DNA of 64,000 nucleotides from Dacryopinax spathularia (Eukaryota; Basidiomycota; Dacrymycetes; Dacrymycetales; Dacrymycetaceae): NCBI GenBank assembly GCA_037974965.1, contig JBBPFI010000010.1:868001-932000 (forward strand), in the 5' to 3' direction. Position 1 is the stretch's first letter; each line of letters begins with the position of its first letter. Position numbers and translations under genes: made by a program. The notes beneath the pieces are model-generated. The model ran no database searches and was not told the DNA's origin. It was given only the letters and a program-made list of their open reading frames with translations. Below, in pieces: positions 1-64,000 of this stretch.

Positions 1-931
1 GTGGAAGGAAGTGAACTTGCAAAGATTTGAGGCATCGCCTCGAACACGGTATACAACGGCTCGACATCCGAAGGCCTCGCGAAGGATACTTCATAACAAG
101 TAAACTCGATGATCTTCGCGCTCGTGATCGCCAAACCCGATTCGATAACCAATCGCAGGGCGTCCTGCGTCCCATGCCGCCCATCGGAAACGAGCTTCGA
201 AGCTTGCCGGGAGATCCACCATATCCGGCCGGCGATAAGACTACTCACGATGATGTTTGTCGAGAGGGAGATTGTGAACATTGCCGTTCCTAGGGGCTTG
301 ACGGAGGCGTCGGTTGTTAGGCCGGGGGAGACGTATTTGCCGATTGCGGCATAACCGACTCCTGCTTCGGCGAGGAGCATTATGATGGGGACGGTGATAA
401 TCAGCAGGCTTCGTTTCCAGACGATCCAGCAGCGCCATACTAGAATACTGTCTGACATCCAGAGCTAGAAAGGCAGTTCAGTCACGTCTCAAGAAGGCGT
501 CGCTCTTTTGAGCAAGCATACCATGGTGATGTAGATGAAGTCTTTCGCGACATTTGGCGCCAAAGTGACGTTTGAGAAGTAGAGAATCCGTTCGTCACCA
601 GAAGGCGTGAACATGAACCCCTGTATGAGCCTAGTGAAATTCAAGCCGACGTGCGTCGTTCCAAGAATGTATCTTTTCGTGTCCCAGTAAGTCAGGTCGT
701 GCCGTAAGCGAAGATATGAAACATACAACACGACAAGCGCAAGCAGCTGCACGCCATTGATACGGTCGCTCTTGTAAGACAGCCATATGCACAACGCAAA
801 CAAGACACCAAAGACTCCTGTCCGAGCTGTCAGAGTGCGAGCTTAACATTAGTGGTCCGAGCATTACCCCATAAGATCGCCTCGACCCAGCTGCCTACCA
901 GGTAGGCAAAGTCAATCGGAAAGTACGGCAT
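1..931 (-). CDS. Multi-pass membrane protein, copy 1 (3' part outside the window)
   Basis: It belongs to an integral membrane family that is expanded in agaricomycetes and has no known function; two more copies lie at 1216-2495 and 44055-45410. The start at 931 gives MPYFPIDFAYLVGSW, which aligns with the starts of both paralogues. Exon 1 is 931-868; later exons follow the same intron positions as the paralogues, except that the intron after GRIW present in the other two is absent here. Recognisable blocks in order are FALCIWL, HVGLNFTRLIQGF, FTPSGDERILYFSNV, NVAKDF, the RCWIVW block, GTAMFTISLSTNIIVSSL and ALRLVIESGLAI. After MPQIF the paralogues have a GT donor, whereas this copy reads GCAAGT at position 20 downwards, a GC-AG type donor. 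Several hydrophobic helices are evident. The last exon is off the window. Confidence 0.82.
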
Positions 932-1215
932 CGGTCATCGTGGCGGGTGAGCTTCCGAGCCATCGAGCATATAAGGCATGCATACGACCCGCCATCTTCA
1001 TTGTAGATGAAAGTTGCCAGCCACTCCGCTATGTAGCGGATACGGAACGTTCGCCTCGTCACCGCCGCGAAGCACAAATAGGGGTCTGAAACATCTTCGC
1101 ACACATTCATTCCTACTGGTGGTGTTGATTCATGTGCGTCACCGGGGGTGTAGAATGTGTTACAGGATAATGCTAATGTACATGTCGAGAATAGGTCTAC
1201 ATATCACGAGAGGCG

Positions 1216-2495
1216 TCATGCAGCGGATCGCACCAACAACTGAGGGACAACTTCCTCGCCCCCGCGTTGTCCCAGTTCCATTGCCTCGTCCACGCCATCT
1301 TTGTATATCGCGGTCTCTACCGACACCATCGGGAAGTCCGAGCCCTTTCGCGTGTAGATCTCGTTTTGTCGGCGTATATTCTTTCCCCGCCCGAAGCTGG
1401 AAGAAGGTGACGAGGCCGCTGTACTGCTCCCGGAGCCGGGTCCTGCCGGTGTGATGCCTGTTTGTATTGAAAGCAGGATCATGGTCGGGATGATTCCCTA
1501 TACTCAAGACTCAGCATGCGGCCTTAAAAGACGATGATAGCTACGTACAAAAATTTGAGGCATCGATTCATACAGGACGTAGATCGATTGGTTTTGGTGG
1601 CCATCCATGAATGCAACTTGAAAGAGAGTGAACTCAATGATCTTCGCGCTTCCAATGGCCAATCCGGATTCGATCACAAGTCGAAGGGCGCCATACGAGC
1701 CGTGGCGCGCGCTGACGACGAATCTCGACGATTGGCGCATGATCCACCTGGCGATGGTCAGCAACGTATGGAGCCGTGCAAGCTTGGAATACGTACCAGA
1801 TGCGCCCACCGATCAACGAGGAGAGAATAATGTTGGTGGCAAGGGATATGGCGTACATGGCGGATGCCCAGGCTCTGATGGCGCCGTACCCTGGTACTTC
1901 GCGCCGCAGATATTGCCCAACGGCTACGAAGCCGGCGACGGCCTGGGCAGTGATCATTAAGATCGGAAGCACGGTGATGAGCCAGTTGTTGTTCCAGACT
2001 ATCCAGCACCGCCAAAGCAGCATGACGTCTGAGATGCACAACTGGATTTGGTTGAGTCCTATGCCAGAAGTATGCAAAGAACGCTCACCATGATGATATA
2101 GATGAACTCGTTGGTGACATTTAGGGGTTCAGCGAGATCCGAGAAGTAGACTATCCTCTCGATGCCGGAAGGAGTGAATATGAAGCCACGCACGGTTCTT
2201 GTGACTTCTAGTCCTAAGCTTACGGTTGCCAGGACATAACTGGATATCATTAGCTAAAGTTATGAATTAGGCGTCGGTTCTCAACTTACAGCACAATCAC
2301 CGCTACCACTTGCACTTTCTTCACTCCTTCTCTTCGTCTTACTAGCCACATACAAGTGACAAACAACACGGTGAACATGCCTGTTGGGACCGTTAAACAA
2401 GCCGATCATCAGAGGTCGGTTGCGCACATACCCCAGAGAAGGGCGGCACACCAACAGCCGACTCCATACGCAAAATCAAAAGGGAAGTAGACCAT
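1216..2495 (-). CDS. Multi-pass membrane protein, copy 2
   Basis: Complete tandem copy of the family described at 1-931, about 343 residues. Exons on the minus strand are 2495-2432, 2380-2290, 2239-2089, 2041-1797, 1747-1549 and 1497-1216, all joined by GT-AG introns that keep frame. The start MVYFPFDFAYGVGCW matches the other copies. Conserved blocks include FTPSGIERIVYFSDL, the RCWIVW motif, AISLATNIILSSLIGGRIWW and ALRLVIESGLAIGSAKI. About seven hydrophobic helices are followed by a hydrophilic C-terminal tail from roughly residue 255 that is poorly conserved. Function is unknown; receptor-like or transporter-like roles are only guesses from topology. It diverges from the cohesin gene across 512 bp. 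Confidence 0.88.
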
Positions 2496-3007
2496 GTCGG
2501 CGGCAGGACGACGTGCAAGGCAAAAATATGACCGTGGCACTTCCATATTGCAAGCATACATATACGAGGCGGCGCGGTTATTCCTGGCCATCTGGATCAT
2601 CCATATCGCCAGCCACTCGGTCAGATGCGTCGGACGTCACCGCCCTCAGCACACCCTATTCAGCCATACTCTTCCCGCGACAATGCATAGCGCATTCGAG
2701 ACTAGGGCGGATGTAGGAACGGATATCATTGTAATCAGGAATGCGAGGAAGCTAGGGGATGGGGAGGTGGTAGCGGAAGTGCCGGACGGTGAATCTTGAA
2801 AGCATTGGATTTGGCCTAGACCGATGAGACGCGGCTGTGGCCCCGCGCGTCACTCGGCTCCGGGATGGACACGGAGCCGAAGAAACTGCGCATTTCCGAT
2901 ATGCCTCCGAGGTGGATCGCGTCGACATCGCGTCCCGTGTCGTTCCAGTCAGGCGTGCGACGCTCTCCGCTGCCTCCATCACGAAACATCTCCGCGACGC
3001 ATAAGCG
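2496..3007. other. Intergenic, divergent promoter region
   Basis: This 512-bp stretch separates the start of membrane copy 2 (minus) from the start of the cohesin gene (plus). Short open frames here show no family similarity or consistent splice signals. It must hold both promoters; I see no clear TATA box or repeated motif. Confidence 0.5.
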
Positions 3008-6000
3008 ATGTCTACCTCTCCTGCGCCAGGAGAGAGGAGGTCCGGACGCCAGAGGAAGCAGGTGAAACGTTACGAGGTCATCCCAGGTGAGTCGCGTCCC
3101 CTAGAAGCGGCTGCTGTAAGTTCGCCTTCTCCGGCATATACTTACGCGTTGAACAGGACTCAAGCGCAAGCGGACGGACGACACCGACGACACCCAGAAC
3201 TATCCAGAGGACGACGAGGGCCTTGACGGAGATGACGATCTTCTTGGGCTTGATGAAGACGAGGAAGATGAAGGTGAGGCGGACGTGAACGAGGATGATG
3301 AATATCAAGCACGGCGAACAGCACCAAAGGCCGTTAAAGCGCGCATCAACAAGAGTACCAAACCCATGGAGAAGGCTTCCGATGTTGGCCAAGCAGAATT
3401 GCCAAAGCGAAGAGGTCGTCCTAAAGTGGACGGAAACTCCAAAGTTCAGTCAAAGCCGAAAGCCAAAAAGGTCCGCCATGCTGGCGCGACCGGCATCAGT
3501 ACAGCGGTGAATGGAGAAGGTGCCACGGGGGGTATCAATACTGACAATCACTTGTTCAGTAAGTGGTGTTCGAAGCGCATATATGTAGGTTCTAGCAAGC
3601 TGACAACGAAAACAGACGCCCTCTTGAACCCTAGCAGCTCTTTGCAAAGTGTGGCTGATGACTTCCTCGAATCTCTGCGCGCATCCGCGCTACCGGCCCT
3701 TGCGGAGCTGATTACGATGGTTGTGCGCTGTTGTGGTGCCAACGCCGATATCACCATTGACGAAGTCAGTGATGAAGATGGCGTAGTCGGTGTGTGCGAG
3801 GACATTATGGAGGCCATCAAGCAGGCAAGATTGGTCTTTGTCGAGCGGAGGCACTGTTTTGACGACTTCTGCAGGCTCAAGCGCCCCCTTACCCCCTGAT
3901 ATCCCGACTCCCGACCTTGAAGCCGCTGCGCAAGGCGCTTGCCGCTTTCTTTGTTCACTTGGCGAAAGCTGCGCATACATCCGGCCAATTATACACGAGC
4001 GATCTTGTTCGAACATTGGTTTCTTGGCTAACCACAATGTCGTCGTCATCCTTGCGGTCCTTCCGTCATACCAGCACATACATCGCTGCTTGCGTGGTTG
4101 GTGGGCTGTGCCAAGTGGCGAACGAGCTGGAGAAGACCGTCAGCGTTGTTGGCCGGCAACGAGAGGCAGAAAAGAAGAAGAAAAAATCGGGCGCGGCCAA
4201 CGGCAATGATCCGCTAGAAAAGCGCTTTGCGGAGGTCAAAGAGAGACATAAGGCGATTTCAGAGCACATGAAGGATTTCTTTGATGGGTGCGTCTCGGCT
4301 GTTCTGTACAATGTCTCGCCTGCTCATCCGGGGCAGGATCTTCGTTCACCGCTACCGTGACTTTGATCCGGAGATCCGCGCCGAGTGTATGCATCAACTA
4401 GGCGCATGGATGAAAGCCTGCCCGTCATACTGGCTCGATGGCACGTATCTGCGGTATGCAGGATGGCTGCTCAGTGATTCGGTCAGTTGGCTAGCCTCAT
4501 AACCCAGCCTTTCGCTAAACTAGCTGTAGAGTATTCACGTTCGCCTCGAAGCCTTGAAGGCGTTGACACCATTGTACGAGGTCCCAGGTTCAACTGCTCT
4601 TCCCCATTTCACCGCGCGTTTCCTTCCACGCATCGTCCAAATCGCCACCAGCGACACCGATGTATCGGTTCGTTGCGCGGCACTGGGCCTGCTTACTGAG
4701 ATCGACGCCCATGATCTTTGGGGCGATGAGGCAGACGTTGGTGGCATCGACCGCGCAAAGGTCTGCCTGTTGATCTGGGACACCGAGCCCAGAGTTCGGC
4801 GGGCTGCCGGCCCGTTTTTCGCCAACGTTTGGGCAGAGCAGGTCCTGTCAGTCCTCGAAAGCCAGGGCCGAAAGAAGAAGGAATCAGACCAGGAAAGGAC
4901 GAAAATCGGAGCCAAACAGCTTGCCGCACTCTTGGTTCGACTCGAGACACTAGTCGACGAAGAAATGTCTCAATCGAGTGAGGAGCCTCAATCGGCCTAC
5001 ATCACTAGACAAGTATCGGCTCGGTTACCTGGGGCGCCTCAGGTTGAATCTCGCGTAGTTCTCGCTGTGGACGCGCTTTGGGCCCATCTCGACGCCGTTA
5101 GTGACTGGGAGTCCTTACTCGAATTGCTCCTTCTCGATCACACTATTGGCGATGACTCGAGTAGCCCAAGGAAGCGCAAGAAGGCCTTGAGGAAAGACTT
5201 AGCTCCCAGCAATAATGAGAGCGATGGAGAGGAGGCAGAAAAGGTTGATGATCGTTGGCGTTTGGATGAAAGAGAAGAGAGCCTACTGCTCGAAGTCTTC
5301 GGCACTAGCCTTGTCAAGGCGCTTGCTGAAGCAGAAGCAGATAAGAAGGTGAGCAGAGCACCTCTCATTTTAGGGTCTGCTACCGCCTGACAAGTGCACA
5401 GACAGGGCAGAGTGATGTGAAGAGAGACATCACGAGCGCGCTCATTCCCGCATTGCCCAAGCTTTTCGCCAAATATCAAACTGACGTGGGTCGTGTCGGT
5501 GATCTCGTCATGATTCCACGTCTTCTTGATCTGGACCAATACGTCGAACTACGGCAGACGCAGATGTACGAGCAACTGTGGGACGATTTGTCGCAGCAGT
5601 ATCTGAAGCACTCTGACCCTGCCTTGCTACGGAATGCCGTGAATACGATGACATATTTGTTGTCGTCGGGGTCGTCGCTTGCCAACATCAACGCCCGAAA
5701 AATATCTGAACTTGAGGACGAGCTGTTCTCTTCCCTCCGAGATGCTGTCGCGGGACGAGATGAGTTGGAATTGGCAAACTTTGAAGAGGACGAAATTCAA
5801 GCACTGGGAGCGGTAACGACCAGGCTCGCCTGCCTCTTCGCTTCCCGCGATTTGACAACCGGAATGGAGGAGGATGAAGGGGGCAAACAAAGCAGCGCGT
5901 GGGATATTCTTTGTGCCCTAGCGGAGCGCGGACGCTTGGGATACAGGGATGAGGAATTGGTTCGTTTTTCCTTACCCCGAGGATGAACCGCGTGCCTGAC

Positions 6001-7833
6001 TGGCCAACAGATGGTTGACCAGTGCCTGAAAGCCCTGAACTTACACGTCGTCTGGAAGACCAAAAGGCTCTTGTCGACTGAAGGAGATTCGGATAGCGAA
6101 CTGGTTGAGCTTCGGCGCTCGCTTGAGGATCAGAGAAAAGTTCTGGTCGACAAGCTGACGGAGTACGCGGTTGGCACGCAGTGTAACCCATGTGAAGCCT
6201 TGCGCCGTTCGGTGGGTACTCCTTCCGGTAGACTCGCCGACAATACTGATTTGCAACCAGTGCTTCGCCAATCTGTTGACACTTTATGTTCTGTTCTCGC
6301 CTGTTCAAAGTGGTGGAAAGAGGACGCCGGGAAGTGTTCTTCCTATGTCTCTCGATGATCGGTTACAGTCTCGTTGCGCCGGCTTCATACAGGCGGAGAT
6401 GGAAAAGTACGCTGAGGAGGTGGGTGATGACGCAGAGGAAGAGGAGGCGGGACATCTAGGACATCTAGACGGAGACGCAAGTGATGTTGACATGGACGGA
6501 GACGCGCAAGCCAAGCAGAAACCTCGCAGGAAGAAACAAAGTAATGAGCGTAAGTCGCAGTTCTCCTACATGCCTTCTGCGACTGACTTCGGTCCAGACA
6601 CCGCCTCGAAAGAGCGTCTAGGTCGAGAGTATATCCTCTGCGACCTTATCTCTACCTTCATTCGTGCTATGAGGATAGGTGTCCTTCACCTGCGCCATTC
6701 TTCCGTGCTTCTGGCGCATTTTGGACGCTTCTCTCCCACAGTGGACCTATGCTTGAAGGCCTTGCTTGATGTGCTGCGTGATGAAGGTATACGAGGCAAT
6801 AACGGAGAGGCAGTGGCTGCAACGACAGCGAAATGCCTAGAGGACGTGAGTTTGTGGCAAATAATTGCTTCTGTGTGGTGGCTGAGACTTCTTCTAGTCT
6901 TTCGAGCTTTACCTAGACGGCACTGCCTCAACGACGTCCCATTGCCTTGCGTTGGCGAAGGCACTCTCCACTATCTTCGTTATCCGAAGCAGTCACTTCG
7001 CGATCCTGAAACGTATGCCATCGCAATATGTCGTTGCAGTGCATCGGGACTGCATTGGTTGGCTGTTTACGAAATTGCAAATTTCCGTGCAACTGCCGGA
7101 TAAGAAAAGGCGAAATCGCGTGGCCGGCTTGTGGAAGTGTATGCTGCCAATGCTAACGACTGTGGAAGCACGCGAAGCTCTTCAAATGTAAGCATTCTCT
7201 CGCTGAGTGCATTATCTTGCTGACAGCATGTTCAGCAAGAGACATTTAGACACGGCAATCAAGCAGTCCGGCTTTGACATCACCGATTCGAAGCTATGGG
7301 AGCCCTTGCGCGCGTATGAAAAGCGGCTTATGAGCATTATGGCGAAGGATAAAGGTACGCGAGCCAAACGAAGCGCCGAGGCAACTAGTTTTGACGCAAA
7401 ATCAGCCATAGGGGAAGCCGCCAAGGCTGCCACACGCAAGAGTACTCAACCCCCGACTGATCCAATCCTTGAGGAAGACGACGCTCCAACCCCTACTCGT
7501 CCACAACCACGGCCCAGACCCGTTCGAAACGCAGACAATGCTGGACACGCACCCACGGAGCCCGATCCTGATCAACGTCAAGCGAATGACGAGGTACTCC
7601 TCCCCCCAGCTGAGATTAACGGGATGTCCACCCCCCTCGTCAACGGCGGCTTAGCTAATGGGAAGAAACGTGCAAGGGACGACGACGAGAACGACGATGC
7701 CAGTCTTGACCTGGATTTGGACGCGCCTGAAGACGATGACGAGCAGCGTGCGTTAGACAATCTCATGGCGGCAGGAACGCAAGCCTCAGATGGATTGATT
7801 GCGTCAAGCCCGAACAAGCGCAGAAGAAGATAA
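3008..7833 (+). CDS. SCC3: Cohesin subunit SCC3/STAG
   Basis: Orthologue of the SA/STAG subunit of cohesin, a HEAT-like nuclear protein that binds the SCC1 kleisin and supports loading and stability of cohesin on chromatin. Start ATG 3008 gives MSTSPAPGERRSGRQRK, followed by a basic and acidic disordered N-terminus. The STAG signature block begins after the intron near 3825-3874 (YPLISRLPTLKPLRKAL, then LVSWLT and LRSFRHTS), and the strongest block is IFVHRYRDFDPEIRAECM with GAWMKACPSYWLDGTYLRY at about 4371-4480. More HEAT-like segments follow, and the C-terminus is acidic and disordered from about 7330. I count about a dozen introns and estimate about 1,370 residues. Introns at 3556-3612 and at about 6550-6597 are multiples of three without stops, so they could be retained. 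The intron at 3825-3874 has a GC donor (GCAAGA). Confidence 0.93.
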
Positions 7834-8614
7834 TCATGCAGCGTCGTTTTTCTTACCATGTTGTGTTTCAGCTGGACTTTCCTCTAATGTCTCAACCCCC
7901 CAGTTTTTCCGAATCTTTCCTTTGGTCTATGTTGTACGTGGCTATTATGTGGTAACATCTACCTCCTCCCTGTATTGTATCTACCGTGGTAATATCGGGA
8001 TTCGGCGATGACGATTTGGGCTTGGACTGGTCACAAAGGCTGTCGGTTTGTGAAGGTAACTGCAAGCGCCGACAATGTACAGGCGGAGTACCTTTGCCGA
8101 TAATTCGGCAGGCTAAAATTGTCGGTGGACGCGGAGATGGTTTGTTGCCGCACCTCCGCCTGCTGTTCTGCCTCATGCCGACATCACCTTTCACCGGCCA
8201 TCGGCAGATTGTATTTGGAAGGCAACTTGCACAACTGACGCACCAATCGCGCAATTTGCCGAAATACCCCACAAGTAAACGCTGGGACTTGGTATGGGGC
8301 CCCAACTTCGGGGTGGTTGAGATAAAAGCTGCGTTAGCTGTCATTCCAGGTACCGCTAGCTTCCGGCCGACAACTGTGTCCAACCGACAACTTGGAAGAC
8401 ATCACCGACCGTTGCTGTCACGAGGCAAAGCGCTCCGAGTGCGGAGAAACACAAGCGGCTACTTGTTTTCTTAGAAACTTGTCGGATCGTACCCAGGATC
8501 GGCAAGGCACACATAAAAGGCGCCCAACGAAGAAGCTAGGGACAGGTGCCGCGTTCGCATCACGCCGAAGCCCCCTAGACCCCCTGTTTGCTTCTCCACT
8601 TCACGGACACCACC
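7834..8614 (+). promoter_or_regulatory. Upstream region of the sugar permease, rich in CCGACA motifs
   Basis: The region between cohesin and the permease has no convincing gene. It contains seven copies of CCGACA or its complement TGTCGG, at 8041, 8069, 8120, 8178, 8367, 8384 and 8480; two of them form the direct repeat CCGACAACT 17 bp apart. It also holds the perfect inverted repeat TGCCGATAATTCGGCA at 8095-8110, which contains CCG-N6-CGG. A TATA-like ACATAAAAGG lies at about 8510-8520, about 100 bp before the permease ATG. The motif count is read directly; control of the permease by a Zn2Cys6 factor is inference. Confidence 0.5.
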
Positions 8615-10405
8615 ATGAGTAAAGAAAGCACAGCACCGGAGATGGTCCATGTCGACAATATCGTCCAGCAAGTCAACCGCGGGACCGACTGGGAGCTTGA
8701 ACGAGAAGCGCAAGATGGGGCAATCGCCGAACATTCGATGACGGTGAAGCAGGCTTTCGCCGCATACTGGAAAGCCGTCATATGGTCGGTCACGATCTCC
8801 TGGTGTGTCATCATGGAAAGCTACGACATCCAGATCATTGGCTCCTTCTACGCCTATCCATCCTTTCAGAAGAAATACGGCGTTCAAGTCGGCCCCAACT
8901 CTTACCAAGTCCCATCGCAATGGCAAGTTGGTCTCAGCGTCGGGTCTAACATCGGTATTATGCTGGGAATCCTTCTGAACGGCTGGATGATCGAGAAGTT
9001 CGGTCACCGGCGCCTCCTTCTGGTCGCTCTTTGCTTCCAAGCGGCTTTCATCTTCATCACGTGAGTGCATGAGTTTCGAACGTTGTGAGAGCCGTATTGA
9101 TATGCTTCCCAGTTTCTTCGCACCAAATATGTGAGAATGACCAAAGGAAAGTGGAGACATGTTTGCTAACATAATCCTAGCCGAGTCCTTCTGGTAGGCG
9201 AAATTCTGTGCGGTCTGCCTTGGGGTGTGTTCAACACCGTTGCTCCCTCTTACGCCGTCGAAGTGTGCCCCTTGGCTCTGCGTGGATACCTCACAACATT
9301 TGTCAACCTGTGCTGGGTCATCGGACATCTGATCGCCGCCGGTATCCTGGATGGACTGGTCAACAACACTACCGAGTGGTCGTATAGAATTCCCTTCGCC
9401 GTACAATGGGTGTGGCCGTTGCCACTGTTCATTGCCATTGCTATGGCTCCCGATTCACCGTGGTGGCTCGGTGAGTGACAACGCCTTTGACCGTTACACG
9501 AGCTTACAGGTGCAACAGTGCGGCAGAACCGAATCGACGACGCAGAGCACGCCGTCAAGCGTTTGGCTACCAACGACCAGCTCGTCAACCCGAAAGATGC
9601 CGTCGCCCTCATCGTACACACCACCAAGCTCGAACAGTCGCTCAACATCGGTGGCAGCTACCTGGCCTGCTTCAAAGGCACCGACCTCCGCCGTACGGAG
9701 ATTGCCTGCATCGCGTGGGCCTCGCAAGCCTTCGTCGGTTTCGCAGTGCAAAGCTACTCCACCTATTTCTTCGAGCAGGCAGGCATGGCCGCATCTGATG
9801 CTTTCAAGCTCACCCTCGGAACATTCAGTATCGCCTTCTGCGGTACGGTCAGCTCGTGGTTCACCCAGACCTACTTCGGACGGAGAACCCTTTTCCTGGT
9901 CGGCACGGCATTCATGGCACCTCTGCTGTTCATCGTCGGTTTCCTTCAGCTCGCGCCGGCGACCACCAGCGTTCGTTGGGCACAAGCAATCATCCTCCTC
10001 ATCTGGTTCGGCGGATATGGAGCTACGATCGGCCCTATCCCTTACGTGATCGCCGCCGAGATCTCGTCCAGCAAGCTCCGGACAAAGACGATCAGCCTTG
10101 CGAGGGACACGTACTACCTCTCCAATCTGGTCAACTCTATCGTCTCCCCCTACATGCTCAACCCACAGAATGCGAACTTGAAGGGCAAGGCGGCCTTCCC
10201 GGCGGCGTGCTTCAACTGCGCGCTATTCGTGTGGGCGTTCTTCAGGCTGCCGGAGTCGAAGGGCCGGACATTCGAGGAGCTGGATATTCTGTTCGCGAAG
10301 GGAGTACCCTCGAGGAAGTTTAAGGGGTACGTGGTGGATCCTTATGAGGCAGCGGGCAACGTAAGCCATACGGTGGAGAAGGAGGGTTCGGTGGAGAAGG
10401 TGTAA
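8615..10405 (+). CDS. MFS sugar porter, alpha-glucoside/maltose permease-like
   Basis: Plasma-membrane proton:sugar symporter of the sugar porter family, about 549 residues. Exons are 8615-9060, 9113-9130, 9181-9470 and 9510-10405; the second exon is only 18 nt and encodes FFAPN-I, restoring the frame and a helix that family members have. Family marks are the first-helix region SWCVIMESYDIQIIGSFYAYP, the loop WMIEKFGHRR, the central EVCPLALRG, the second-half loop FGRRTLF, and the C-terminal PESKGRTFEELD. The ESYD and FYAYPSFQ blocks are typical of fungal maltose and alpha-glucoside permeases, so a disaccharide substrate is more likely than glucose, but the substrate cannot be set from sequence. 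The upstream region is motif-rich (see 7834-8614). Confidence 0.93.
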
Positions 10406-10611
10406 ACTAGGCTATTGGGATGTCTGGGATTCTTCGAAAAAACGACTGATGACAGTACGTGGAGCGCTTACGAAAGGTTTTTACGGACTAGCTATATATC
10501 TATGAGGATTTGTGTTGTACGTGATCTATGACATGTGAGCACATTAACTTTGGCCACGTCAGATAAAAATGCGGATCGGAACGACAGGAACTCATGAATA
10601 TTCCCACACGA

Positions 10612-12368
10612 TCAGCCCCATTCACTCTCAAAGATAACCACCCGATACCTCCTCGCAACCCAGCCAACAGCAACAGGCCCAACAACGGTACACAACACCG
10701 TCGCCCATATAGCAAGCAAGAACGGCTCATCAGGCAGGATCGCGTCGTTTCCTTGTCCGGCGCTGGTACTGTGCGCGACTTGAGCGATGAGGATTCCGAT
10801 TTCTCCCCGGGCTACGAGGGCGAGGCCGAGCAGCAGGGCAGCGGGCAGTGTGCCGGCGCGACGGGATGGGGCAGGGTGTGCCGCATCGTCGGCAACGCCT
10901 TCGTTTGTTTGCCGGGCAGTAGTACCCGGTGGCTTGGGAGAGGTCGTCACATGGGTTGTGTGCATCTCGGTAATGTTGGTAGTTGTTTGTTGTAGGCGGC
11001 GTCTACGTCGAAATACGAGTCTCTTGTAGGCTGCGCCGCAAAATTTCGACAGTGCAGCCGTAAGAGGACGCCAGAACAGGATCCACACTCCCACTAGAAG
11101 CTTTCCCAATATCATGAGAAGCGAATAACATATTCCGCGCCAGACGATCTTCCCCTGCCACAGCTCGAGGAAGGGGATCGCTACGGCTTCCTGTGAGCTT
11201 ACGTCACCCCGTTACATAGTTACAGACGTACCAAAACCGATAGAAGCGAAGAACAGCGGCGTAAGCAGGTATTCGTTCACTTCCCCTAGGTAGCTTCGAT
11301 AGACCTCCGGTAGACTCCTGCTCGAGGGCGGGTCGGGGAGCATCTTCAGCACCACCCCAGCAAGAAAGGCGCCAAGGAGCATGGACGACCCAGCAAAGTA
11401 CGCCGCCGCCACAAGTCCCGAAAGAACGACAACAACAAACAGGAGAAAGAGCTGTTCCACCCTCTCCCTGCTAAAACGAGCAAGGAACGGCAACATCCGC
11501 TCCCAAACCGGCTTGACGGTATACGACCACAGCGGCGGTACGACCACAACCAGCGCCGAACTAGCCAGTAACGGCCTCCCGACTCCCCACCCCAGCCCAC
11601 CTCCCCCATCTGCAGTAGTCTGGCCAAGGGAAGTGACCACGCTGAGCAGGACGAGGCCGACGATGTCGTCCATTAGTGCTGCGCTCAAGAGGATGGTGCC
11701 GATGCGGGTTTGGGACCATGATTTCCCCTCTCCCACTCCCATTCCCTGTCTCTGCCTCTGCCTCTCACTCTCACTCCCATTCTCATCATCTCCCTCGCGG
11801 TCGCGAGCTGCTGCACGAGTATTGGAGCCCTGACTCTGCAGCACGAAAAACGTAGTGCCCAGGCTCGTACTGCTCAAAGCCGCACCGGCCGTGAATGCCT
11901 GCACGAGCGGATACCCAAACCCCCGATGGAGGAGAAACATCGACAGCCCAATCGGTAAACAGATCCCAGTGAGAGCGCAGACGGTAGACAGCGGGAGGTT
12001 CTGCACTAGGAGGGAGGTGGGGATATCGAGTCCTCCTAGGGGTCGTCGTCGTCGTCAGTCTGGCTGTCCTGTTGTACGGGTACGGGTGTTGGGTGGGTGG
12101 GAAAGGGGAAGGGGACGTACATACCTTTGAAGACGATCAGCACTAGCCCCATATAACCCAGGATGGTGAACGTCTCCTCCCATGTCTCTTCCAGGATCCC
12201 GGCCAGGGGTGTACCATATACGACTCCCAGCGCGATCTCCCCTATAAGGCCGGCATAGATGAGTCGGTCGAATATGTGTCGACTGACATTCAGAAGGTAG
12301 AGGAACGAGCCGACGGTAAGGAGTTGGACGGCGCTGGGTTCAGCGTATGGGAGGAATTTGGTGGGCAT
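10612..12368 (-). CDS. Na+/H+ antiporter (CPA, Na_H_Exchanger domain)
   Basis: Membrane monovalent cation:proton antiporter of about 540 residues. Start at 12368 gives MPTKFLPYAEPSAVQLL, the usual start of this fungal subgroup. Exon 1 is 12368-12125 and exon 2 begins at 12035 (G-GLDIPTSLL). The central helix carries LLSAALMDDIVGLVLL with paired aspartates, the ion-binding hallmark of the superfamily. A charged low-complexity loop (about 11745-11830) interrupts the region before it. The second intron begins at about 11231 with GTACGT; its best in-frame acceptor is the AAG after CACAGG, giving SIGF-AVAIPFLELW, though another donor slightly downstream would also work. The C-terminal part has GKLLVGVW, ARGEIGILIAQ and a disordered loop. 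It converges on the permease with 206 bp between stops. Confidence 0.87.
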
Positions 12369-12685
12369 TGGTCTTTGTAAGTGGGGGAGACATATGGGTC
12401 GGGAGGGGTGTGGGGGACTTCAGGATTGGTGGAGAGGGTGGTGGTGGTCGTTGCTGTATGAGAATGGAGGGCTAGGGAGTTGGCCGTCATCGGTGCTAAG
12501 CCTTGGCCCGTCCTCGGATATCTGAAAGATCACCCCTCGTTCTGATCTGTTCTCCGGATGTGTGCAATTCTAATTAGCAGTTATGATGCATTACATTATC
12601 ATGCACCCTCCAGAATCAAATAAACAATATCTTCCCCCCCAGACGGCAACCCCCACCTCACGCCCACACGCCCACACGCCCACCC
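12369..12685. other. Intergenic, low-complexity CA/CCC-rich
   Basis: The 317 bp between GWT1 (stop side) and the antiporter (start side), both minus strand, must hold the antiporter promoter. It is biased to C and A on the plus strand, with repeated CCCACAC-type runs continuing from the 3' end of GWT1. No gene is seen. Confidence 0.5.
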
Positions 12686-14511
12686 TCAGCCCCACACCCA
12701 CCCAACCGCACATACCACCCCCACATACCCCCCCAACACGCCCAAAGCCGCCCAATCCCTCACGTACATCGTCGGGATCATCAGGTTCACCCCTCCCGTC
12801 AAAAGGTTCGCGAGCAAGAACGTAGCGAGGGGATGGGCGTTGATGCTCTTGAACAGTCTTGGTGTCCTGGACTCAGTGGTCCGCCCAGGGGCCTCAGAAG
12901 CCGCTGAGGAGGAAGAGGAGGAGTTGGAGGATGGGGAGGGATGAAGAGGGGAAGGGAAGAACCACCCGTCGAGCGTGATGTAGATCGCTAGGAATGAAGA
13001 GTTGTAGACGGCCGTATGGAGGACGTATAGCGTGTTCGCGAGTCTTCGGGATGGCCCGCCTCCGATCTTGGTCCGGCGAGCAGCGAGGAAGAGGGCGAGG
13101 AGGGTCGTCAGTAGCGGGGCGATTGACTGGAGGACTTCTGTTGCGGGGGGTTCTGGGGTGGCAGGGGAGGAGGTAGTGGTGGAGGAAGGGGAGGGAGGAG
13201 GAGGGGAGAGGGGAAGAAGGAGGCCTAGGGAGATGCCGAGCAGATAGATCGCTAGGTAGCCTGTTTCGCACTCTGGTCAGCTTGGGGAAGAAGAGGAAAA
13301 ACATAGGGGAGGGAGATGAGCACTGAGAGGTAGTAGTGCGTACCAGGCAGCGAAACGATCCCCTCCTTATTCATCCCCACCCACCCCCTTCTCTCAGGCC
13401 CCAACACCCACCGCCCAACACCCCCATCCAACCACGCCTGATGCCCCGCACTAACCAGCAACGCCAGCCCCGTAGCCCCCGCAGCCGCCCACCCTCTCCC
13501 GCCTCTCCTGCCGAGCAGCCGGAGGATGGGCTTAAGCGGGGCAAAGAGGAACGGGAGGAGGAAGAGCGTGCAGAAGAAGTTCCAGTGCGTGCCGTACTCT
13601 TCGGTTTGTTCGGGGTAGGCGAGGGCTTTGACTGCTATTACCCTTGAGAGGGCGAGGACGAGGAGCGGGATCTGTCGTCGGAGGAGCTTGGTCCATCCTT
13701 TCCGGCTGGATGATCTTCTTCCTGCTGCCCTCTGGCCCGGATCGCCGCTGGCCTCGGAGGTAGCTGGTGATGGGGAGGAAGAAGGCGGTAGGAGGCTGCG
13801 CGCGCCTGCTATCCCCCCGGAGAAGACGAACGACCCGACCCCGACGTCCATCATCGACCAGCCGTACTGCGCTGTTTTCCCCTGCGAGCGCGGGAAGACG
13901 GGGAAGTCGCACGCGAGGATAGAGATGGTCGTGAGGAGGAGGAGGTGGGCGCGATATGTTGTCAGAGGGGGGTAGTGCCATCGTTCTCCCTTCTTCTGTC
14001 TTTGCAGCTGCTTAGACCGGGGAGATGGGTCTGCATCTGGGGCGGGAGAGAGCGGAGAGGTTGGGGCGGGAGGGGAAGGGGATGGAGGGGAGGTGTATCG
14101 TACCCACCCAGCTCGGAGAAGTAGAGCAGCATTCAGAGCTCCCGCCCACTCACTCGCAACCGTCACACCCAACAGCAACGGAAGCACCAGCACGCAATAC
14201 TCATGCCAAAATCTCCTCCAACCCCTTTCTCCTGCCCTCCACTGTCCTTGTTCCTGTCCAGGTCGTGAGGCGTAAGAGTAGTAGAGGATGAGGGAAGTGA
14301 CAGCGGGGAGGGAGAGGACGTAGATTTTGTAGAGGGGGGAGCCGGGGTTGTTCGCGTGGAAAGCTGTTTTGGCTTGGGGATAGGGGAGGGGAGAGGCGGG
14401 GAGGAGGAGGAGGTCGTGGATGGCCTGGGGGAGGTGCATGGGATGAGCAGGAGGAGGGTAGGGACGGTAGGGACGGTGCAAGACGGTGACGTCGCGCTCT
14501 GTGCAGGACAA
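12686..14511 (-). CDS. GWT1: GPI-anchor inositol acyltransferase GWT1/PIG-W
   Basis: ER membrane enzyme that acylates the inositol of GlcN-PI early in GPI-anchor synthesis; in fungi it is the target of gepinacin and manogepix-type inhibitors. Exons 14511-13344 and 13260-12686 give about 580 residues. Diagnostic blocks are ILACDFPVFPRSQGKTAQYG, then WSMMDVGVGSFVFSGGI, then RVIAVKALAYPEQTEEYGTH and WNFFCTLF. The second exon starts G-YLAIYLLGISLG and ends NLLTGGVNLMIPTMYV with a short hydrophobic tail and TGA. About 12 hydrophobic helices are visible. Two low-complexity Ser/Pro insertions (near 14080 and near 13740) lengthen it relative to yeast. The first ATG is at 14511; a methionine 24 codons later (MHLPQAIHD) is an alternative start. 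Confidence 0.94.
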
Positions 14512-15113
14512 GTCCTGAAATTCCTGCTTAGCTCAGCAAATTCATCTTAGACTTTTGCCAGCCTGGCAATCACGATACAATAATACACCTTTGATAAGTT
14601 AGTTACCGGAAATGTATTCTACCTTCATAGGTATTTCCTAACCCGCCCAAACCTCACCATCAATATTATCAACTTTCCTAAACGCGTCTCCATCGCGTCG
14701 GTCAGAAGCACTAACCGCTCGGCATGACCCAACCGCTCGGCACGCCACCAACCTCCGCATAGCCACCCCTCACATCCCCCATCTTCTCTTCGCTCGGCCA
14801 GGCCCGATCGGCCACCCGGCATCTCCCGGCCCTGTAGTCGGGGATAACACACCTGACTGACGTCGACAGTCGTACATTACATCGGCCCACCGTACGCATT
14901 GACCAGACCAGAAGAACGGCAGGATGTAAGGCTGTAATGTATGACGCACTAAGTACGAGCTCTGCCGGGCCGTTCGATTTTTCGTTACTATGTTTTTGCC
15001 ATGTATTTAGGTGAGAGGGAAGGGGAGGGTGGGCCGGGCGCCGAGGATGCGTTTGGGGTATTTATAGCTTCTTTTGGGTTGGTGGGGAGGCTTGGCTGGC
15101 GCGCCTCGCCATT
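14512..15113. other. Intergenic upstream of GWT1, up to the transposon
   Basis: About 600 bp with no gene that I can support. It holds the GWT1 promoter side. Two near copies of CCGCTCGGCA occur at 14716 and 14734. The right end abuts the left target duplication of the Harbinger element (AAT at 15114-15116). Confidence 0.5.
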
Positions 15114-15116
15114 AAT

Positions 15117-15130
15117 GGATGACTTCCCGT
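15117..15130 (+). repeat. Left terminal inverted repeat of the Harbinger element
   Basis: GGATGACTTCCCGT matches the reverse complement of 18042-18055 without mismatch; the match ends after 14 bp. The preceding AAT at 15114-15116 is the left copy of the putative target duplication. Confidence 0.85.
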
Positions 15131-15267
15131 GGCACAAAATCCCAGATGTACTTCCACCATCGGAAGCGGAATCCTAGATTTAGGATAAGACAGCTCACCG
15201 TCGCTTGCACCATACCCAGACCCATAATACCCAAATCCGACCTAGAACCCTGAATCCTACATTACAC

Positions 15268-16618
15268 ATGAACCACCTCATTCTTGACCGCTGGCAGACA
15301 GCGCTGGATGAAGACAACCTTGCGCAAGGTGATGATGAATACAGCAGTGATGATGAGCAAGTCCGGGATGCTGCTTTCCTTCTCTTGGTCCACCAGCAGA
15401 CCATCGCCATTGTTGCTGAAGAGCGAGCCTTGCGCAGGATGTACTTGACAAGACCGGATCTGCTACCCAATCCCCGTCACAACACACCCTTTCAGCAGGT
15501 GTTGCATAGTGAGAACGACCGTGCATACATTACAACAATGGGCCTCGATATCAAGACATTCCGCTACTTACTTGGCGCCGGGTTTGAGGAAGCATGGAAT
15601 TCAACACCTATCCTTCGGAATGATGTTGCGCGAGGTGCTGAGCCCAAAGTGTACCGGCGCTCTCTTGATGCAGCTGGTGCGCTTGGCCTTGTCTTGCATT
15701 GGCTAAACTCAACAATGCTTGACAAAACCCTTGCGCAAGTCTTTGCACTTGTCCCGGCAGTCATAGCAAGATATCGAAGCTTCGCACTCACCCTTCTTCT
15801 GCAAACTTTGCGCAAGGTACCTGAAGGTCGGATCTCCTGGCCAGCAACAAACGATGAGTTTGAAGCACTATCAGACCTCGTGTGCGCACGGCATCCGCTC
15901 TTAGAAGGTGCCTTTGGCTCTGTTGATGGACTGAATCTACCAACTGCGACTTCAAGTGATGAACGACTGCAGAACGCACAATATAATGGCTGGCTCCATG
16001 GTCATTACACTAGCAGTGTGATTGTATTTGCGGCTTCAGGTTGGTTCAACTGTGCGCATAGTCAATTATGCTCACCCTTGCGCAGGAGAGATCATCCATG
16101 CCGTGATCAATGCACCTGGTAGCTGGCATGATGCCCTTGTGGCTCGAAGCATCTATCGCAAACTTGAGACCAAGACACCTGAAGGCTTCTTCCTAGCAGC
16201 AGACACCGCATTCCCACATACACTGGCCTCCATTGCATCGAAGATACATACACCTGTGAAGACTGGCAGCTACACCACACGCGATGAGCTTCAAGTTATT
16301 GAACAACTGGTCTCTTTCCGCCAGTCAGCTGAGTGGGGGATGCGTGCAATACAAGGCTCCTTTGGACGCTTGCGACTTCCACTTGATGCCAACAATGCGC
16401 AAGGTCGGTCTCACCTCTTGGAAACTGCATTCCGCCTGCATCAAATCCGTGTGCGCCTGGTTGGTATAAACCAGCTCAAGAGTGTATACGAACCAATCTG
16501 GACCGAGACAAAGGAACTCAAGCAGACATGGAGTGGCATGCATAAAATGCTTTTCCCAGACATGCATAGGGCAGAGCGAGTTGCGCAATTTCATTACATC
16601 GAGGTACAAGACCAGTAG
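15268..16618 (+). CDS. PIF/Harbinger DDE transposase
   Basis: Transposase of about 434 residues with a DDE_Tnp_4-like (PIF/Harbinger) catalytic core. Exon 1 is 15268-16039 and exon 2 is 16086-16618; the intron keeps frame at FAASG-EIIHAVINAPG. Candidate catalytic residues are Asp in GSVDGLNL (about residue 218), Asp in APGSWHD (about 274) and Glu in RQSAEWGMRAIQGSFGRL. The N-terminus has an acidic stretch and a helix-rich region before the catalytic domain. The stop (16616-16618) is one nucleotide from the convergent stop of the partner gene (16620-16622). Nine copies of TGCGCA lie between the ATG and the stop, one overlapping the intron acceptor. Confidence 0.9.
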
Positions 16619-16619
16619 C

Positions 16620-17804
16620 CTATTGTCTATCTGGTGCAGCAGGAAGATTCATACCTTGCGCAAGGAATGCACCCACATTACCCATTCCCATCATCATGGC
16701 CCGCATCTGATCTTGCATTTCCATCCGTGCTTGTGCAACATCTAGCTGTCGCTGGACAGCAACCTGTGCCCGGGCATCTTCGACGAGTTTCATGCGCAAG
16801 TCTTCAATGATTTTATCCTTCTCCATCATCATCGCAACATGCTCTAGCTGCTTGTCACGGAGCTGAGACTGCAAAGAGGATATTTGTGCCTCATAGAGAT
16901 GTCGCTGGACCCGTGCCTCATCACGTCGCGCCTGAGTCTCTGGGTTAAATGCCTGGCTGACGTTGGCAAGAAGGGTGCTGGTGGATTCATGACGTGACTC
17001 GCTCTTCTTGACATGGCGCCGCTGTTTGACTAGGATGGGTTCACTGGCAGTACTGGGCATGGTCTGAAGATCACGGTGCGCAAGATCTCCTTGCGCAAGA
17101 TCACTTTGCGCAGAGTTGTTCATGCTTTCCTCATCAGAGGGGGGCCACACGATGCCATCGCTATCTTCATCTTGTAGGTCGACCATGTGAACATCATTCT
17201 GGATCTCTCGGTTGACATCCTTTGCCCGTGCAATGATGGCATGCATATGCGGGTTACCAGTTGGCTTAGGCATTCGAACCAGCTGAGACCAGGTAAGCAG
17301 AGATCTTGCGCAAGGTCAAACAGCGCGCACCATGTTAAATTTGCGCTTAATGCTCTCCTCTGTCCGATCTGCCATCCTTGCCCCAACCCAGAACTCCTTC
17401 ATTCCCTGCGCAACCTTCTCCCATCCACTCGACCCAATAGGCTTATGCAACTCAACCTCCTCAACCAACCGCAACAGCTCTGCATCTCCATACCCCTGTG
17501 CTCCGCTAGCACGTCCCTTTGCTTTCTTCAGTAGTGGCTCACCCTGCGCAGGGTTCTTCACAGGTCGACGCTTTTTGGATTGGGCCGGAGCTGGCGGGTC
17601 ATGCAAGGTAGATGAAGGAATAGGCGCGCTGATTGCCTCTGCAACAGTTGGCAAGAAGTCGTCATCCAGTTGGGATGAATGCACTGAGAGCGGACTATGG
17701 CTGTAAGGGCTCCCTCCAGACCAACTTTGCGCATGGAGCGTGGCTGGATGGGGGATGATATGTGGCAAGTACGTGGGTGAACTGCTGTTGTCGAGGTTAT
17801 CCAT
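16620..17804 (-). CDS. Myb/trihelix-like partner protein of the Harbinger element
   Basis: Two-exon gene of 378 residues: exon 1 17804-17331, exon 2 17282-16620, intron 17330-17283 (GT-AG, phase 0). The DNA-binding-like part reads SSGWEKVAQGMKEF, then RTEESIKRKFN-MLVRMPKPTG across the splice junction, a pattern seen in the second protein of basidiomycete Harbinger elements. Before it is a basic stretch (SKKRRPVKNP); after it are an acidic segment (DLQDEDSDGIVWPPSDEES) and a long predicted coiled coil (from about residue 270, many Gln/Arg/Met), suggesting oligomerisation. In animals the Myb-like partner helps bring the transposase to the nucleus and the element ends; the same job here is inference. 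Confidence 0.82.
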
Positions 17805-17910
17805 GGTGAGGTAGAGACCTTGCGCAAGGAGAGCACGGGTTGATGGGTGATGGGTTGAGATGCCGATGCGGCATGGTGCCTCCGCCTGGGTTTAGAACGC
17901 TGTTCCGAGT

Positions 17911-17938
17911 TAGAAGAGGGGGGGGTACCCCTCTTCTA
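17911..17938. repeat. Hairpin near the right end of the Harbinger element
   Basis: TAGAAGAGGGG and CCCCTCTTCTA form an 11-bp inverted repeat with a 6-nt spacer, in the untranslated right end of the element. Role unknown. Confidence 0.6.
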
Positions 17939-18008
17939 GATAACAAATTTAGGAGAGGCCCGGAGTTTGAATTTTTTCGGCATCCCCTCGGCATTGCGGT
18001 CTTGGCGC

Positions 18009-18026
18009 ATTTAGGTCGACCTAAAT
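18009..18026. repeat. 18-bp perfect palindrome in the right subterminal region
   Basis: ATTTAGGTCGACCTAAAT is a perfect palindrome 16 bp inside the right terminal repeat. Shorter ATTTAGG copies occur at about 15177 near the left end and TTTAGG at about 17949, so ATTTAGG may be a subterminal protein-binding half-site. Confidence 0.6.
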
Positions 18027-18041
18027 CGCTCCTAGATGTCG

Positions 18042-18055
18042 ACGGGAAGTCATCC
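18042..18055 (-). repeat. Right terminal inverted repeat of the Harbinger element
   Basis: ACGGGAAGTCATCC is the exact inverse of 15117-15130 and is followed by AAT at 18056-18058, the second copy of the target duplication. Confidence 0.85.
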
Positions 18056-18058
18056 AAT

Positions 18059-19182
18059 GCCATGACCGTGCAGCCTAGAACTAGCGAGAGATCGCAAGGT
18101 CTGATTGTCCGGTGATATTTAATGATGTACGATTTAGCGAGTTAGTTTATCGGATAGCAAACTACAGATGTTAGAGTCGTCCAGGAGACAAACAGGCAAG
18201 CCGCGGCCCAGAGTCAAAGAATCAGAAGCCAACGCCCGCCCACCCGCTCGGCATCGACCTCCGTCCGCGCGTCAGCACCCAACGCACAAAGTGAGACGCG
18301 GGCTGTCCCCACGTTCATCCCAAAAACCCACGTCGTGTCATCATACAACACTCACCGCTGTCTCTCTCTCTGCATCAACGCCTCTGTGGATCAGCTCGAC
18401 ACTACAGTAAGCAGGTAAAACAAAGCACTGCCCGCTCGCTCGTCCGCTCCGGCCTACCCCGCCGTCCCTTCGTCCGGCCGTCCGTCGATCACCCACTCAC
18501 TCACTACCTCCGACAGTCTCGCACCTGACCAACACACCTCTCCTACCCAAACATCGACCCAAAAAGCGAAAAACGAAGGCACATGGCCTCCCCTCTCGTG
18601 GTCATCCTACCGCCATAACCCACCAACGCTCGGCATATCCGGCGCGTCTACCGGCCTTCGCCTCATTCCATCGTTCTCCCGTTCCTGGTCCGGCGCCTAT
18701 CCAGCCTGCCGGCCATCTCCTCGGTCAGCCATCTTTCCCCTCGCCCTTTCGTCCCCTTCACAGCATCTTCCTTCCTCTTGGTCGGCCAGAGTTCGTCTTT
18801 CTTCTCTTTCCTTCGACCACGACTTCCTCGACTGTCCGCGGGCGGGTTTGCAATCTCGTCCTAATATCGCACGTTCGTCCACCGTTTCAAGTCAGGAGCA
18901 AATCCGACTTGCCAGCACACATCTATCGCTCCGAACACGTCGCCCGGGCAGGGAATCCCGCTGGTCCCCTTACCCCCCAGCCACGCCTTTCCCTACTCGC
19001 ACGCGCGGATTATCTCGACGGGGCGAGTCAAGATCGTGCAAGCTCGGAATAACGAATAGTACGAATAGGAGTTTCTGCCACCCTATCTTCTGCCACATTC
19101 CCGACTGTCGAAGATCAGCCATCTACCATCTCCCACTCATCATCTTGCAAGCTAGCAAGCTAAAACACCGCAAGAGAGGAGG
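18059..19182. other. Intergenic/leader upstream of the NT-C2 gene, pyrimidine-rich
   Basis: About 1.1 kb without a supportable gene. From 18420 to 19180 the plus strand is strongly pyrimidine-rich, as expected of a fungal promoter and 5' leader for the gene at 19183. CTCGGCAT occurs at 18247 and 18629. Confidence 0.5.
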
Positions 19183-21785
19183 ATGGCAACCCTCGCCGTC
19201 CCCTCCTCCCACCCCCGTCACCCGCACTCGAACGTCGCCGCCTCCGCCTCCGCCCCCATGGCACCCCCTTCCTCCTCCTCCCACTCCTATTCCTACACCG
19301 GCCCCTCCTCATCCGGCACCGCTAGCACGGCCAGCACGACCACAACAAGCAGTACAAAAGGCACCAAGCTCCGCACTCACCTGCTCGCTCTCCTTCCCCT
19401 CCTTCCAAAACATGCGCTGTTTCATGCCAAACTTACTATACACGAGCTCGCCTCGGTGCCGTTTTTGGACGGCGAGTTCGCAACGAAATGGAGGTTCAAG
19501 AATGCCCACTCGATCGCGGGCGCCGCCGCCGGTGCGGCGCATGCAGGGCACGGCGGCCAGGGTCAGGGTCAGGGGCTGGGAGGGGGGAGCACCCAGAGTC
19601 TCGTAGAGAGGGCAGCAGGGCGGGTGAGGAGGATGGGGAGCTATAACAGTCTTCGAGGCGCCAGTGCGCCCGTGTTGGACGAAGCCGCCGAACAGCAGCG
19701 CGAACGGGAGCGTGAAGCTGAAGAAGAGGAGGGATCGCCAGAGTCGAGCGACTCGAGCGAGCGAGAGCAACGAGGAGGGCGGACGACGCCCATGCCGGGA
19801 GATCGACCCCCGGCCTCCGTCTCTTCCAGACCGGGGACATCCCATTCCTACGCCAGCACCAGCACCAGCGGCGCCAGCGCAGGAGGACAGTATGGCCCGT
19901 ACTTACACCCGCCCGCGGGAAGACCGCCCATCTCAGCCCAGCCTTCATACCTCCAAAACCCGCCTCAACCCCAACCAGGGTCGATCAACTTCGTCTCACA
20001 GCCGAAGGGCCAGACGCCGTACTTGCCGCTGAAGAAACATACGGTCGTGTGGAGTTATGATGTGGACGCTGCTGTTCAAATTAGTATCGGCCGGTCTTCT
20101 GGTCCAGGAGGAGGAGGAGGAGGGGGAAGCGCGGGCGAAAGTGCACCTAGTACACCCGGGTTCAACAGCCCAGCAGCAGGAGCCACCTTTACGCCCTCCT
20201 CCACCGCTCCCGGCAGAGCAGCCGTCCTCACCGAGACCGAAGCACCAGGAGGAGCAGCGGGCAAAGAGCCCGGCTGGCTCCAGCCCTGCGAGCTCAAGCT
20301 GACCGTCGTCAAGTACCTCCAGGAATGGGAGCGGAAGGACGAGCTCGCGAGGGAGGGGATGGTTCTGGGGAGCGTGGTGCTTAATCTTGCGGAGTATGTG
20401 GGGGAGGGGCTTGTGACGAGACGGTATTTGTTGAGGGATAGTAAGACTAATGCTACGCTTAAGGTGCGCCTCTTTCTGCTTCTGCTTCTCTCTCTCGCCC
20501 TCCTGCCTTCTTTCTCCTCTCTTTCTTCCTTCTTTCCTTGTTGCCTGTTTGGGGGAGGAATCGTAGGGCCGGTGCTGACAATGTGCGCAGTTGTCCATCG
20601 AGATGGTCCAGATTGGGGGAGAGACGCGCTACCGTGCGCCTCCGCTCCAAAAGGGCCAAATTCTTGGGTCTGTAGCGGGGCTGATGAGTGATGATCATAT
20701 GCGGAGACATGCGCGGTCGCCTCGTACGTCCCCTTCCCCATCGTCTCGCATACCGTTATACTGATGGTTGACGTGTAGTACTCCGAGCAACATCCTCCGG
20801 CTCATCTTCCTCATCCCTCTACCTTCCACCAACACATACCGTCGGTGGCCAGCTCTCCGTCCATCCTCCACCCGGTCATCGCCGCACAGGCAGCGCCCAA
20901 TCCATGCCCGCCCCATCCGCCATGGCCAGCGGACCCCGGCTAACAGCCCCTCACCCGCATCTCCCCACCCCTGCCTACCCTTCCCCCGCAGCATCCCCCT
21001 CCGCCTCGCCCTACCCAGCATCATCCTCTTTCTCCCCTGGCCCTGCTTCCCCCTCCGTCTCCCATTCCCATTCCCATTCCCGCTCCCCGTCCGCTTCCGC
21101 TTCCGCTCCAGGGGCACATCAACCCCAATCAACCGAATCGATCATCGAAGCCCTGTTCAACCCCTTCCCCTCGCAGAACCCCGCCCCGTCCCCCTTCACG
21201 TACTACAAGCCTCCCCAGCCCACTCCCTCTGCTCAGGGGGCCGCAGAAGACCCAGACGCGGCAGCCGCCGACGGGTCGGAAGTAGGGGACGAAGAGGGCA
21301 CAGGGGGGGAAGAGGGGAGTACGGCGGACGAGAGTGCTCAAGCTGCCGGCGGCGGCGGAGGAGGAGGAGGGGGGAAGAAGAGAAGATGGTGGCGCAAGAC
21401 TACCACCACGAGCAGCTCGACCAACCACCCCAATACGTCCAACTCCAATGTCGGCGCCACCCCTTCTGGAGGAGGGGGGAGAAGACCAGCCCACCTGGAC
21501 TTTAGGAGCTGGAAGGGGAGGAGTAATACGCAGCTTGCCCCGCCTGTTACTGCTGGTTCTTCTGCTTCGGCGGCTTCGATCGCTTCTGCTTCGGGCTCTG
21601 CTTCGGGCTCTGCGAATGGGTCTGAAGCGGGGTCGACTTCTTCTACGCCTAGGACCGCGGGGACTGGGCTTGCAACTCCGGCTTTGAGCGCGGTTAGTGG
21701 GGCTAGTGGGGCTAGTGGGGTTAGTACTGTCACCCCTGGGACGGCGAGGGGGTCCGCTCAGGGCGGGAGGTGGAAGTGGCGGTAA
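19183..21785 (+). CDS. NT-C2 domain protein (EEIG1/EHBP1-type C2)
   Basis: Protein of about 806 residues; exons 19183-20463, 20591-20723 and 20779-21785. The N-terminal C2 domain of the EEIG1/EHBP1 type is split: first half HALFHAKLTIHELASVPFLDGE and TKWRFKN (about residues 79-106), a roughly 180-residue low-complexity insertion, then HTVVWSYDVDAAVQISI and ELKLTVVKYL, VLGSVVLNLAEYVGEG, TNATLKLSIEMVQIGG. The rest is disordered Ser/Pro/Gly/Ala with acidic and poly-Gly stretches. NT-C2 domains bind membranes in actin- and endocytosis-linked proteins; a membrane adaptor role is inference. Confidence 0.85.
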
Positions 21786-22858
21786 CACCCAAGCAACAAG
21801 GAACGCCGCAAAGAAGATGCGGTAATGGCCTTGTCAACCTTTTCACGCACGAACGTGCGGATCATCTTATCTCAGCAACCCTCAACCCGACATATACGCA
21901 ATCTGTAAAAGTATCATACGCTCACTTTCTAATCCCCGCTCCCACCACCTATCCACCATCCATCATCCATCAGCACCGCAAAACCGCAAAACCGCAAGAA
22001 CGCGCAAGCGCACACACGCCAATTATCCAGCATCCTATACCTCGCCTTCCCGCCAGCGAGCCCTGCAAGTCAGCGGTCCTGGCTCACCCCAGCCCGGTCC
22101 TCGAAGGCGCCAAAATACTCATCGCTCATCTATTATGCTCTGATCTCTTGCGCTGCTTATGCCAGGGAATCGTCCTACCTACCTATTGACCAACGTAACT
22201 TAGTTCGTTCTCTTTGTGTTTCGTTTATTGTGCATGCTTGTATTGCTAGACAGCAGCCGGCGGGGTGGGGGGAGAATGGAAGGGAGGGGGAATGGATTGG
22301 GTTGATGTATTTATTTGGTTTTACATGAGCCGTCGTGGGTGTGCGATAGGCTTGTCAGCGTAAATGGGATGTCGACGCTCGCCCGAGCTGATGGATTCAC
22401 TTGTAAACCCCTGCCGCAAATGAGTTGGCCCAGTATTAGCATCGGCTCTCATAGTGATTGCATGCCCCTTCGCACATTGTGTGCGCTCCTAAGCACGCTC
22501 TAGCCGCAGTATGCAAAAAGAAGCGCACAGAAGGTCATTCAGGTTAGTGATTCGCCGAACTAGCAGGCTCAAAAGTTGTTGTTTGCCTCTCTTCCGCACT
22601 TCCACAATTCGAACATTGTGCTCTCCGCGTTTAAGAGTCGTCCAGCAACCAGATCTCCGAAAGACGCTGTCTTTGATGATTGCATTAGATGAATATTGCC
22701 CTGCTGGTCTTCACATAGACCGCCAAGCGTGTCGTACATCAATCCCCGCCCACCGTCACGTCCTCTGAAGGAAATGTTAGATCATGTGCGTTCCTCCTGT
22801 TAAAGATTGCATACCTAACCACGCTCCCTCTGTGCGGTCGGGAGCCCTGCAGTCAAGA
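21786..22858. other. Intergenic between convergent genes
   Basis: About 1.07 kb between the stop of the NT-C2 gene and the stop of bL28m. Open frames here are short and have no recognisable domains or shared splice pattern. I see no RNA gene. Confidence 0.5.
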
Positions 22859-23248
22859 TCATGCAATCCCCATCTTCTGCATCTCCTCCGCTAACGCCTT
22901 ATCCACCTTCGCCTGCTCCGCCTCCCTAATCTTCGTCCTCAGCGCCATCGCGCTCCCCCCCATGCGCATGAACGGCTCCAGATTCTTGCTCCGCAGCATA
23001 TACGCATCCAACCCTCCATACTTATCGATCGTCTTGAGCGTCCGCGCCGTAAGCCGGACCTTGACCGTCCCGCCCAGCGCTTCGGAGAAAAGCCGTTTGT
23101 TCTGCACGTTCGGGTGCCACTTGCGTTTTGTCTTGTGCTTCGAGTGGGGGACGTTGTTCCCCGAGAGCGTGACGCGGCCTTCGAAGAGGTGGGTGGTGGG
23201 GCCTTTGAGAGCTTTGACGTGGTAGAGACGGCTGAGGGTGGGGAACAT
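22859..23248 (-). CDS. Mitochondrial large-subunit ribosomal protein bL28m
   Basis: Single-exon gene for a 129-residue protein. SGNNVPHSKHKTKRKWHPNV (about residues 29-48) is the bL28 signature; RLTARTLKTIDKYGGLDAYM is the second conserved block. The organelle form corresponds to yeast MRPL24. The first residues MFPTLSRLYHV could act as a short import signal. It is transcribed in the same direction as, and downstream of, the aldolase-like gene, 232 bp away. Confidence 0.93.
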   Translation of the reverse strand: MFPTLSRLYHVKALKGPTTHLFEGRVTLSGNNVPHSKHKTKRKWHPNVQNKRLFSEALGGTVKVRLTARTLKTIDKYGGLDAYMLRSKNLEPFMRMGGSAMALRTKIREAEQAKVDKALAEEMQKMGIA

Positions 23249-23480
23249 CGCGGGCGGTGGGCGGTGGGCGGTGGGGTGGGCGTGCGATGCCCACTGAGTG
23301 TGTGTTGTTGCAGGAAGTCGGAACCCTCGTAGACGAAATAGGAAATAGGAAATTTGGTTCCACTCGGAGTTGATGCTCCTCGGTTGTTTCTCCGACCAAT
23401 ACCAACCATTCGTCTAATATTACAATCCCATCAACAAGTCTATCCCTTGTTAATATCTGTTCCTATGGCAGGAACGCAGA

Positions 23481-24682
23481 TCACTCCTTAAACTCCCCCT
23501 TACTCTCCCACTCTTCCCGCTCATAATATCCCGCAAACCCCAACCAACCCATCTCCGGATTTCCCGTCTCCCTCAGCGTAAACTCCCGCGCCTCATCATC
23601 CACCAGAATGGGTTTCTCGCCTTCCTTCAGAGCGGCCATGACCAGTAGTTGCGCCCTGCAAACTTTCTCGAATGATAGGAACTATATGACATTGCTTCAG
23701 TTCCTGGGTGCCATAAGATGGGGAGGGAGGGGTAACGTACCCACCAAGCAGCCTCATCTGGACTTGTTCGACCGAGAGCGAGAGAACCGTGGCTCTGCAA
23801 TAGCGCGATCTTGGTCTGAGGCTTCATCTTGGACACGATTTGCGCGCCTTCGGATTCGTCCACTACGAGGCCTTCGAAGCCGACGTCGATTATGCAGTCG
23901 TCGAACGCGCAGGCGTCCTGCACCCTATACTTCAGTCCTTGTCTTCTACCGGTCGGGGCCAGGTACGTACCTGGTTGATCATCTCTATCGGTTTGCCCAA
24001 TGCAGAAAAAGCTGCGTACAGTAGACTCAGCGCAGAGGGGTTAGAGGTGATGAACAAGGCGAACCTTTGGAATACGGCCCATGAACATGCACGATAGACT
24101 GCACATCCCGCGCCATCCTATAAATAGGAGCATGCAGCCCCGTAGCACTTGCATCCACACTCCGGTTCTGCGTCTCACTGCCGTCCTGCACCACGCTCCC
24201 GTCTGCGTTAACGAGGACAAGGTCGGAGGCTTTCATCCGGTAGAAAGATTTCGTCCATGGGTTGATGTAGAATTTTGAGGGGTCGAGGGCGGAGCGGACG
24301 GAGCAGTGGCCTTTGCACTATTATCAGCTCTGTTTCGTATTCGTAGCCTTGAGCTAGAAAGAGTGGGGTGCGCACCGGCGATACCCTCCGCATGACCTTC
24401 CCTAGCCAATACCCTAAAGACAGCAGCAAGATGCTCCTTCCTATACACCTCCTCAGCCTCCTTCGAAGGGAAAGTGGGCATCGTGATCCTCGAGTGACCA
24501 ACAGAGATATCCTTGAATGGGGATTTTGAGAAGTCTGTCGTTGTTGGGAATGCATAGCCTGACGGTGAGGGTGGGGAGGGCGAGGAGGAGAGGAGGGAGC
24601 GGGTGGTGGTGCTTATGCTTCGGACGGTCTGGCTAGTGCACACTGCCCGACTGGCTAGTCTGGAGATCGTGTAGAGGGCCAT
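23481..24682 (-). CDS. Class II aldolase/adducin-domain protein, probably mitochondrial
   Basis: Zinc-type class II aldolase fold protein in five exons. The ATG at 24682 opens MALYTISRLASRAVCTSQ, rich in Ser/Arg/Thr without acids, which resembles a mitochondrial presequence; an in-frame ATG at 24790 would add 36 residues. Domain blocks are MASDLVLV-like MKASDLVLVN, IVHVHGPYSK, AFSALGKPIEMINQDACAFDD, and ALLQSHGSLALGRTSPDEAAW. Two candidate zinc ligands are the His residues of HVH; the later SHGS His would be the third. The intron after PYSK has a weak GTTCGC donor. The last intron is best read with donor GTGGGT so that the product continues AQLLVMAALKEGEKPILVD. Specific substrate is not predictable. 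Confidence 0.82.
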
Positions 24683-25083
24683 GGTCGCTGGTAGAGATGC
24701 GCAAGAGCGGTTGGTGCTTTGTTGTCCATGTTTGCCAAGAATGCTCGGTAGAGAAGGTGCGCCGAAAGGGTCCCCGACCTCCACCTTCATTCTTGGTCGA
24801 CGACATCATCCTCAGCACCGGGGGGGGTGAACGAGCTGCTGCACTCTTTCTTCCCAGCGGCATATGATGTCCCCGCTTCTCTGACAATAGTACTGAGGCT
24901 CCGGTGGTGTTCTGGGTACTTCGGCGCACGTTCCGGCAGGCCCAACCTCTCAGCGACGAAGGCAGCTCAGCAGCCAAGCAGCACGGGGTTTCCTCGGAGA
25001 TCATCCATATGATCACTGCCAACCAGTTCCCAGCACTTCCGCATCTCTCGCAGCCTAGTTGACCTTCACCACCATCCACTAGT
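24683..25083. other. Intergenic, divergent promoter
   Basis: The 401 bp between the divergent starts of the aldolase-like gene and the MFS gene. Nothing is recognised except that it must hold both promoters. Confidence 0.5.
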
Positions 25084-26779
25084 ATGGCGAGCACGACGAC
25101 CACGACGATGGAGGAGCCCGGCGGTATAGAGCTCCGCCCGCTCGGTGGACGGAGTGACCCTACCTCAGTGCAAATGCAAGAGCAACTCGACAACAACGAC
25201 AAGGTCTCAACCCGTTCAGGTCGAAAGACCACTCACCGTGCTCAGACAGATGACGAGCCAGTTGTGGCCGAAGCAGGACCAAGCGCGGAGGACGAAGCCC
25301 TAGCAAAACAAGTCAAATTCAAGCTTCTCTCCTGCTGTCTCTGCTTTTTCGTCGCGGGCCTGAACGATGGGAGCATCGGCGCGCTCCTGCCCTACTTGAT
25401 CAGCACATACAACATCAGCACGAGCTTTGTGGGCATTATGTATGCTACTAGTTTTGCTGGCTGGGCGCTTGCGGCAGTGGTGATGCCGTTTACGGTCACT
25501 ATGGTCGGGGTGAGGGGGGCGTTGTTGGTCGGGGCGGTTTTGTATGCCGTCTCGCAAGTCCTTCGCGTCTGGGTGCGCAACAACTACTCATCTCGGTCAT
25601 TGTTGATCATCCGTGCTGATTGGATCACAGGGCCCTCCATACCCCCTTTTCGCAGTAACATTCTTCATCGCCTCCCTCGCCCAAGGCTACCAAGACGCCC
25701 AAGCAAACACGTTCGTCTCCGAAATCAAAGCCTCCCATCTCTGGCTCGGCCTCATTCACGCGATGTACAGTCTCGGCCTTCTGGTTGCCCCACCCGTAGC
25801 GAACACGATTGCGTCCCACCGACCGGACCAATGGGCGCTGTACTACACCGTCCCACTGGGGATCGGGGTGCTCAATATCGTTTTGGTGCTCATGGCGTTC
25901 TTCGACAAGGAGGACTTTAGGAGTCTGAGAAGGCTAAGGAGGACGGCAGGGGTTGAAGCTGGTCAGCCGACAGAGGAAGCAGCTGCCTCGTCGGCGTCGG
26001 CTCAGGCTGGCCAGGCGGGAAGGCTAAGAAGAACGCTGAGCGAGATGAGGGAGACGCTTACTGTCCGCCCTGTCTGGCAGATCAGCATCTTTTATTTCTT
26101 CTACCTTGGAGCTTCATTCACGATCGGAAGTGCGTCACCTCTCCCCCCTCGTGACTTGCTCAGGTTCTGACAATAACCGGAACACACCAGGCTGGATAGT
26201 CCTCTTCCTCACGGACGTGCGCAACCTCCCGGTCGAACGCGCAGGCTACGTGCCCACGGGGTACTACGCCGGCTCCTTCCTCGGCCGTCTTCTCCTCCCG
26301 CATCCGACACATACCTGGCTGGGAGGGGAACACTGGATGCTCACCATCTACGCTATCATCATCCTCGCCCTGCAGCTCATATCGTGGCTTGTGAACTCGG
26401 CGATCTCGACGTCTGTGGCGATAAGCTTGATGGGGTTCTGTTTCGCGCCTTTTTTCGCTAGTACGTGTCTTCTCCCTCCTTATGCTCACTCTCTGCCTAC
26501 TTATTGGAAGCTGACTGGGGAATGTGTGTGCTAGGCGGGATGCAAGTGTCAAAACAAGTCATCCCCCGAAAAGTACGCGGGAACGCGCTCGCGCTCATAT
26601 TCGTCGTTGCCCAACTCGGGGCAAGCGTTTTCCCAGCTGTGACGGGGGCGATCGCGTCTAGTAAGGGCGTTGGGGTGCTTCAACCGCTCGCGGTGGCACT
26701 TATTGTGTTGACTGGGGTTGCTTGGTGGTTTGTGCCGACGGCGCCGAAGGATGGTAGCGGAGGCGCTGATCAGGAATGA
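25084..26779 (+). CDS. MFS transporter (BSC6-like fungal subgroup)
   Basis: Twelve-helix major facilitator protein in four exons; exon 1 is 25084-25572 and exon 2 starts at 25631. An acidic cytosolic N-terminus of about 75 residues precedes LLSCCLCFFVAGLNDGSIGA, a characteristic first helix (GxNDGxxGALLP) of the fungal subgroup that includes yeast 'bypass of stop codon 6'. Other marks are GYQDAQANTFVSEIK, HAMYSLGLLVAPPVA, YVPTGYYAGSFLGRLLLP and VRGNALALIFVVAQLGASVFP. A charged central loop of about 70 residues separates the two six-helix halves. Substrate unknown; I do not assign one. Confidence 0.87.
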
Positions 26780-26889
26780 ATGAGCTTCTCTGTCGAGGTG
26801 TATTGTATGCGGTATTTGATACGGCAGACCCTACCCGCGAAGTTTGCAGCTAGCGGTCCCATATCCCATTGCGAACACAGCTAGTAACA

Positions 26890-28539
26890 TTACACCTCCT
26901 CCTCGTACTCTTCCTGCGCATACCCATCCTCCTCATATCCGATCTCCATCCCACCACCATCATACCCTTCGTCATTATACGCCTGCTCTTCCCATCCCTC
27001 GCCCGCCCCTCCTTGCTCGTCCTCACCCTGTTCCTGCCCCTCACCTCCGTCGTTTTCCCGATTCGCCGCTTTCCCGGAGCCTCGGCCCCTCAGATCCACT
27101 TTCTCAGGCATCAGCCACTCGTCGTAGTACTTGCAGTCCCTCGCATTGACAGGTCCCTTGGGGGCGCAAAAGTCGAACACTTCGCACAGCCCGCAGGGCA
27201 CCTCCGTAAGACCAGAACCGTATGTCTCCCGTCGTAGAGCACGATAAACCGCGTTCGAGAGGGATGACAGCTCGGGGGAGATATCGCGGAACGTGACCGG
27301 CGACGCTGAGCGGGAGCGTGACGGAGAGCGCGATGCCCGACGTTTCTTGCGCGATCGATGTCGTCGCTCGGAGGCGTCGCTGTCTTCCTCCGAATCGGAG
27401 GCGTCGGATTCGTCAGATCGAGAGGACCGCTTGCGTTTCTTGCTGCTGCTGGTCGAACGCCGATGATCCCGTTCGTCCTCGTCAGACTGGTCAGATTCAT
27501 CATCCGAGCGAGACCGCCGCTTTGCGCGCTTCTTCCTCCTTCTCCGGTCGTCCTCGCTGTCCTCATCACTGTCGCTCTCTACCCGCTTCCTCTTCTTTCG
27601 CTTGCCCTTATCCCGGCTCCTCTCCCGTACGCCGGCATCACTGCTCTCCTCATCGTCCTCCTCCCATCCGCCCATGCCACTCCCTGGGAGGGACTCGATC
27701 TTCCCGTCGTAGATGAGCACATCGAGCAGACTCTTGATGTGTTCTTCTTCCAGCTTGACCTCCGTCAGGCCGGAAGTATGGATGAACCGCCTGATATCAG
27801 ACAGAGTCGAGTATTTGTCTGTGCGCGAGGTCGGCCAGACTTGGTAGTTGTCGCCTATGAAAGTCTGCAGCGAAAAGAATGAATCATACAGTTCATTGCG
27901 AGAGAGACGGAAGACACGCACCTTCTTCTCAATAAACGTATACACCGCCTGCAGCAACCCCTCAATAAAGCCCACATCAAGCTCGTTATCGCTGAACCAC
28001 GGCCCGCCCGTAAGCTCCACGCTCGGCTTGAGGTTGTAGAGCATATACGTCTTCCTCGTGGGGTACTTGACATTCTTGACGCTCTTGACGAGCTGTCGTT
28101 GCTCCAGCTGCTTCAAGCAGCGGTTGATGACGGTTGCGTGTAGGTTCGTCTTGGCCTTGAGTGTTTTGGTCCAGATTCCTTCGGTGCCGGCATTGCGGAT
28201 ATGAGTGTAGACCATCGATTCGTCGCCCTGAAGGGCGCCCAGCCTGATACAGTGTTAGCGAGCGTTGCTAGGTTGCCGTGACCAAACATACAGTCGTGCA
28301 TCTTTCGCATTCACAGCCTTGAAGCACGGTTTGCCCTTACTATCCTTCATCATCTTGAGCAAGCTCTTCCTCAGCAGGGAGTTCATCGCCTCCTGCAGCT
28401 GGGCAACCGGATACCCAGGGCAAGCGGTCTCGACGTCCCGCTGGTAGAGGATGTCGGCGTCGGAGACTGCATTGTACAGCACTTGCTCGACGGCGGAGAG
28501 GGCGTTGGTGCCCGACTTGGACGATTCGCCCTTTGCCAT
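26890..28539 (-). CDS. RPC34: RNA polymerase III subunit RPC34/RPC6 with a large SR-like insertion
   Basis: Subunit of the RPC82-RPC34-RPC31 heterotrimer that helps Pol III open promoters and contact TFIIIB. Exons 28539-28292 and 28243-26890 encode about 533 residues, against about 317 in yeast and human. Winged-helix blocks are present: DADILYQRDVETACPGYPVA, TKTLKAKTNLHATVINRCLK, TYMLYNLKPSVELTGGPWFSD and LIYDGKIESLPGSG. The C-terminal cysteine cluster CGLCEVFDFC then NARDCKYYDEWL matches the [4Fe-4S] site of the family. Between the third winged helix and that cluster lies an insertion of about 120 residues of alternating Arg/Ser and Asp/Glu, and the C-terminus has an acidic Gly/Glu/Gln tail. 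It shares a 314-bp divergent promoter with RSC7. Confidence 0.94.
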
Positions 28540-28853
28540 TTTGTGCTTCGACCCGAGAGAGAGAAAAGAGAAAGGAGGGTATAAGGCTATGTACGCCTGG
28601 CCGAGTCAAACGGTCCTCAACGATTGACTTTGGTGGGCGGCCTTGCAGCATTATTTAGAGTTCTGACTAATGTGCTTCCGAGCTATTCACGTTGCGCCGC
28701 TCAACTTTCGCGTCCCTGGCACGCGTCGCCACTCACCGAGACCGAACGCGACGAGCATCGCAGGCAGTTATTTGCTACAGCGATACCCAACACTTTTACT
28801 ACATCCTCCTCGCTCACCGAAAGAGATCTCTACGGAGGGAAAAACAGTCGGAT
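28540..28853. promoter_or_regulatory. Divergent promoter of RPC34 and RSC7
   Basis: The 314 bp between the two divergent ATG codons holds promoters for a Pol III subunit and a chromatin-remodelling subunit. No TATA box is clear on either side. Co-regulation is plausible but not shown. Confidence 0.5.
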
Positions 28854-30907
28854 ATGGCACCTCGACGAAGACGCTCAGCCCGCGTTACTCGCGCGCCGAA
28901 GAAGCCGCAGGTGTTTGTGAGTGATGACGATGATGACGAGGTCGAGCAGGCCACAGAGGCAGAACAGCCAGAGCCTACACCTGCTCCGGAGCCCGCGGAG
29001 GAAGAGGAAGAGGAGGTTGAGGTTGAGCAGGCTGAAGAGGATGCTGAGGGCGACGAAGATGCTGATGGTGATGAGGAGGAAGGGGAGGAGGAGGAGGAAG
29101 GTGAGGGGGAGGGTGACGAAGATGCTGAGGAGGGCGGGGAAGAAGGCGGGGAGGGCGGTGCTGAGGAAGGCGAGGAAGATGCTGAGTCTGTGGAGGGAGC
29201 GCAGTCGGATGCCGAGTCGGACGCTTCTTCCCCTGTTGTTCGCCGTGGCCGTGGCCGACCAAGAGGCCGACCAAGGGGCCGTCCGCGCGGTAGTAGGGGG
29301 ACGACAAGAGGGGGTGGCAGAGGGAGCGGCAGGCCAAGGGGACGACCAAGGGGCAGGGGTCGCGGTCGTGGTCGAGCAAGGCGGATCAGGGATTCTGAGG
29401 CTGGCGTATGGACGCTGCAGGACGGCGAGGAAGTGGAGGGCATGGACACCGAAGGTACGCGATCGACGTTCTGCACTCAAGGGCGCCCATATCTAATCTA
29501 TTTGTGGTAGGCTTCTTTGGTCGCACCACTGGTCCCCTCACTCGGATCGTCAATGGCCGAGAATATGAACTGGCCGGTGACGAGCTCAAGCTAGACGACG
29601 ATCCTAAAGGTGACACGAAAATCGATGCTCAAGGCAACCTGCTCGGCGGACGGGAGTTCAAAGCCCATACATTCACTTCACCTTACCGTTCCGATCCGGA
29701 ACGCAAGTACATGCTGTCGATCGACGCTGCCCGAACGTCGGGCTTCAGGGACTCGCTATACTTTTTCAGGAGGAACCCGCTGCTGGTCAAGCTTACGCTT
29801 AGCCAGGGGGAGAAGGACGCGCTTATTGCGGATGGGAAACTGAGCAATAATCTCAAGAGCAGGAGCGTGACGATGGTCACTGCGCGGAGCGCATACAAGT
29901 GTCAAGGGGCGAAGTTGATCAAAGGTCCGTCTTCCGCTCTGGCATATGCTGCAAGTTGCTCATGATTTCGCAGACGGGAAGTGGGTAACGGATGACTACT
30001 ACGAGGACAAAGCGCGGGAAGACTGCCTTGCACAGGGAATCAACCCCGGCGACCCAGTGGGCGAACTACCCGATCCAATGGCAGCTGTCGAACCCTCCCA
30101 AGCGCAGCGGAAAGCCGCAACAGCGTATGACCGGCTCACCAAGCCTACCGAGAACCTCACGACGAGGTACGGCGGTGCCGGGCTGTCGCCCTTCGTGCAG
30201 GAGATGGGGCAGGCGAAGCGCCAGATGCTCCTGCGTGAAGGCGTGGACGAGCGGACGTGGATGCATCGCACCGCGTTGGACGTCTGGGAGTCGAATGACG
30301 AGATCCGCCGGTTGAGGGAAGAGAGGATGCAAGCGTTCCCATGGCCGTGGGACCAGGGCGCTTGGTCAAAAGAAGGGAAATTGGAGGTCATCATGCCGCC
30401 CGAAGGGGCTGGGCTGAGCAATGTCGCCCCTGCCGCAGCGGCACCAATAACGTACGCCCGCAGCCCAGTGCCCGGAAACAGGCTGCCCGGCACACCACAG
30501 CCGGAAAACCTGCTTGTGCAAGCACTCACGGCGGGCCAGAAAAGAGGAAGCAGCGAGATGCCTCCTGAGGAGAGGGCGGAGAGCGAGGTTCCCGCAAAGA
30601 GGCGGCGGACGGATATGGCTCTGGGCCTGTATGACGGGTACACCGACTTGCCGATGTGTACGTTCTGCCTCTCCGTACCTGTCACACGAAATACTAACTC
30701 CACGCGACAGTCCCGAAAGACACCCAGCCCACGACCGTACGATGGGAGAAACTGCCGGACTCGCGCATGCTCCTGGCCGGAACGAACAAAGTTGGATCAC
30801 AGGCCTGGGGCTTGGCATATGTCGATGTTGTTATGGACCTTTCGCAGCCGGAGGAGGAGAAACCGGTGAAGGAGGAGGATATCGTGCTCGATCCGGCGCT
30901 GCAGTAG
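28854..30907 (+). CDS. RSC7: Chromatin-remodelling complex subunit RSC7/SWP82 (NPL6)
   Basis: Subunit of the RSC or SWI/SNF remodeller, nuclear, about 631 residues; exons 28854-29454, 29511-29924, 29974-30657 and 30711-30907. The N-terminus is a long acidic Glu/Asp tract followed by tandem AT-hook-like RGRPRGRPRGRPRG repeats, expected to grip AT-rich minor groove. The CRC-subunit domain follows: TRIVNGREYELAGDEL, DDPKGDTKIDAQGNLLGGRE, YMLSIDAARTSGFRDSLYFF and VTDDYYEDKA. A basic patch (PAKRRRTD) may be a nuclear signal. The last exon carries RWEKLPDSRMLLAGTNKVGS. Domain match is strong; choice between RSC7 and SWP82 paralogues is not resolved. Confidence 0.92.
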
Positions 30908-31377
30908 CTGATGTGGCGAGAGGGATGAGGTGGAGCGAAGTGTTATTGTATTGTCCTTGTAGGAACGGCTGTACCTTACTTTAATTATCTTGTTGTTTGC
31001 ATTCGGTCCAAGTAGGCACGGATGTAGACACGGACGAGCCAGGCTGTCGAGCCGCTTTTGGCTAAAGCCGTCCAGGGCGAGGAAGGGTCCGGTCCATCCT
31101 CTCGCCGAGCTGGGCGCATTCAAGATAATGTGTCGGCAAACCAGATGATGCAGCTTCTCTTTATTTTACCGTCCTAGGCAAGGAAACGCCAATGCTAGAA
31201 CAGTCATCGGCGCGGGATGACTCGGTCACATGGAAAGAAGCCGGTGGACATGCCATTTTACACGTGTCTTGCACATGGTGTGACTGTTTACGTTCATCTC
31301 CTCGTCAGCCTTCCCGGGCGACCTGCTCGCTCTTTCCACCTTTACCCTTTACTCTGTCCAGGACTCTCAGGATAGCT
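30908..31377. other. Intergenic upstream of the F-box-like pair
   Basis: 470 bp between two plus-strand genes, holding the terminator of RSC7 and the promoter of the first F-box-like gene. No gene or repeat recognised. Confidence 0.5.
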
Positions 31378-33167
31378 ATGCACGCTGCTCTGCAGATTGA
31401 CGAAATCGTTAGAGCGATATGCGCTCAGGCGACTACGTCTACTCTCGCTGCTCTGGCTCGGACCTCCTCGAGCTTCTTCCTGCCCGCGGCCAAAGAGCTC
31501 TACAGATGCTGCGGCTATGCCCCGTTACTTCATCTGCTGGCTTGCTTCCACATGGAGCGACAAGTTGTATGTTGATGGCTTTATTGAGCGCCTGCTTTCA
31601 TGTCTGATGATCTTTCCAGCCCATCTCCAGACCCGGTGGGTGGGGAGGAAGTGTCTCAAGCCCCCCTTTGCGAACCGGAGTTACGCTCGATCGCTTTCTT
31701 CTATATATACCCATGATACACCATCTTTCGCTCTCGAACGATTGGAGGGCGACTTTTCGAAACCCTGGCCTGGATTCATGCGCTGCCGAGACATTTCCAA
31801 TCATCCTTGCCCAAATGAGCTATATCAGCGCTCTGGCCGGCATGCAGCCCTTGTTGAGCAACCTGAGGAGCCTCACCCTCGCGCCCACCATGGGTCACAC
31901 TATCGGCTCGACAATGACTCTCCTGTCAGCCCCGCTGCTGGCACTCCGCTGCTTCGAATTGGGCTTGGGGTCTCAGATCGAAGACGCGGAAGTAGTGGAC
32001 ATCCTCGAAGTTCTGCCTTGTCGAGCACCAAATCTTCGCGTGCTGCGCCTTCCTGGGTCGCGCGCGAGTACTGCACGACTTCGTAAGGCCTTGAAGAGTG
32101 TCGTCGAGGGTCTGACCGAGCTACGAGACTTCCAAGGTGGACCAGCTTGTATAGCCGCCGGTGCATTCGGCATTCTTTCCAAATATACGAGCCTCCAGTC
32201 CGTGCACATCTGTGGCAGGAAGACATCCTCTCCTGGACGCTCAGTTATGATCAGCGCCGAAGAGACTCAGCCCCTAGAGCACTCTTTCCTCTCCGCACAT
32301 GAGCTGCGACTGGAAGCTCTGCCGTCGGATATTGCAACGACAATTCTGACCCAGTCAAATACCAGTGCGTTGATTCGTCTTCGAGCAAAGGTCAAGGTCG
32401 ATGCCACCACTCTTATGGGTTCCCTCATCCCCCTTCTGGCCGCGATCGGAAGCCTCGCAAACCTACGGAGCTTGGATTTCCGCATCTTTGCAGACCTCAG
32501 CACAGCTGAAGATGCGAGGACACCGTGGAATCGACTAACCCTACTCTCCCACTGCTGCGAACTGCGGTATCTCTGTTTAGGGACGGAGTGGGAAAGCGGA
32601 GTGGCCCCTTTTGATGATACACTTGTCGATAGTATCGCAAAAACATGGAGCAAATTGGAAGCACTCACCCTTTGGTGGTCCTCGCGCCAGGAATCGTTGG
32701 ATAGTGTGACTCGTTCCGGGCCGACCCTGCAGTCCCTCACCTCCCTTCTGACCTACTGTCCTTGGTTTCGGTGCTGGACTACACGATCGCTGTATGTTCC
32801 TGAAAACTCTGTGTCAGCACTCAATCCTGGAACAAGACCTCGCTTTGTGCAGCTGTCTATGGCAGAAACCCTGATCGCTGACCAGGAGGAAGTCGCCATC
32901 TTTTTGGTCAAATGCACGTCCACCCTGGTAGTCTCAAGTTGCTTCTCGTCATCCAATACGGAGGGGGACACCTCACCCGCTCTTAGATACCCTTGGCAAG
33001 GTATAGTGTCAAGCATGCGAACTCTCCGACGGTATCTCTCGCAGCAAGATGATCTTCTTGAAGGACGAAAGAATTGCGGACTCGATAGACTCGTCGATTG
33101 GGAAACAGAAGAGACCGACGTTTTGCCCGATCCTTCAGCTTGGCGGCGCAATGGTTGGGACGCCTGA
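31378..33167 (+). CDS. F-box-like leucine-rich protein, copy 1
   Basis: About 578 residues from exons 31378-31566 and 31620-33167. The start MHAALQIDEIVRAICAQ, then LAALARTSSSFFLPAAKELY, follows the short F-box-like opening common in agaricomycete proteins of this type. The second exon contains poorly regular leucine-rich segments (for example LSNLRSLTLAP, APNLRVLRLPGS, LANLRSLDFRIF) that would form a repeat solenoid. Such proteins are thought to be SCF substrate adaptors, but neither the partner nor the target is known. The second copy starts 345 bp downstream with the same exon layout, so this is a tandem duplication, now well diverged. Confidence 0.8.
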
Positions 33168-33511
33168 GGCGGCTTCGAGGGTAAAGGCGGATTCTACATT
33201 GCATTTCATACGATGCGCCCATAGCATGTACCGTACCAAAGTGATGCGTTGTCATGCAGTCTGCTCTTGTGCCCCCAGATGGCTCTAAATGTAGCTAAGA
33301 GCGCAGTTTGGGCCCACTTAAACCTATGGGTGTCGCTCGGCTATTCGTGAGACGATTGAGTCAGAATCACACGCAAGGGCTTCTTGACTCTTCCCAGCTC
33401 CCCTGGCAGAAGCGGGCCTCGTGTCCCAAAGCCGTATGAATGTACTGTTCTTCGCATGCTCTTGGTATCAATTCCTCCTCGAACACAGAACCTGTTGGAT
33501 TTACTACCCCC
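33168..33511. other. Intergenic between the tandem F-box-like genes
   Basis: 344 bp; nothing recognised apart from an expected terminator and promoter. Confidence 0.45.
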
Positions 33512-35367
33512 ATGCATGCAGCGCTGGAGCTCGAAGAGCTCTTGAGGCTGATATGTGCTTATGCAAGTCAATATACTCTATCCGCTCTGGCTCGGACGAC
33601 CTCCCATTTCTTCTTGCCCGCGGTTCAGCAACTTTACAAGGAATGCGGCTACAAACAGCTACTCCATCTACTTATAGTCGCTGTCAAGCTTCGGAAACGC
33701 ACCGTGAGTCCACTCGGATGCTCCCCCATTGCACGATTGATTGTAAACCGCTTCCGGTCTTGCTGTAGGATGGGACCGACAAGCATCTCTTGGTCTGCAA
33801 CCAGTCGGCCAATCGCTTTGGGTTGTACTGCTCAGCCATGCGATCATTGTGTTTTGCCGGAAAGTGGACACAAACGATCCCTGATCCCCGACTCGTGGCG
33901 AATTGGAACTACGCTCTTTCCGAGAAAGAAATTGCCAAGCAAACGTTTGAGATCCTCATGTCACAGCTTGGCCACTACTGTTTGCCAGACCCTGCTCGGC
34001 CGTTGTTCCCCAGACTTCGTTCGCTATCTGTCGACTCAAGCGAGAACCTTTCAACCGGCTGGCTCATGTTCATTATCTCAGGACGAATGGAGGCTCTGCG
34101 CACTTTCTCCCTCCGTCTCGGCGGCCCTTTAGACATTCACGAGATCGCCGAGGTACTCAGTATTTTGCCCACTCAAGCACCAAATCTGCGATGTATCCAC
34201 CTTAAAGGCGCTGTGGAGTATCCCAGTACTCTGGCAAATGTCATCAAAGTCACTCTACAGAGCTTTCCCACCCTAGAGGAATTCGGCTTAGGTGTGGCCT
34301 GCCTACAAATGGAGTCTTTCCACTGGATTCGTACAGCAGCGCTCGTCAGCCTCCAAATTGTCGGGGAGTCCATGTGGCAGATAGAGCAGAGGACGCTCGT
34401 CATTTCTGGCCTTCGCGGTCTCCAGAACTGCGAATCGCTCCAACGTATAAAGCTAGCTTGGATTAATCCGTTCACGATCATCGAAATCCTGGCGCAGCTG
34501 GAGATGGCCCCGCTGCTCGACATGTCCATACGTGTCTCTCAGGCCGACAGCACCTTTTCGACGGAACACATCCGCGCATTACTGGCCGCGATCGGGACGT
34601 TCAGGAGCTTGCAGAGGTTAAAGCTAGAGATCAAGATTGAGGTGGCTCTAGCGCTTGAGGGCGAGCAACTCGATTTCTGGAGCCAACTGCAACCTTTATT
34701 CGCTTGCGAACGACTACGGGAATGTTCCCTGTGTACCTCGTGGAGCGGAAATGAAGCGGCTGTTGATGATGCCCTGGTCGACCGACTAGCGAATGCATGG
34801 ACAGAACTGGTCAAACTGTCGCTCTGCTGGTCGCGACCAAAGCAAGAGGCGCGCTGGCTCGCCGGCCCGCCCGCCGGCGGGCCCACCTTGAAGGCAATCG
34901 TCTCCCTTTTAACGGCATGTAGACAGCTTGAGGATCTTGAGCTACAGACGCTCTTGTGTCGTTCCAGCACGGTACCGCTGGACCACACGCCACGGAGATT
35001 GCACCTGCGAGTGCGAGAGAGCGTTGTCGAGCAGCCAGAAGAAACTGCGGTGTTTCTCGTTCAACTGACGTCGTCCTTAGTACTCACCGCCCATATAAGC
35101 GACGAGCAACGCTGGTATGGGCGTCACCCCTGGGAGACGGTCATCGCTTGCATGAAAGCACTCCGCAAGTATGTCACCACGGTGCTTCCACATGCCGCAA
35201 GAAGTCTGCCGGCCATGAGCGGGCCAGACAGTTATCATCCAGTCCATCAGCCAGACACGGACTCTGATAACGGGGAACTCTGGCGCCGTGAGGATTGGGG
35301 AGGTTGGACGTATGATGACTATGCGGACGGTAGTCCTTGGGCTGTCTGGATGACCGGAGACGTATGA
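33512..35367 (+). CDS. F-box-like leucine-rich protein, copy 2
   Basis: About 596 residues; exons 33512-33703 and 33769-35367, with the intron at the same place as in copy 1. The start MHAALELEELLRLICAYA and LSALARTTSHFFLPAVQQLY match copy 1 closely; beyond exon 1 the two agree mainly in leucine spacing and in short blocks such as QAPNLRCIHLKG and LVDRLANAWTELVKLSLCWS. A GC-rich inverted repeat at about 34863-34886 encodes a short Gly/Pro insertion (GPPAGGP) missing from copy 1. The C-terminus is acidic (WRREDWGGW). Function as an SCF adaptor is inference from the N-terminus. Confidence 0.8.
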
Positions 35368-35471
35368 CCTCGGCCTCTAACTTCCTCGCCTCGTTTGTGT
35401 AATTCACGCAGTCTCCAATTCACGCTTCGTAGCATGGAACGATGTGTGAAGTAACGCGCGGCCGATCCTCA

Positions 35472-37321
35472 TTACAGAGTCCACTGTTTCGCCTTGTTCT
35501 CCTCCGCCTCCTTGGCCTTCGACTCCGCCACATACTCCCTCAAAAGCGCAACGACCCTCTCCAGCCCCATCCTAAACTTCGCACTGACAGGAACGACGTC
35601 CAGCCCCCCACTAAGCTCCTGCAGCCTTTGAACCTTCTCCCACGCTTCCTGCTCCTTCTCCCTCTCCGTCCGCGCGTCCTCTTCTTCCCCTTCAGCTGCA
35701 GATGAGGCAGAGCCCAGCAAGTCCGCTTTGTTCGCCACGATCAGCCGTGCGCGCTCTGACAGCCCGGGCCGGTAGGCCTCCAGCTCATGTTTGAGCACAT
35801 AGAGGTCGTCCCACGGCGCAGGCCCGTTCAAATCCAAAACATACACCAACGCCCTCGCGCGCTCCACGCTCCGGAGGAACGTGTGCCCAAGGCCGAAGTC
35901 CTCGCTCGCCCGGTGGAGCAAGCCCGGGTTATCGCATATCGTCAGCCTAGCCTCCTCGGACCTGTCCCACGCGTGTATTGCGTGCGTGGGCGGAGGGAGC
36001 AGGCCGAGCGCGGCGAGTTCGCGCTCGTCTTGCGAGTGGGTTATGGGGCGCGAGTCGCCGGCGCCGAACCCGCCGTCGTGGTACACCTGCACGGTCCCAA
36101 TTTGGGGGTTGAGCGTCGTGAATGCGTACCCTGCCACTTCTGCTTTCGCATTCGTAAGTGCGCGCAGGAGGGTGCTCTTGCCTGTTACGCGCGTAATGTG
36201 AGCAACAGCGAGTACGCGATGACTGGATGAGAGCGGCACGCACCAGCATTAGGTAGTCCCACGAGGCCCACATCGGCGAGTAACTTGAGCTCCAAGAATA
36301 GCCGCATGCTCTCGCCCTCTCTTCCCCGAGTAGCCCACATCGGTTTCCTCACTTCGGTATTAGCGAAAAAAGGGTTCCCCACCCCCCCCTTCCCACCTCT
36401 AGCAAGGACGATCCCCTCCTCGCCCGTCGGCTCGCTCAGATCCAACTCCAACGGCGGTCTTTCCGCCTGCTCTCGCCTCTCCTCCCTCAGACTCGCCCTC
36501 ATCTCCTTCTTCAGCTCCTTCTCCGCGTTCAAGAACCAGTCATCCGCCGCATTATCGTCCTCCTTCTGCGGGTAATGCACCCACACCTTCCGTCTCCTCA
36601 GCTTCTCCTGCTCCTGCTCGCTGAGCCGTTCCCAATCGGGATGATCAGCCGCGAGCTGTGTGTCGTCCCACGGGTCTTTGACCTGCTCCCGACTGACCTC
36701 ACGCACGACCGTCCCAACGGGGACGCGTATGACGACGTCTTTCCCCCGTCGGCCATGGCGCCATTTGCCCTTCCCATGCTCGCCCTTCTCGCCCCGGATG
36801 AGCTGGGAGATCCCGCTTAGGCTCGACAAGCCAGGCACGGCACGAATGAGCACGTCCCCGCCTTTTCCCCCATTCCCGCCGGACGGGGGCCCGTTGGGCT
36901 GGTGCACATCGCGGAAGAAAGCGACCGAGCCGTCACCTCCGTGTCCTGCTCGGATATCAAGCAGAAGATGATCGAGGAATGTTCGGCCCTGCGCGTGGTG
37001 TGCTCGTCAGGCTACCTGCCAGAAGAAGGAGAAAGGAGATGGGAGATGACGCACCCCCTGCCTCCGCTTCGCATCAACCCGCCTCTTAACCTCCATCACC
37101 CTCGCATCCCTAACCGCATCCTCAAACACCATCTCACTCGAAACATGCATGATCGGTTTCCCCTTGGTGAGTTTAGGGAGGGTGGGACGTCGGGATTTGC
37201 GCGCCCTTGCTGGTGGGGTGGTCGAGAAGTGGCGGGTGGTTAGGAGGCAGGTGCATCGTGCTGGTAGGTATGAAGGAGATGGGAGGAAGGGGCGGGGTGG
37301 GAGGGGGAGGTAGGGGGACAT
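35472..37321 (-). CDS. MTG2: Mitochondrial Obg-family GTPase (MTG2-like)
   Basis: GTPase needed for assembly of the mitochondrial large ribosomal subunit, about 573 residues; exons 37321-37055, 36988-36244 and 36181-35472. The N-terminus is Arg/Ser/Pro-rich without acids for about 35 residues, as in an import signal. The Obg glycine-rich fold is clear: FLDHLLLDIRAGHGGDGSVA and GPPSGGNGGKGGDV. G motifs: G1 GLPNAGKS, with the second intron splitting it after the Gly codon's first base; G3 DNPGLL; G4 NKAD; G5 VSAKF. The G-domain loop between G3 and G4 carries the usual fungal insertion. Yeast MTG2 sits on the inner-membrane face in the matrix. Confidence 0.93.
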
Positions 37322-37568
37322 TGGGAGGAGGGAGGAGGGGGGAGGGGGTATGACTACGCTGAGCCGTGTGGTGGTTTGTTGGGCGAGGAGCAGAAACCGT
37401 GAAATTCCTAGCCCAGGGTCTGGTCACGTGCCTCGCTTTCCCCATCCCACCGTCTGTCTGGCCTGGTGCAAAGGGAAATATGAATAGTTAGCTAAACTAG
37501 CAAGTCATAATGTCCGTCCCCGTATAATCCCCACTCCCCCCAATCCACCTCTCACACCTATCCCCAAC

Positions 37569-38956
37569 CTACACCTCACCCCCCTCCCTCTCCCTCCCTA
37601 CCCCATCCCCCCCTTCCCCCTCCTCATCCTCAGGCAGCACGATCCTCCCCTCCCTCTCCCCCTTCCTCAGCCTCGTCCACGCAAACGCCGCTATCCACGT
37701 CAACGGATACAACACCGTGAAGAGGATAACGGCCGCGAATACTGGAGTGGGTTTTGGGCGGGAGAGACCGATGGATAGGACGAGCCAGATGCCGGATAGG
37801 GCGCTGATGAGGTCGCGTCGCCAGGCGGTGTTGATTAGTCCGAGGGTCTGGGTTGCAAAGGGTTAGTGACAATCCAGGGAGGGAAGCAAAAGAGAAAGAG
37901 TGCAAGAGCATGCAGTTGGATTGTTGAGTGATTCAGGGTGATGAAGGAGGTGGGGAGAAGGACATACGTTAAGCCCCACAATAAACCCGAAAGCCGGCCA
38001 CGCCCACCTCCCCCAATCCACATCCCCACCCCCCTCCGGCGCCTTAAGCTTATCGACCCACCCAACGGCCAAGAACACCCCGTGCGGCAAGCCCAACATA
38101 AGGCTAACCATCAAGAGCAGCCTCACGGGCGCATGGATGAACAGAAAGTCCAAGGGACGGGTGACGTGCGGCGGGTGGAAGAGGAGGGTTATGTAGATTG
38201 AGAGGAGGAGGAGGAGGGTCAGGGAGAGGAGGATGAGGGAGATGAGGAAGGCTTGGAGGGCGAAGGATATGGACCAGAAGGCGAGCAGCCAGTTGGCGAG
38301 TACGAACCGGAGGCCGACGCCGTGCACTATTGTTGCCTGTCATACGTATACACCTCATCAGCTGCCTGCTCACTCCAGGGCCAAGATGCACGGAAGCAGA
38401 GGGGGAGGGGAGGGAGAGGCGAGGGAGAGAGACGCACCTTAGTCTCCTCCTTCCTCGCCACAACAAGCAACACACAATACCCCACCATCCCCGCCCAAAG
38501 CACCAGCCAATAAACGCCCACCATCAAATTAAGCGGCGTCAAGCTCGTCGGATGGTTCCTGCTTATCTCGCCCATCGTCGGCCGGACCACGATCGCGCAT
38601 ACGAGGTTAGCGCCGATGCTCACGAGCACCGAGAGGGGCGTGAGCACCTGCAGGCGGATGAGCGCGAGCGCTTGGCGGACGAGGGGGTCGGTCGCTGGTA
38701 GTCCCGCTGCGGAGATGGCCGGGTTGGAGACTGAGGACATGAGGGGCGTGTGTTCCGTTGTTGTCGCTGACTCGTTCGCCTCGTCTGGATTGTAGTAGGT
38801 CGAGGAGGTGACGACTGTTCGCTCGCCGTTCGCTGCTGGCTGTTGTTGGCCGTTCAAGTGAGGAGAATGAGCAGTATGATTATGCGGATGAGTCCTCTCG
38901 TACGCCTCCCACGGGTTTTCCTCTGACATCAACAGTCGCGGTTGGGTGCTCTCCAC
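37569..38956 (-). CDS. Fungal multi-pass membrane protein (DUF1774-like)
   Basis: About 388 residues; exons 38956-38438, 38336-37968 and 37847-37569, all GT-AG and in frame. A hydrophilic N-terminus of about 100 residues is followed by about seven helices. The middle part RFVLANWLLAFWSISFALQA and RPLDFLFIHAPVRLLLMVSL resembles what I recall of the fungal DUF1774 family; that label is from memory and not certain. A second ATG at 38929 (MSEENPWEAYERTHP) may be the real start, since that peptide looks like a conserved opening. No function is known. Confidence 0.78.
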
Positions 38957-39602
38957 GGGCAGGACGTGGGAGAGCGAGGTAAAGGGACGATAGGGCGGTG
39001 GGCGGGCGCTATGGGATAAGTACGGGACGGACGATGAGGCGCTGGACGAGCTAGGGAGGATGGGACGTCATTCGGGGTTGCTTCCGTCCGAAGGGCGGAG
39101 ATGAAGATCGGAGAAAACAATATTCACCACGCTGCATAATACTATTTCTGCTGCTTGGAACCAACACTAGGACAACCCACTATAATAGATTATAATAACC
39201 TCTAGTAGCATGTGCTTCTTCTCAGCGGTTGCAGAGCTGCGACTCCGGATTTGGTAGAAAGGCTGATGGTGGCGATGCCCCCTTGCAATTGAATTGCTTA
39301 CCTCATCAGCCGAGGCGAAGGATCATCTCCTCGGCCGGTCGGGGCGTTCGGTCAGCAAACGAGCGTCCTTAGAGCCAAGTCACCACCTCGAGTATAGTGC
39401 TTGCACCTCTTCCTCTTCAACGCTCTTACGAGTTCTTCTACACCCAAACTCGAAGACTACTCCAGCAGCGGAAGCCGGCTCCAAGCTACGTCTAGGAGCA
39501 GCAAGAGCATCGTATACGCACAACTAGGACGTCTGCCGCACGACTATCGCACGACTGCCCCTAACGCACGAGTTGCACCACCAACCAACCAACCAATCAA
39601 CG
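38957..39602. other. Intergenic, divergent
   Basis: 646 bp between the DUF1774-like gene and ISD11, transcribed away from each other. Around 39180-39210 there is a short AT-rich patch (TATAATAGATTATAATAACC). No gene recognised. Confidence 0.5.
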
Positions 39603-39959
39603 ATGTCCGCCCCCACCCGCGCCCAAGTCCTCAACCTCTACACCGCCCTCCTCCGCACCTCCCGCACATTCGCATCCTACAACTTCCGCCACTACTTCCT
39701 GCGCCGCACGCGCGAAACCTTCCACCAGCACGCTTCCGAATCCGACCCTCAAAAATCCGCAGAGCTGTACGCCGAGGGACTGAGGGAATTGGATGTGCTG
39801 AGAAGGGCGGCGGTGGTTAATAGACTGTATGAGGGGCCGAAGTTGGTTGTTGAGCGGGAGAGACTGGGCAGGGCTGCGGGGCTGGGAGGAGGGGGGGCGG
39901 GGATGGAGGCTAGTGTTGGGGGGGCGGGGCAGCCGACGGGGCCGCAGAGGGTTGGGTGA
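39603..39959 (+). CDS. ISD11: Iron-sulfur cluster assembly factor ISD11/LYRM4
   Basis: Single-exon, 118 residues. The LYR-family opening MSAPTRAQVLNLYTALLRTS and FASYNFRHYFLRRTRETFH match ISD11, the small partner that stabilises the cysteine desulfurase NFS1 in the mitochondrial matrix and binds acyl carrier protein. The conserved part ends at about residue 85 (RLYEGPKLVVE); the remaining 30 residues are a Gly-rich tail that yeast and human proteins lack. It converges on URM1. Confidence 0.92.
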   Translation: MSAPTRAQVLNLYTALLRTSRTFASYNFRHYFLRRTRETFHQHASESDPQKSAELYAEGLRELDVLRRAAVVNRLYEGPKLVVERERLGRAAGLGGGGAGMEASVGGAGQPTGPQRVG

Positions 39960-40391
39960 GCTGTGAGCTGTGATGATCGAGGAGAGAGGGAGAGGGGGGG
40001 GATTGGGAGCTGGGGTACGCGGAGCGGTAGCTGGATTAGGAGTGGATGGGTGATTGGAGCTTATGGGTGGTGTAATTCGTGTTGGATGTGGTCGTTTTGT
40101 GTATTCTATGAATTATCCCGTTCTGCAACCCACTATCACTGCGAGCTCAAGCTCCAGGTGCAAAGCTACTGTACAACAAGGCCGCCTTGACCGCAGAACG
40201 CAGCCCCCTAGGCGTGTCTTGACATATTGACATCCCTCGAGCTGCTGGACAGCAGCCGCTTGCCCAGAGAAACGACATCTCGTCCTCTTCCTCCTCTTCC
40301 TGACCTCAGTCTCCGCCCATCCCTCTCGCTCACCTGAGTGAGCATTCCCAGTCATCCATTCCTCCCGATCCTTCCCAATGACCCGAGCCGC
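39960..40391. other. Intergenic between convergent ISD11 and URM1
   Basis: 432 bp between two stop codons, expected to hold both terminators. Nothing else recognised. Confidence 0.45.
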
Positions 40392-40917
40392 TCATCCCCC
40401 ATGCAGCGTCGAGATAAACACCACCTCGTCCCCCTCCCTAAGCACGTACTCCCCCTCGCCCTCAAGCTCCCAGTCGGTATCATTAACCAACACCAATATC
40501 CCCGGCCGTCTACGTCCCCGATCCCAACATCACAGCACGGCACAGCACACACAGAAGAGGCATCCCATCAGCCCGTTTCCCAGTGCCAGAAAGGAGGCAA
40601 AACACGCACACAGACTCCCCATCCAAGAACAGCTCCCTCCGCTCCGTCAACAGATTGTCCGCCATCCACCGGATCAGGTATCTCAGGTCTGCTGGTCTTT
40701 CTGCTTGCGATGGTGTGGCGGGGGCGAGTGAGGGGAGGGAGATGGTCTGGGTGCGTTTGTTGGAGAAGAGGACTTCGACGCCTCCTCTTTCATATACACA
40801 AGTTGTCAGCCTGGGGTTTTGCAGGAGCGGAGGGTGGGGAAGGGGGAAGGGGGGAGAGGGGACGTACCCGAATGAGAGCTTTATGGAGAGCGTCTTGGGA
40901 GTTTGTTCGTCGGACAT
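40392..40917 (-). CDS. URM1: Ubiquitin-related modifier URM1
   Basis: Sulfur carrier and protein modifier; its C-terminal thiocarboxylate, made by UBA4, donates sulfur for 2-thiolation of tRNA wobble uridine. Three exons: [17 protein letters not shown] joins [18 protein letters not shown] after the first intron, and LFLDGES joins [18 protein letters not shown] after the second (donor GTGCGT after GAGTCTGT). The C-terminus is [10 protein letters not shown] then stop, the exact ending of mature URM1. The middle carries a short Pro/Ala insertion ([13 protein letters not shown]). The start ATG is at 40917. Confidence 0.93.
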
Positions 40918-41250
40918 GGTATACGCTGTCCTGCCGTCGGAAGTTGGATGGATATGCTGTAAGATGTCGATGGCCGGACGATGCCGACTTGAAGTTGGAC
41001 AGCAAGGGAGTCAAGATTCCTAACCCTAACTCTTGGCGAAAAGCTGGACTTGGGACTAGGGAACCCTAACTCCATGAAGGGTCGACGTCATTGGCGCTTC
41101 GTTTCTCCAACGCTCCTCATCACTACAATGGATATCTCTCCGAGCATGGGTCGACAGCCCAAAGCCCACTTCAACATTCAACAACCTCCTGCTGTACTTC
41201 TACTACTTCTACTACTACAGTACTTGATAACCTAGAGTTGAACTCGAAAG
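40918..41250. other. Intergenic, divergent
   Basis: 333 bp between URM1 (minus) and the DUF726 gene (plus). A CTACTTCTACTACTAC run at about 41200 is a short trinucleotide repeat just before the DUF726 leader. Confidence 0.45.
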
Positions 41251-43292
41251 ATGACAACAGCCAACTCGCCCTCCTCCGCCCAACTGCCCGACAACCTCCG
41301 CCGTCCCCTGGCCGTAGCGTGCAAAGCCGCCATCCTCAGTCCGCCCGAATGGATGGACTCGCAGCTGCGACAGGGGGAGAAAGATGGGAGTGGAGCTAGG
41401 GGGTGGTGGGATGTCGAGGGTCAGAAATGGCTCAAGGACGTTTGTGAGCTCGTGCGTCCAGAAAAGGGCAAACGATATGGCAAGGGCTAATGTGGTGAAC
41501 AGCTCAAAGTGGACTACGCGAGCCTACCTACCGTACCAACCGGAGCGGATATCCACCCCCTCCCCTCCACTGGCCCCGAAACGCACCTCCAGCTCGCCTC
41601 CGCCCTCTTATCCTACACCCTCTTCCCCCCCGCGTCCCACACCGCCTCCACAGCCCCCGCCTCCAAAGCAGCCGGCTCAGTCGACTACCCCGCATTCCAG
41701 CGCGCCTTCCTCGTCCGTGCTCTCTCCTTTCTCCTCGTCCCGACGAGAGTGCTGCTGGAAGCGGAGCGCGTGGCGAGTCTGCAGTTGTTGAGGGAGATGG
41801 AGAGGGCTCAAAGGGAGAAGGAGAAGGCGGAGATGGACGAGAAGAGCGAAGCGGCCCGGAAAGCTCGAGAGGAGGGCTGGGGCGGGAAATGGGGCAGATG
41901 GGCCGCTACGGGCGGAGGGCTGATCGTGCGTCCCTCATCCTCTCCTTCTCCTTCTCCTTCTACCCTCGCCCTCTCTCGACCTCTAGCCCTGGCGATACTA
42001 ACCCGAGGGGAATAGATTGGAGGAGTCGCACTGGGCGTAACGGGCGGACTGGCCGCTCCCGCGCTGCTGCCGTTCATACCCTTCTTGACGGGGACAAGTG
42101 CGCCCGTCGTTCTGGGCACCTTGTTCGGTCTTGCGGGCGGAGGCTTGACTGGCAAACGCGTGAGGGCACGATGGGCCGGTGTAGAGGAGTTCGAGTTTAA
42201 GCAGCTTATGGGCGGGAAAGAGCACGAGGCTCCCTCATTGACCGTAAGCGTTCCTCCTACCTTCACACGATCCACAGTGCTGATTTTGACTGGGTTTGAT
42301 TAATGACAACAGGCAACGATCCTGATTCCAGGCATCGCCCTCTCCACCCCCTCCGAACCCCTCCAAACATCCCTCTCCACCCTCCCCCTCTTCCACCCCC
42401 CGCGAGACGTCTACCACCTCTCCCACTCCCCCCAACAAATGTACGAGACAGGCCAAGCCGTGCGGGGCTTCCTCACCTCCCAAGTACTGGGCAAGATCAA
42501 GGGCGAGATCATCAAGCGTACGGCGCTGAATGCGGTCATGGCGGCTGTGGCGCTGCCGATGAGTGTGTGGGGGACGACGGGGATGGTTGTGGATAATGCT
42601 TGGGTTAGGGGATGTGTGAGTCGCGCTGCTGGACTTCTTGCGTCTTGGGGAGGGGTTGGCTGATGGAGAGTGTGTTGTAGGATAAGGCACGCAAAGCTGG
42701 TGATTTGCTGGCTGACGTCCTAAGAGAAGGCGTGCAAGGCGAGCGTCCGGTGATCCTGGTAATTACCCCATGCATCTTCAGCCCAAACGAGCATGCTAAC
42801 ACCCGCACGCAGATCGGCTACTCCCTCGGCGCCCTAACGCTCTTCCAAGCCCTCCAGAACCTCTCCCAAACCCCCTCCTCCTCCTCCGCCCCCCCCTCCT
42901 CCAGCAACCCCCCAAAGCCCCTAATAGACACAGCGATCCTCATCTCCCTCCCCCTCTCCCCCTCCAGCTCCGAATGGGCCCGCGCACGCCAGTGCGTCGC
43001 CCGTCGGCTCGTAAACGGGTATAGCGAACACGATCTCGTCCTTGCGGGCATTGGCAGGCTGGGGGAGGTGATGGGTGGCCGGGTGGGGTGGGCGGGCATG
43101 GCGGGGTTGAGAGCGGTCGGGAGGGATGGGGTGGAGGATGTGGATTTGAAGGATGTGCTTGGAGGTATGTGTGGCTTTCGTTTTTGTTTGCTTTCGCTGT
43201 TGGGGAGTACTGATGGGGTTGGTGGGATAGGACATTTTGAGATTCGGGAGAAGCTGCCGCAGATTTTGGAGCTTGTGGGACTGGACAAGTGA
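41251..43292 (+). CDS. DUF726/TMCO4-like membrane alpha/beta-hydrolase
   Basis: Seven-exon gene. Exon 1 is 41251-41451 and exon 2 begins at 41503. A helical, charged N-terminal half (coiled coil around LLREMERAQREKEKAEMDE) leads to Gly-rich hydrophobic helices GVALGVTGGLAAPALLPFIP and GTLFGLAGGGLTGKRVRARW, then an alpha/beta-hydrolase part with ILIPGIALS and the nucleophile elbow IGYSLGALTLFQAL (G-Y-S-L-G). Late blocks RLVNGYSEHDLVLAGIGR and GHFEIREKLPQILELVG fit DUF726. Relatives include human TMCO4 and yeast YFL034W/MIL1, Golgi- or membrane-linked proteins of poorly known role. Serine hydrolase activity is likely but not shown. Confidence 0.88.
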
Positions 43293-44054
43293 TTGCGGGC
43301 TGTACCCCTAACTCATCCGCCTCATCCTGGTGCATATACATACGAGGAACTGCAGCAGTGCTTGGTTTCGTTAGCTGTCTATAACCGAAGCGATGTGCGT
43401 CGTAGACCGTCCAGCCCCATGCCATATCGGACTCCACATCGGAACAATGTGAAGTAGAGTAGCGTAGATCGGCTAACTTAGTCTGTATAAAGGTTAAGGA
43501 GACTGGTGTCCTCAACCCACTTCGCTGCGCCCGACCAACTTGCCACACCAGCCACAAGCATCAATGGCCAGATTCAGATGACGTCCCCGATGAAGTACAA
43601 TGGCCCTCGGCAAGCGGGTCCATCTAACTCGAACAATGCAGCACCCTGACACATCTGGAACTAGCGTTCATTCACTTCTCCCTCTGCACTTATCCTGTTA
43701 GAAACACGACAGGGTCGTCCCCCTCTCCTCTATGGTTCCCGATTAGCGCCTTTAGGTTCAATGGCCTACTGACTGGAATGTGGAATCACGAGCGTCGGGA
43801 GGTCGTCATTGGCAGGGTCCCGTCGAACTTTGCGGGGTAGCACCTCCCGCATCGGGTCTGCTTAGCTCGAGGAGCGACGCACCGCAAACTCCTGCATTGC
43901 GATTTTGGGTGTCCACTAGCGTGTCGACGCTAGACATAGGCCTTTTATGCACTTCAAAATTGCAATTGTCATGATCTGACCCACAGAATTGTTACAGTAA
44001 TACCGAAACGAACGAAGTATCTCCTGGGGTATATCAACAAGAATAGGGTCTAAG
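43293..44054. other. Intergenic between convergent genes
   Basis: 762 bp between the stop of the DUF726 gene and the stop of membrane copy 3. I find no gene, repeat or RNA here. Confidence 0.5.
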
Positions 44055-45410
44055 TTATGCAAGGGAAGAATCTGTCGACGTCTTCCTGTCCAGCTTGGGC
44101 ATCCTGGAATTTTTGGTACCGAGCTCGATCTCGCTTCCGTGGTGGTCACCGTACGTGTTCGTTTCGACGGAGACAATCGGGAAGTTGCCCGGTGTGCGGC
44201 GGCCATACGAGGCAATGTTGGCGTCGCCGCTGTTGTTGCCGTATGGTGCGCTGCGAGGATATGACCGTGGGCCGTTGCCGGCACTGTAGGCCTTGCTTGA
44301 TGTGACACCGACTTGGATCGAAAGTATAATGACCGTGGGGATGATACCCTGCACCATGTCAGTTTCCATCACTCCGACCGTGTAAAGAGAAGTACTCACG
44401 AAAAGCTGCGGCATCAACTCGAACATGATGTAGATAGCTTGCATATCGACGGTTCCGGCAAAGGCGATCTGGAAGGTAGCGAACTCGATGATTTTGGCAA
44501 TTGTGATGGCCAGACCGGATTCAATAATGAGGGTGATGGCCGCGAGTGATCGGGTACCACCACCTGCCATCAGCTTGTTGGTCGTCCGAGAGATCCACCT
44601 GCGTATGCGTTTAGTACCGCACTACCAGGCAGGGCAAGGCTCTCTTACCAGATACGGCCAGCAGTCAGGGAAGTCACGAGGACGTTCGTTGCGAGCGAGA
44701 CCGAGAACATGGCCGTCCCCCATGGCTTCACGGAGGTATCGGTGGTGAGGTCCGGAGACAGGTACTTTCCAATGGCCACGTAACCAGCGACTAAGATTTT
44801 CCCTCAGCACGGTAGATTGAGCGAGCTTGGACAAGATACTCACTGGCTTCGCCGACCACCATCAGAATGGGGAACGCCACAATATGCCACTTCTTCCTCC
44901 AGACAATCCAGCAGCGCCAGACAATCACGCTATCACCGATGATCAACTACAGAAATTTTGTCAGAAGAATTCTCCCCACGTTAACAGAAATTAGGCATAC
45001 GCTTGTGATGTACAGGAAGTCCTTGGCCACATTGATCTTCAACGCGACGTTCGAGAAGAAAATGATCCGGTCTAGTCCGGAGGGGGTGAAGACAAAGCCC
45101 TGGATAAGTCGGGCAAAGTCGAGGGAAATATGGCAGGTAGCAAGGACGTAGCTGCGAATTCCCTCCGTCAGTTGTGGTCATCGTGAAAGTCACTGGACTT
45201 ACAGAGAGATGAGGGCGGCCAGCTGGACCGGGTGTAGCTGCCCATGATTGAACACCAACCACAGGCAGAGGCCGAAAAGGACGCCATAAACCCCTAGCGC
45301 ACACGCCTCAGCTGGGGAACGTCGTTGTGGGGCTGAGAGTACATACCCCAAAGGACCGCGGCACACCAGCTACCGACGAGGTAGGCGTAGTCAATAGGGA
45401 ATTCAGCCAT
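44055..45410 (-). CDS. Multi-pass membrane protein, copy 3
   Basis: Complete third member of the family at 1-2495. The start at 45410 gives MAEFPIDYAYLVGSWCAAVLWG. Introns follow after that block, after QLAALISL, after NVAKDFLYITS, inside the VVGEA-IAGYVAIG segment (extra relative to the other copies), at GRIW-W, and after ELMPQLF. Conserved parts include HISLDFARLIQGF, FTPSGLDRIIFFSNV, VIVWRCWIVWRKKW and LIIESGLAITIAKI. The C-terminal tail, rich in Ser/Gly/Tyr/Asn, is hydrophilic and probably cytosolic. It is closer to copy 1 than copy 2 in several blocks (for instance KY-SP-LTTD-SVKP). A TATA-like GTATATAAGG lies about 100 bp upstream. Confidence 0.88.
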
Positions 45411-45510
45411 CCTCTCCCTCAGTTGAACAGGATCAGAGACTGAACGAGAGTATCCGGTGGGTCGCACAACAAACAACCACCAGAACCCCGCATTCTCAGC
45501 TCTTCCCAGA

Positions 45511-45520
45511 CCTTATATAC
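45511..45520 (-). promoter_or_regulatory. TATA-like element upstream of membrane copy 3
   Basis: On the minus strand the sequence reads GTATATAAGG, about 100 nt before the ATG at 45410, a usual distance for a fungal TATA box plus leader. Confidence 0.45.
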
Positions 45521-46534
45521 CGGTCTCTGAAGCAAATTGTCGCAGGCAGCATACCGCGCAGATTGAAAATGCCTTCGGGCGCATTGCCGATCCAAGCGTG
45601 AACGCGGCGCCCTCGCATAGATCCTAGCGGCCAATTAGCTTCTTCTCTAGATTACGGAAGCTCCAGGCCGAAGAAGCGGCCAAGGGACGATCCCCGAATT
45701 CGAGGCACCAGAACGCGTACAAGGTTTGCAAACCTTCCCGACTGGGTGCCACGCGTGCCACAGTGTGTCCTGGGAAACCGCGACGGCGGCGACCCCAAAT
45801 ATCATACGAACGCCACAGCACGGTTGCCGTGGCGCTCTTCGAGCAACGCGGTGCAACTGATCAGGACATGACAACAAGGCATGTGCCCAAGCAAAGAAGA
45901 CCGGCCTATCCCTTCCATAGCGAAAAGCAGGGATAACATATCAAGCTGTGACTGTCAAAAACCAAGTGAAAGCGGTGACAGGCCGATGTCGACGCTACAT
46001 TGCACCGAGTGGGTCGGATACAAACCGGCCCCCAATGCGGTCAAGCTTGGGCTTCCATTAGGGTCCGATCCTCCACAAGCAACTTCTTCCTGAACTTGTG
46101 AATTTCAACTGTAGCCGCAATGACTTGGGGGCAGCCGACCAGATTTTGCCTTCTGGCATTCACCTTTCTGATTGGGCCGCGTCCTCCAATGCAGATTGGT
46201 CTCGGAGCACCCCTCTTTTGCTCCCTTTTATGTAACTGGACTTGATACCGCGACCTTCGCGATGGCGTCTGGAATGTTACCGTCTGGTTCCAGCCAACGC
46301 TGCCGAATCTGGCGAGAAGCACTGGGCTTCATGGACAGCGTAGGGTCGCTGGTCGTGGGGACATTTGCATCAGGCACGGCAAAGATCCCTGATGCAGGCC
46401 GTTATTCCGGGAACATAAGTGGATGAACGTGTAGGAGAGGCAAGCCATTTCTTCCCAGCCAGAGTTGCGGCCTGCTCCGCTATCTCCCCACCTTCCTTGA
46501 TACCCTCCCTACCTCCCCTCCTTAACCGCTAACC
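45521..46534. other. Intergenic, divergent
   Basis: About 1 kb between membrane copy 3 and the P450 gene. It must contain the P450 promoter. No open frame here has a recognisable domain or repeated motif. Confidence 0.5.
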
Positions 46535-48296
46535 ATGTTCTACCTCCCTCTTCTGGCCGCAGTTGGCCTCGTTGCCGTCTGGCTATACACCCGCAAGAGC
46601 AAGACCTCCAGGCTCCCTCCTGGTCCCCCTGGCATTCCAGTCCTCGGCAATGTTCTCGACCTACCGTCCAAGTTGATGTTCCTGAAGTTCGACGAATGGA
46701 AGGAACAGTACGGCGAGATTATGTGCCTCAACCTGGCTGGCATCAAGCTCGTCGTCATCAACTCTGCTAAGGTCGCTGAGGAGATCCTCGAGAAGCAGTC
46801 GGCGGTGACCTCCGGGCGCCCGAGGATGGTGATGGCTGCTGAGATTATGTGTGGGAGCCTGATCCCCGCCTTCATGACCTACGGACTGCCGTGCGTACAA
46901 AGCTTCAGTAACATTCTGAACGCATCCTGATCCTTCGCCCTGCAGATGGCGGCGATTCCGCCAAGCCTCCCATGCCGTCTTCAACATCCGTGCCAGCCAG
47001 GCCTTCTGGCCCATGCAGGAGCATGAGTCGGAATTGCTTGCCCGCGGTCTGTTGGAGGACCAGTCGCATCTCGAGAGGCATCTCTCCCGCCTTTCGACCT
47101 CCGTCACCTGGCGTTTCCTCTATGGCGGCCCTGCTATCCGTGACCCGGATGAGGAGAGGGTCAAGGTCATGAACAACTTCGTCATGAGCGTTGCCGGAGC
47201 TGCCCAACCGGGTGCATCAATTGTGGACATCTTCACGTTCCTCAAGCCTCTTCCGACATGGGCTGCCGGATGGAAGAAGCGGGGTGTTGAGTTCTTCAAG
47301 CAGCACGATGCGTACTTCATGGATCTTTTCCACCAGGCTGCCAACCACAAGGTATTTCTTCATGAAAACGCATCTTGCGCAGCGACTGAAGATGCCCTTC
47401 TAGGAGGAAGTATCTTTCGTAAACTCCTCGCTGAAGGTTGCGGACCAATTCGGAATTCCTGATCAGGAAGTTGCTTGGGCTGCTGGTGGCCATTTTGCTG
47501 CTGGTGTCGAGACGGTGAGCACAGTTACGTCTTAGATCATTAATGCCGTGCCAACAGATGCCTTTTAGACTGCCACCGTGCTCATGCACTTCATCAAGGC
47601 GATGATCCTGTATCCTGAGGTTCAAAAGAAGGGCCAGGAGCAGATCGATGCCGTCTGCGGCAACCGCGTACCGAAATTTTCAGACCGAGACCAATTGCCT
47701 TACATCTCTGCCATGGTCAAGGAGATCCTGCGCTGGCGCCCTCCTGTCCCCTGTGGTGTGCCTCATGCTGCTACCGAGGACTTTACCTATGGGCAATATG
47801 TGATTCCCAAAGGCGCCATCATCATGGATAATATCTGGTATGTGGAAATATGTGGTGCTCGAATCCATTGTGCTGATTCCTAGAAGGGCACAATCTCGCG
47901 ACCCGAAATACTTCCCTGACTTCGACAACTACAACCCTGATCGTTACATTACTCCCACCGGCGAGCTGCGCGCCAGCTCCGACCCCGTCGACGAAGTTTA
48001 TGTATACAGCCATGGTCGCCGCATCTGCCCAGGGCGCGATATCGCCAATCACAGCCTTTTCATCGATGCCGCCACCCTTCTCTGGGCATTCGACTTTGAG
48101 AAGGCGAAAGGTCCTGACGGCAAAGAAATCACACCTGGGACGATGGACTTTGTGGACAACGGCCTTGCTGTGTATGCTCATTTCCCTGTGTCGCAGAAGG
48201 ATACTGATGGAATTCTGTTTTAGGCAACCTGCTCCTTACCCTTACCACATCAAGCCTCGTCGCGCCAACCTCGACGAGATGCTGGCGCATTTCTAA
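46535..48296 (+). CDS. Cytochrome P450 monooxygenase
   Basis: Microsomal P450 of roughly 500 residues. MFYLPLLAAVGLVAVWLY is the N-terminal membrane anchor, followed by the proline-rich hinge RLPPGPPGIPVLGNV. The C-helix WRRFRQ is formed across the first splice junction. The I-helix is AGGHFAAGVETTATVL, the K-helix ExxR is EILR, and the haem loop is YSHGRRICPGRDIA with Cys as thiolate ligand. The intron at 47352-47404 is read to the acceptor CTTCTAG, and the one near 47838 to an AAG acceptor just after a TAG, because the closer TAG would create a stop. The last intron has donor GTATGC near 48169. Family is typical of basidiomycete secondary metabolism or xenobiotic P450s; substrate unknown. 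Confidence 0.92.
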
Positions 48297-50054
48297 TTTG
48301 GTCTTTTCTCTTACTCAGTCTTGGATCTCAGGCTCCTCGTGCTCATTCCTTACATTTATCTATCTACATAGTCACAACTCGGTTGTCAGCGAGGTTCGTC
48401 CAGAACTGAGTTGGATGGTAACGTCATGGAAATCCGTGGACGAGGTCATGGTGGCATACAGACTGCACTTTCCCAAAGAAGCCAAAAGCTCGCATGTGCC
48501 CGATTAGCCGATCTCCACGATCTCAATATAACTGGAATTGAATTATCAGCGGAAAAGTATCGAGGCACCCTGTGAGAAGTCGATGCGAAGTTGATGTCGA
48601 AGCGACCTTCTGTTCTTCGCAAACGCAACCAAAAAGCTGGATTCGTAGTCGGCCTTCTCCGTACTTCGATCAAAATACCACCTCATGCTTGGTCTTCTTC
48701 ATCCCTGCACGTGAAAGAACGCTTCCCCCCGGCAACTTCCAAGCTTTTACCCGCTCATTTCCCACACGTCCACCCTCGCATCGCAAGGCTTCAGCTTCTC
48801 AGAAGTCCCAGGGTGACAGTGACCCTCCTTGTCAGCGGTCGAAGCAGTCTGTACTTTGTTTCCAGACGAACTTTCTTTGATGCCCGTCCGTTGATCCTCG
48901 GGGAAATGGTGCGCACCGGACCGGAGATGTGTTTTGTATTTAAACACCCCGCCTTCGCTCGTTTCCTAGACATTCTTCTATCTTCTTGCCGCGCTGATAA
49001 TGTCGCTCCCCACCGCACTGAGAGTCGCGAGCTCATGGCAGCAAGTTCTTGCTGCTTTGACAACTGCTACTTATTCTCGTACGGCGCTGGTGTGCACCTA
49101 AGTCCAACTTCGATTTCGCATGTCTATTTGGGTAGCACTGAGCTGCGCAATGCTATGTCTCCTGCCATCGGCCTCGACTACCCAGCGGTAACTCACTGGA
49201 AGTCAGAAACTTCCTGCCCCTCTCCGTCTAATCATTGATGACTTGATTGATTGCTCCGATTCCACGGAGGTTACCCATCTATCTTCTCGTCGTACGCTTC
49301 CCCAGTCTTGAAAATCCTGTGGTCGTGGTCGCTTGGATTCGGCGTTGTTCGTGGCTGACTCAGCTCCTGATGCTTCCAATCAACTCAACCCTGGAACTGG
49401 AAGTTGTGAGCCTCGGCAACCCCGAGACGGTCGCAGGACGGCCATAGGCAGAAGGACAAGGTCGCTCAGGATCATGATGTCAACAAAATTAGCTTAAATC
49501 ATCTAACAAAACCTACTAATACAAACATTCCTGCCCCCGTCCACTCCACACGAAAAGGGAGGGTGGGGGAGGAGGGGTACATGCAAATGACAGTGACAGC
49601 GACAACGACAGGGAGATCTACTGATGTGCCCGCTAGAGCGGGATGATGAGATTGAGGGGTAATCGGGTATTTTGTGTTCCGCTCGCCTCCGACCTCCCCT
49701 AGCGCCGATAGGCAAGGGTGGAGAAGACGGGAGAGGCGAGCGAGAGGGTGTAGCCGAGAACGAACGAGTGTGGGCTCTGCTGTGCTCTGCTCTGCTCAGG
49801 CGGTCGACTGTCGACTGTCGCTGGGTGGTGTGGTTGGTGGTGGTGGTGGTTGGGTCGGATGTCGTAGGAATACAATTGTTTTACACGGGTCACTTGGGGT
49901 CGCGGTCGAAATCGATGCAATAGCGTGGGTTGGTATGTCGTGTCGTCTAATGGTAAATGTCGGAATGTCTAACCCTCTCGTGGCGCAGCACCTTGCCCAC
50001 TTCTCGCACCGCTCCGCTCGGTGCTCGATGTTCGCGCTCGCTCCCGCTCGCGCC
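48297..50054. other. Long intergenic region between convergent genes
   Basis: 1.76 kb between the P450 stop and the stop of the TPT-like gene. A 215-codon open frame lies at 48591-49238 (plus), beginning MMSKRPSVLRKRNQK, with no domain, no repeats and no splice support; I do not call it a gene. The segment 49790-50040 is rich in simple GGT and TCG runs. No tRNA-like B box was seen. Confidence 0.45.
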
Positions 50055-51851
50055 TCACGCCCTACTCTTCCTCTTCTTCTCCCCATACTCAATAGCGCCA
50101 TACCACGCCCCCCCCGCCAACGTCAAACATATCCCCACAAGATTCGTCGGCGTGATCGTCAGATCGAAAATCATCACCGCGAGCACGATCGTCAGCACCT
50201 GCTTCACATTCGCAGCGACCGTCATCGTCAGCGGCCCCGTGCGTTTGTTAGCCGTGAAGCTGACCACGTTCAGCCCGAAAGCGATTATGCCGTTGAACAT
50301 TAGTGCCGTTGCCCGGCCGCGCGTCATTTCGGTTGCGCCGAAGGCGCGGACACGCTCGAGTTCGCCGGAGGTGTAGGCGTAGATTATGCATTGGATGAAT
50401 GCGAGAGGGGACATGCGCAGGAGGAGGTCGAGCGGGTGGAGTTGGGGCGCTCTGAAGCCCGCGAATGAGTTGCCAGAGAGCTTGGCGAGTTTGCGAAGGG
50501 AGGCGACGGACCATGTGCGGCTGTGCAGCATCGTTGGGCGCTTGGCGGACGCGGGCATCGTTTGCGCTGTTAGGGCCGCTCCGGCTGCGCTTGTGGAGGG
50601 TGGGGATTGGAGAAGGTTGGTGACGATCGTTTTGCATGCCGCGAGGAACGTGCCGAGGAGAGTGAGGAACAGGCCCCAGGCGGTGAAGTAGTAGTCGCCG
50701 TACGTTGCGAAGCCTACGCCTGCCACGACGGGGAGGAGGGAGAGGAGCTTTGCCCTGCTGGGAGGACCACGATTAGGGAGGAGAGTGGCGGCGAGCGCAA
50801 TGGTGAACAGGGGAGTGGCGGCACGGACGACTTGGTGGAACGGGACGGTGACGAGTTGCAGGGAGATGTTTGAGACGGCAATGTTGACCGTGTACAGGAC
50901 GCTAAATGCGCCCAGTGTGATCGCCTCCGCGCGCGTTAGAGGTTGAGGCGTGAAGTATCCGAGCTCGAGCGCGATCCAGCACCCTATGCTGCCGCATAGC
51001 GCATGTACGGCGGTGAGCGTGTAGGGGAAGGGAAACTTGACGAGCACGCCCTTGTTGTACAGCGTCAAGCCGAGGTTGAACGCGAAGTAGAGCGCGAGCC
51101 ACGCGGCGGGCGTGTCGAGCCAGTGGGCGATGGGGACCGCGGTGGTCCGCTTGCCGTATTTGTCCGCTACGATGGCGCTGAGTGGGCGGGAGGTCGCGCT
51201 AGCCGGGGAGGGGGAGGCACTGCGGGCCAGCGGGGGGACGTGGATGTGGAGATGTTGTTGTGGCTTTGAAGCGGCGGTGTGCGAGTGCTGTGGGATTATG
51301 GGGTGGATAGGCGCGTGAGGGAGGAGGGCGGCGCTGCTCGAGGGGGGCGACCCAACAGAGCTGGCGGTAGATGGCTCAGGGCTGGGGAAGAACGGCTGCG
51401 CACTGGGAGGAGCGGTGATGCTGACTGCCGGTGTAGGGTACGCGAACTCGCGCTCGAGCTTCTCGCTGTTGCTGTAACTTGGCGGCAGCCCACCAGTGGC
51501 AGCATGCTCCTCGTCGGCGTCGAGCTCGTATCGCGGCAGCTGGGACTCGGAGGCAGCGATAGGCAGCTGAAACCCGAGCGGGGTGACGAATGTCTGCTTC
51601 TCCTGCGCCATCCACTTCTCCTTCTCCTTCTCCTTCTCGTCAACGAAGGCCACCCCATGGAGCGTATCGTCCTCCCCGTCCATCTCCCCGTCGCTGTCGG
51701 GCGGTGTAGGCGGACGCGGTGGCTGAGCACGCGACGCAGCGCGTGAGGGCGAATGGACGTAAGGGGGTTGGTTTGGTCTTCTCCGGGTTGGGGAGAGGGA
51801 GACGGCGGTGGAGGCGCGTACGGCTGATACGGAGGGTTGTGGGGCGAACAT
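50055..51851 (-). CDS. Triose-phosphate-transporter-family protein (TPT/nucleotide-sugar type)
   Basis: Intronless gene of 598 residues, unusual for this window. A disordered Ser/Pro/Glu N-terminus of about 240 residues, with a VDEKEKEKEKWMAQEK stretch, precedes a ten-helix transporter domain starting at WLALYFAFNLGLTLYNKGVL. TPT marks are FPYTLTAVHALCGS, NISLQLVTVPFHQVVRAATP, CKTIVTNLLQ and TPTNLVGICLTLAGGAWYG. Members move phosphorylated sugars or nucleotide sugars across Golgi or ER membranes. The second domain half has a disordered loop (about residues 430-480). C-terminal EKKRKSRA could be an ER-retention-like basic tail, which is only a suggestion. Confidence 0.9.
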   Translation of the reverse strand: MFAPQPSVSAVRASTAVSLSPTRRRPNQPPYVHSPSRAASRAQPPRPPTPPDSDGEMDGEDDTLHGVAFVDEKEKEKEKWMAQEKQTFVTPLGFQLPIAASESQLPRYELDADEEHAATGGLPPSYSNSEKLEREFAYPTPAVSITAPPSAQPFFPSPEPSTASSVGSPPSSSAALLPHAPIHPIIPQHSHTAASKPQQHLHIHVPPLARSASPSPASATSRPLSAIVADKYGKRTTAVPIAHWLDTPAAWLALYFAFNLGLTLYNKGVLVKFPFPYTLTAVHALCGSIGCWIALELGYFTPQPLTRAEAITLGAFSVLYTVNIAVSNISLQLVTVPFHQVVRAATPLFTIALAATLLPNRGPPSRAKLLSLLPVVAGVGFATYGDYYFTAWGLFLTLLGTFLAACKTIVTNLLQSPPSTSAAGAALTAQTMPASAKRPTMLHSRTWSVASLRKLAKLSGNSFAGFRAPQLHPLDLLLRMSPLAFIQCIIYAYTSGELERVRAFGATEMTRGRATALMFNGIIAFGLNVVSFTANKRTGPLTMTVAANVKQVLTIVLAVMIFDLTITPTNLVGICLTLAGGAWYGAIEYGEKKRKSRA

Positions 51852-53580
51852 CGCGCTGTTGTGGTGGGAGGGGGTGGTTTATGAGCGGTGTAGGAGCGAG
51901 TGAGGCGATTGAGTGATGTTCTTGGCGGTGTGACCGATGAGGTGCCGAATACGAGCGGATCACGTAGGCGGCAACGTTCAGCAGTAGCAGATATTAGTTG
52001 CGCAGATCCGAGAGAGAGGAAAGCGAGTAACTGTTCGATAACGCAAGGGAGATCGTCCAAGTCGAGTCGACCGGAGAACGCGGCGTGCACCAAAGGGAAG
52101 GGGCAGCGAAGGACGAAGGACGAAGGAAAGGAAGAGGGGCGAATAATGTCGAGCCAATCGACCGTCTCCTCTCCTTGTTATGGGCCCCGACGCTCTGTTT
52201 ATGCTCGGATAGGTCGGAGGAATGGAAATGCGAAGGGGGATGTGACGTGACGCTTGGCTGGGCGTTATGTATCCTATCCTCTCTTTCCTGCTGCCACTCC
52301 GCTTCAGGATCGTATGCTTCCTGCAAAGGTATGGCGGTGAGTACTCCGTGTGTTTGTTATGAGACAAGAGCTCCCGATCAGCGCGCGGGGAATGTAAACG
52401 CAGCGGGCCAAATAATGTCGACGCCTGGGGCCAAAACAACGGGCCAAGTCCGTCGGCAGCGTGCTGGGACTGGGGCTGGGTATGGGAAGTAGGCGATGTC
52501 GATGGAATAGAGAGCGATGTTACATGTCCCGCCTTTCGTTCCCCTCCCAGCCAGTGCGAGTCGAAACATGCCCCATAGCAGAGCGAGTGTCTCGGTGTGG
52601 CGGTGCGGGATTTTTGGCTTCTTTGGCTGCGCATTGGATAGGGTAGCCCAGGGTAGGGGACTCGGCATGCTCGGCATGACCCTTCAGCGTGCGCTCTCGG
52701 TTGGTTACGGGCAACCTTTGTATAGCTGGGCTCTTGTTCTCTATCTAGCGGTCCTACTCGTTCGGTTTGGTGCACAGATTGGGGGAAAGGATCGATGGTA
52801 TTTGAAGTACTCACGGGACTTTTAGCTAATCTTTCCAGATATACGAACATGATCGGCGGTTTGCATTTCCCCCGTGTTGGTTCGGCTCGGCTTGGCACGC
52901 ACGAAGAACGCAGGCAGGAACCTTGGATCGGCAACGCGCGATCGTCCTTCCGAACCCGGCGATCCCCTTCCTCGTTTGCACCACTCTGGTGAGGACAAAT
53001 ACGCGCGTTATTTGGTCTTGACCTCTTTTTGTCTAAAAGCGTTCATACGTCCTCTCATGCCCGTGGGTGTGATGAGCCAGAAGCGGCATGTGAAATTCTG
53101 AGGATGAGGAGGCTATGTCATTTCATTTGTATGTATGTATGGAATGGGCACGGGCAAGGCACGCGTTTCATCTCCGACGCGTTCGAGCGATATCTGGAGT
53201 CTTCCTCTTCGTGATCCGCTTGCTTGCAGCCTCGTCTGTCCTATCATGCTGAAAGGGGGGCCAACGATGTTCAGCCCTCAACTCGGCTTGGGCTGCACTT
53301 TGACAGTTATCTCATGAGATACTAGATAAGATGCAGTCATCCCCCCCTCTGATATCCACTTTCCTCTCCCCTCCTCCGCATCATCCCGCGCCACACGCGC
53401 CACACGGCTCTCCATAGTAGGCATCATCAGCACAAACAACCGGACCGATGCGGGCAGTAGTGGTTAAGTCACTCGTGACTCACCACCAGATAGGTTCCGG
53501 TGAGAGTCGACGCGAGACAGTCCAACCTCTTCCTCCCGGCGTCCTTCCGTCACATCCCTCCAATACTGTAGCGTACCATC
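51852..53580. other. Long intergenic region upstream of the TPT-like gene
   Basis: 1.73 kb between divergently transcribed genes. A 318-codon open frame at 51978-52934 (minus) reads as low-complexity Arg/Ser/Pro without domain features and lies where the TPT leader is expected, so I leave it out. The direct repeat CTCGGCATG occurs twice at 52661-52678. Confidence 0.45.
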
Positions 53581-54574
53581 ATGTTTGCCCAGCCATCAAA
53601 CAATCCGCCCGTGGCTGCGGCTGTAACCAAATTCAACACCACGACTACCGAAGCCGACATCCTCAACGCCCTAATCCAAGCCGACCAAGAGTACCAACGC
53701 ATCGCCGCGCACTGGGACACGCTCCCGCTCCAACCCCGTCTGGCCGCCATGGAGCGGATTAAGGACGCGCACGAGGGGGAAGTCCTCGTTCCTCGGACGA
53801 ACGACGATAGACCTGAGACGGCGTGGGGCTGGCTTGATGCGGTTTATGGGAAATGTCAGGCTTGGAGGACTGGGTCTGGGTACGCGGAGGGCTCCGTTGA
53901 ATAGTACGTTTTCTTTTCATGTATATCTCAGTCTGGGAGGTGAAGCATCGTGTTGGAGACTTGTTGCTGATGTACTGTGTAGCTGGGCATACGCACTCAC
54001 GCTCTCCATGACGTGGAATATGCACCTCCAACGTTTCGTATACGAATACTACGACGCCATCCCGCTAATCACCACCGCCCGTGTGCGCTCGTAAGTCCTC
54101 TTCACCTCATCATCCTCCACCGTCGTCAGCTGATATCAAAATTGTCTGCCAGCTTGGAAGAAAGCGTAAAAGCTGGTACGCGTACTCCGGAGGAGCTGGA
54201 GCGATATAGGGGTCGGATAGAGGCTGCTCGTCGGCGGAACGGGCTGGGGCCGTGAGTCACGGCCAACTTTCTTACTAAGTCCGGCTCTGGGACAAGGGTG
54301 GAGCTTATGGGGTTGTGGGCAGGTTGAGAGAACATGTCTTTTCTGGTGGCGGGCCAGGGAGCAGGATGAAGCGCCGTCATGGCAGAAAGAAAGTGGAGGC
54401 TGGTCGTCGGAGCCGGTCCGCGTCAACGGGGTGAGTGCTCTTGGGCATTAACACTCTATGTGATCCTTCTGGTGCTTATTGTTGCTTAGGAGCAAGGCCG
54501 CTCGGTCAAATGATCCCACTCGTACTCCCAGGGTCAGGGAGATCGCCGAACATCCGAAGGCCGAGCAGCATTGA
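53581..54574 (+). CDS. Unrecognised protein, three-copy local family, copy A
   Basis: Five exons: 53581-53903, 53983-54090, 54153-54251, 54323-54430 and 54490-54574, about 240 residues, every junction GT-AG and in frame. I recognise no domain. Blocks shared with copies B and C are IAAHWDTLP with RLAAMERIKDAHEGEVL, ETAWGWLDAVYGKCQAWRT, then WAYALTLSMTWNMHLQRF with VYEYYDAIP, then LEESVKAGTRTPEELE, and LREHVFSGGGPGSR followed by basic residues. The reading frame ends at 54574; just beyond, in another frame, the sequence still encodes LIGWVVVYEENRV, the conserved C-terminal block of copies B and C, so this copy has lost its end by a frameshift. No signal peptide is seen. Function unknown. Confidence 0.7.
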
Positions 54575-54642
54575 TAGGCTGGGTCGTCGTTTATGAGGAG
54601 AATAGAGTTTGGAAATGAGTCACGACTCACGAGAGCATCCTA

Positions 54643-54720
54643 CGGGGAGGCCTTCAGTCAGAGCGGTGGCAATAAGCTTGACATCATCCTCGAAATGGCA
54701 TGAGGCTGTCAAGGACCTAA
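54643..54720 (-). pseudogene. Inverted fragment resembling copy C
   Basis: On the minus strand this reads HFEDDVKLIATALTEG, close to YFEDGVKLIAAALTKS of copy C (56325-57339); the DNA match over about 40 bp is high. No start, splice site or continuing frame goes with it, so it looks like a leftover of an inverted duplication or conversion tract between the neighbouring copies. Confidence 0.5.
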
Positions 54721-54859
54721 GTTCCGGAACGATTTCGTGAGGCAGATGATGGCCCACTAATGCTATCACTTGCTCTGAAGCTTCCGTTTTGGTCGTGCCC
54801 TCCTTTAAGAAGTCGTGATTCCTTCAGTCGCGCCTTCCCGCTCCTCTGCCGCGGACCCT

Positions 54860-55954
54860 ATGGAGAATGGCCCAGCCAAATTCGGCCCTTGGATCACAGA
54901 AGCCAAACTGATCATCGAGCTGGCTGACAACTATGCTGAATTCAAACGCATCGCAAGATGCTGGTCCCAGATTCCCGAGACCGCCCGCACCGCAGCGATG
55001 CAGACGATCAAGGAGAGACATGAAGGAGAGGTCCTGGGAGCTGGTCCCACAGATACGACAGCGGAGAGCGCGTGGAAGTGGCTAAATCAGGCATACAAGG
55101 CGTGCCACGTCTGGCGCACGGAAGAGCGAATCCTGAAGGGTCAACGGTATAGTGCGTATATGGGTCTCAATCATCGTCAATCAACCCCAATATTTGCTTA
55201 GCACTCGACAGCTGGGCACACGCGTCTTTTGGATTATGAACTGGGGCCTCTGGCTTGAACACTTTCTGCTACGCATACTACGACGGGGTTACCATAATCA
55301 GTCTCGCTCGCCTGAAGTTGTAAGTTCGTTGGGGGTATGCCCTCCGGGCAGCCGATGCTAATGAACGTCAGTCTTGAAGGGAATCATAAGGTGGGCAGTC
55401 GGGAGCTTGCAGCCGAGACCGAAGCAAGAATCGATTCTGTCCACCGAGAGAGCGGCTTGAAACCGTAAGCCGCTTGCCAATGAGTCTCTTCTCCGACCGA
55501 GCCTTGCTACCCAATTTACAGGTTGAAGGAACATGTCTTTCATGGTGGCGGTCCTGGCAATAAGACCAAAAGCCAAAGGGAACAAACTCGTCGCGATCGC
55601 GGCCGCCGGACCTCCACATCGTGAGCAGATCTCCAGCAGATCTCAGCGCCCAGGTGTCTTTACTGAGATGGCTGTCAGGCTGAAGCGGGGCGTTCTAGAT
55701 GGCCGCCATGACACTGGAAAAGCTAGGCAGGCGCAAAAGAGTTTTCCACATGGAGCTAATTTGATCGGTGCTGTCGTCGTGTATGAGGAAAACGGAGTTG
55801 AGAAGCGGGCAAAAGGAGTTTCCTATAAAAGCGACCCTGGTGGGGCCCGTACTACTGCCTGACATTAAGGGACGGAGAGGGGAAGACCATCGATGCTATA
55901 CCGTTTCAGGGGATGATCCGACGGGTATTGAGATCCGAGTCTGTTGACTTGTAG
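54860..55954 (+). pseudogene. Three-copy local family, copy B, decayed
   Basis: Exon 1 (from about 54860) is good: FKRIARCWSQIP, MQTIKERHEGEVL and ESAWKWLNQAYKACHVWRT align with copy A. The segment that matches exon 2 of copy A begins WAHASFG but then meets TGA near 55234; in the next frame the sequence MNWGLWLEHF continues the alignment, and the first frame returns with CYAYYDGV, indicating two compensating small shifts. Later parts LKEHVFHGGGPGNK and LIGAVVVYEENGVEK are present. At about 55845 another shift separates SYKSDPGG from GPYYCLTLRDGEGKTIDA, which continues to a stop at 55954. With a shifted exon and a lost C-terminal frame it is probably a pseudogene, though sequencing error is an alternative. 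Confidence 0.6.
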
Positions 55955-56324
55955 AGACCTTTCAGGCGTCGAGAAACATTGTACGGTACGTAAATGCTCG
56001 TTGATCCCCGAAGGTGTTTGCTGATCTCCTATTTTCTCGCGGCGCGAAGAATTGTGCCAGATCGCGCAAGCCGCCCGTATGTCCTCACCACCCCGAATCG
56101 AAGACTATCCCAACACAGCAATCTGCTTCTCACATCCGTCAGGTCGGATCCCGTCACTCGATGCTCTGGTTCCGACCATGGGCATCCAGCAATACGGCGC
56201 AAATACGGTCAATTCATGACTGATCGAAGCTGTAAATCTTGGATGTTCCGGTGGATACGCATTGGCCAGACATTCAATAAGAGACGCAGCGAATCGTTCA
56301 TTGTCATTTACTTCCACCCCGGGC
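55955..56324. other. Intergenic between copies B and C
   Basis: 370 bp between convergent family members. No gene recognised. Confidence 0.45.
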
Positions 56325-57339
56325 TCACTCGTCCTCGTCCTCGTCATCCGCGCGTCCCAAAACCTCTACAATCATCTCATCAAACCGCTCGCAGTCAACC
56401 GTTCGCTCAGTTCTATCGTTGCTCCTCAGGCGATAGTAAGGTCCCATGAGGAAATCCTCGCCATAAGAGGCGATTGTAACTCGTTTGCGCTCCCCCTTCT
56501 CTTCATAAACTACGATGCGGTTCATCAGACGAGCACGGCGGATACGACGTTTCTCCGAGTCGAGTTGCTGACGGGGACGTCTCGAAGGGAGGTGGAACTC
56601 GTCGTGTGGCTGGAATTCGTCGCGCGGTGGGATTCCGTGGTTGAGATCATCGCGATGCGTGAATCCCTCCCAACCAGTAGTCGTTGAGCGAACCGGCCCA
56701 CTCGAAGCCGCTGAACGAGATGCCGTCAAAATAGTAGTTGGCGAGCCAGTTGCGTCCCAGATAGTAGTCGTTGAGGCAGGTTCCCCCCACATAACGGAAG
56801 GAGAGTCAGACAGTCGCCAACTGGCAGTGCCAGTCGTTGAAAGAAAAATCTCATGCTTGGTTGCAACGCCGACAGTGGAGGACTTGGTCAGAGCAGCGGC
56901 AATTAGCTTGACGCCATCCTCGAAATAGTTTTGACAGAAGCTTTGAAGGCTCGCCCACCATCTCGTTGCCTGAAAAAGCGCCGAAGCGAAGCTGCATATA
57001 GTTAAGTAACCCGATACATCAGGGGAAACGCAGACGGACTGTGCACCTTTCCGCGGGGCTCTTCCGCGACTCGCGCGTAAAAGCAGACCCGGCCAGAGAC
57101 AGCTTGTATTCCTGGTTGAGCCAAGTCCATGCGCTTTCTGTATTCTTAGAATCAACAGACGCGCGCGTATCGTGTCCGTCTTCTTGCGGAGCCGACTCGA
57201 GAGCAGCATCGCGAATATCAGGTGGGAAGCAGTTCAATCGGAGCGCGAGACCGTGCACGTTGTCATACGCTTTCATCAAGGCATCAACCATGTCGGCCTT
57301 TGAGGTCGCGGCGCTGAAGTGATTGGCTGTAGTGCTCAT
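56325..57339 (-). CDS. Unrecognised protein, three-copy local family, copy C
   Basis: Inverted relative to copies A and B. Exons 57339-57047 and 56991-56325 give about 319 residues. Exon 1 has DMVDALMKAYDNVHGLALRL and ESAWTWLNQEYKLSLAGS; after the intron FASALFQATRWWASLQSF with CQNYFEDGVKLI aligns with exon 2 of copy A. The middle (about 56640-56880) differs from the other copies, is Ser/Thr-rich in this frame and internally repetitive. The C-terminus RIVVYEEKGERKRV, SYGEDFLMGPYYRL, and an acidic end is the most complete version of the family's tail. Unknown function, no domain recognised. It diverges from DBP4 across 431 bp. Confidence 0.66.
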
Positions 57340-57770
57340 AATCGAGGCGAAGTTGGAGACCTAGTATGATGTGGGTGACGAGGGACGGACGAACGCAAAG
57401 GAACGCGAGAGGAGCGGCGCGGCGACAGAAGGATACCTCGGTGACTCTGCGTGACTGTCTCGGATGACTCCTTCAAGGCGAGCTTCCGCATGCCGCATAA
57501 GGTTGCCCAAACCTCGAGCCATTCGGGGTCCTCGTACCATGATATCTTTGCAGCTGCTCAGTCAACGCGATAGTTTGTTATACACAGTCACGGTGATATT
57601 CGGGCAGAAAAGCGTCATCGCCGATCCCAGACACGTCGGAATAACTAGTCGCTCGGAGCCGAGCACCGCCACTGACAACCAGACATGTGAAAGTCCGCAT
57701 AGGTCGGGGAATTTTGTCGCCTCGCACCTCCCCTTTGCTTGATACGGTCTCCCAGTCCTACTTGTCTGTC
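57340..57770. other. Intergenic, divergent promoter of copy C and DBP4
   Basis: 431 bp between the starts of two divergent genes. No clear TATA box or motif. Confidence 0.45.
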
Positions 57771-60346
57771 ATGCCGTCCGTGGCAAACAAAGCAGGCCCC
57801 TCGACCTTGAACAAGAAAAGCAAAGATGCTAAGAAGAAGCAGCTAGTCCACACAAAGCAAAGGCGGCGGCAAGAAGAAGAGCAAGCGCTCAAATCGCTCG
57901 AGCAGGCGGTCGAATCGTTCGTGCGTTCCTTGCCATCACTGGCACTTTTCACTTTCACTAAGAGTATACAGGATCCTTCATCAGCAGAGACCTTTGCCGA
58001 CTTCCCTTTATCTGCGCCTACAAAACGTGGCTTGCATAAGGCGGCATATACAACACCAACAGACATTCAAGCCCGCTCCCTCGCACACTCCCTACGCGGC
58101 CGGGATGTTCTCGGTGCTGCGCGCACCGGATCAGGCAAGACGCTTGCCTTCTTGCTTCCTGTGCTCGAGCTTCTCTGGCGGCGAAAATGGGGTCCGCAAG
58201 ATGGTCTTGGCGCGCTCATAATCTCACCCACTCGAGAGCTGGCGATGCAGATCTTTGAGGTGCTGAGGACTGTTGGGCAGTATCATACGTTCTCCGCTGG
58301 GTTAGTGATAGGAGGGAAGAATGTGAAGGACGAGCAGGAACGGCTACAGAGGATGAACATCCTCGTGGCTACGCCGGGAAGGCTGTTGCAGCATATGGAC
58401 CAAACGGCTGGGTTCGACGCGGATCATCTACAGATACTTGGTGAGTCAAATGACTTCTGCCTTGGTCTCGCGAGCTAATACAGTTTGTAGTCCTCGACGA
58501 GGCCGACCGAATACTGGACATGGGATTTGCTCGCACTCTCAACGCAATCGTCGAGAATCTCCCTAAATCACGCCAAACCCTGCTCTTCAGCGCAACTCAA
58601 ACCCAATCCGTCAAGGACCTGGCTCGGCTCTCGCTCAAAGATCCCGAATACGTCTCAGTACGCGATGCGAACCAGTCTGGGGCGACTCCGGCCAACCTAG
58701 AGGAGCACTATCTCGTCTGCGAACTGGATAAGAAGCTCGACGTGCTATATTCGTTCATCAAAGCACATCTGAAGGCGAAGATCCTCGTATTCATGAGCAG
58801 CGGGAAGCAAGTCCGCTTCGTTTTCGAGTCATTCCGCCGTTTGCAACCAGGTGTACCGCTGCTGCATCTTCTGGGCAAGCAGAAGCAGACGAAACGACTG
58901 GACATCTTCCAGCGTTTTACGAGCATGAACCACGCTGTGCTGTTCGCGACTGATATTGCCGCTCGCGGGCTGGATTTCCCGGCGGTAGACTGGGTTGTGC
59001 AGCTCGACGCACCAGAAGATGCCGAGACCTATATACACCGAGTTGGCCGAACAGCGCGGTACGACCGCGCTGGAAAAGCGCTACTCTTCCTCCTGCCAAG
59101 CGAAGAAGAAGGAATGCTCCGCGAACTAGAAAGGAAAGACGTCCACCCGCAGCGGATCAAGGTCAAGGAAAGCAAAACGACCAGCGTGGCGCAGAGTCTG
59201 CAGAGCTTCTGCTTCCAAGACCCCGAGATCAAGTACCTTGGCCAGCGCGCATTCGTCAGTTACCTGAGGAGCGTATGGCTGCAGAAGAACAAGGAGGTGT
59301 TCAAGCTTGACGAGCTGCCGATCAAGCGGTTTGCGGCTGCTTTGGGCTTGCCGGGCGCTCCAAGGATTAGGTTCGCGAAGGCTGGAAGGGAGGAGGCGAA
59401 GAGGCGGAAGAATGCGAGTCGGGCTATCAAGGGGAGTGATGATGAGGGAGGATCGGCGGGAGAAGAGGATGAGGAGGAAGGGATGAGCGATGGAAGCAGC
59501 AATGGTGGTGCACCTGAGGGCGATGAAGAGAGGGCAGCCGCTCGTGCCGAGTTCGCTGCTGCAGCCGCTGAGGTGTCTGGCGAAGACTCGTCCGCACCGG
59601 CAGCAGGCAAGGCCAAACCCACCGTACGGACGAAATACGATCGGATGTTCGAGCGCAAGAACCAGGGCATTCTTTCCGAGCACTATACCAAGCTTGTAGA
59701 CCACACGGTCGACGGCGACCTAAACGACTCGGAAGACTTCATCACCCTGAAGCGGGTCGACCATTCCCTCGAGGACCTCGATGCAGCCGAGCGAGCGGCA
59801 CACGAGCTAAGCAAGCGTAAGCTCAAGATCGGCCAGAGCAAGAAGGCGATGCTCCGGTACAAGCCTGTTGCCGGCCAGAAGCTTGTCTTTGATGAAGAGA
59901 CTGGCGAGGCCAGGCCAGCGTACGAGATCAAGGATGAGGAGACCTTCCGTGCGGCTGGGGATCCTCTGGCTCAAGGATGGGAGTTTGCGAATAAGGAGAG
60001 AGAGCAGTTGAAGGAGATTGACAAGGTTGATAAGGAGGTTGCGAGGGAGAAGAAACGGGAGAAGAAGAGGAAGAGGAAGGAGCGGGAGCGGGAGCTTGCC
60101 GGGCTTGAGAGGGAGGTTGGAGGTGCGGTGGCTGTTGTTGGAGATGGGGAGGAGGTGGATGATGGATATGTCAGTCCGGACTTTGGGTTCCTCTCTGGTG
60201 GAGATGACGAGGAAGGGGAGAGGTTCGAGGAGAGACCAGCCAAGAAACGCAAGAAGGGCAGGCGCGAGCAGGAAGATGCTTACGATGCAGGGGACTTAGA
60301 GGCTCAGGAGGCGCTCGCCCTCAAGTTATTGCAGGGTGGTCTATAA
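57771..60346 (+). CDS. DBP4: DEAD-box RNA helicase DBP4
   Basis: Nucleolar ATP-dependent RNA helicase used in 18S rRNA processing and release of snoRNAs (U14) from pre-rRNA. About 841 residues; exons 57771-58440 and 58491-60346, the intron ending just before the DEAD codons. Motifs in order: Q motif [18 protein letters not shown], Ia PTRELAMQ, Ib [68 protein letters not shown]. The downstream block [20 protein letters not shown] with [12 protein letters not shown] is typical of the DBP4/DDX10 clade. A long charged C-terminus, including basic [15 protein letters not shown], fits DDX10 relatives. Confidence 0.96.
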
Positions 60347-60500
60347 CTGTAACTATACTAGTATTGTTGAGCTTTCATGTTAATTTGCGGCATGTTCATA
60401 CTTCAAGACTTCCTCGCGCGATCAGCCGCAGAAGCCGCACCACAAATGCAGTAGGGTCCGATGACGTCGCGCCCTCTTTTGACCTGCGGCTTGGCGTGAG

Positions 60501-60622
60501 TATGAGGTGATTTATGGGACAAAATGCGGAGCTCAGCGGACTTCACTCGATTTGCATTCGCTTTTGACTCCATTTTCGTTCCCGTTGCACTCCTCATTCC
60601 GATTTCACTCCCTACTCACTCC
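60501..60622 (+). repeat. Left 122-bp inverted repeat arm
   Basis: Identical, as reverse complement, to 60814-60935 over all 122 bases; the match stops where the left arm continues CTACTCACTCCC and the right arm complement reads TTAATCACTG. Confidence 0.88.
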
Positions 60623-60813
60623 CTACTCACTCCCTCCATCCCGTCCTCACTCTCTAGCTCACTCCGTTTGCACTCTATGTTCACTCGAGGGAGTGAGACT
60701 TGATAATCCAACAAAATTACAGTGGTTTTAGAGTGACAACGTAGTGATTATGGAAAGATTAAGGAGTGAAAACAGAGCGGGAAGCGAGTGTAAACAGAGT
60801 GAACAGTGATTAA

Positions 60814-60935
60814 GGAGTGAGTAGGGAGTGAAATCGGAATGAGGAGTGCAACGGGAACGAAAATGGAGTCAAAAGCGAATGCAAATCGAGTGAAGTCCGC
60901 TGAGCTCCGCATTTTGTCCCATAAATCACCTCATA
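60814..60935 (-). repeat. Right 122-bp inverted repeat arm
   Basis: Exact inverse of 60501-60622, followed by the second CGTGAG. Confidence 0.88.
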
Positions 60936-61137
60936 CGTGAGCCTGAGGAGCAGGGGACCGCCCGGTTGACAGGGATATGTCGCAGAGCAAGCAGAGACGG
61001 TGCTGGCGGCTTGCCCTCGTCCACCTTTGTACAATAATCCCCCTCCTCTGCACCAACGACCCATCAAGGCTGCCCGGTACTATATAGCCGATCACTAGGC
61101 GCCCTCAGGAGACACCACGCGCTGCTAAACGGACAGG

Positions 61138-61796
61138 ATGGACACCTTCTGCCAATCGATCTGGGAGCCAATAATGTGGCAAAGTACGTCCTCATCCTCC
61201 CCATCTCCCCATCTCCCCATCTCCCCATCTTCCCTCCCCACCGCACAATCCCGGGTAACCCGCTAACGCACTCTCGGCAGACGCAACAGGAGCCAAAGGC
61301 TGCAACGCCTGCTGTGCGCGCTGTCCTGGCCCATGCGGACAAAAAGGGTTCGATGAAGATCAGTGGGATGAGGAGGAGAAGCGGGAACGGGAGGCTGCGC
61401 GCGCCCAGGCGGGAGCGGGAGCGGGAGCTAGTGTGGAAGAGCAGCCTGTGGGGAGGGGTATGGTTTTGCCTTCTGCTGCTGGTCCTGTGGGGCAAGAGGC
61501 GGGTGAAGAGGCAAGAGGAGTGGGGGTGGGCGATGAGAGGGAGACGACTGTCCAGCAGGCTGGGGCTACGGGAGGAGAGGGAGGTGAGCGATAGATCATG
61601 CTTTGACAGGATGGGATGGGTATATATTGGTATGTCACTAAATACGATTATTTCCAGCTCGTACTAACACAAGCTGCAGGACTTGGATCGTGCTATGTAT
61701 TGGATATTTTATCGGATGTATGGACTGGACTATTGCGACAATCGAGCACGACGTTTGCTACAAGATGAGGCCCCATGTTGCATGGTAGCGGCGCCT
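61138..61796 (+). CDS. Small protein with a cysteine motif, unrecognised
   Basis: Exon 1 is 61138-61183 (MDTFCQSIWEPIMWQ) and exon 2 starts at 61281 after an intron that contains four copies of CCATCTCC. The junction gives QNATGAKGCNACCARCPGPC, a tight cluster of cysteines, followed by an acidic then Ala/Gly-rich region (DEDQWDEEEKRERE, AGAGAGAS). The 3' end is uncertain: exon 2 appears to end near 61588 at GTGAGC, and the segment from 61681, DLDRAMYWIFYRMYGLDYCD to a stop at about 61820, looks coding, but joining them needs an intervening piece or another donor. It could be a membrane-anchored or metal-binding peptide; I do not assign a function. Confidence 0.5.
61201..61230 (+). repeat. CCATCTCC microsatellite in an intron
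   Basis: Nearly four copies of the 8-mer CCATCTCC in tandem inside the first intron of the small cysteine-motif gene. Confidence 0.7.
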
Positions 61797-61829
61797 GACG
61801 ACGTAGACGACCTGGGATGACCTTTTGCC

Positions 61830-63187
61830 AAAGCGGCTGGCCGACGCGACATGATTTTGGCATTCGTTGTGTGAATGCCATTCGAGTGCCGCTGCAACAT
61901 CGCAAAAGGGGCCGCCTTGTACTACAACAATGTGGATGTTACCACGCTGTGAGGCGTAGTGAAGGCGCCTTTTCCAGCACGAGCCAACTATTTCCAGCTA
62001 TGTCGGATTTGGGAATTGTGATAACCGGCCTCGCTTCAATCTTCCAGCCAAGGCCGCATCAACCGGTTGTAGCTTTCATGATCAGTTACAGTCGTACCCC
62101 CGATTAACAATGGGGTTCCGTCCGAGCATAAGTGATTGCTATTGGGGGGCGATTTTTATGAAGGGGTTACCTTGGAGCCGACAGTTTTTCCGACTGGATG
62201 AAATTGTAGTCAAGAGCACGTGAGATTGTCTAGAGATCCATGTTTTGCGAGCATAAAAGGTTTTATTGCAAACATAGGCTGATCGGAAGACTTATCTGCA
62301 GAAAGTGCCACTTGCTAAGCGCACAGGAGACTTAACATAGCCCGGATTGCTCCCGAAATTACCATATTAAGCAGACTTTGGGAAGCAAAAGCACCCCTTG
62401 ATAGCAATATTGGGTGGGGACTTTCGCAGGATAGTGATGGTTTATGGTTAACAAGGGGTGATTGTTATCATCATAGGGACTTTACTATGTACCGACTGGG
62501 GCCGGCTCAAATCCGATGTTAAAGCGGGGGTGATGCTTAATTGGCGGTATAGTTAACGGGGGGCGCGACTGTATCTTGTCCGACTGCTCGACTTACGCTA
62601 AGGCTTCCGGCTCCCGCGTTAAGAGTAAGCCGGTTCAAGGTTCAAGGTTGTGGCTGCTGCGCAACGGATGTGGACGTGAACTTTGCGATCGGAGGTGCCT
62701 TGCCTTTGAGGGCGGAAGTCAGTTTCCAAGGCTAGAGGAATATTCACCGCGTGTCAGACCCGTCTGCCAAAGGGTCTTTCAGACCCTTGCAGATCACCTG
62801 ACGATGCTTAGGGTAGGATTATCATGTTTTCTTTCCTATCTCGGCGCAAGGCTTTTTTAAACGGAGTTTTATATACTATCCTATGCCCTAGACTAGATAT
62901 CCTATGCTAATTTAGATAGGCTAGATAATATATACTTATTAACAAAAGATGGGCCAGGCCTCCTTTTTTACTCAGTCTAGGGTATCACCGGTAATATTCC
63001 CAGAATATCTAAATGAGAGTACAGCCCATCTACCTTACCAGCGATCCAGCTTATTGCAGAAGACCTACGCGGATCTCTGCTTTTTTCTCCCCCTACGGTT
63101 TTCTCGCCCATATAACCCTCTGCTACCTCCCCGTCCCAGCCCATACCTCCTTCGTCTCTTCCTCCTTCGCTCACTCCTCCTTCCGAC
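61830..63187. other. Gene-poor, AT-richer stretch
   Basis: About 1.35 kb with no supportable gene. Between about 62820 and 62950 it is markedly AT-rich with repeated CTAGA/TAGATA words. Degenerate repeats of ATTGCTAT/ATAGCAAT occur at about 62128, 62402 and (as ATTGTTAT) 62461, and GGTTCAA is duplicated at about 62633-62647. It may be an eroded transposon, but I cannot find ends. Confidence 0.4.
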
Positions 63188-64000
63188 ATGTCCTCGCAAC
63201 CATTCCCTGCTTCGTCCAGCTTTGTTGAAGCTCTCGAAGCTCTTCCGGAGCCGCAGAGGTCCATTGAGAGGTCGAACATGCGTCATTTTCTGCAGACGCC
63301 GGAGAACGGGCTCGAGGGCTTTTTGGACCTGGGAACTTTGTCAGTGCCTTTCGCCCGGTATTCACATCACATCACATCACATCACTCACCTCCTTCACAG
63401 CACACCTAGGGATAACCAGCACTGCTTCCCCCTGGCTTCCTCGTTCATGCCAACACCAGCTGCTCCGACCAACCAGCTAGCTCTCATCTCACCGTATGCC
63501 CCTGTCGCACCGACGCCGACAGCCCAAACGCCTTCCAAAGAGCTCACGATGGCCGAAATCGACCGTCGCCTTTCGGCACTCGAGGCGGCGATCGCCAACC
63601 TTGAGTTGGCACCTACCAAGAGAAGGAAGAGACCCACCAAGGTCTCTGGAGAAGTCGACTCGTCTTTACCCCCTGGCTTTACCCCGGCAACCGGCGGTGT
63701 AAACCCCGCGAACCTAAAGAAGCATCAGTTGGACGAAAACGAGGTAGACATCAAACCGTACCTGGCCGTAAGTCACGTTCAACCACTGCGACGCGAGCAA
63801 AACGTTGACGTCGCTCTCTAGAAGGCTACCCGAATGCAGATGTACGCGATCATGCAGTATAAACATGGCGCAACGATGCCTTGTCTCGGCGAGGGGATCC
63901 AACCGAATGATCCCAATCTTCTCTGGCCAGACTTTAGGAAGAACATCCACGCGCCTGAGAATAGGCTGCTACAGATGAGAGCGGTAGCGATGGTGCTCGA
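63188..64000 (+). CDS. Unrecognised protein, 3' part outside the window
   Basis: Starts MSSQPFPASSSFVEALEALP at 63188. Exon 1 ends at about 63341 (LDLGT), the intron joins LDNQHCFPLASSFMPTP, and the second intron runs from GTAAGT at about 63770 to CTCTAG at 63822, continuing KATRMQMYAIMQYKHGATMP and LWPDFRKNIHAPENRLLQMR to the edge. A short coiled coil (TMAEIDRRLSALEAAIANLE) is followed by a basic patch KRRKRP, a possible nuclear signal. I recognise no domain; the product may be a nuclear protein. Confidence 0.65.

Follow-up and report, generated by a model that had tools for sequence, protein, structure and literature searches.

Why a single transposon should carry nineteen copies of the palindrome TGCGCA, most of them inside its two genes, is the question raised by an element found in the 64,000-nucleotide stretch of the Dacryopinax spathularia genome analysed here (hereafter the window). 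An earlier note on this DNA described these copies in a Harbinger transposon and proposed that its coding sequence had been bent to carry a dispersed array of binding sites, either for the transposase, for its Myb-like partner or for a host silencing factor. The comparisons of sequence reported below indicate that the array very probably consists of protein-binding sites maintained by selection, whereas the protein that reads them and the benefit that they bring are proposed with less confidence.

An array written into two genes

The element (Table 1) ends in perfect TIRs and is flanked by 3-bp TSDs, which in the three copies of its family are AAT, ATT and AGT, that is, A-N-T; the usual TSD of PIF/Harbinger elements is TWA. 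Its transposase matches the HARBI1-type family DDE_Tnp_4 (PF13359) at E 1.4e-09 and 38.2 bits, over the cut-off of 24.8, and the position and size of the other gene fit the second gene of Harbingers. The Myb-like protein encoded by this second gene gave weak Pfam matches, both below cut-off, to PF00249 (E 0.014) and DUF6818 (E 0.029), a PDB sequence search with its exon 1 returned no match, and its C-terminal part has by eye the appearance of a coiled coil. Both gene models were derived from homology and splice rules, with no transcripts.

Table 1. Features of the array-bearing element, in window coordinates; H3 and H16 are its two full-length relatives in the genome.
Feature	Coordinates	Strand	Remarks
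TGCGCA array-bearing Harbinger-type transposon	15117..18055		2,939 bp; TIRs and TSD; two full-length genomic relatives
TSD AAT, left	15114..15116		
Left TIR GGATGACTTCCCGT	15117..15130	+	perfect 14-bp TIR
Right TIR	18042..18055	-	perfect 14-bp TIR
TSD AAT, right	18056..18058		
Transposase gene	15268..16618	+	exons 15268-16039, 16086-16618; 434 aa; DDE_Tnp_4 over cut-off
Transposase intron, 46 bp	16040..16085	+	2 sites inside; coincides with gap relative to L016 transposase
Myb-like gene	16620..17804	-	exons 17804-17322, 17282-16620; 381 aa
Myb-like intron, 39 bp	17283..17321	-	1 site inside
Site 1 TGCGCA	15321..15326		transposase exon 1; kept in H3 and H16
Site 2 TGCGCA	15431..15436		transposase exon 1; kept in H3 and H16
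Site 3 TGCGCA	15732..15737		transposase exon 1; kept in H3 and H16
Site 4 TGCGCA	15809..15814		transposase exon 1; kept in H3 and H16
Site 5 TGCGCA	15883..15888		transposase exon 1; window copy only
Site 6 TGCGCA	16053..16058		transposase intron; kept in H3
Site 7 TGCGCA	16079..16084		transposase intron acceptor; kept in H3 and H16
Site 8 TGCGCA	16396..16401		transposase exon 2; kept in H3 and H16
Site 9 TGCGCA	16582..16587		transposase exon 2; window copy only
Site 10 TGCGCA	16657..16662		Myb-like exon 2; kept in H3 and H16
Site 11 TGCGCA	16793..16798		Myb-like exon 2; kept in H3 and H16
Site 12 TGCGCA	17077..17082		Myb-like exon 2; kept in H3 and H16
Site 13 TGCGCA	17092..17097		Myb-like exon 2; kept in H16
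Site 14 TGCGCA	17107..17112		Myb-like exon 2; kept in H3
Site 15 TGCGCA	17307..17312		Myb-like intron; kept in H3
Site 16 TGCGCA	17407..17412		Myb-like exon 1; kept in H3 and H16
Site 17 TGCGCA	17545..17550		Myb-like exon 1; kept in H3 and H16
Site 18 TGCGCA	17728..17733		Myb-like exon 1; kept in H3 and H16
Site 19 TGCGCA	17821..17826		upstream of Myb-like start; kept in H3 and H16

All nineteen positions listed in the earlier note proved exact. The other 61.1 kb of the window contain 20 further copies (0.33/kb), a rate from which 0.96 would be expected in the 2,939 bp of the element (Poisson P 1.6e-18), and base composition alone predicts 0.77. Likewise, the statement that the motif disappears outside the element holds to the extent that elsewhere in the window its frequency is that of background, with the nearest copies at 3970 and 20584. 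Codon shuffling, which had been set beforehand as a possible refutation, left the array standing: the 7 sites of the transposase CDS compare with a mean of 1.04 and a maximum of 4 in shuffled sequences, the 8 sites of the Myb-like CDS with a mean of 1.11 and a maximum of 6, and none of 3,000 shuffles attained the observed count in either gene. Dinucleotide shuffles of the entire element (n=300) gave a mean of 2.99 and a maximum of 10 against 38 observed two-strand hits (19 sites).

By place, 15 sites lie in coding exons, two in the transposase intron, one in the Myb-like intron and one upstream of the Myb-like start, and the description of a site at an intron acceptor is also correct, the last A of site 7 being common with the acceptor AG. 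Exon sites fall mostly in codon phase 2 (11 of 15; xxT GCG CAx, giving Ala-Gln or Ala-His), with three in phase 1 and one in phase 0, so that the motif seems to be placed where the protein tolerates it. The claim that many sites extend to the 12-mer CCTTGCGCAAGG was overstated, as 3 of the 19 do so exactly (6 extend to CTTGCGCAAG and 8 to TTGCGCAA), but the flank consensus behind it, ACCT/AGGT, is real. An origin by chance, by codon or amino-acid bias, or through tandem duplication or the insertion of small palindromes is the least probable of the explanations considered here and is refuted by these tests together with the alignment described below. Leu-Ala-Gln does recur in the proteins, yet the codon shuffles, the occurrence of the motif in three codon phases and the intron sites stand against such an origin; codon bias or protein repeats are ruled out by the shuffles together with the intron sites.

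Retention of the sites in related copies

The 29.2-Mb genome holds two full-length relatives of the window element, H3 (81.5% identical) and H16 (80.5%), which are 97.9% identical to each other. H3 retains 16 of the 19 window sites and H16 retains 14; H3 has 19 sites in total, three of them at positions other than those of the window copy. None of the 22 site columns in the three-copy alignment contains a gap. Sites therefore come and go via substitution, and the same observation rules out insertion of a mobile palindrome and speaks against duplication. Compared with 16/19 for the sites, retention between the window copy and H3 falls to 27.8% for other hexamers and 20.6% for CpG-containing hexamers. 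CpGs of the window copy are retained in H3 at 16 of 19 positions inside sites versus 70 of 116 outside (P 0.036), and in the reverse direction those of H3 are retained in the window copy at 18 of 19 versus 68 of 123 (P 0.0005). CpG decay works against the motif, a further argument against chance or bias. These comparisons demonstrate, at the level of aligned copies, that the sites have been retained by selection on the DNA within coding sequence. Together with the shuffles, the conservation of the hexamers gives good support to the proposal that coding sequence was bent to carry a dispersed binding-site array, and the free loss of the motif among related copies that had been named as another refutation was not seen, either in H3 or in Helitrons, where the hexamers are kept above the rate of CpG hexamers (see below).

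H16 (L015, C16:255330-258262) is a broken copy with frameshifts and stops. CpG transitions account for 23 of its 41 own changes and for none of the 11 of intact H3 (P 6e-4), which suggests a methylation-type decay of silent copies, and the three sites lost in H16 but kept in H3 all changed via CpG transitions. The CpG in the core and the apparent CpG decay of silent copies would both fit a host that marks the elements, the motif being the recognition site of a silencing or methylating factor. Elements should nevertheless shed such sites, yet intact copies retain them against CpG decay in the proportions given above, whereas three decayed in the broken copy. The host silencing factor put forward in the earlier note is therefore disfavoured, and we consider this explanation very improbable.

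One core, several flanks and a rewritten motif

A genome search for CCTTGCGCAAGG returned 14 sites, 13 of them within array-bearing elements, namely the three window-family copies, a second Harbinger family (L017) and three Helitrons (on C2, C4 and C12). L017, at C10:592.7-595.5 kb, has inverted repeats, a TAA duplication, DDE_Tnp_4 and a Myb_DNA-bind_3 partner, and blastp of its ORFs against the other elements gave no match below 1e-3. Two more Helitrons, on C1 and C8 (the latter covered in part), and a MULE on C2 carry the same TGCGCA core within other flanks. Site density in array elements is 4.7-7.4 sites/kb versus a background of 0.34 sites/kb (113 kb), values somewhat favoured in Helitrons and the MULE by limits set by eye from the first and last sites. 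Hence the array claimed for a Harbinger is real but not exclusive to Harbingers, as the same core in five Helitrons and a MULE family makes it a wider trait; with ~1% of the genome sequence and 6 of 45 Helitron matches covered, the numbers of arrays and codes are lower bounds. It is not general either, since one other Helitron had a single TGCGCA, and no clear alternative motif, in the 2 kb sampled, and 15 further Harbinger loci held none of the 14 CCTTGCGCAAGG sites of the genome-wide 12-mer search.

A k-mer scan of the other fetched loci revealed no further convincing array and weak signals at L034 and L041, and a genome search for three sites within ~90 bp yielded 6 hits versus 14 for the reversed control. 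At L034 (C5:1547000-1556500) a solitary right end of this transposon family is surrounded by a weak local enrichment of the words CATGCG, CATGTA and CCAAGG, possibly another code or a simple repeat. In the window itself, GAGTGA and CACTCC are locally in excess at 59000-62000 (2-kb windows).

Conservation of the sites extends to Helitrons. HELc4 and HELc2, whose coding DNA is 58.6% identical, have 16 of 27 hexamers identical at matching columns versus 5.8% of CpG hexamers (P 1.3e-13), and HELc4 and HELc12 share 13 of 18 versus 8.1%. Helitron A and B share 4 of 26 sites in one comparison (CpG hexamers 4.3%, P 0.024) and 6 of 26 in another (CpG hexamers 2.7%, P 6e-5). Because this sharing still exceeds the CpG-hexamer rate, a few site positions are old; the majority differ, with density remaining high.

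The core is thus common to several DNA-transposon superfamilies, and its flanks are specific to the element family. Immediately 5' of the core the consensus is A-C-C-T in Harbingers, (G/T)-T-C-T in Helitron A (with C at -2 in 94-99%), A-G-C-C in Helitron B and A-G-G-C in the MULE, background TGCGCA showing weak preferences only (sites 5 bases or less from a stretch edge are omitted from these counts). Thirteen of the 14 occurrences of AGCCTGCGCAGGCT lie in or beside the two Helitron-B elements, and 16 of the 17 of AGGCTGCGCAGCCT at the family's three MULE loci, one of which was read. One relative among the Harbingers, L016 (C2:1389.6-1392.7 kb), shares the window TIR apart from one mismatch and is flanked by an AGT duplication; compared with the proteins of the window element, its transposase is 66-68% identical and its Myb-like partner 43%. 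Its 3,063 bp contain 2 TGCGCA but 34 CCAGYA, 17 per strand, versus a mean of 4.3 and a maximum of 11 in the shuffle control (n=300). Co-evolution of reader and motif would yield such a rewriting, although one case is insufficient as proof.

The main rival to a coat encoded by the elements is a host factor with a TGCGCA core: one DNA-binding factor, or a small host family, would read the motif, and elements would exploit it as an activator or chromatin opener. The occurrence of the same core in three superfamilies, with no gene common to all motif-bearing elements found by blastp of their ORFs, speaks for it, as does the single flank code that goes with two unlike Myb partners, those of the window family and of L017 (Myb_DNA-bind_3). 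Against it, the flank codes conflict between families and are near-exclusive, and the L016 relative has switched to CCAGYA; we regard a host reader as unlikely, though deserving of serious attention.

The only gene common to Helitrons and the MULE in the blastp comparison is RPA70-like; the MULE gene is related to that of Helitrons, and the gene is also found near Helitrons outside the motif-scored set. In the MULE-type family (L029, C2:92000-100500, also at C2:1459007 and C1:2277783) it gives Rep_fac-A_C matches just under cut-off. The RPA70-like gene would accord with a structural or single-strand function of the sites, as hairpins or in RPA loading during rolling-circle movement. The flanks of 185 Helitron-A and 136 Helitron-B sites nevertheless match no oftener than expected, being independent of each other in B and, with the exception of one near-invariant position (0.95 vs 0.93, P 0.002), in A, and the two Harbinger families move double-stranded and contain no RPA match. 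Such a function is scarcely credible, and was rejected on the absence of general flank covariation in Helitrons. Flanks are correlated at one position in Harbingers (38 sites) and at two in the MULE (22 sites).

Candidate readers of the array and comparison with known systems

Sites in array elements follow one another at mean intervals of 133-218 bp. Their spacing is more regular than random in each of the five Helitrons (P 0.0008 or less) and in all three Harbinger copies of the window family (P 0.015-0.042), but not in L017 (P 0.41) or the MULE (P 0.82), the limits of Helitrons and the MULE being again those set by eye. No TGCGCA lies within 204 bp of one end of the window element or 229 bp of the other, nor in three MITEs with its TIR, which argues against end recognition and disfavours the transposase binding that the earlier note had envisaged. 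These MITE-like elements, of 373-374 bp, lie at L032:5568-5941, L033:6741-7113 and L035:6276-6648. The sites might still serve transposition by recruiting the Myb-like protein or the transposase to element DNA, or by folding the DNA into a complex. Zebrafish Harbinger3_DR, a two-gene Harbinger, has a Myb-like DNA-binding partner which is reported to bind a short motif of 9 bp in subterminal position (PMC9710019; cf. PMC4055405). In the window element, by contrast, the motif fills the body and leaves some 200 bp free at either side (first site 204 bp and last site 229 bp from the respective end); with the site-free MITEs, and with the same core in Helitrons, which move by other chemistry, this makes a role in transposition improbable.

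Overall, the arrays may consist of dyad-symmetric sites to which dimeric proteins bind as a coat on the element, with anti-silencing as the likeliest purpose, a reading of the sequence that we prefer tentatively. A dimeric, sequence-specific DNA-binding protein would occupy the short dyad-symmetric TGCGCA sites along the transposon body through paired half-sites, which are favoured by the largely independent flanks in Helitrons. Its gene would probably be carried by the element itself. In Harbingers the candidate is the Myb-like protein, whose role as binder, already suggested in the earlier note, we consider possible, if somewhat less assured than the coat, and unproved. A PDB sequence search with one exon of the Helitron second gene returned one insignificant match. 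At roughly nucleosome-scale spacing, the protein coat would keep the element clear of silent chromatin and CpG methylation, as VANC does for VANDAL. Anti-silencing as the main benefit, argued partly by analogy and likewise held tentatively, is favoured by selection across the whole body, independence from transposition chemistry, the CpG decay of a dead copy and the VANC precedent; an RdRP and a DNA-methylase-family locus, both present in the genome, were also counted in its favour. Matches to DNA methylase (PF00145) occur in the genome at C7:158032-163878 only, in five pieces that may be two neighbouring genes. Points against the coat are that blastp found no common protein, that two Myb types go with one flank code, that one Helitron is arrayless (2 kb), that spacing is no more even than random in L017 and the MULE, and that some flank positions are correlated in Harbingers and the MULE.

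In Arabidopsis, VANC target motifs of VANDAL elements are dense, family-specific and different among relatives (PMC5735166, PMC10398659), and the VANC21 motif is non-palindromic, mainly non-coding, in one orientation and often in tandem repeats (PMC5735166). The likeness lies in a dense short motif within one transposon family, whose density seems to matter and for which co-evolution of protein and motif has been proposed (PMC5735166, PMC10398659), and a dense family-specific motif that differs between related elements is found here as well. The TGCGCA motif, unlike that of VANC21, is palindromic and has entered coding sequence by way of substitution, and its core recurs in three superfamilies; instead of non-coding tandem repeats, 15/19 window sites are exonic and site columns are free of gaps. 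Fungal DNA transposons of several superfamilies, including Harbinger and Helitron, are reported to carry TET/JBP genes as an apparent anti-silencing device (PMC12730594); this is a captured gene, whereas the TGCGCA array is a cis motif. A Pfam scan of 52 ORF translations (a subset of element ORFs) contained neither a VANC-type domain nor a TET/JBP dioxygenase gene. Among the open-access literature matches listed, none describes dispersed TGCGCA-like arrays in Harbingers or Helitrons. Bacterial DNA uptake sequences and HIP1 are short motifs that run at high density through coding sequence, genome-wide; the TGCGCA array differs in being confined, as far as sequence was covered, to certain transposons of a eukaryote.

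A more speculative extension is that of a cis-acting 'passport' code. Unrelated DNA-transposon superfamilies of a single genome would have converged on, or exchanged, the TGCGCA core, running through their coding sequence at nucleosome scale, and a diversifying set of dimeric proteins would read the family flanks, so that each family would mark and de-silence its own copies only; L016 would be an instance of such a code being rewritten. The four flank codes around a shared core, and the rewritten one, each belong to a particular family of elements and would make a testable system, in which the reader protein, its preference among flanks and its influence on chromatin are open to measurement. 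They also call for caution, as conserved stretches in transposon genes may not reflect protein function. If our reading is true, dispersed binding sites can constrain protein-coding sequence itself, and anti-silencing by such sites would not be a speciality of plant MULEs but a wider transposon strategy.
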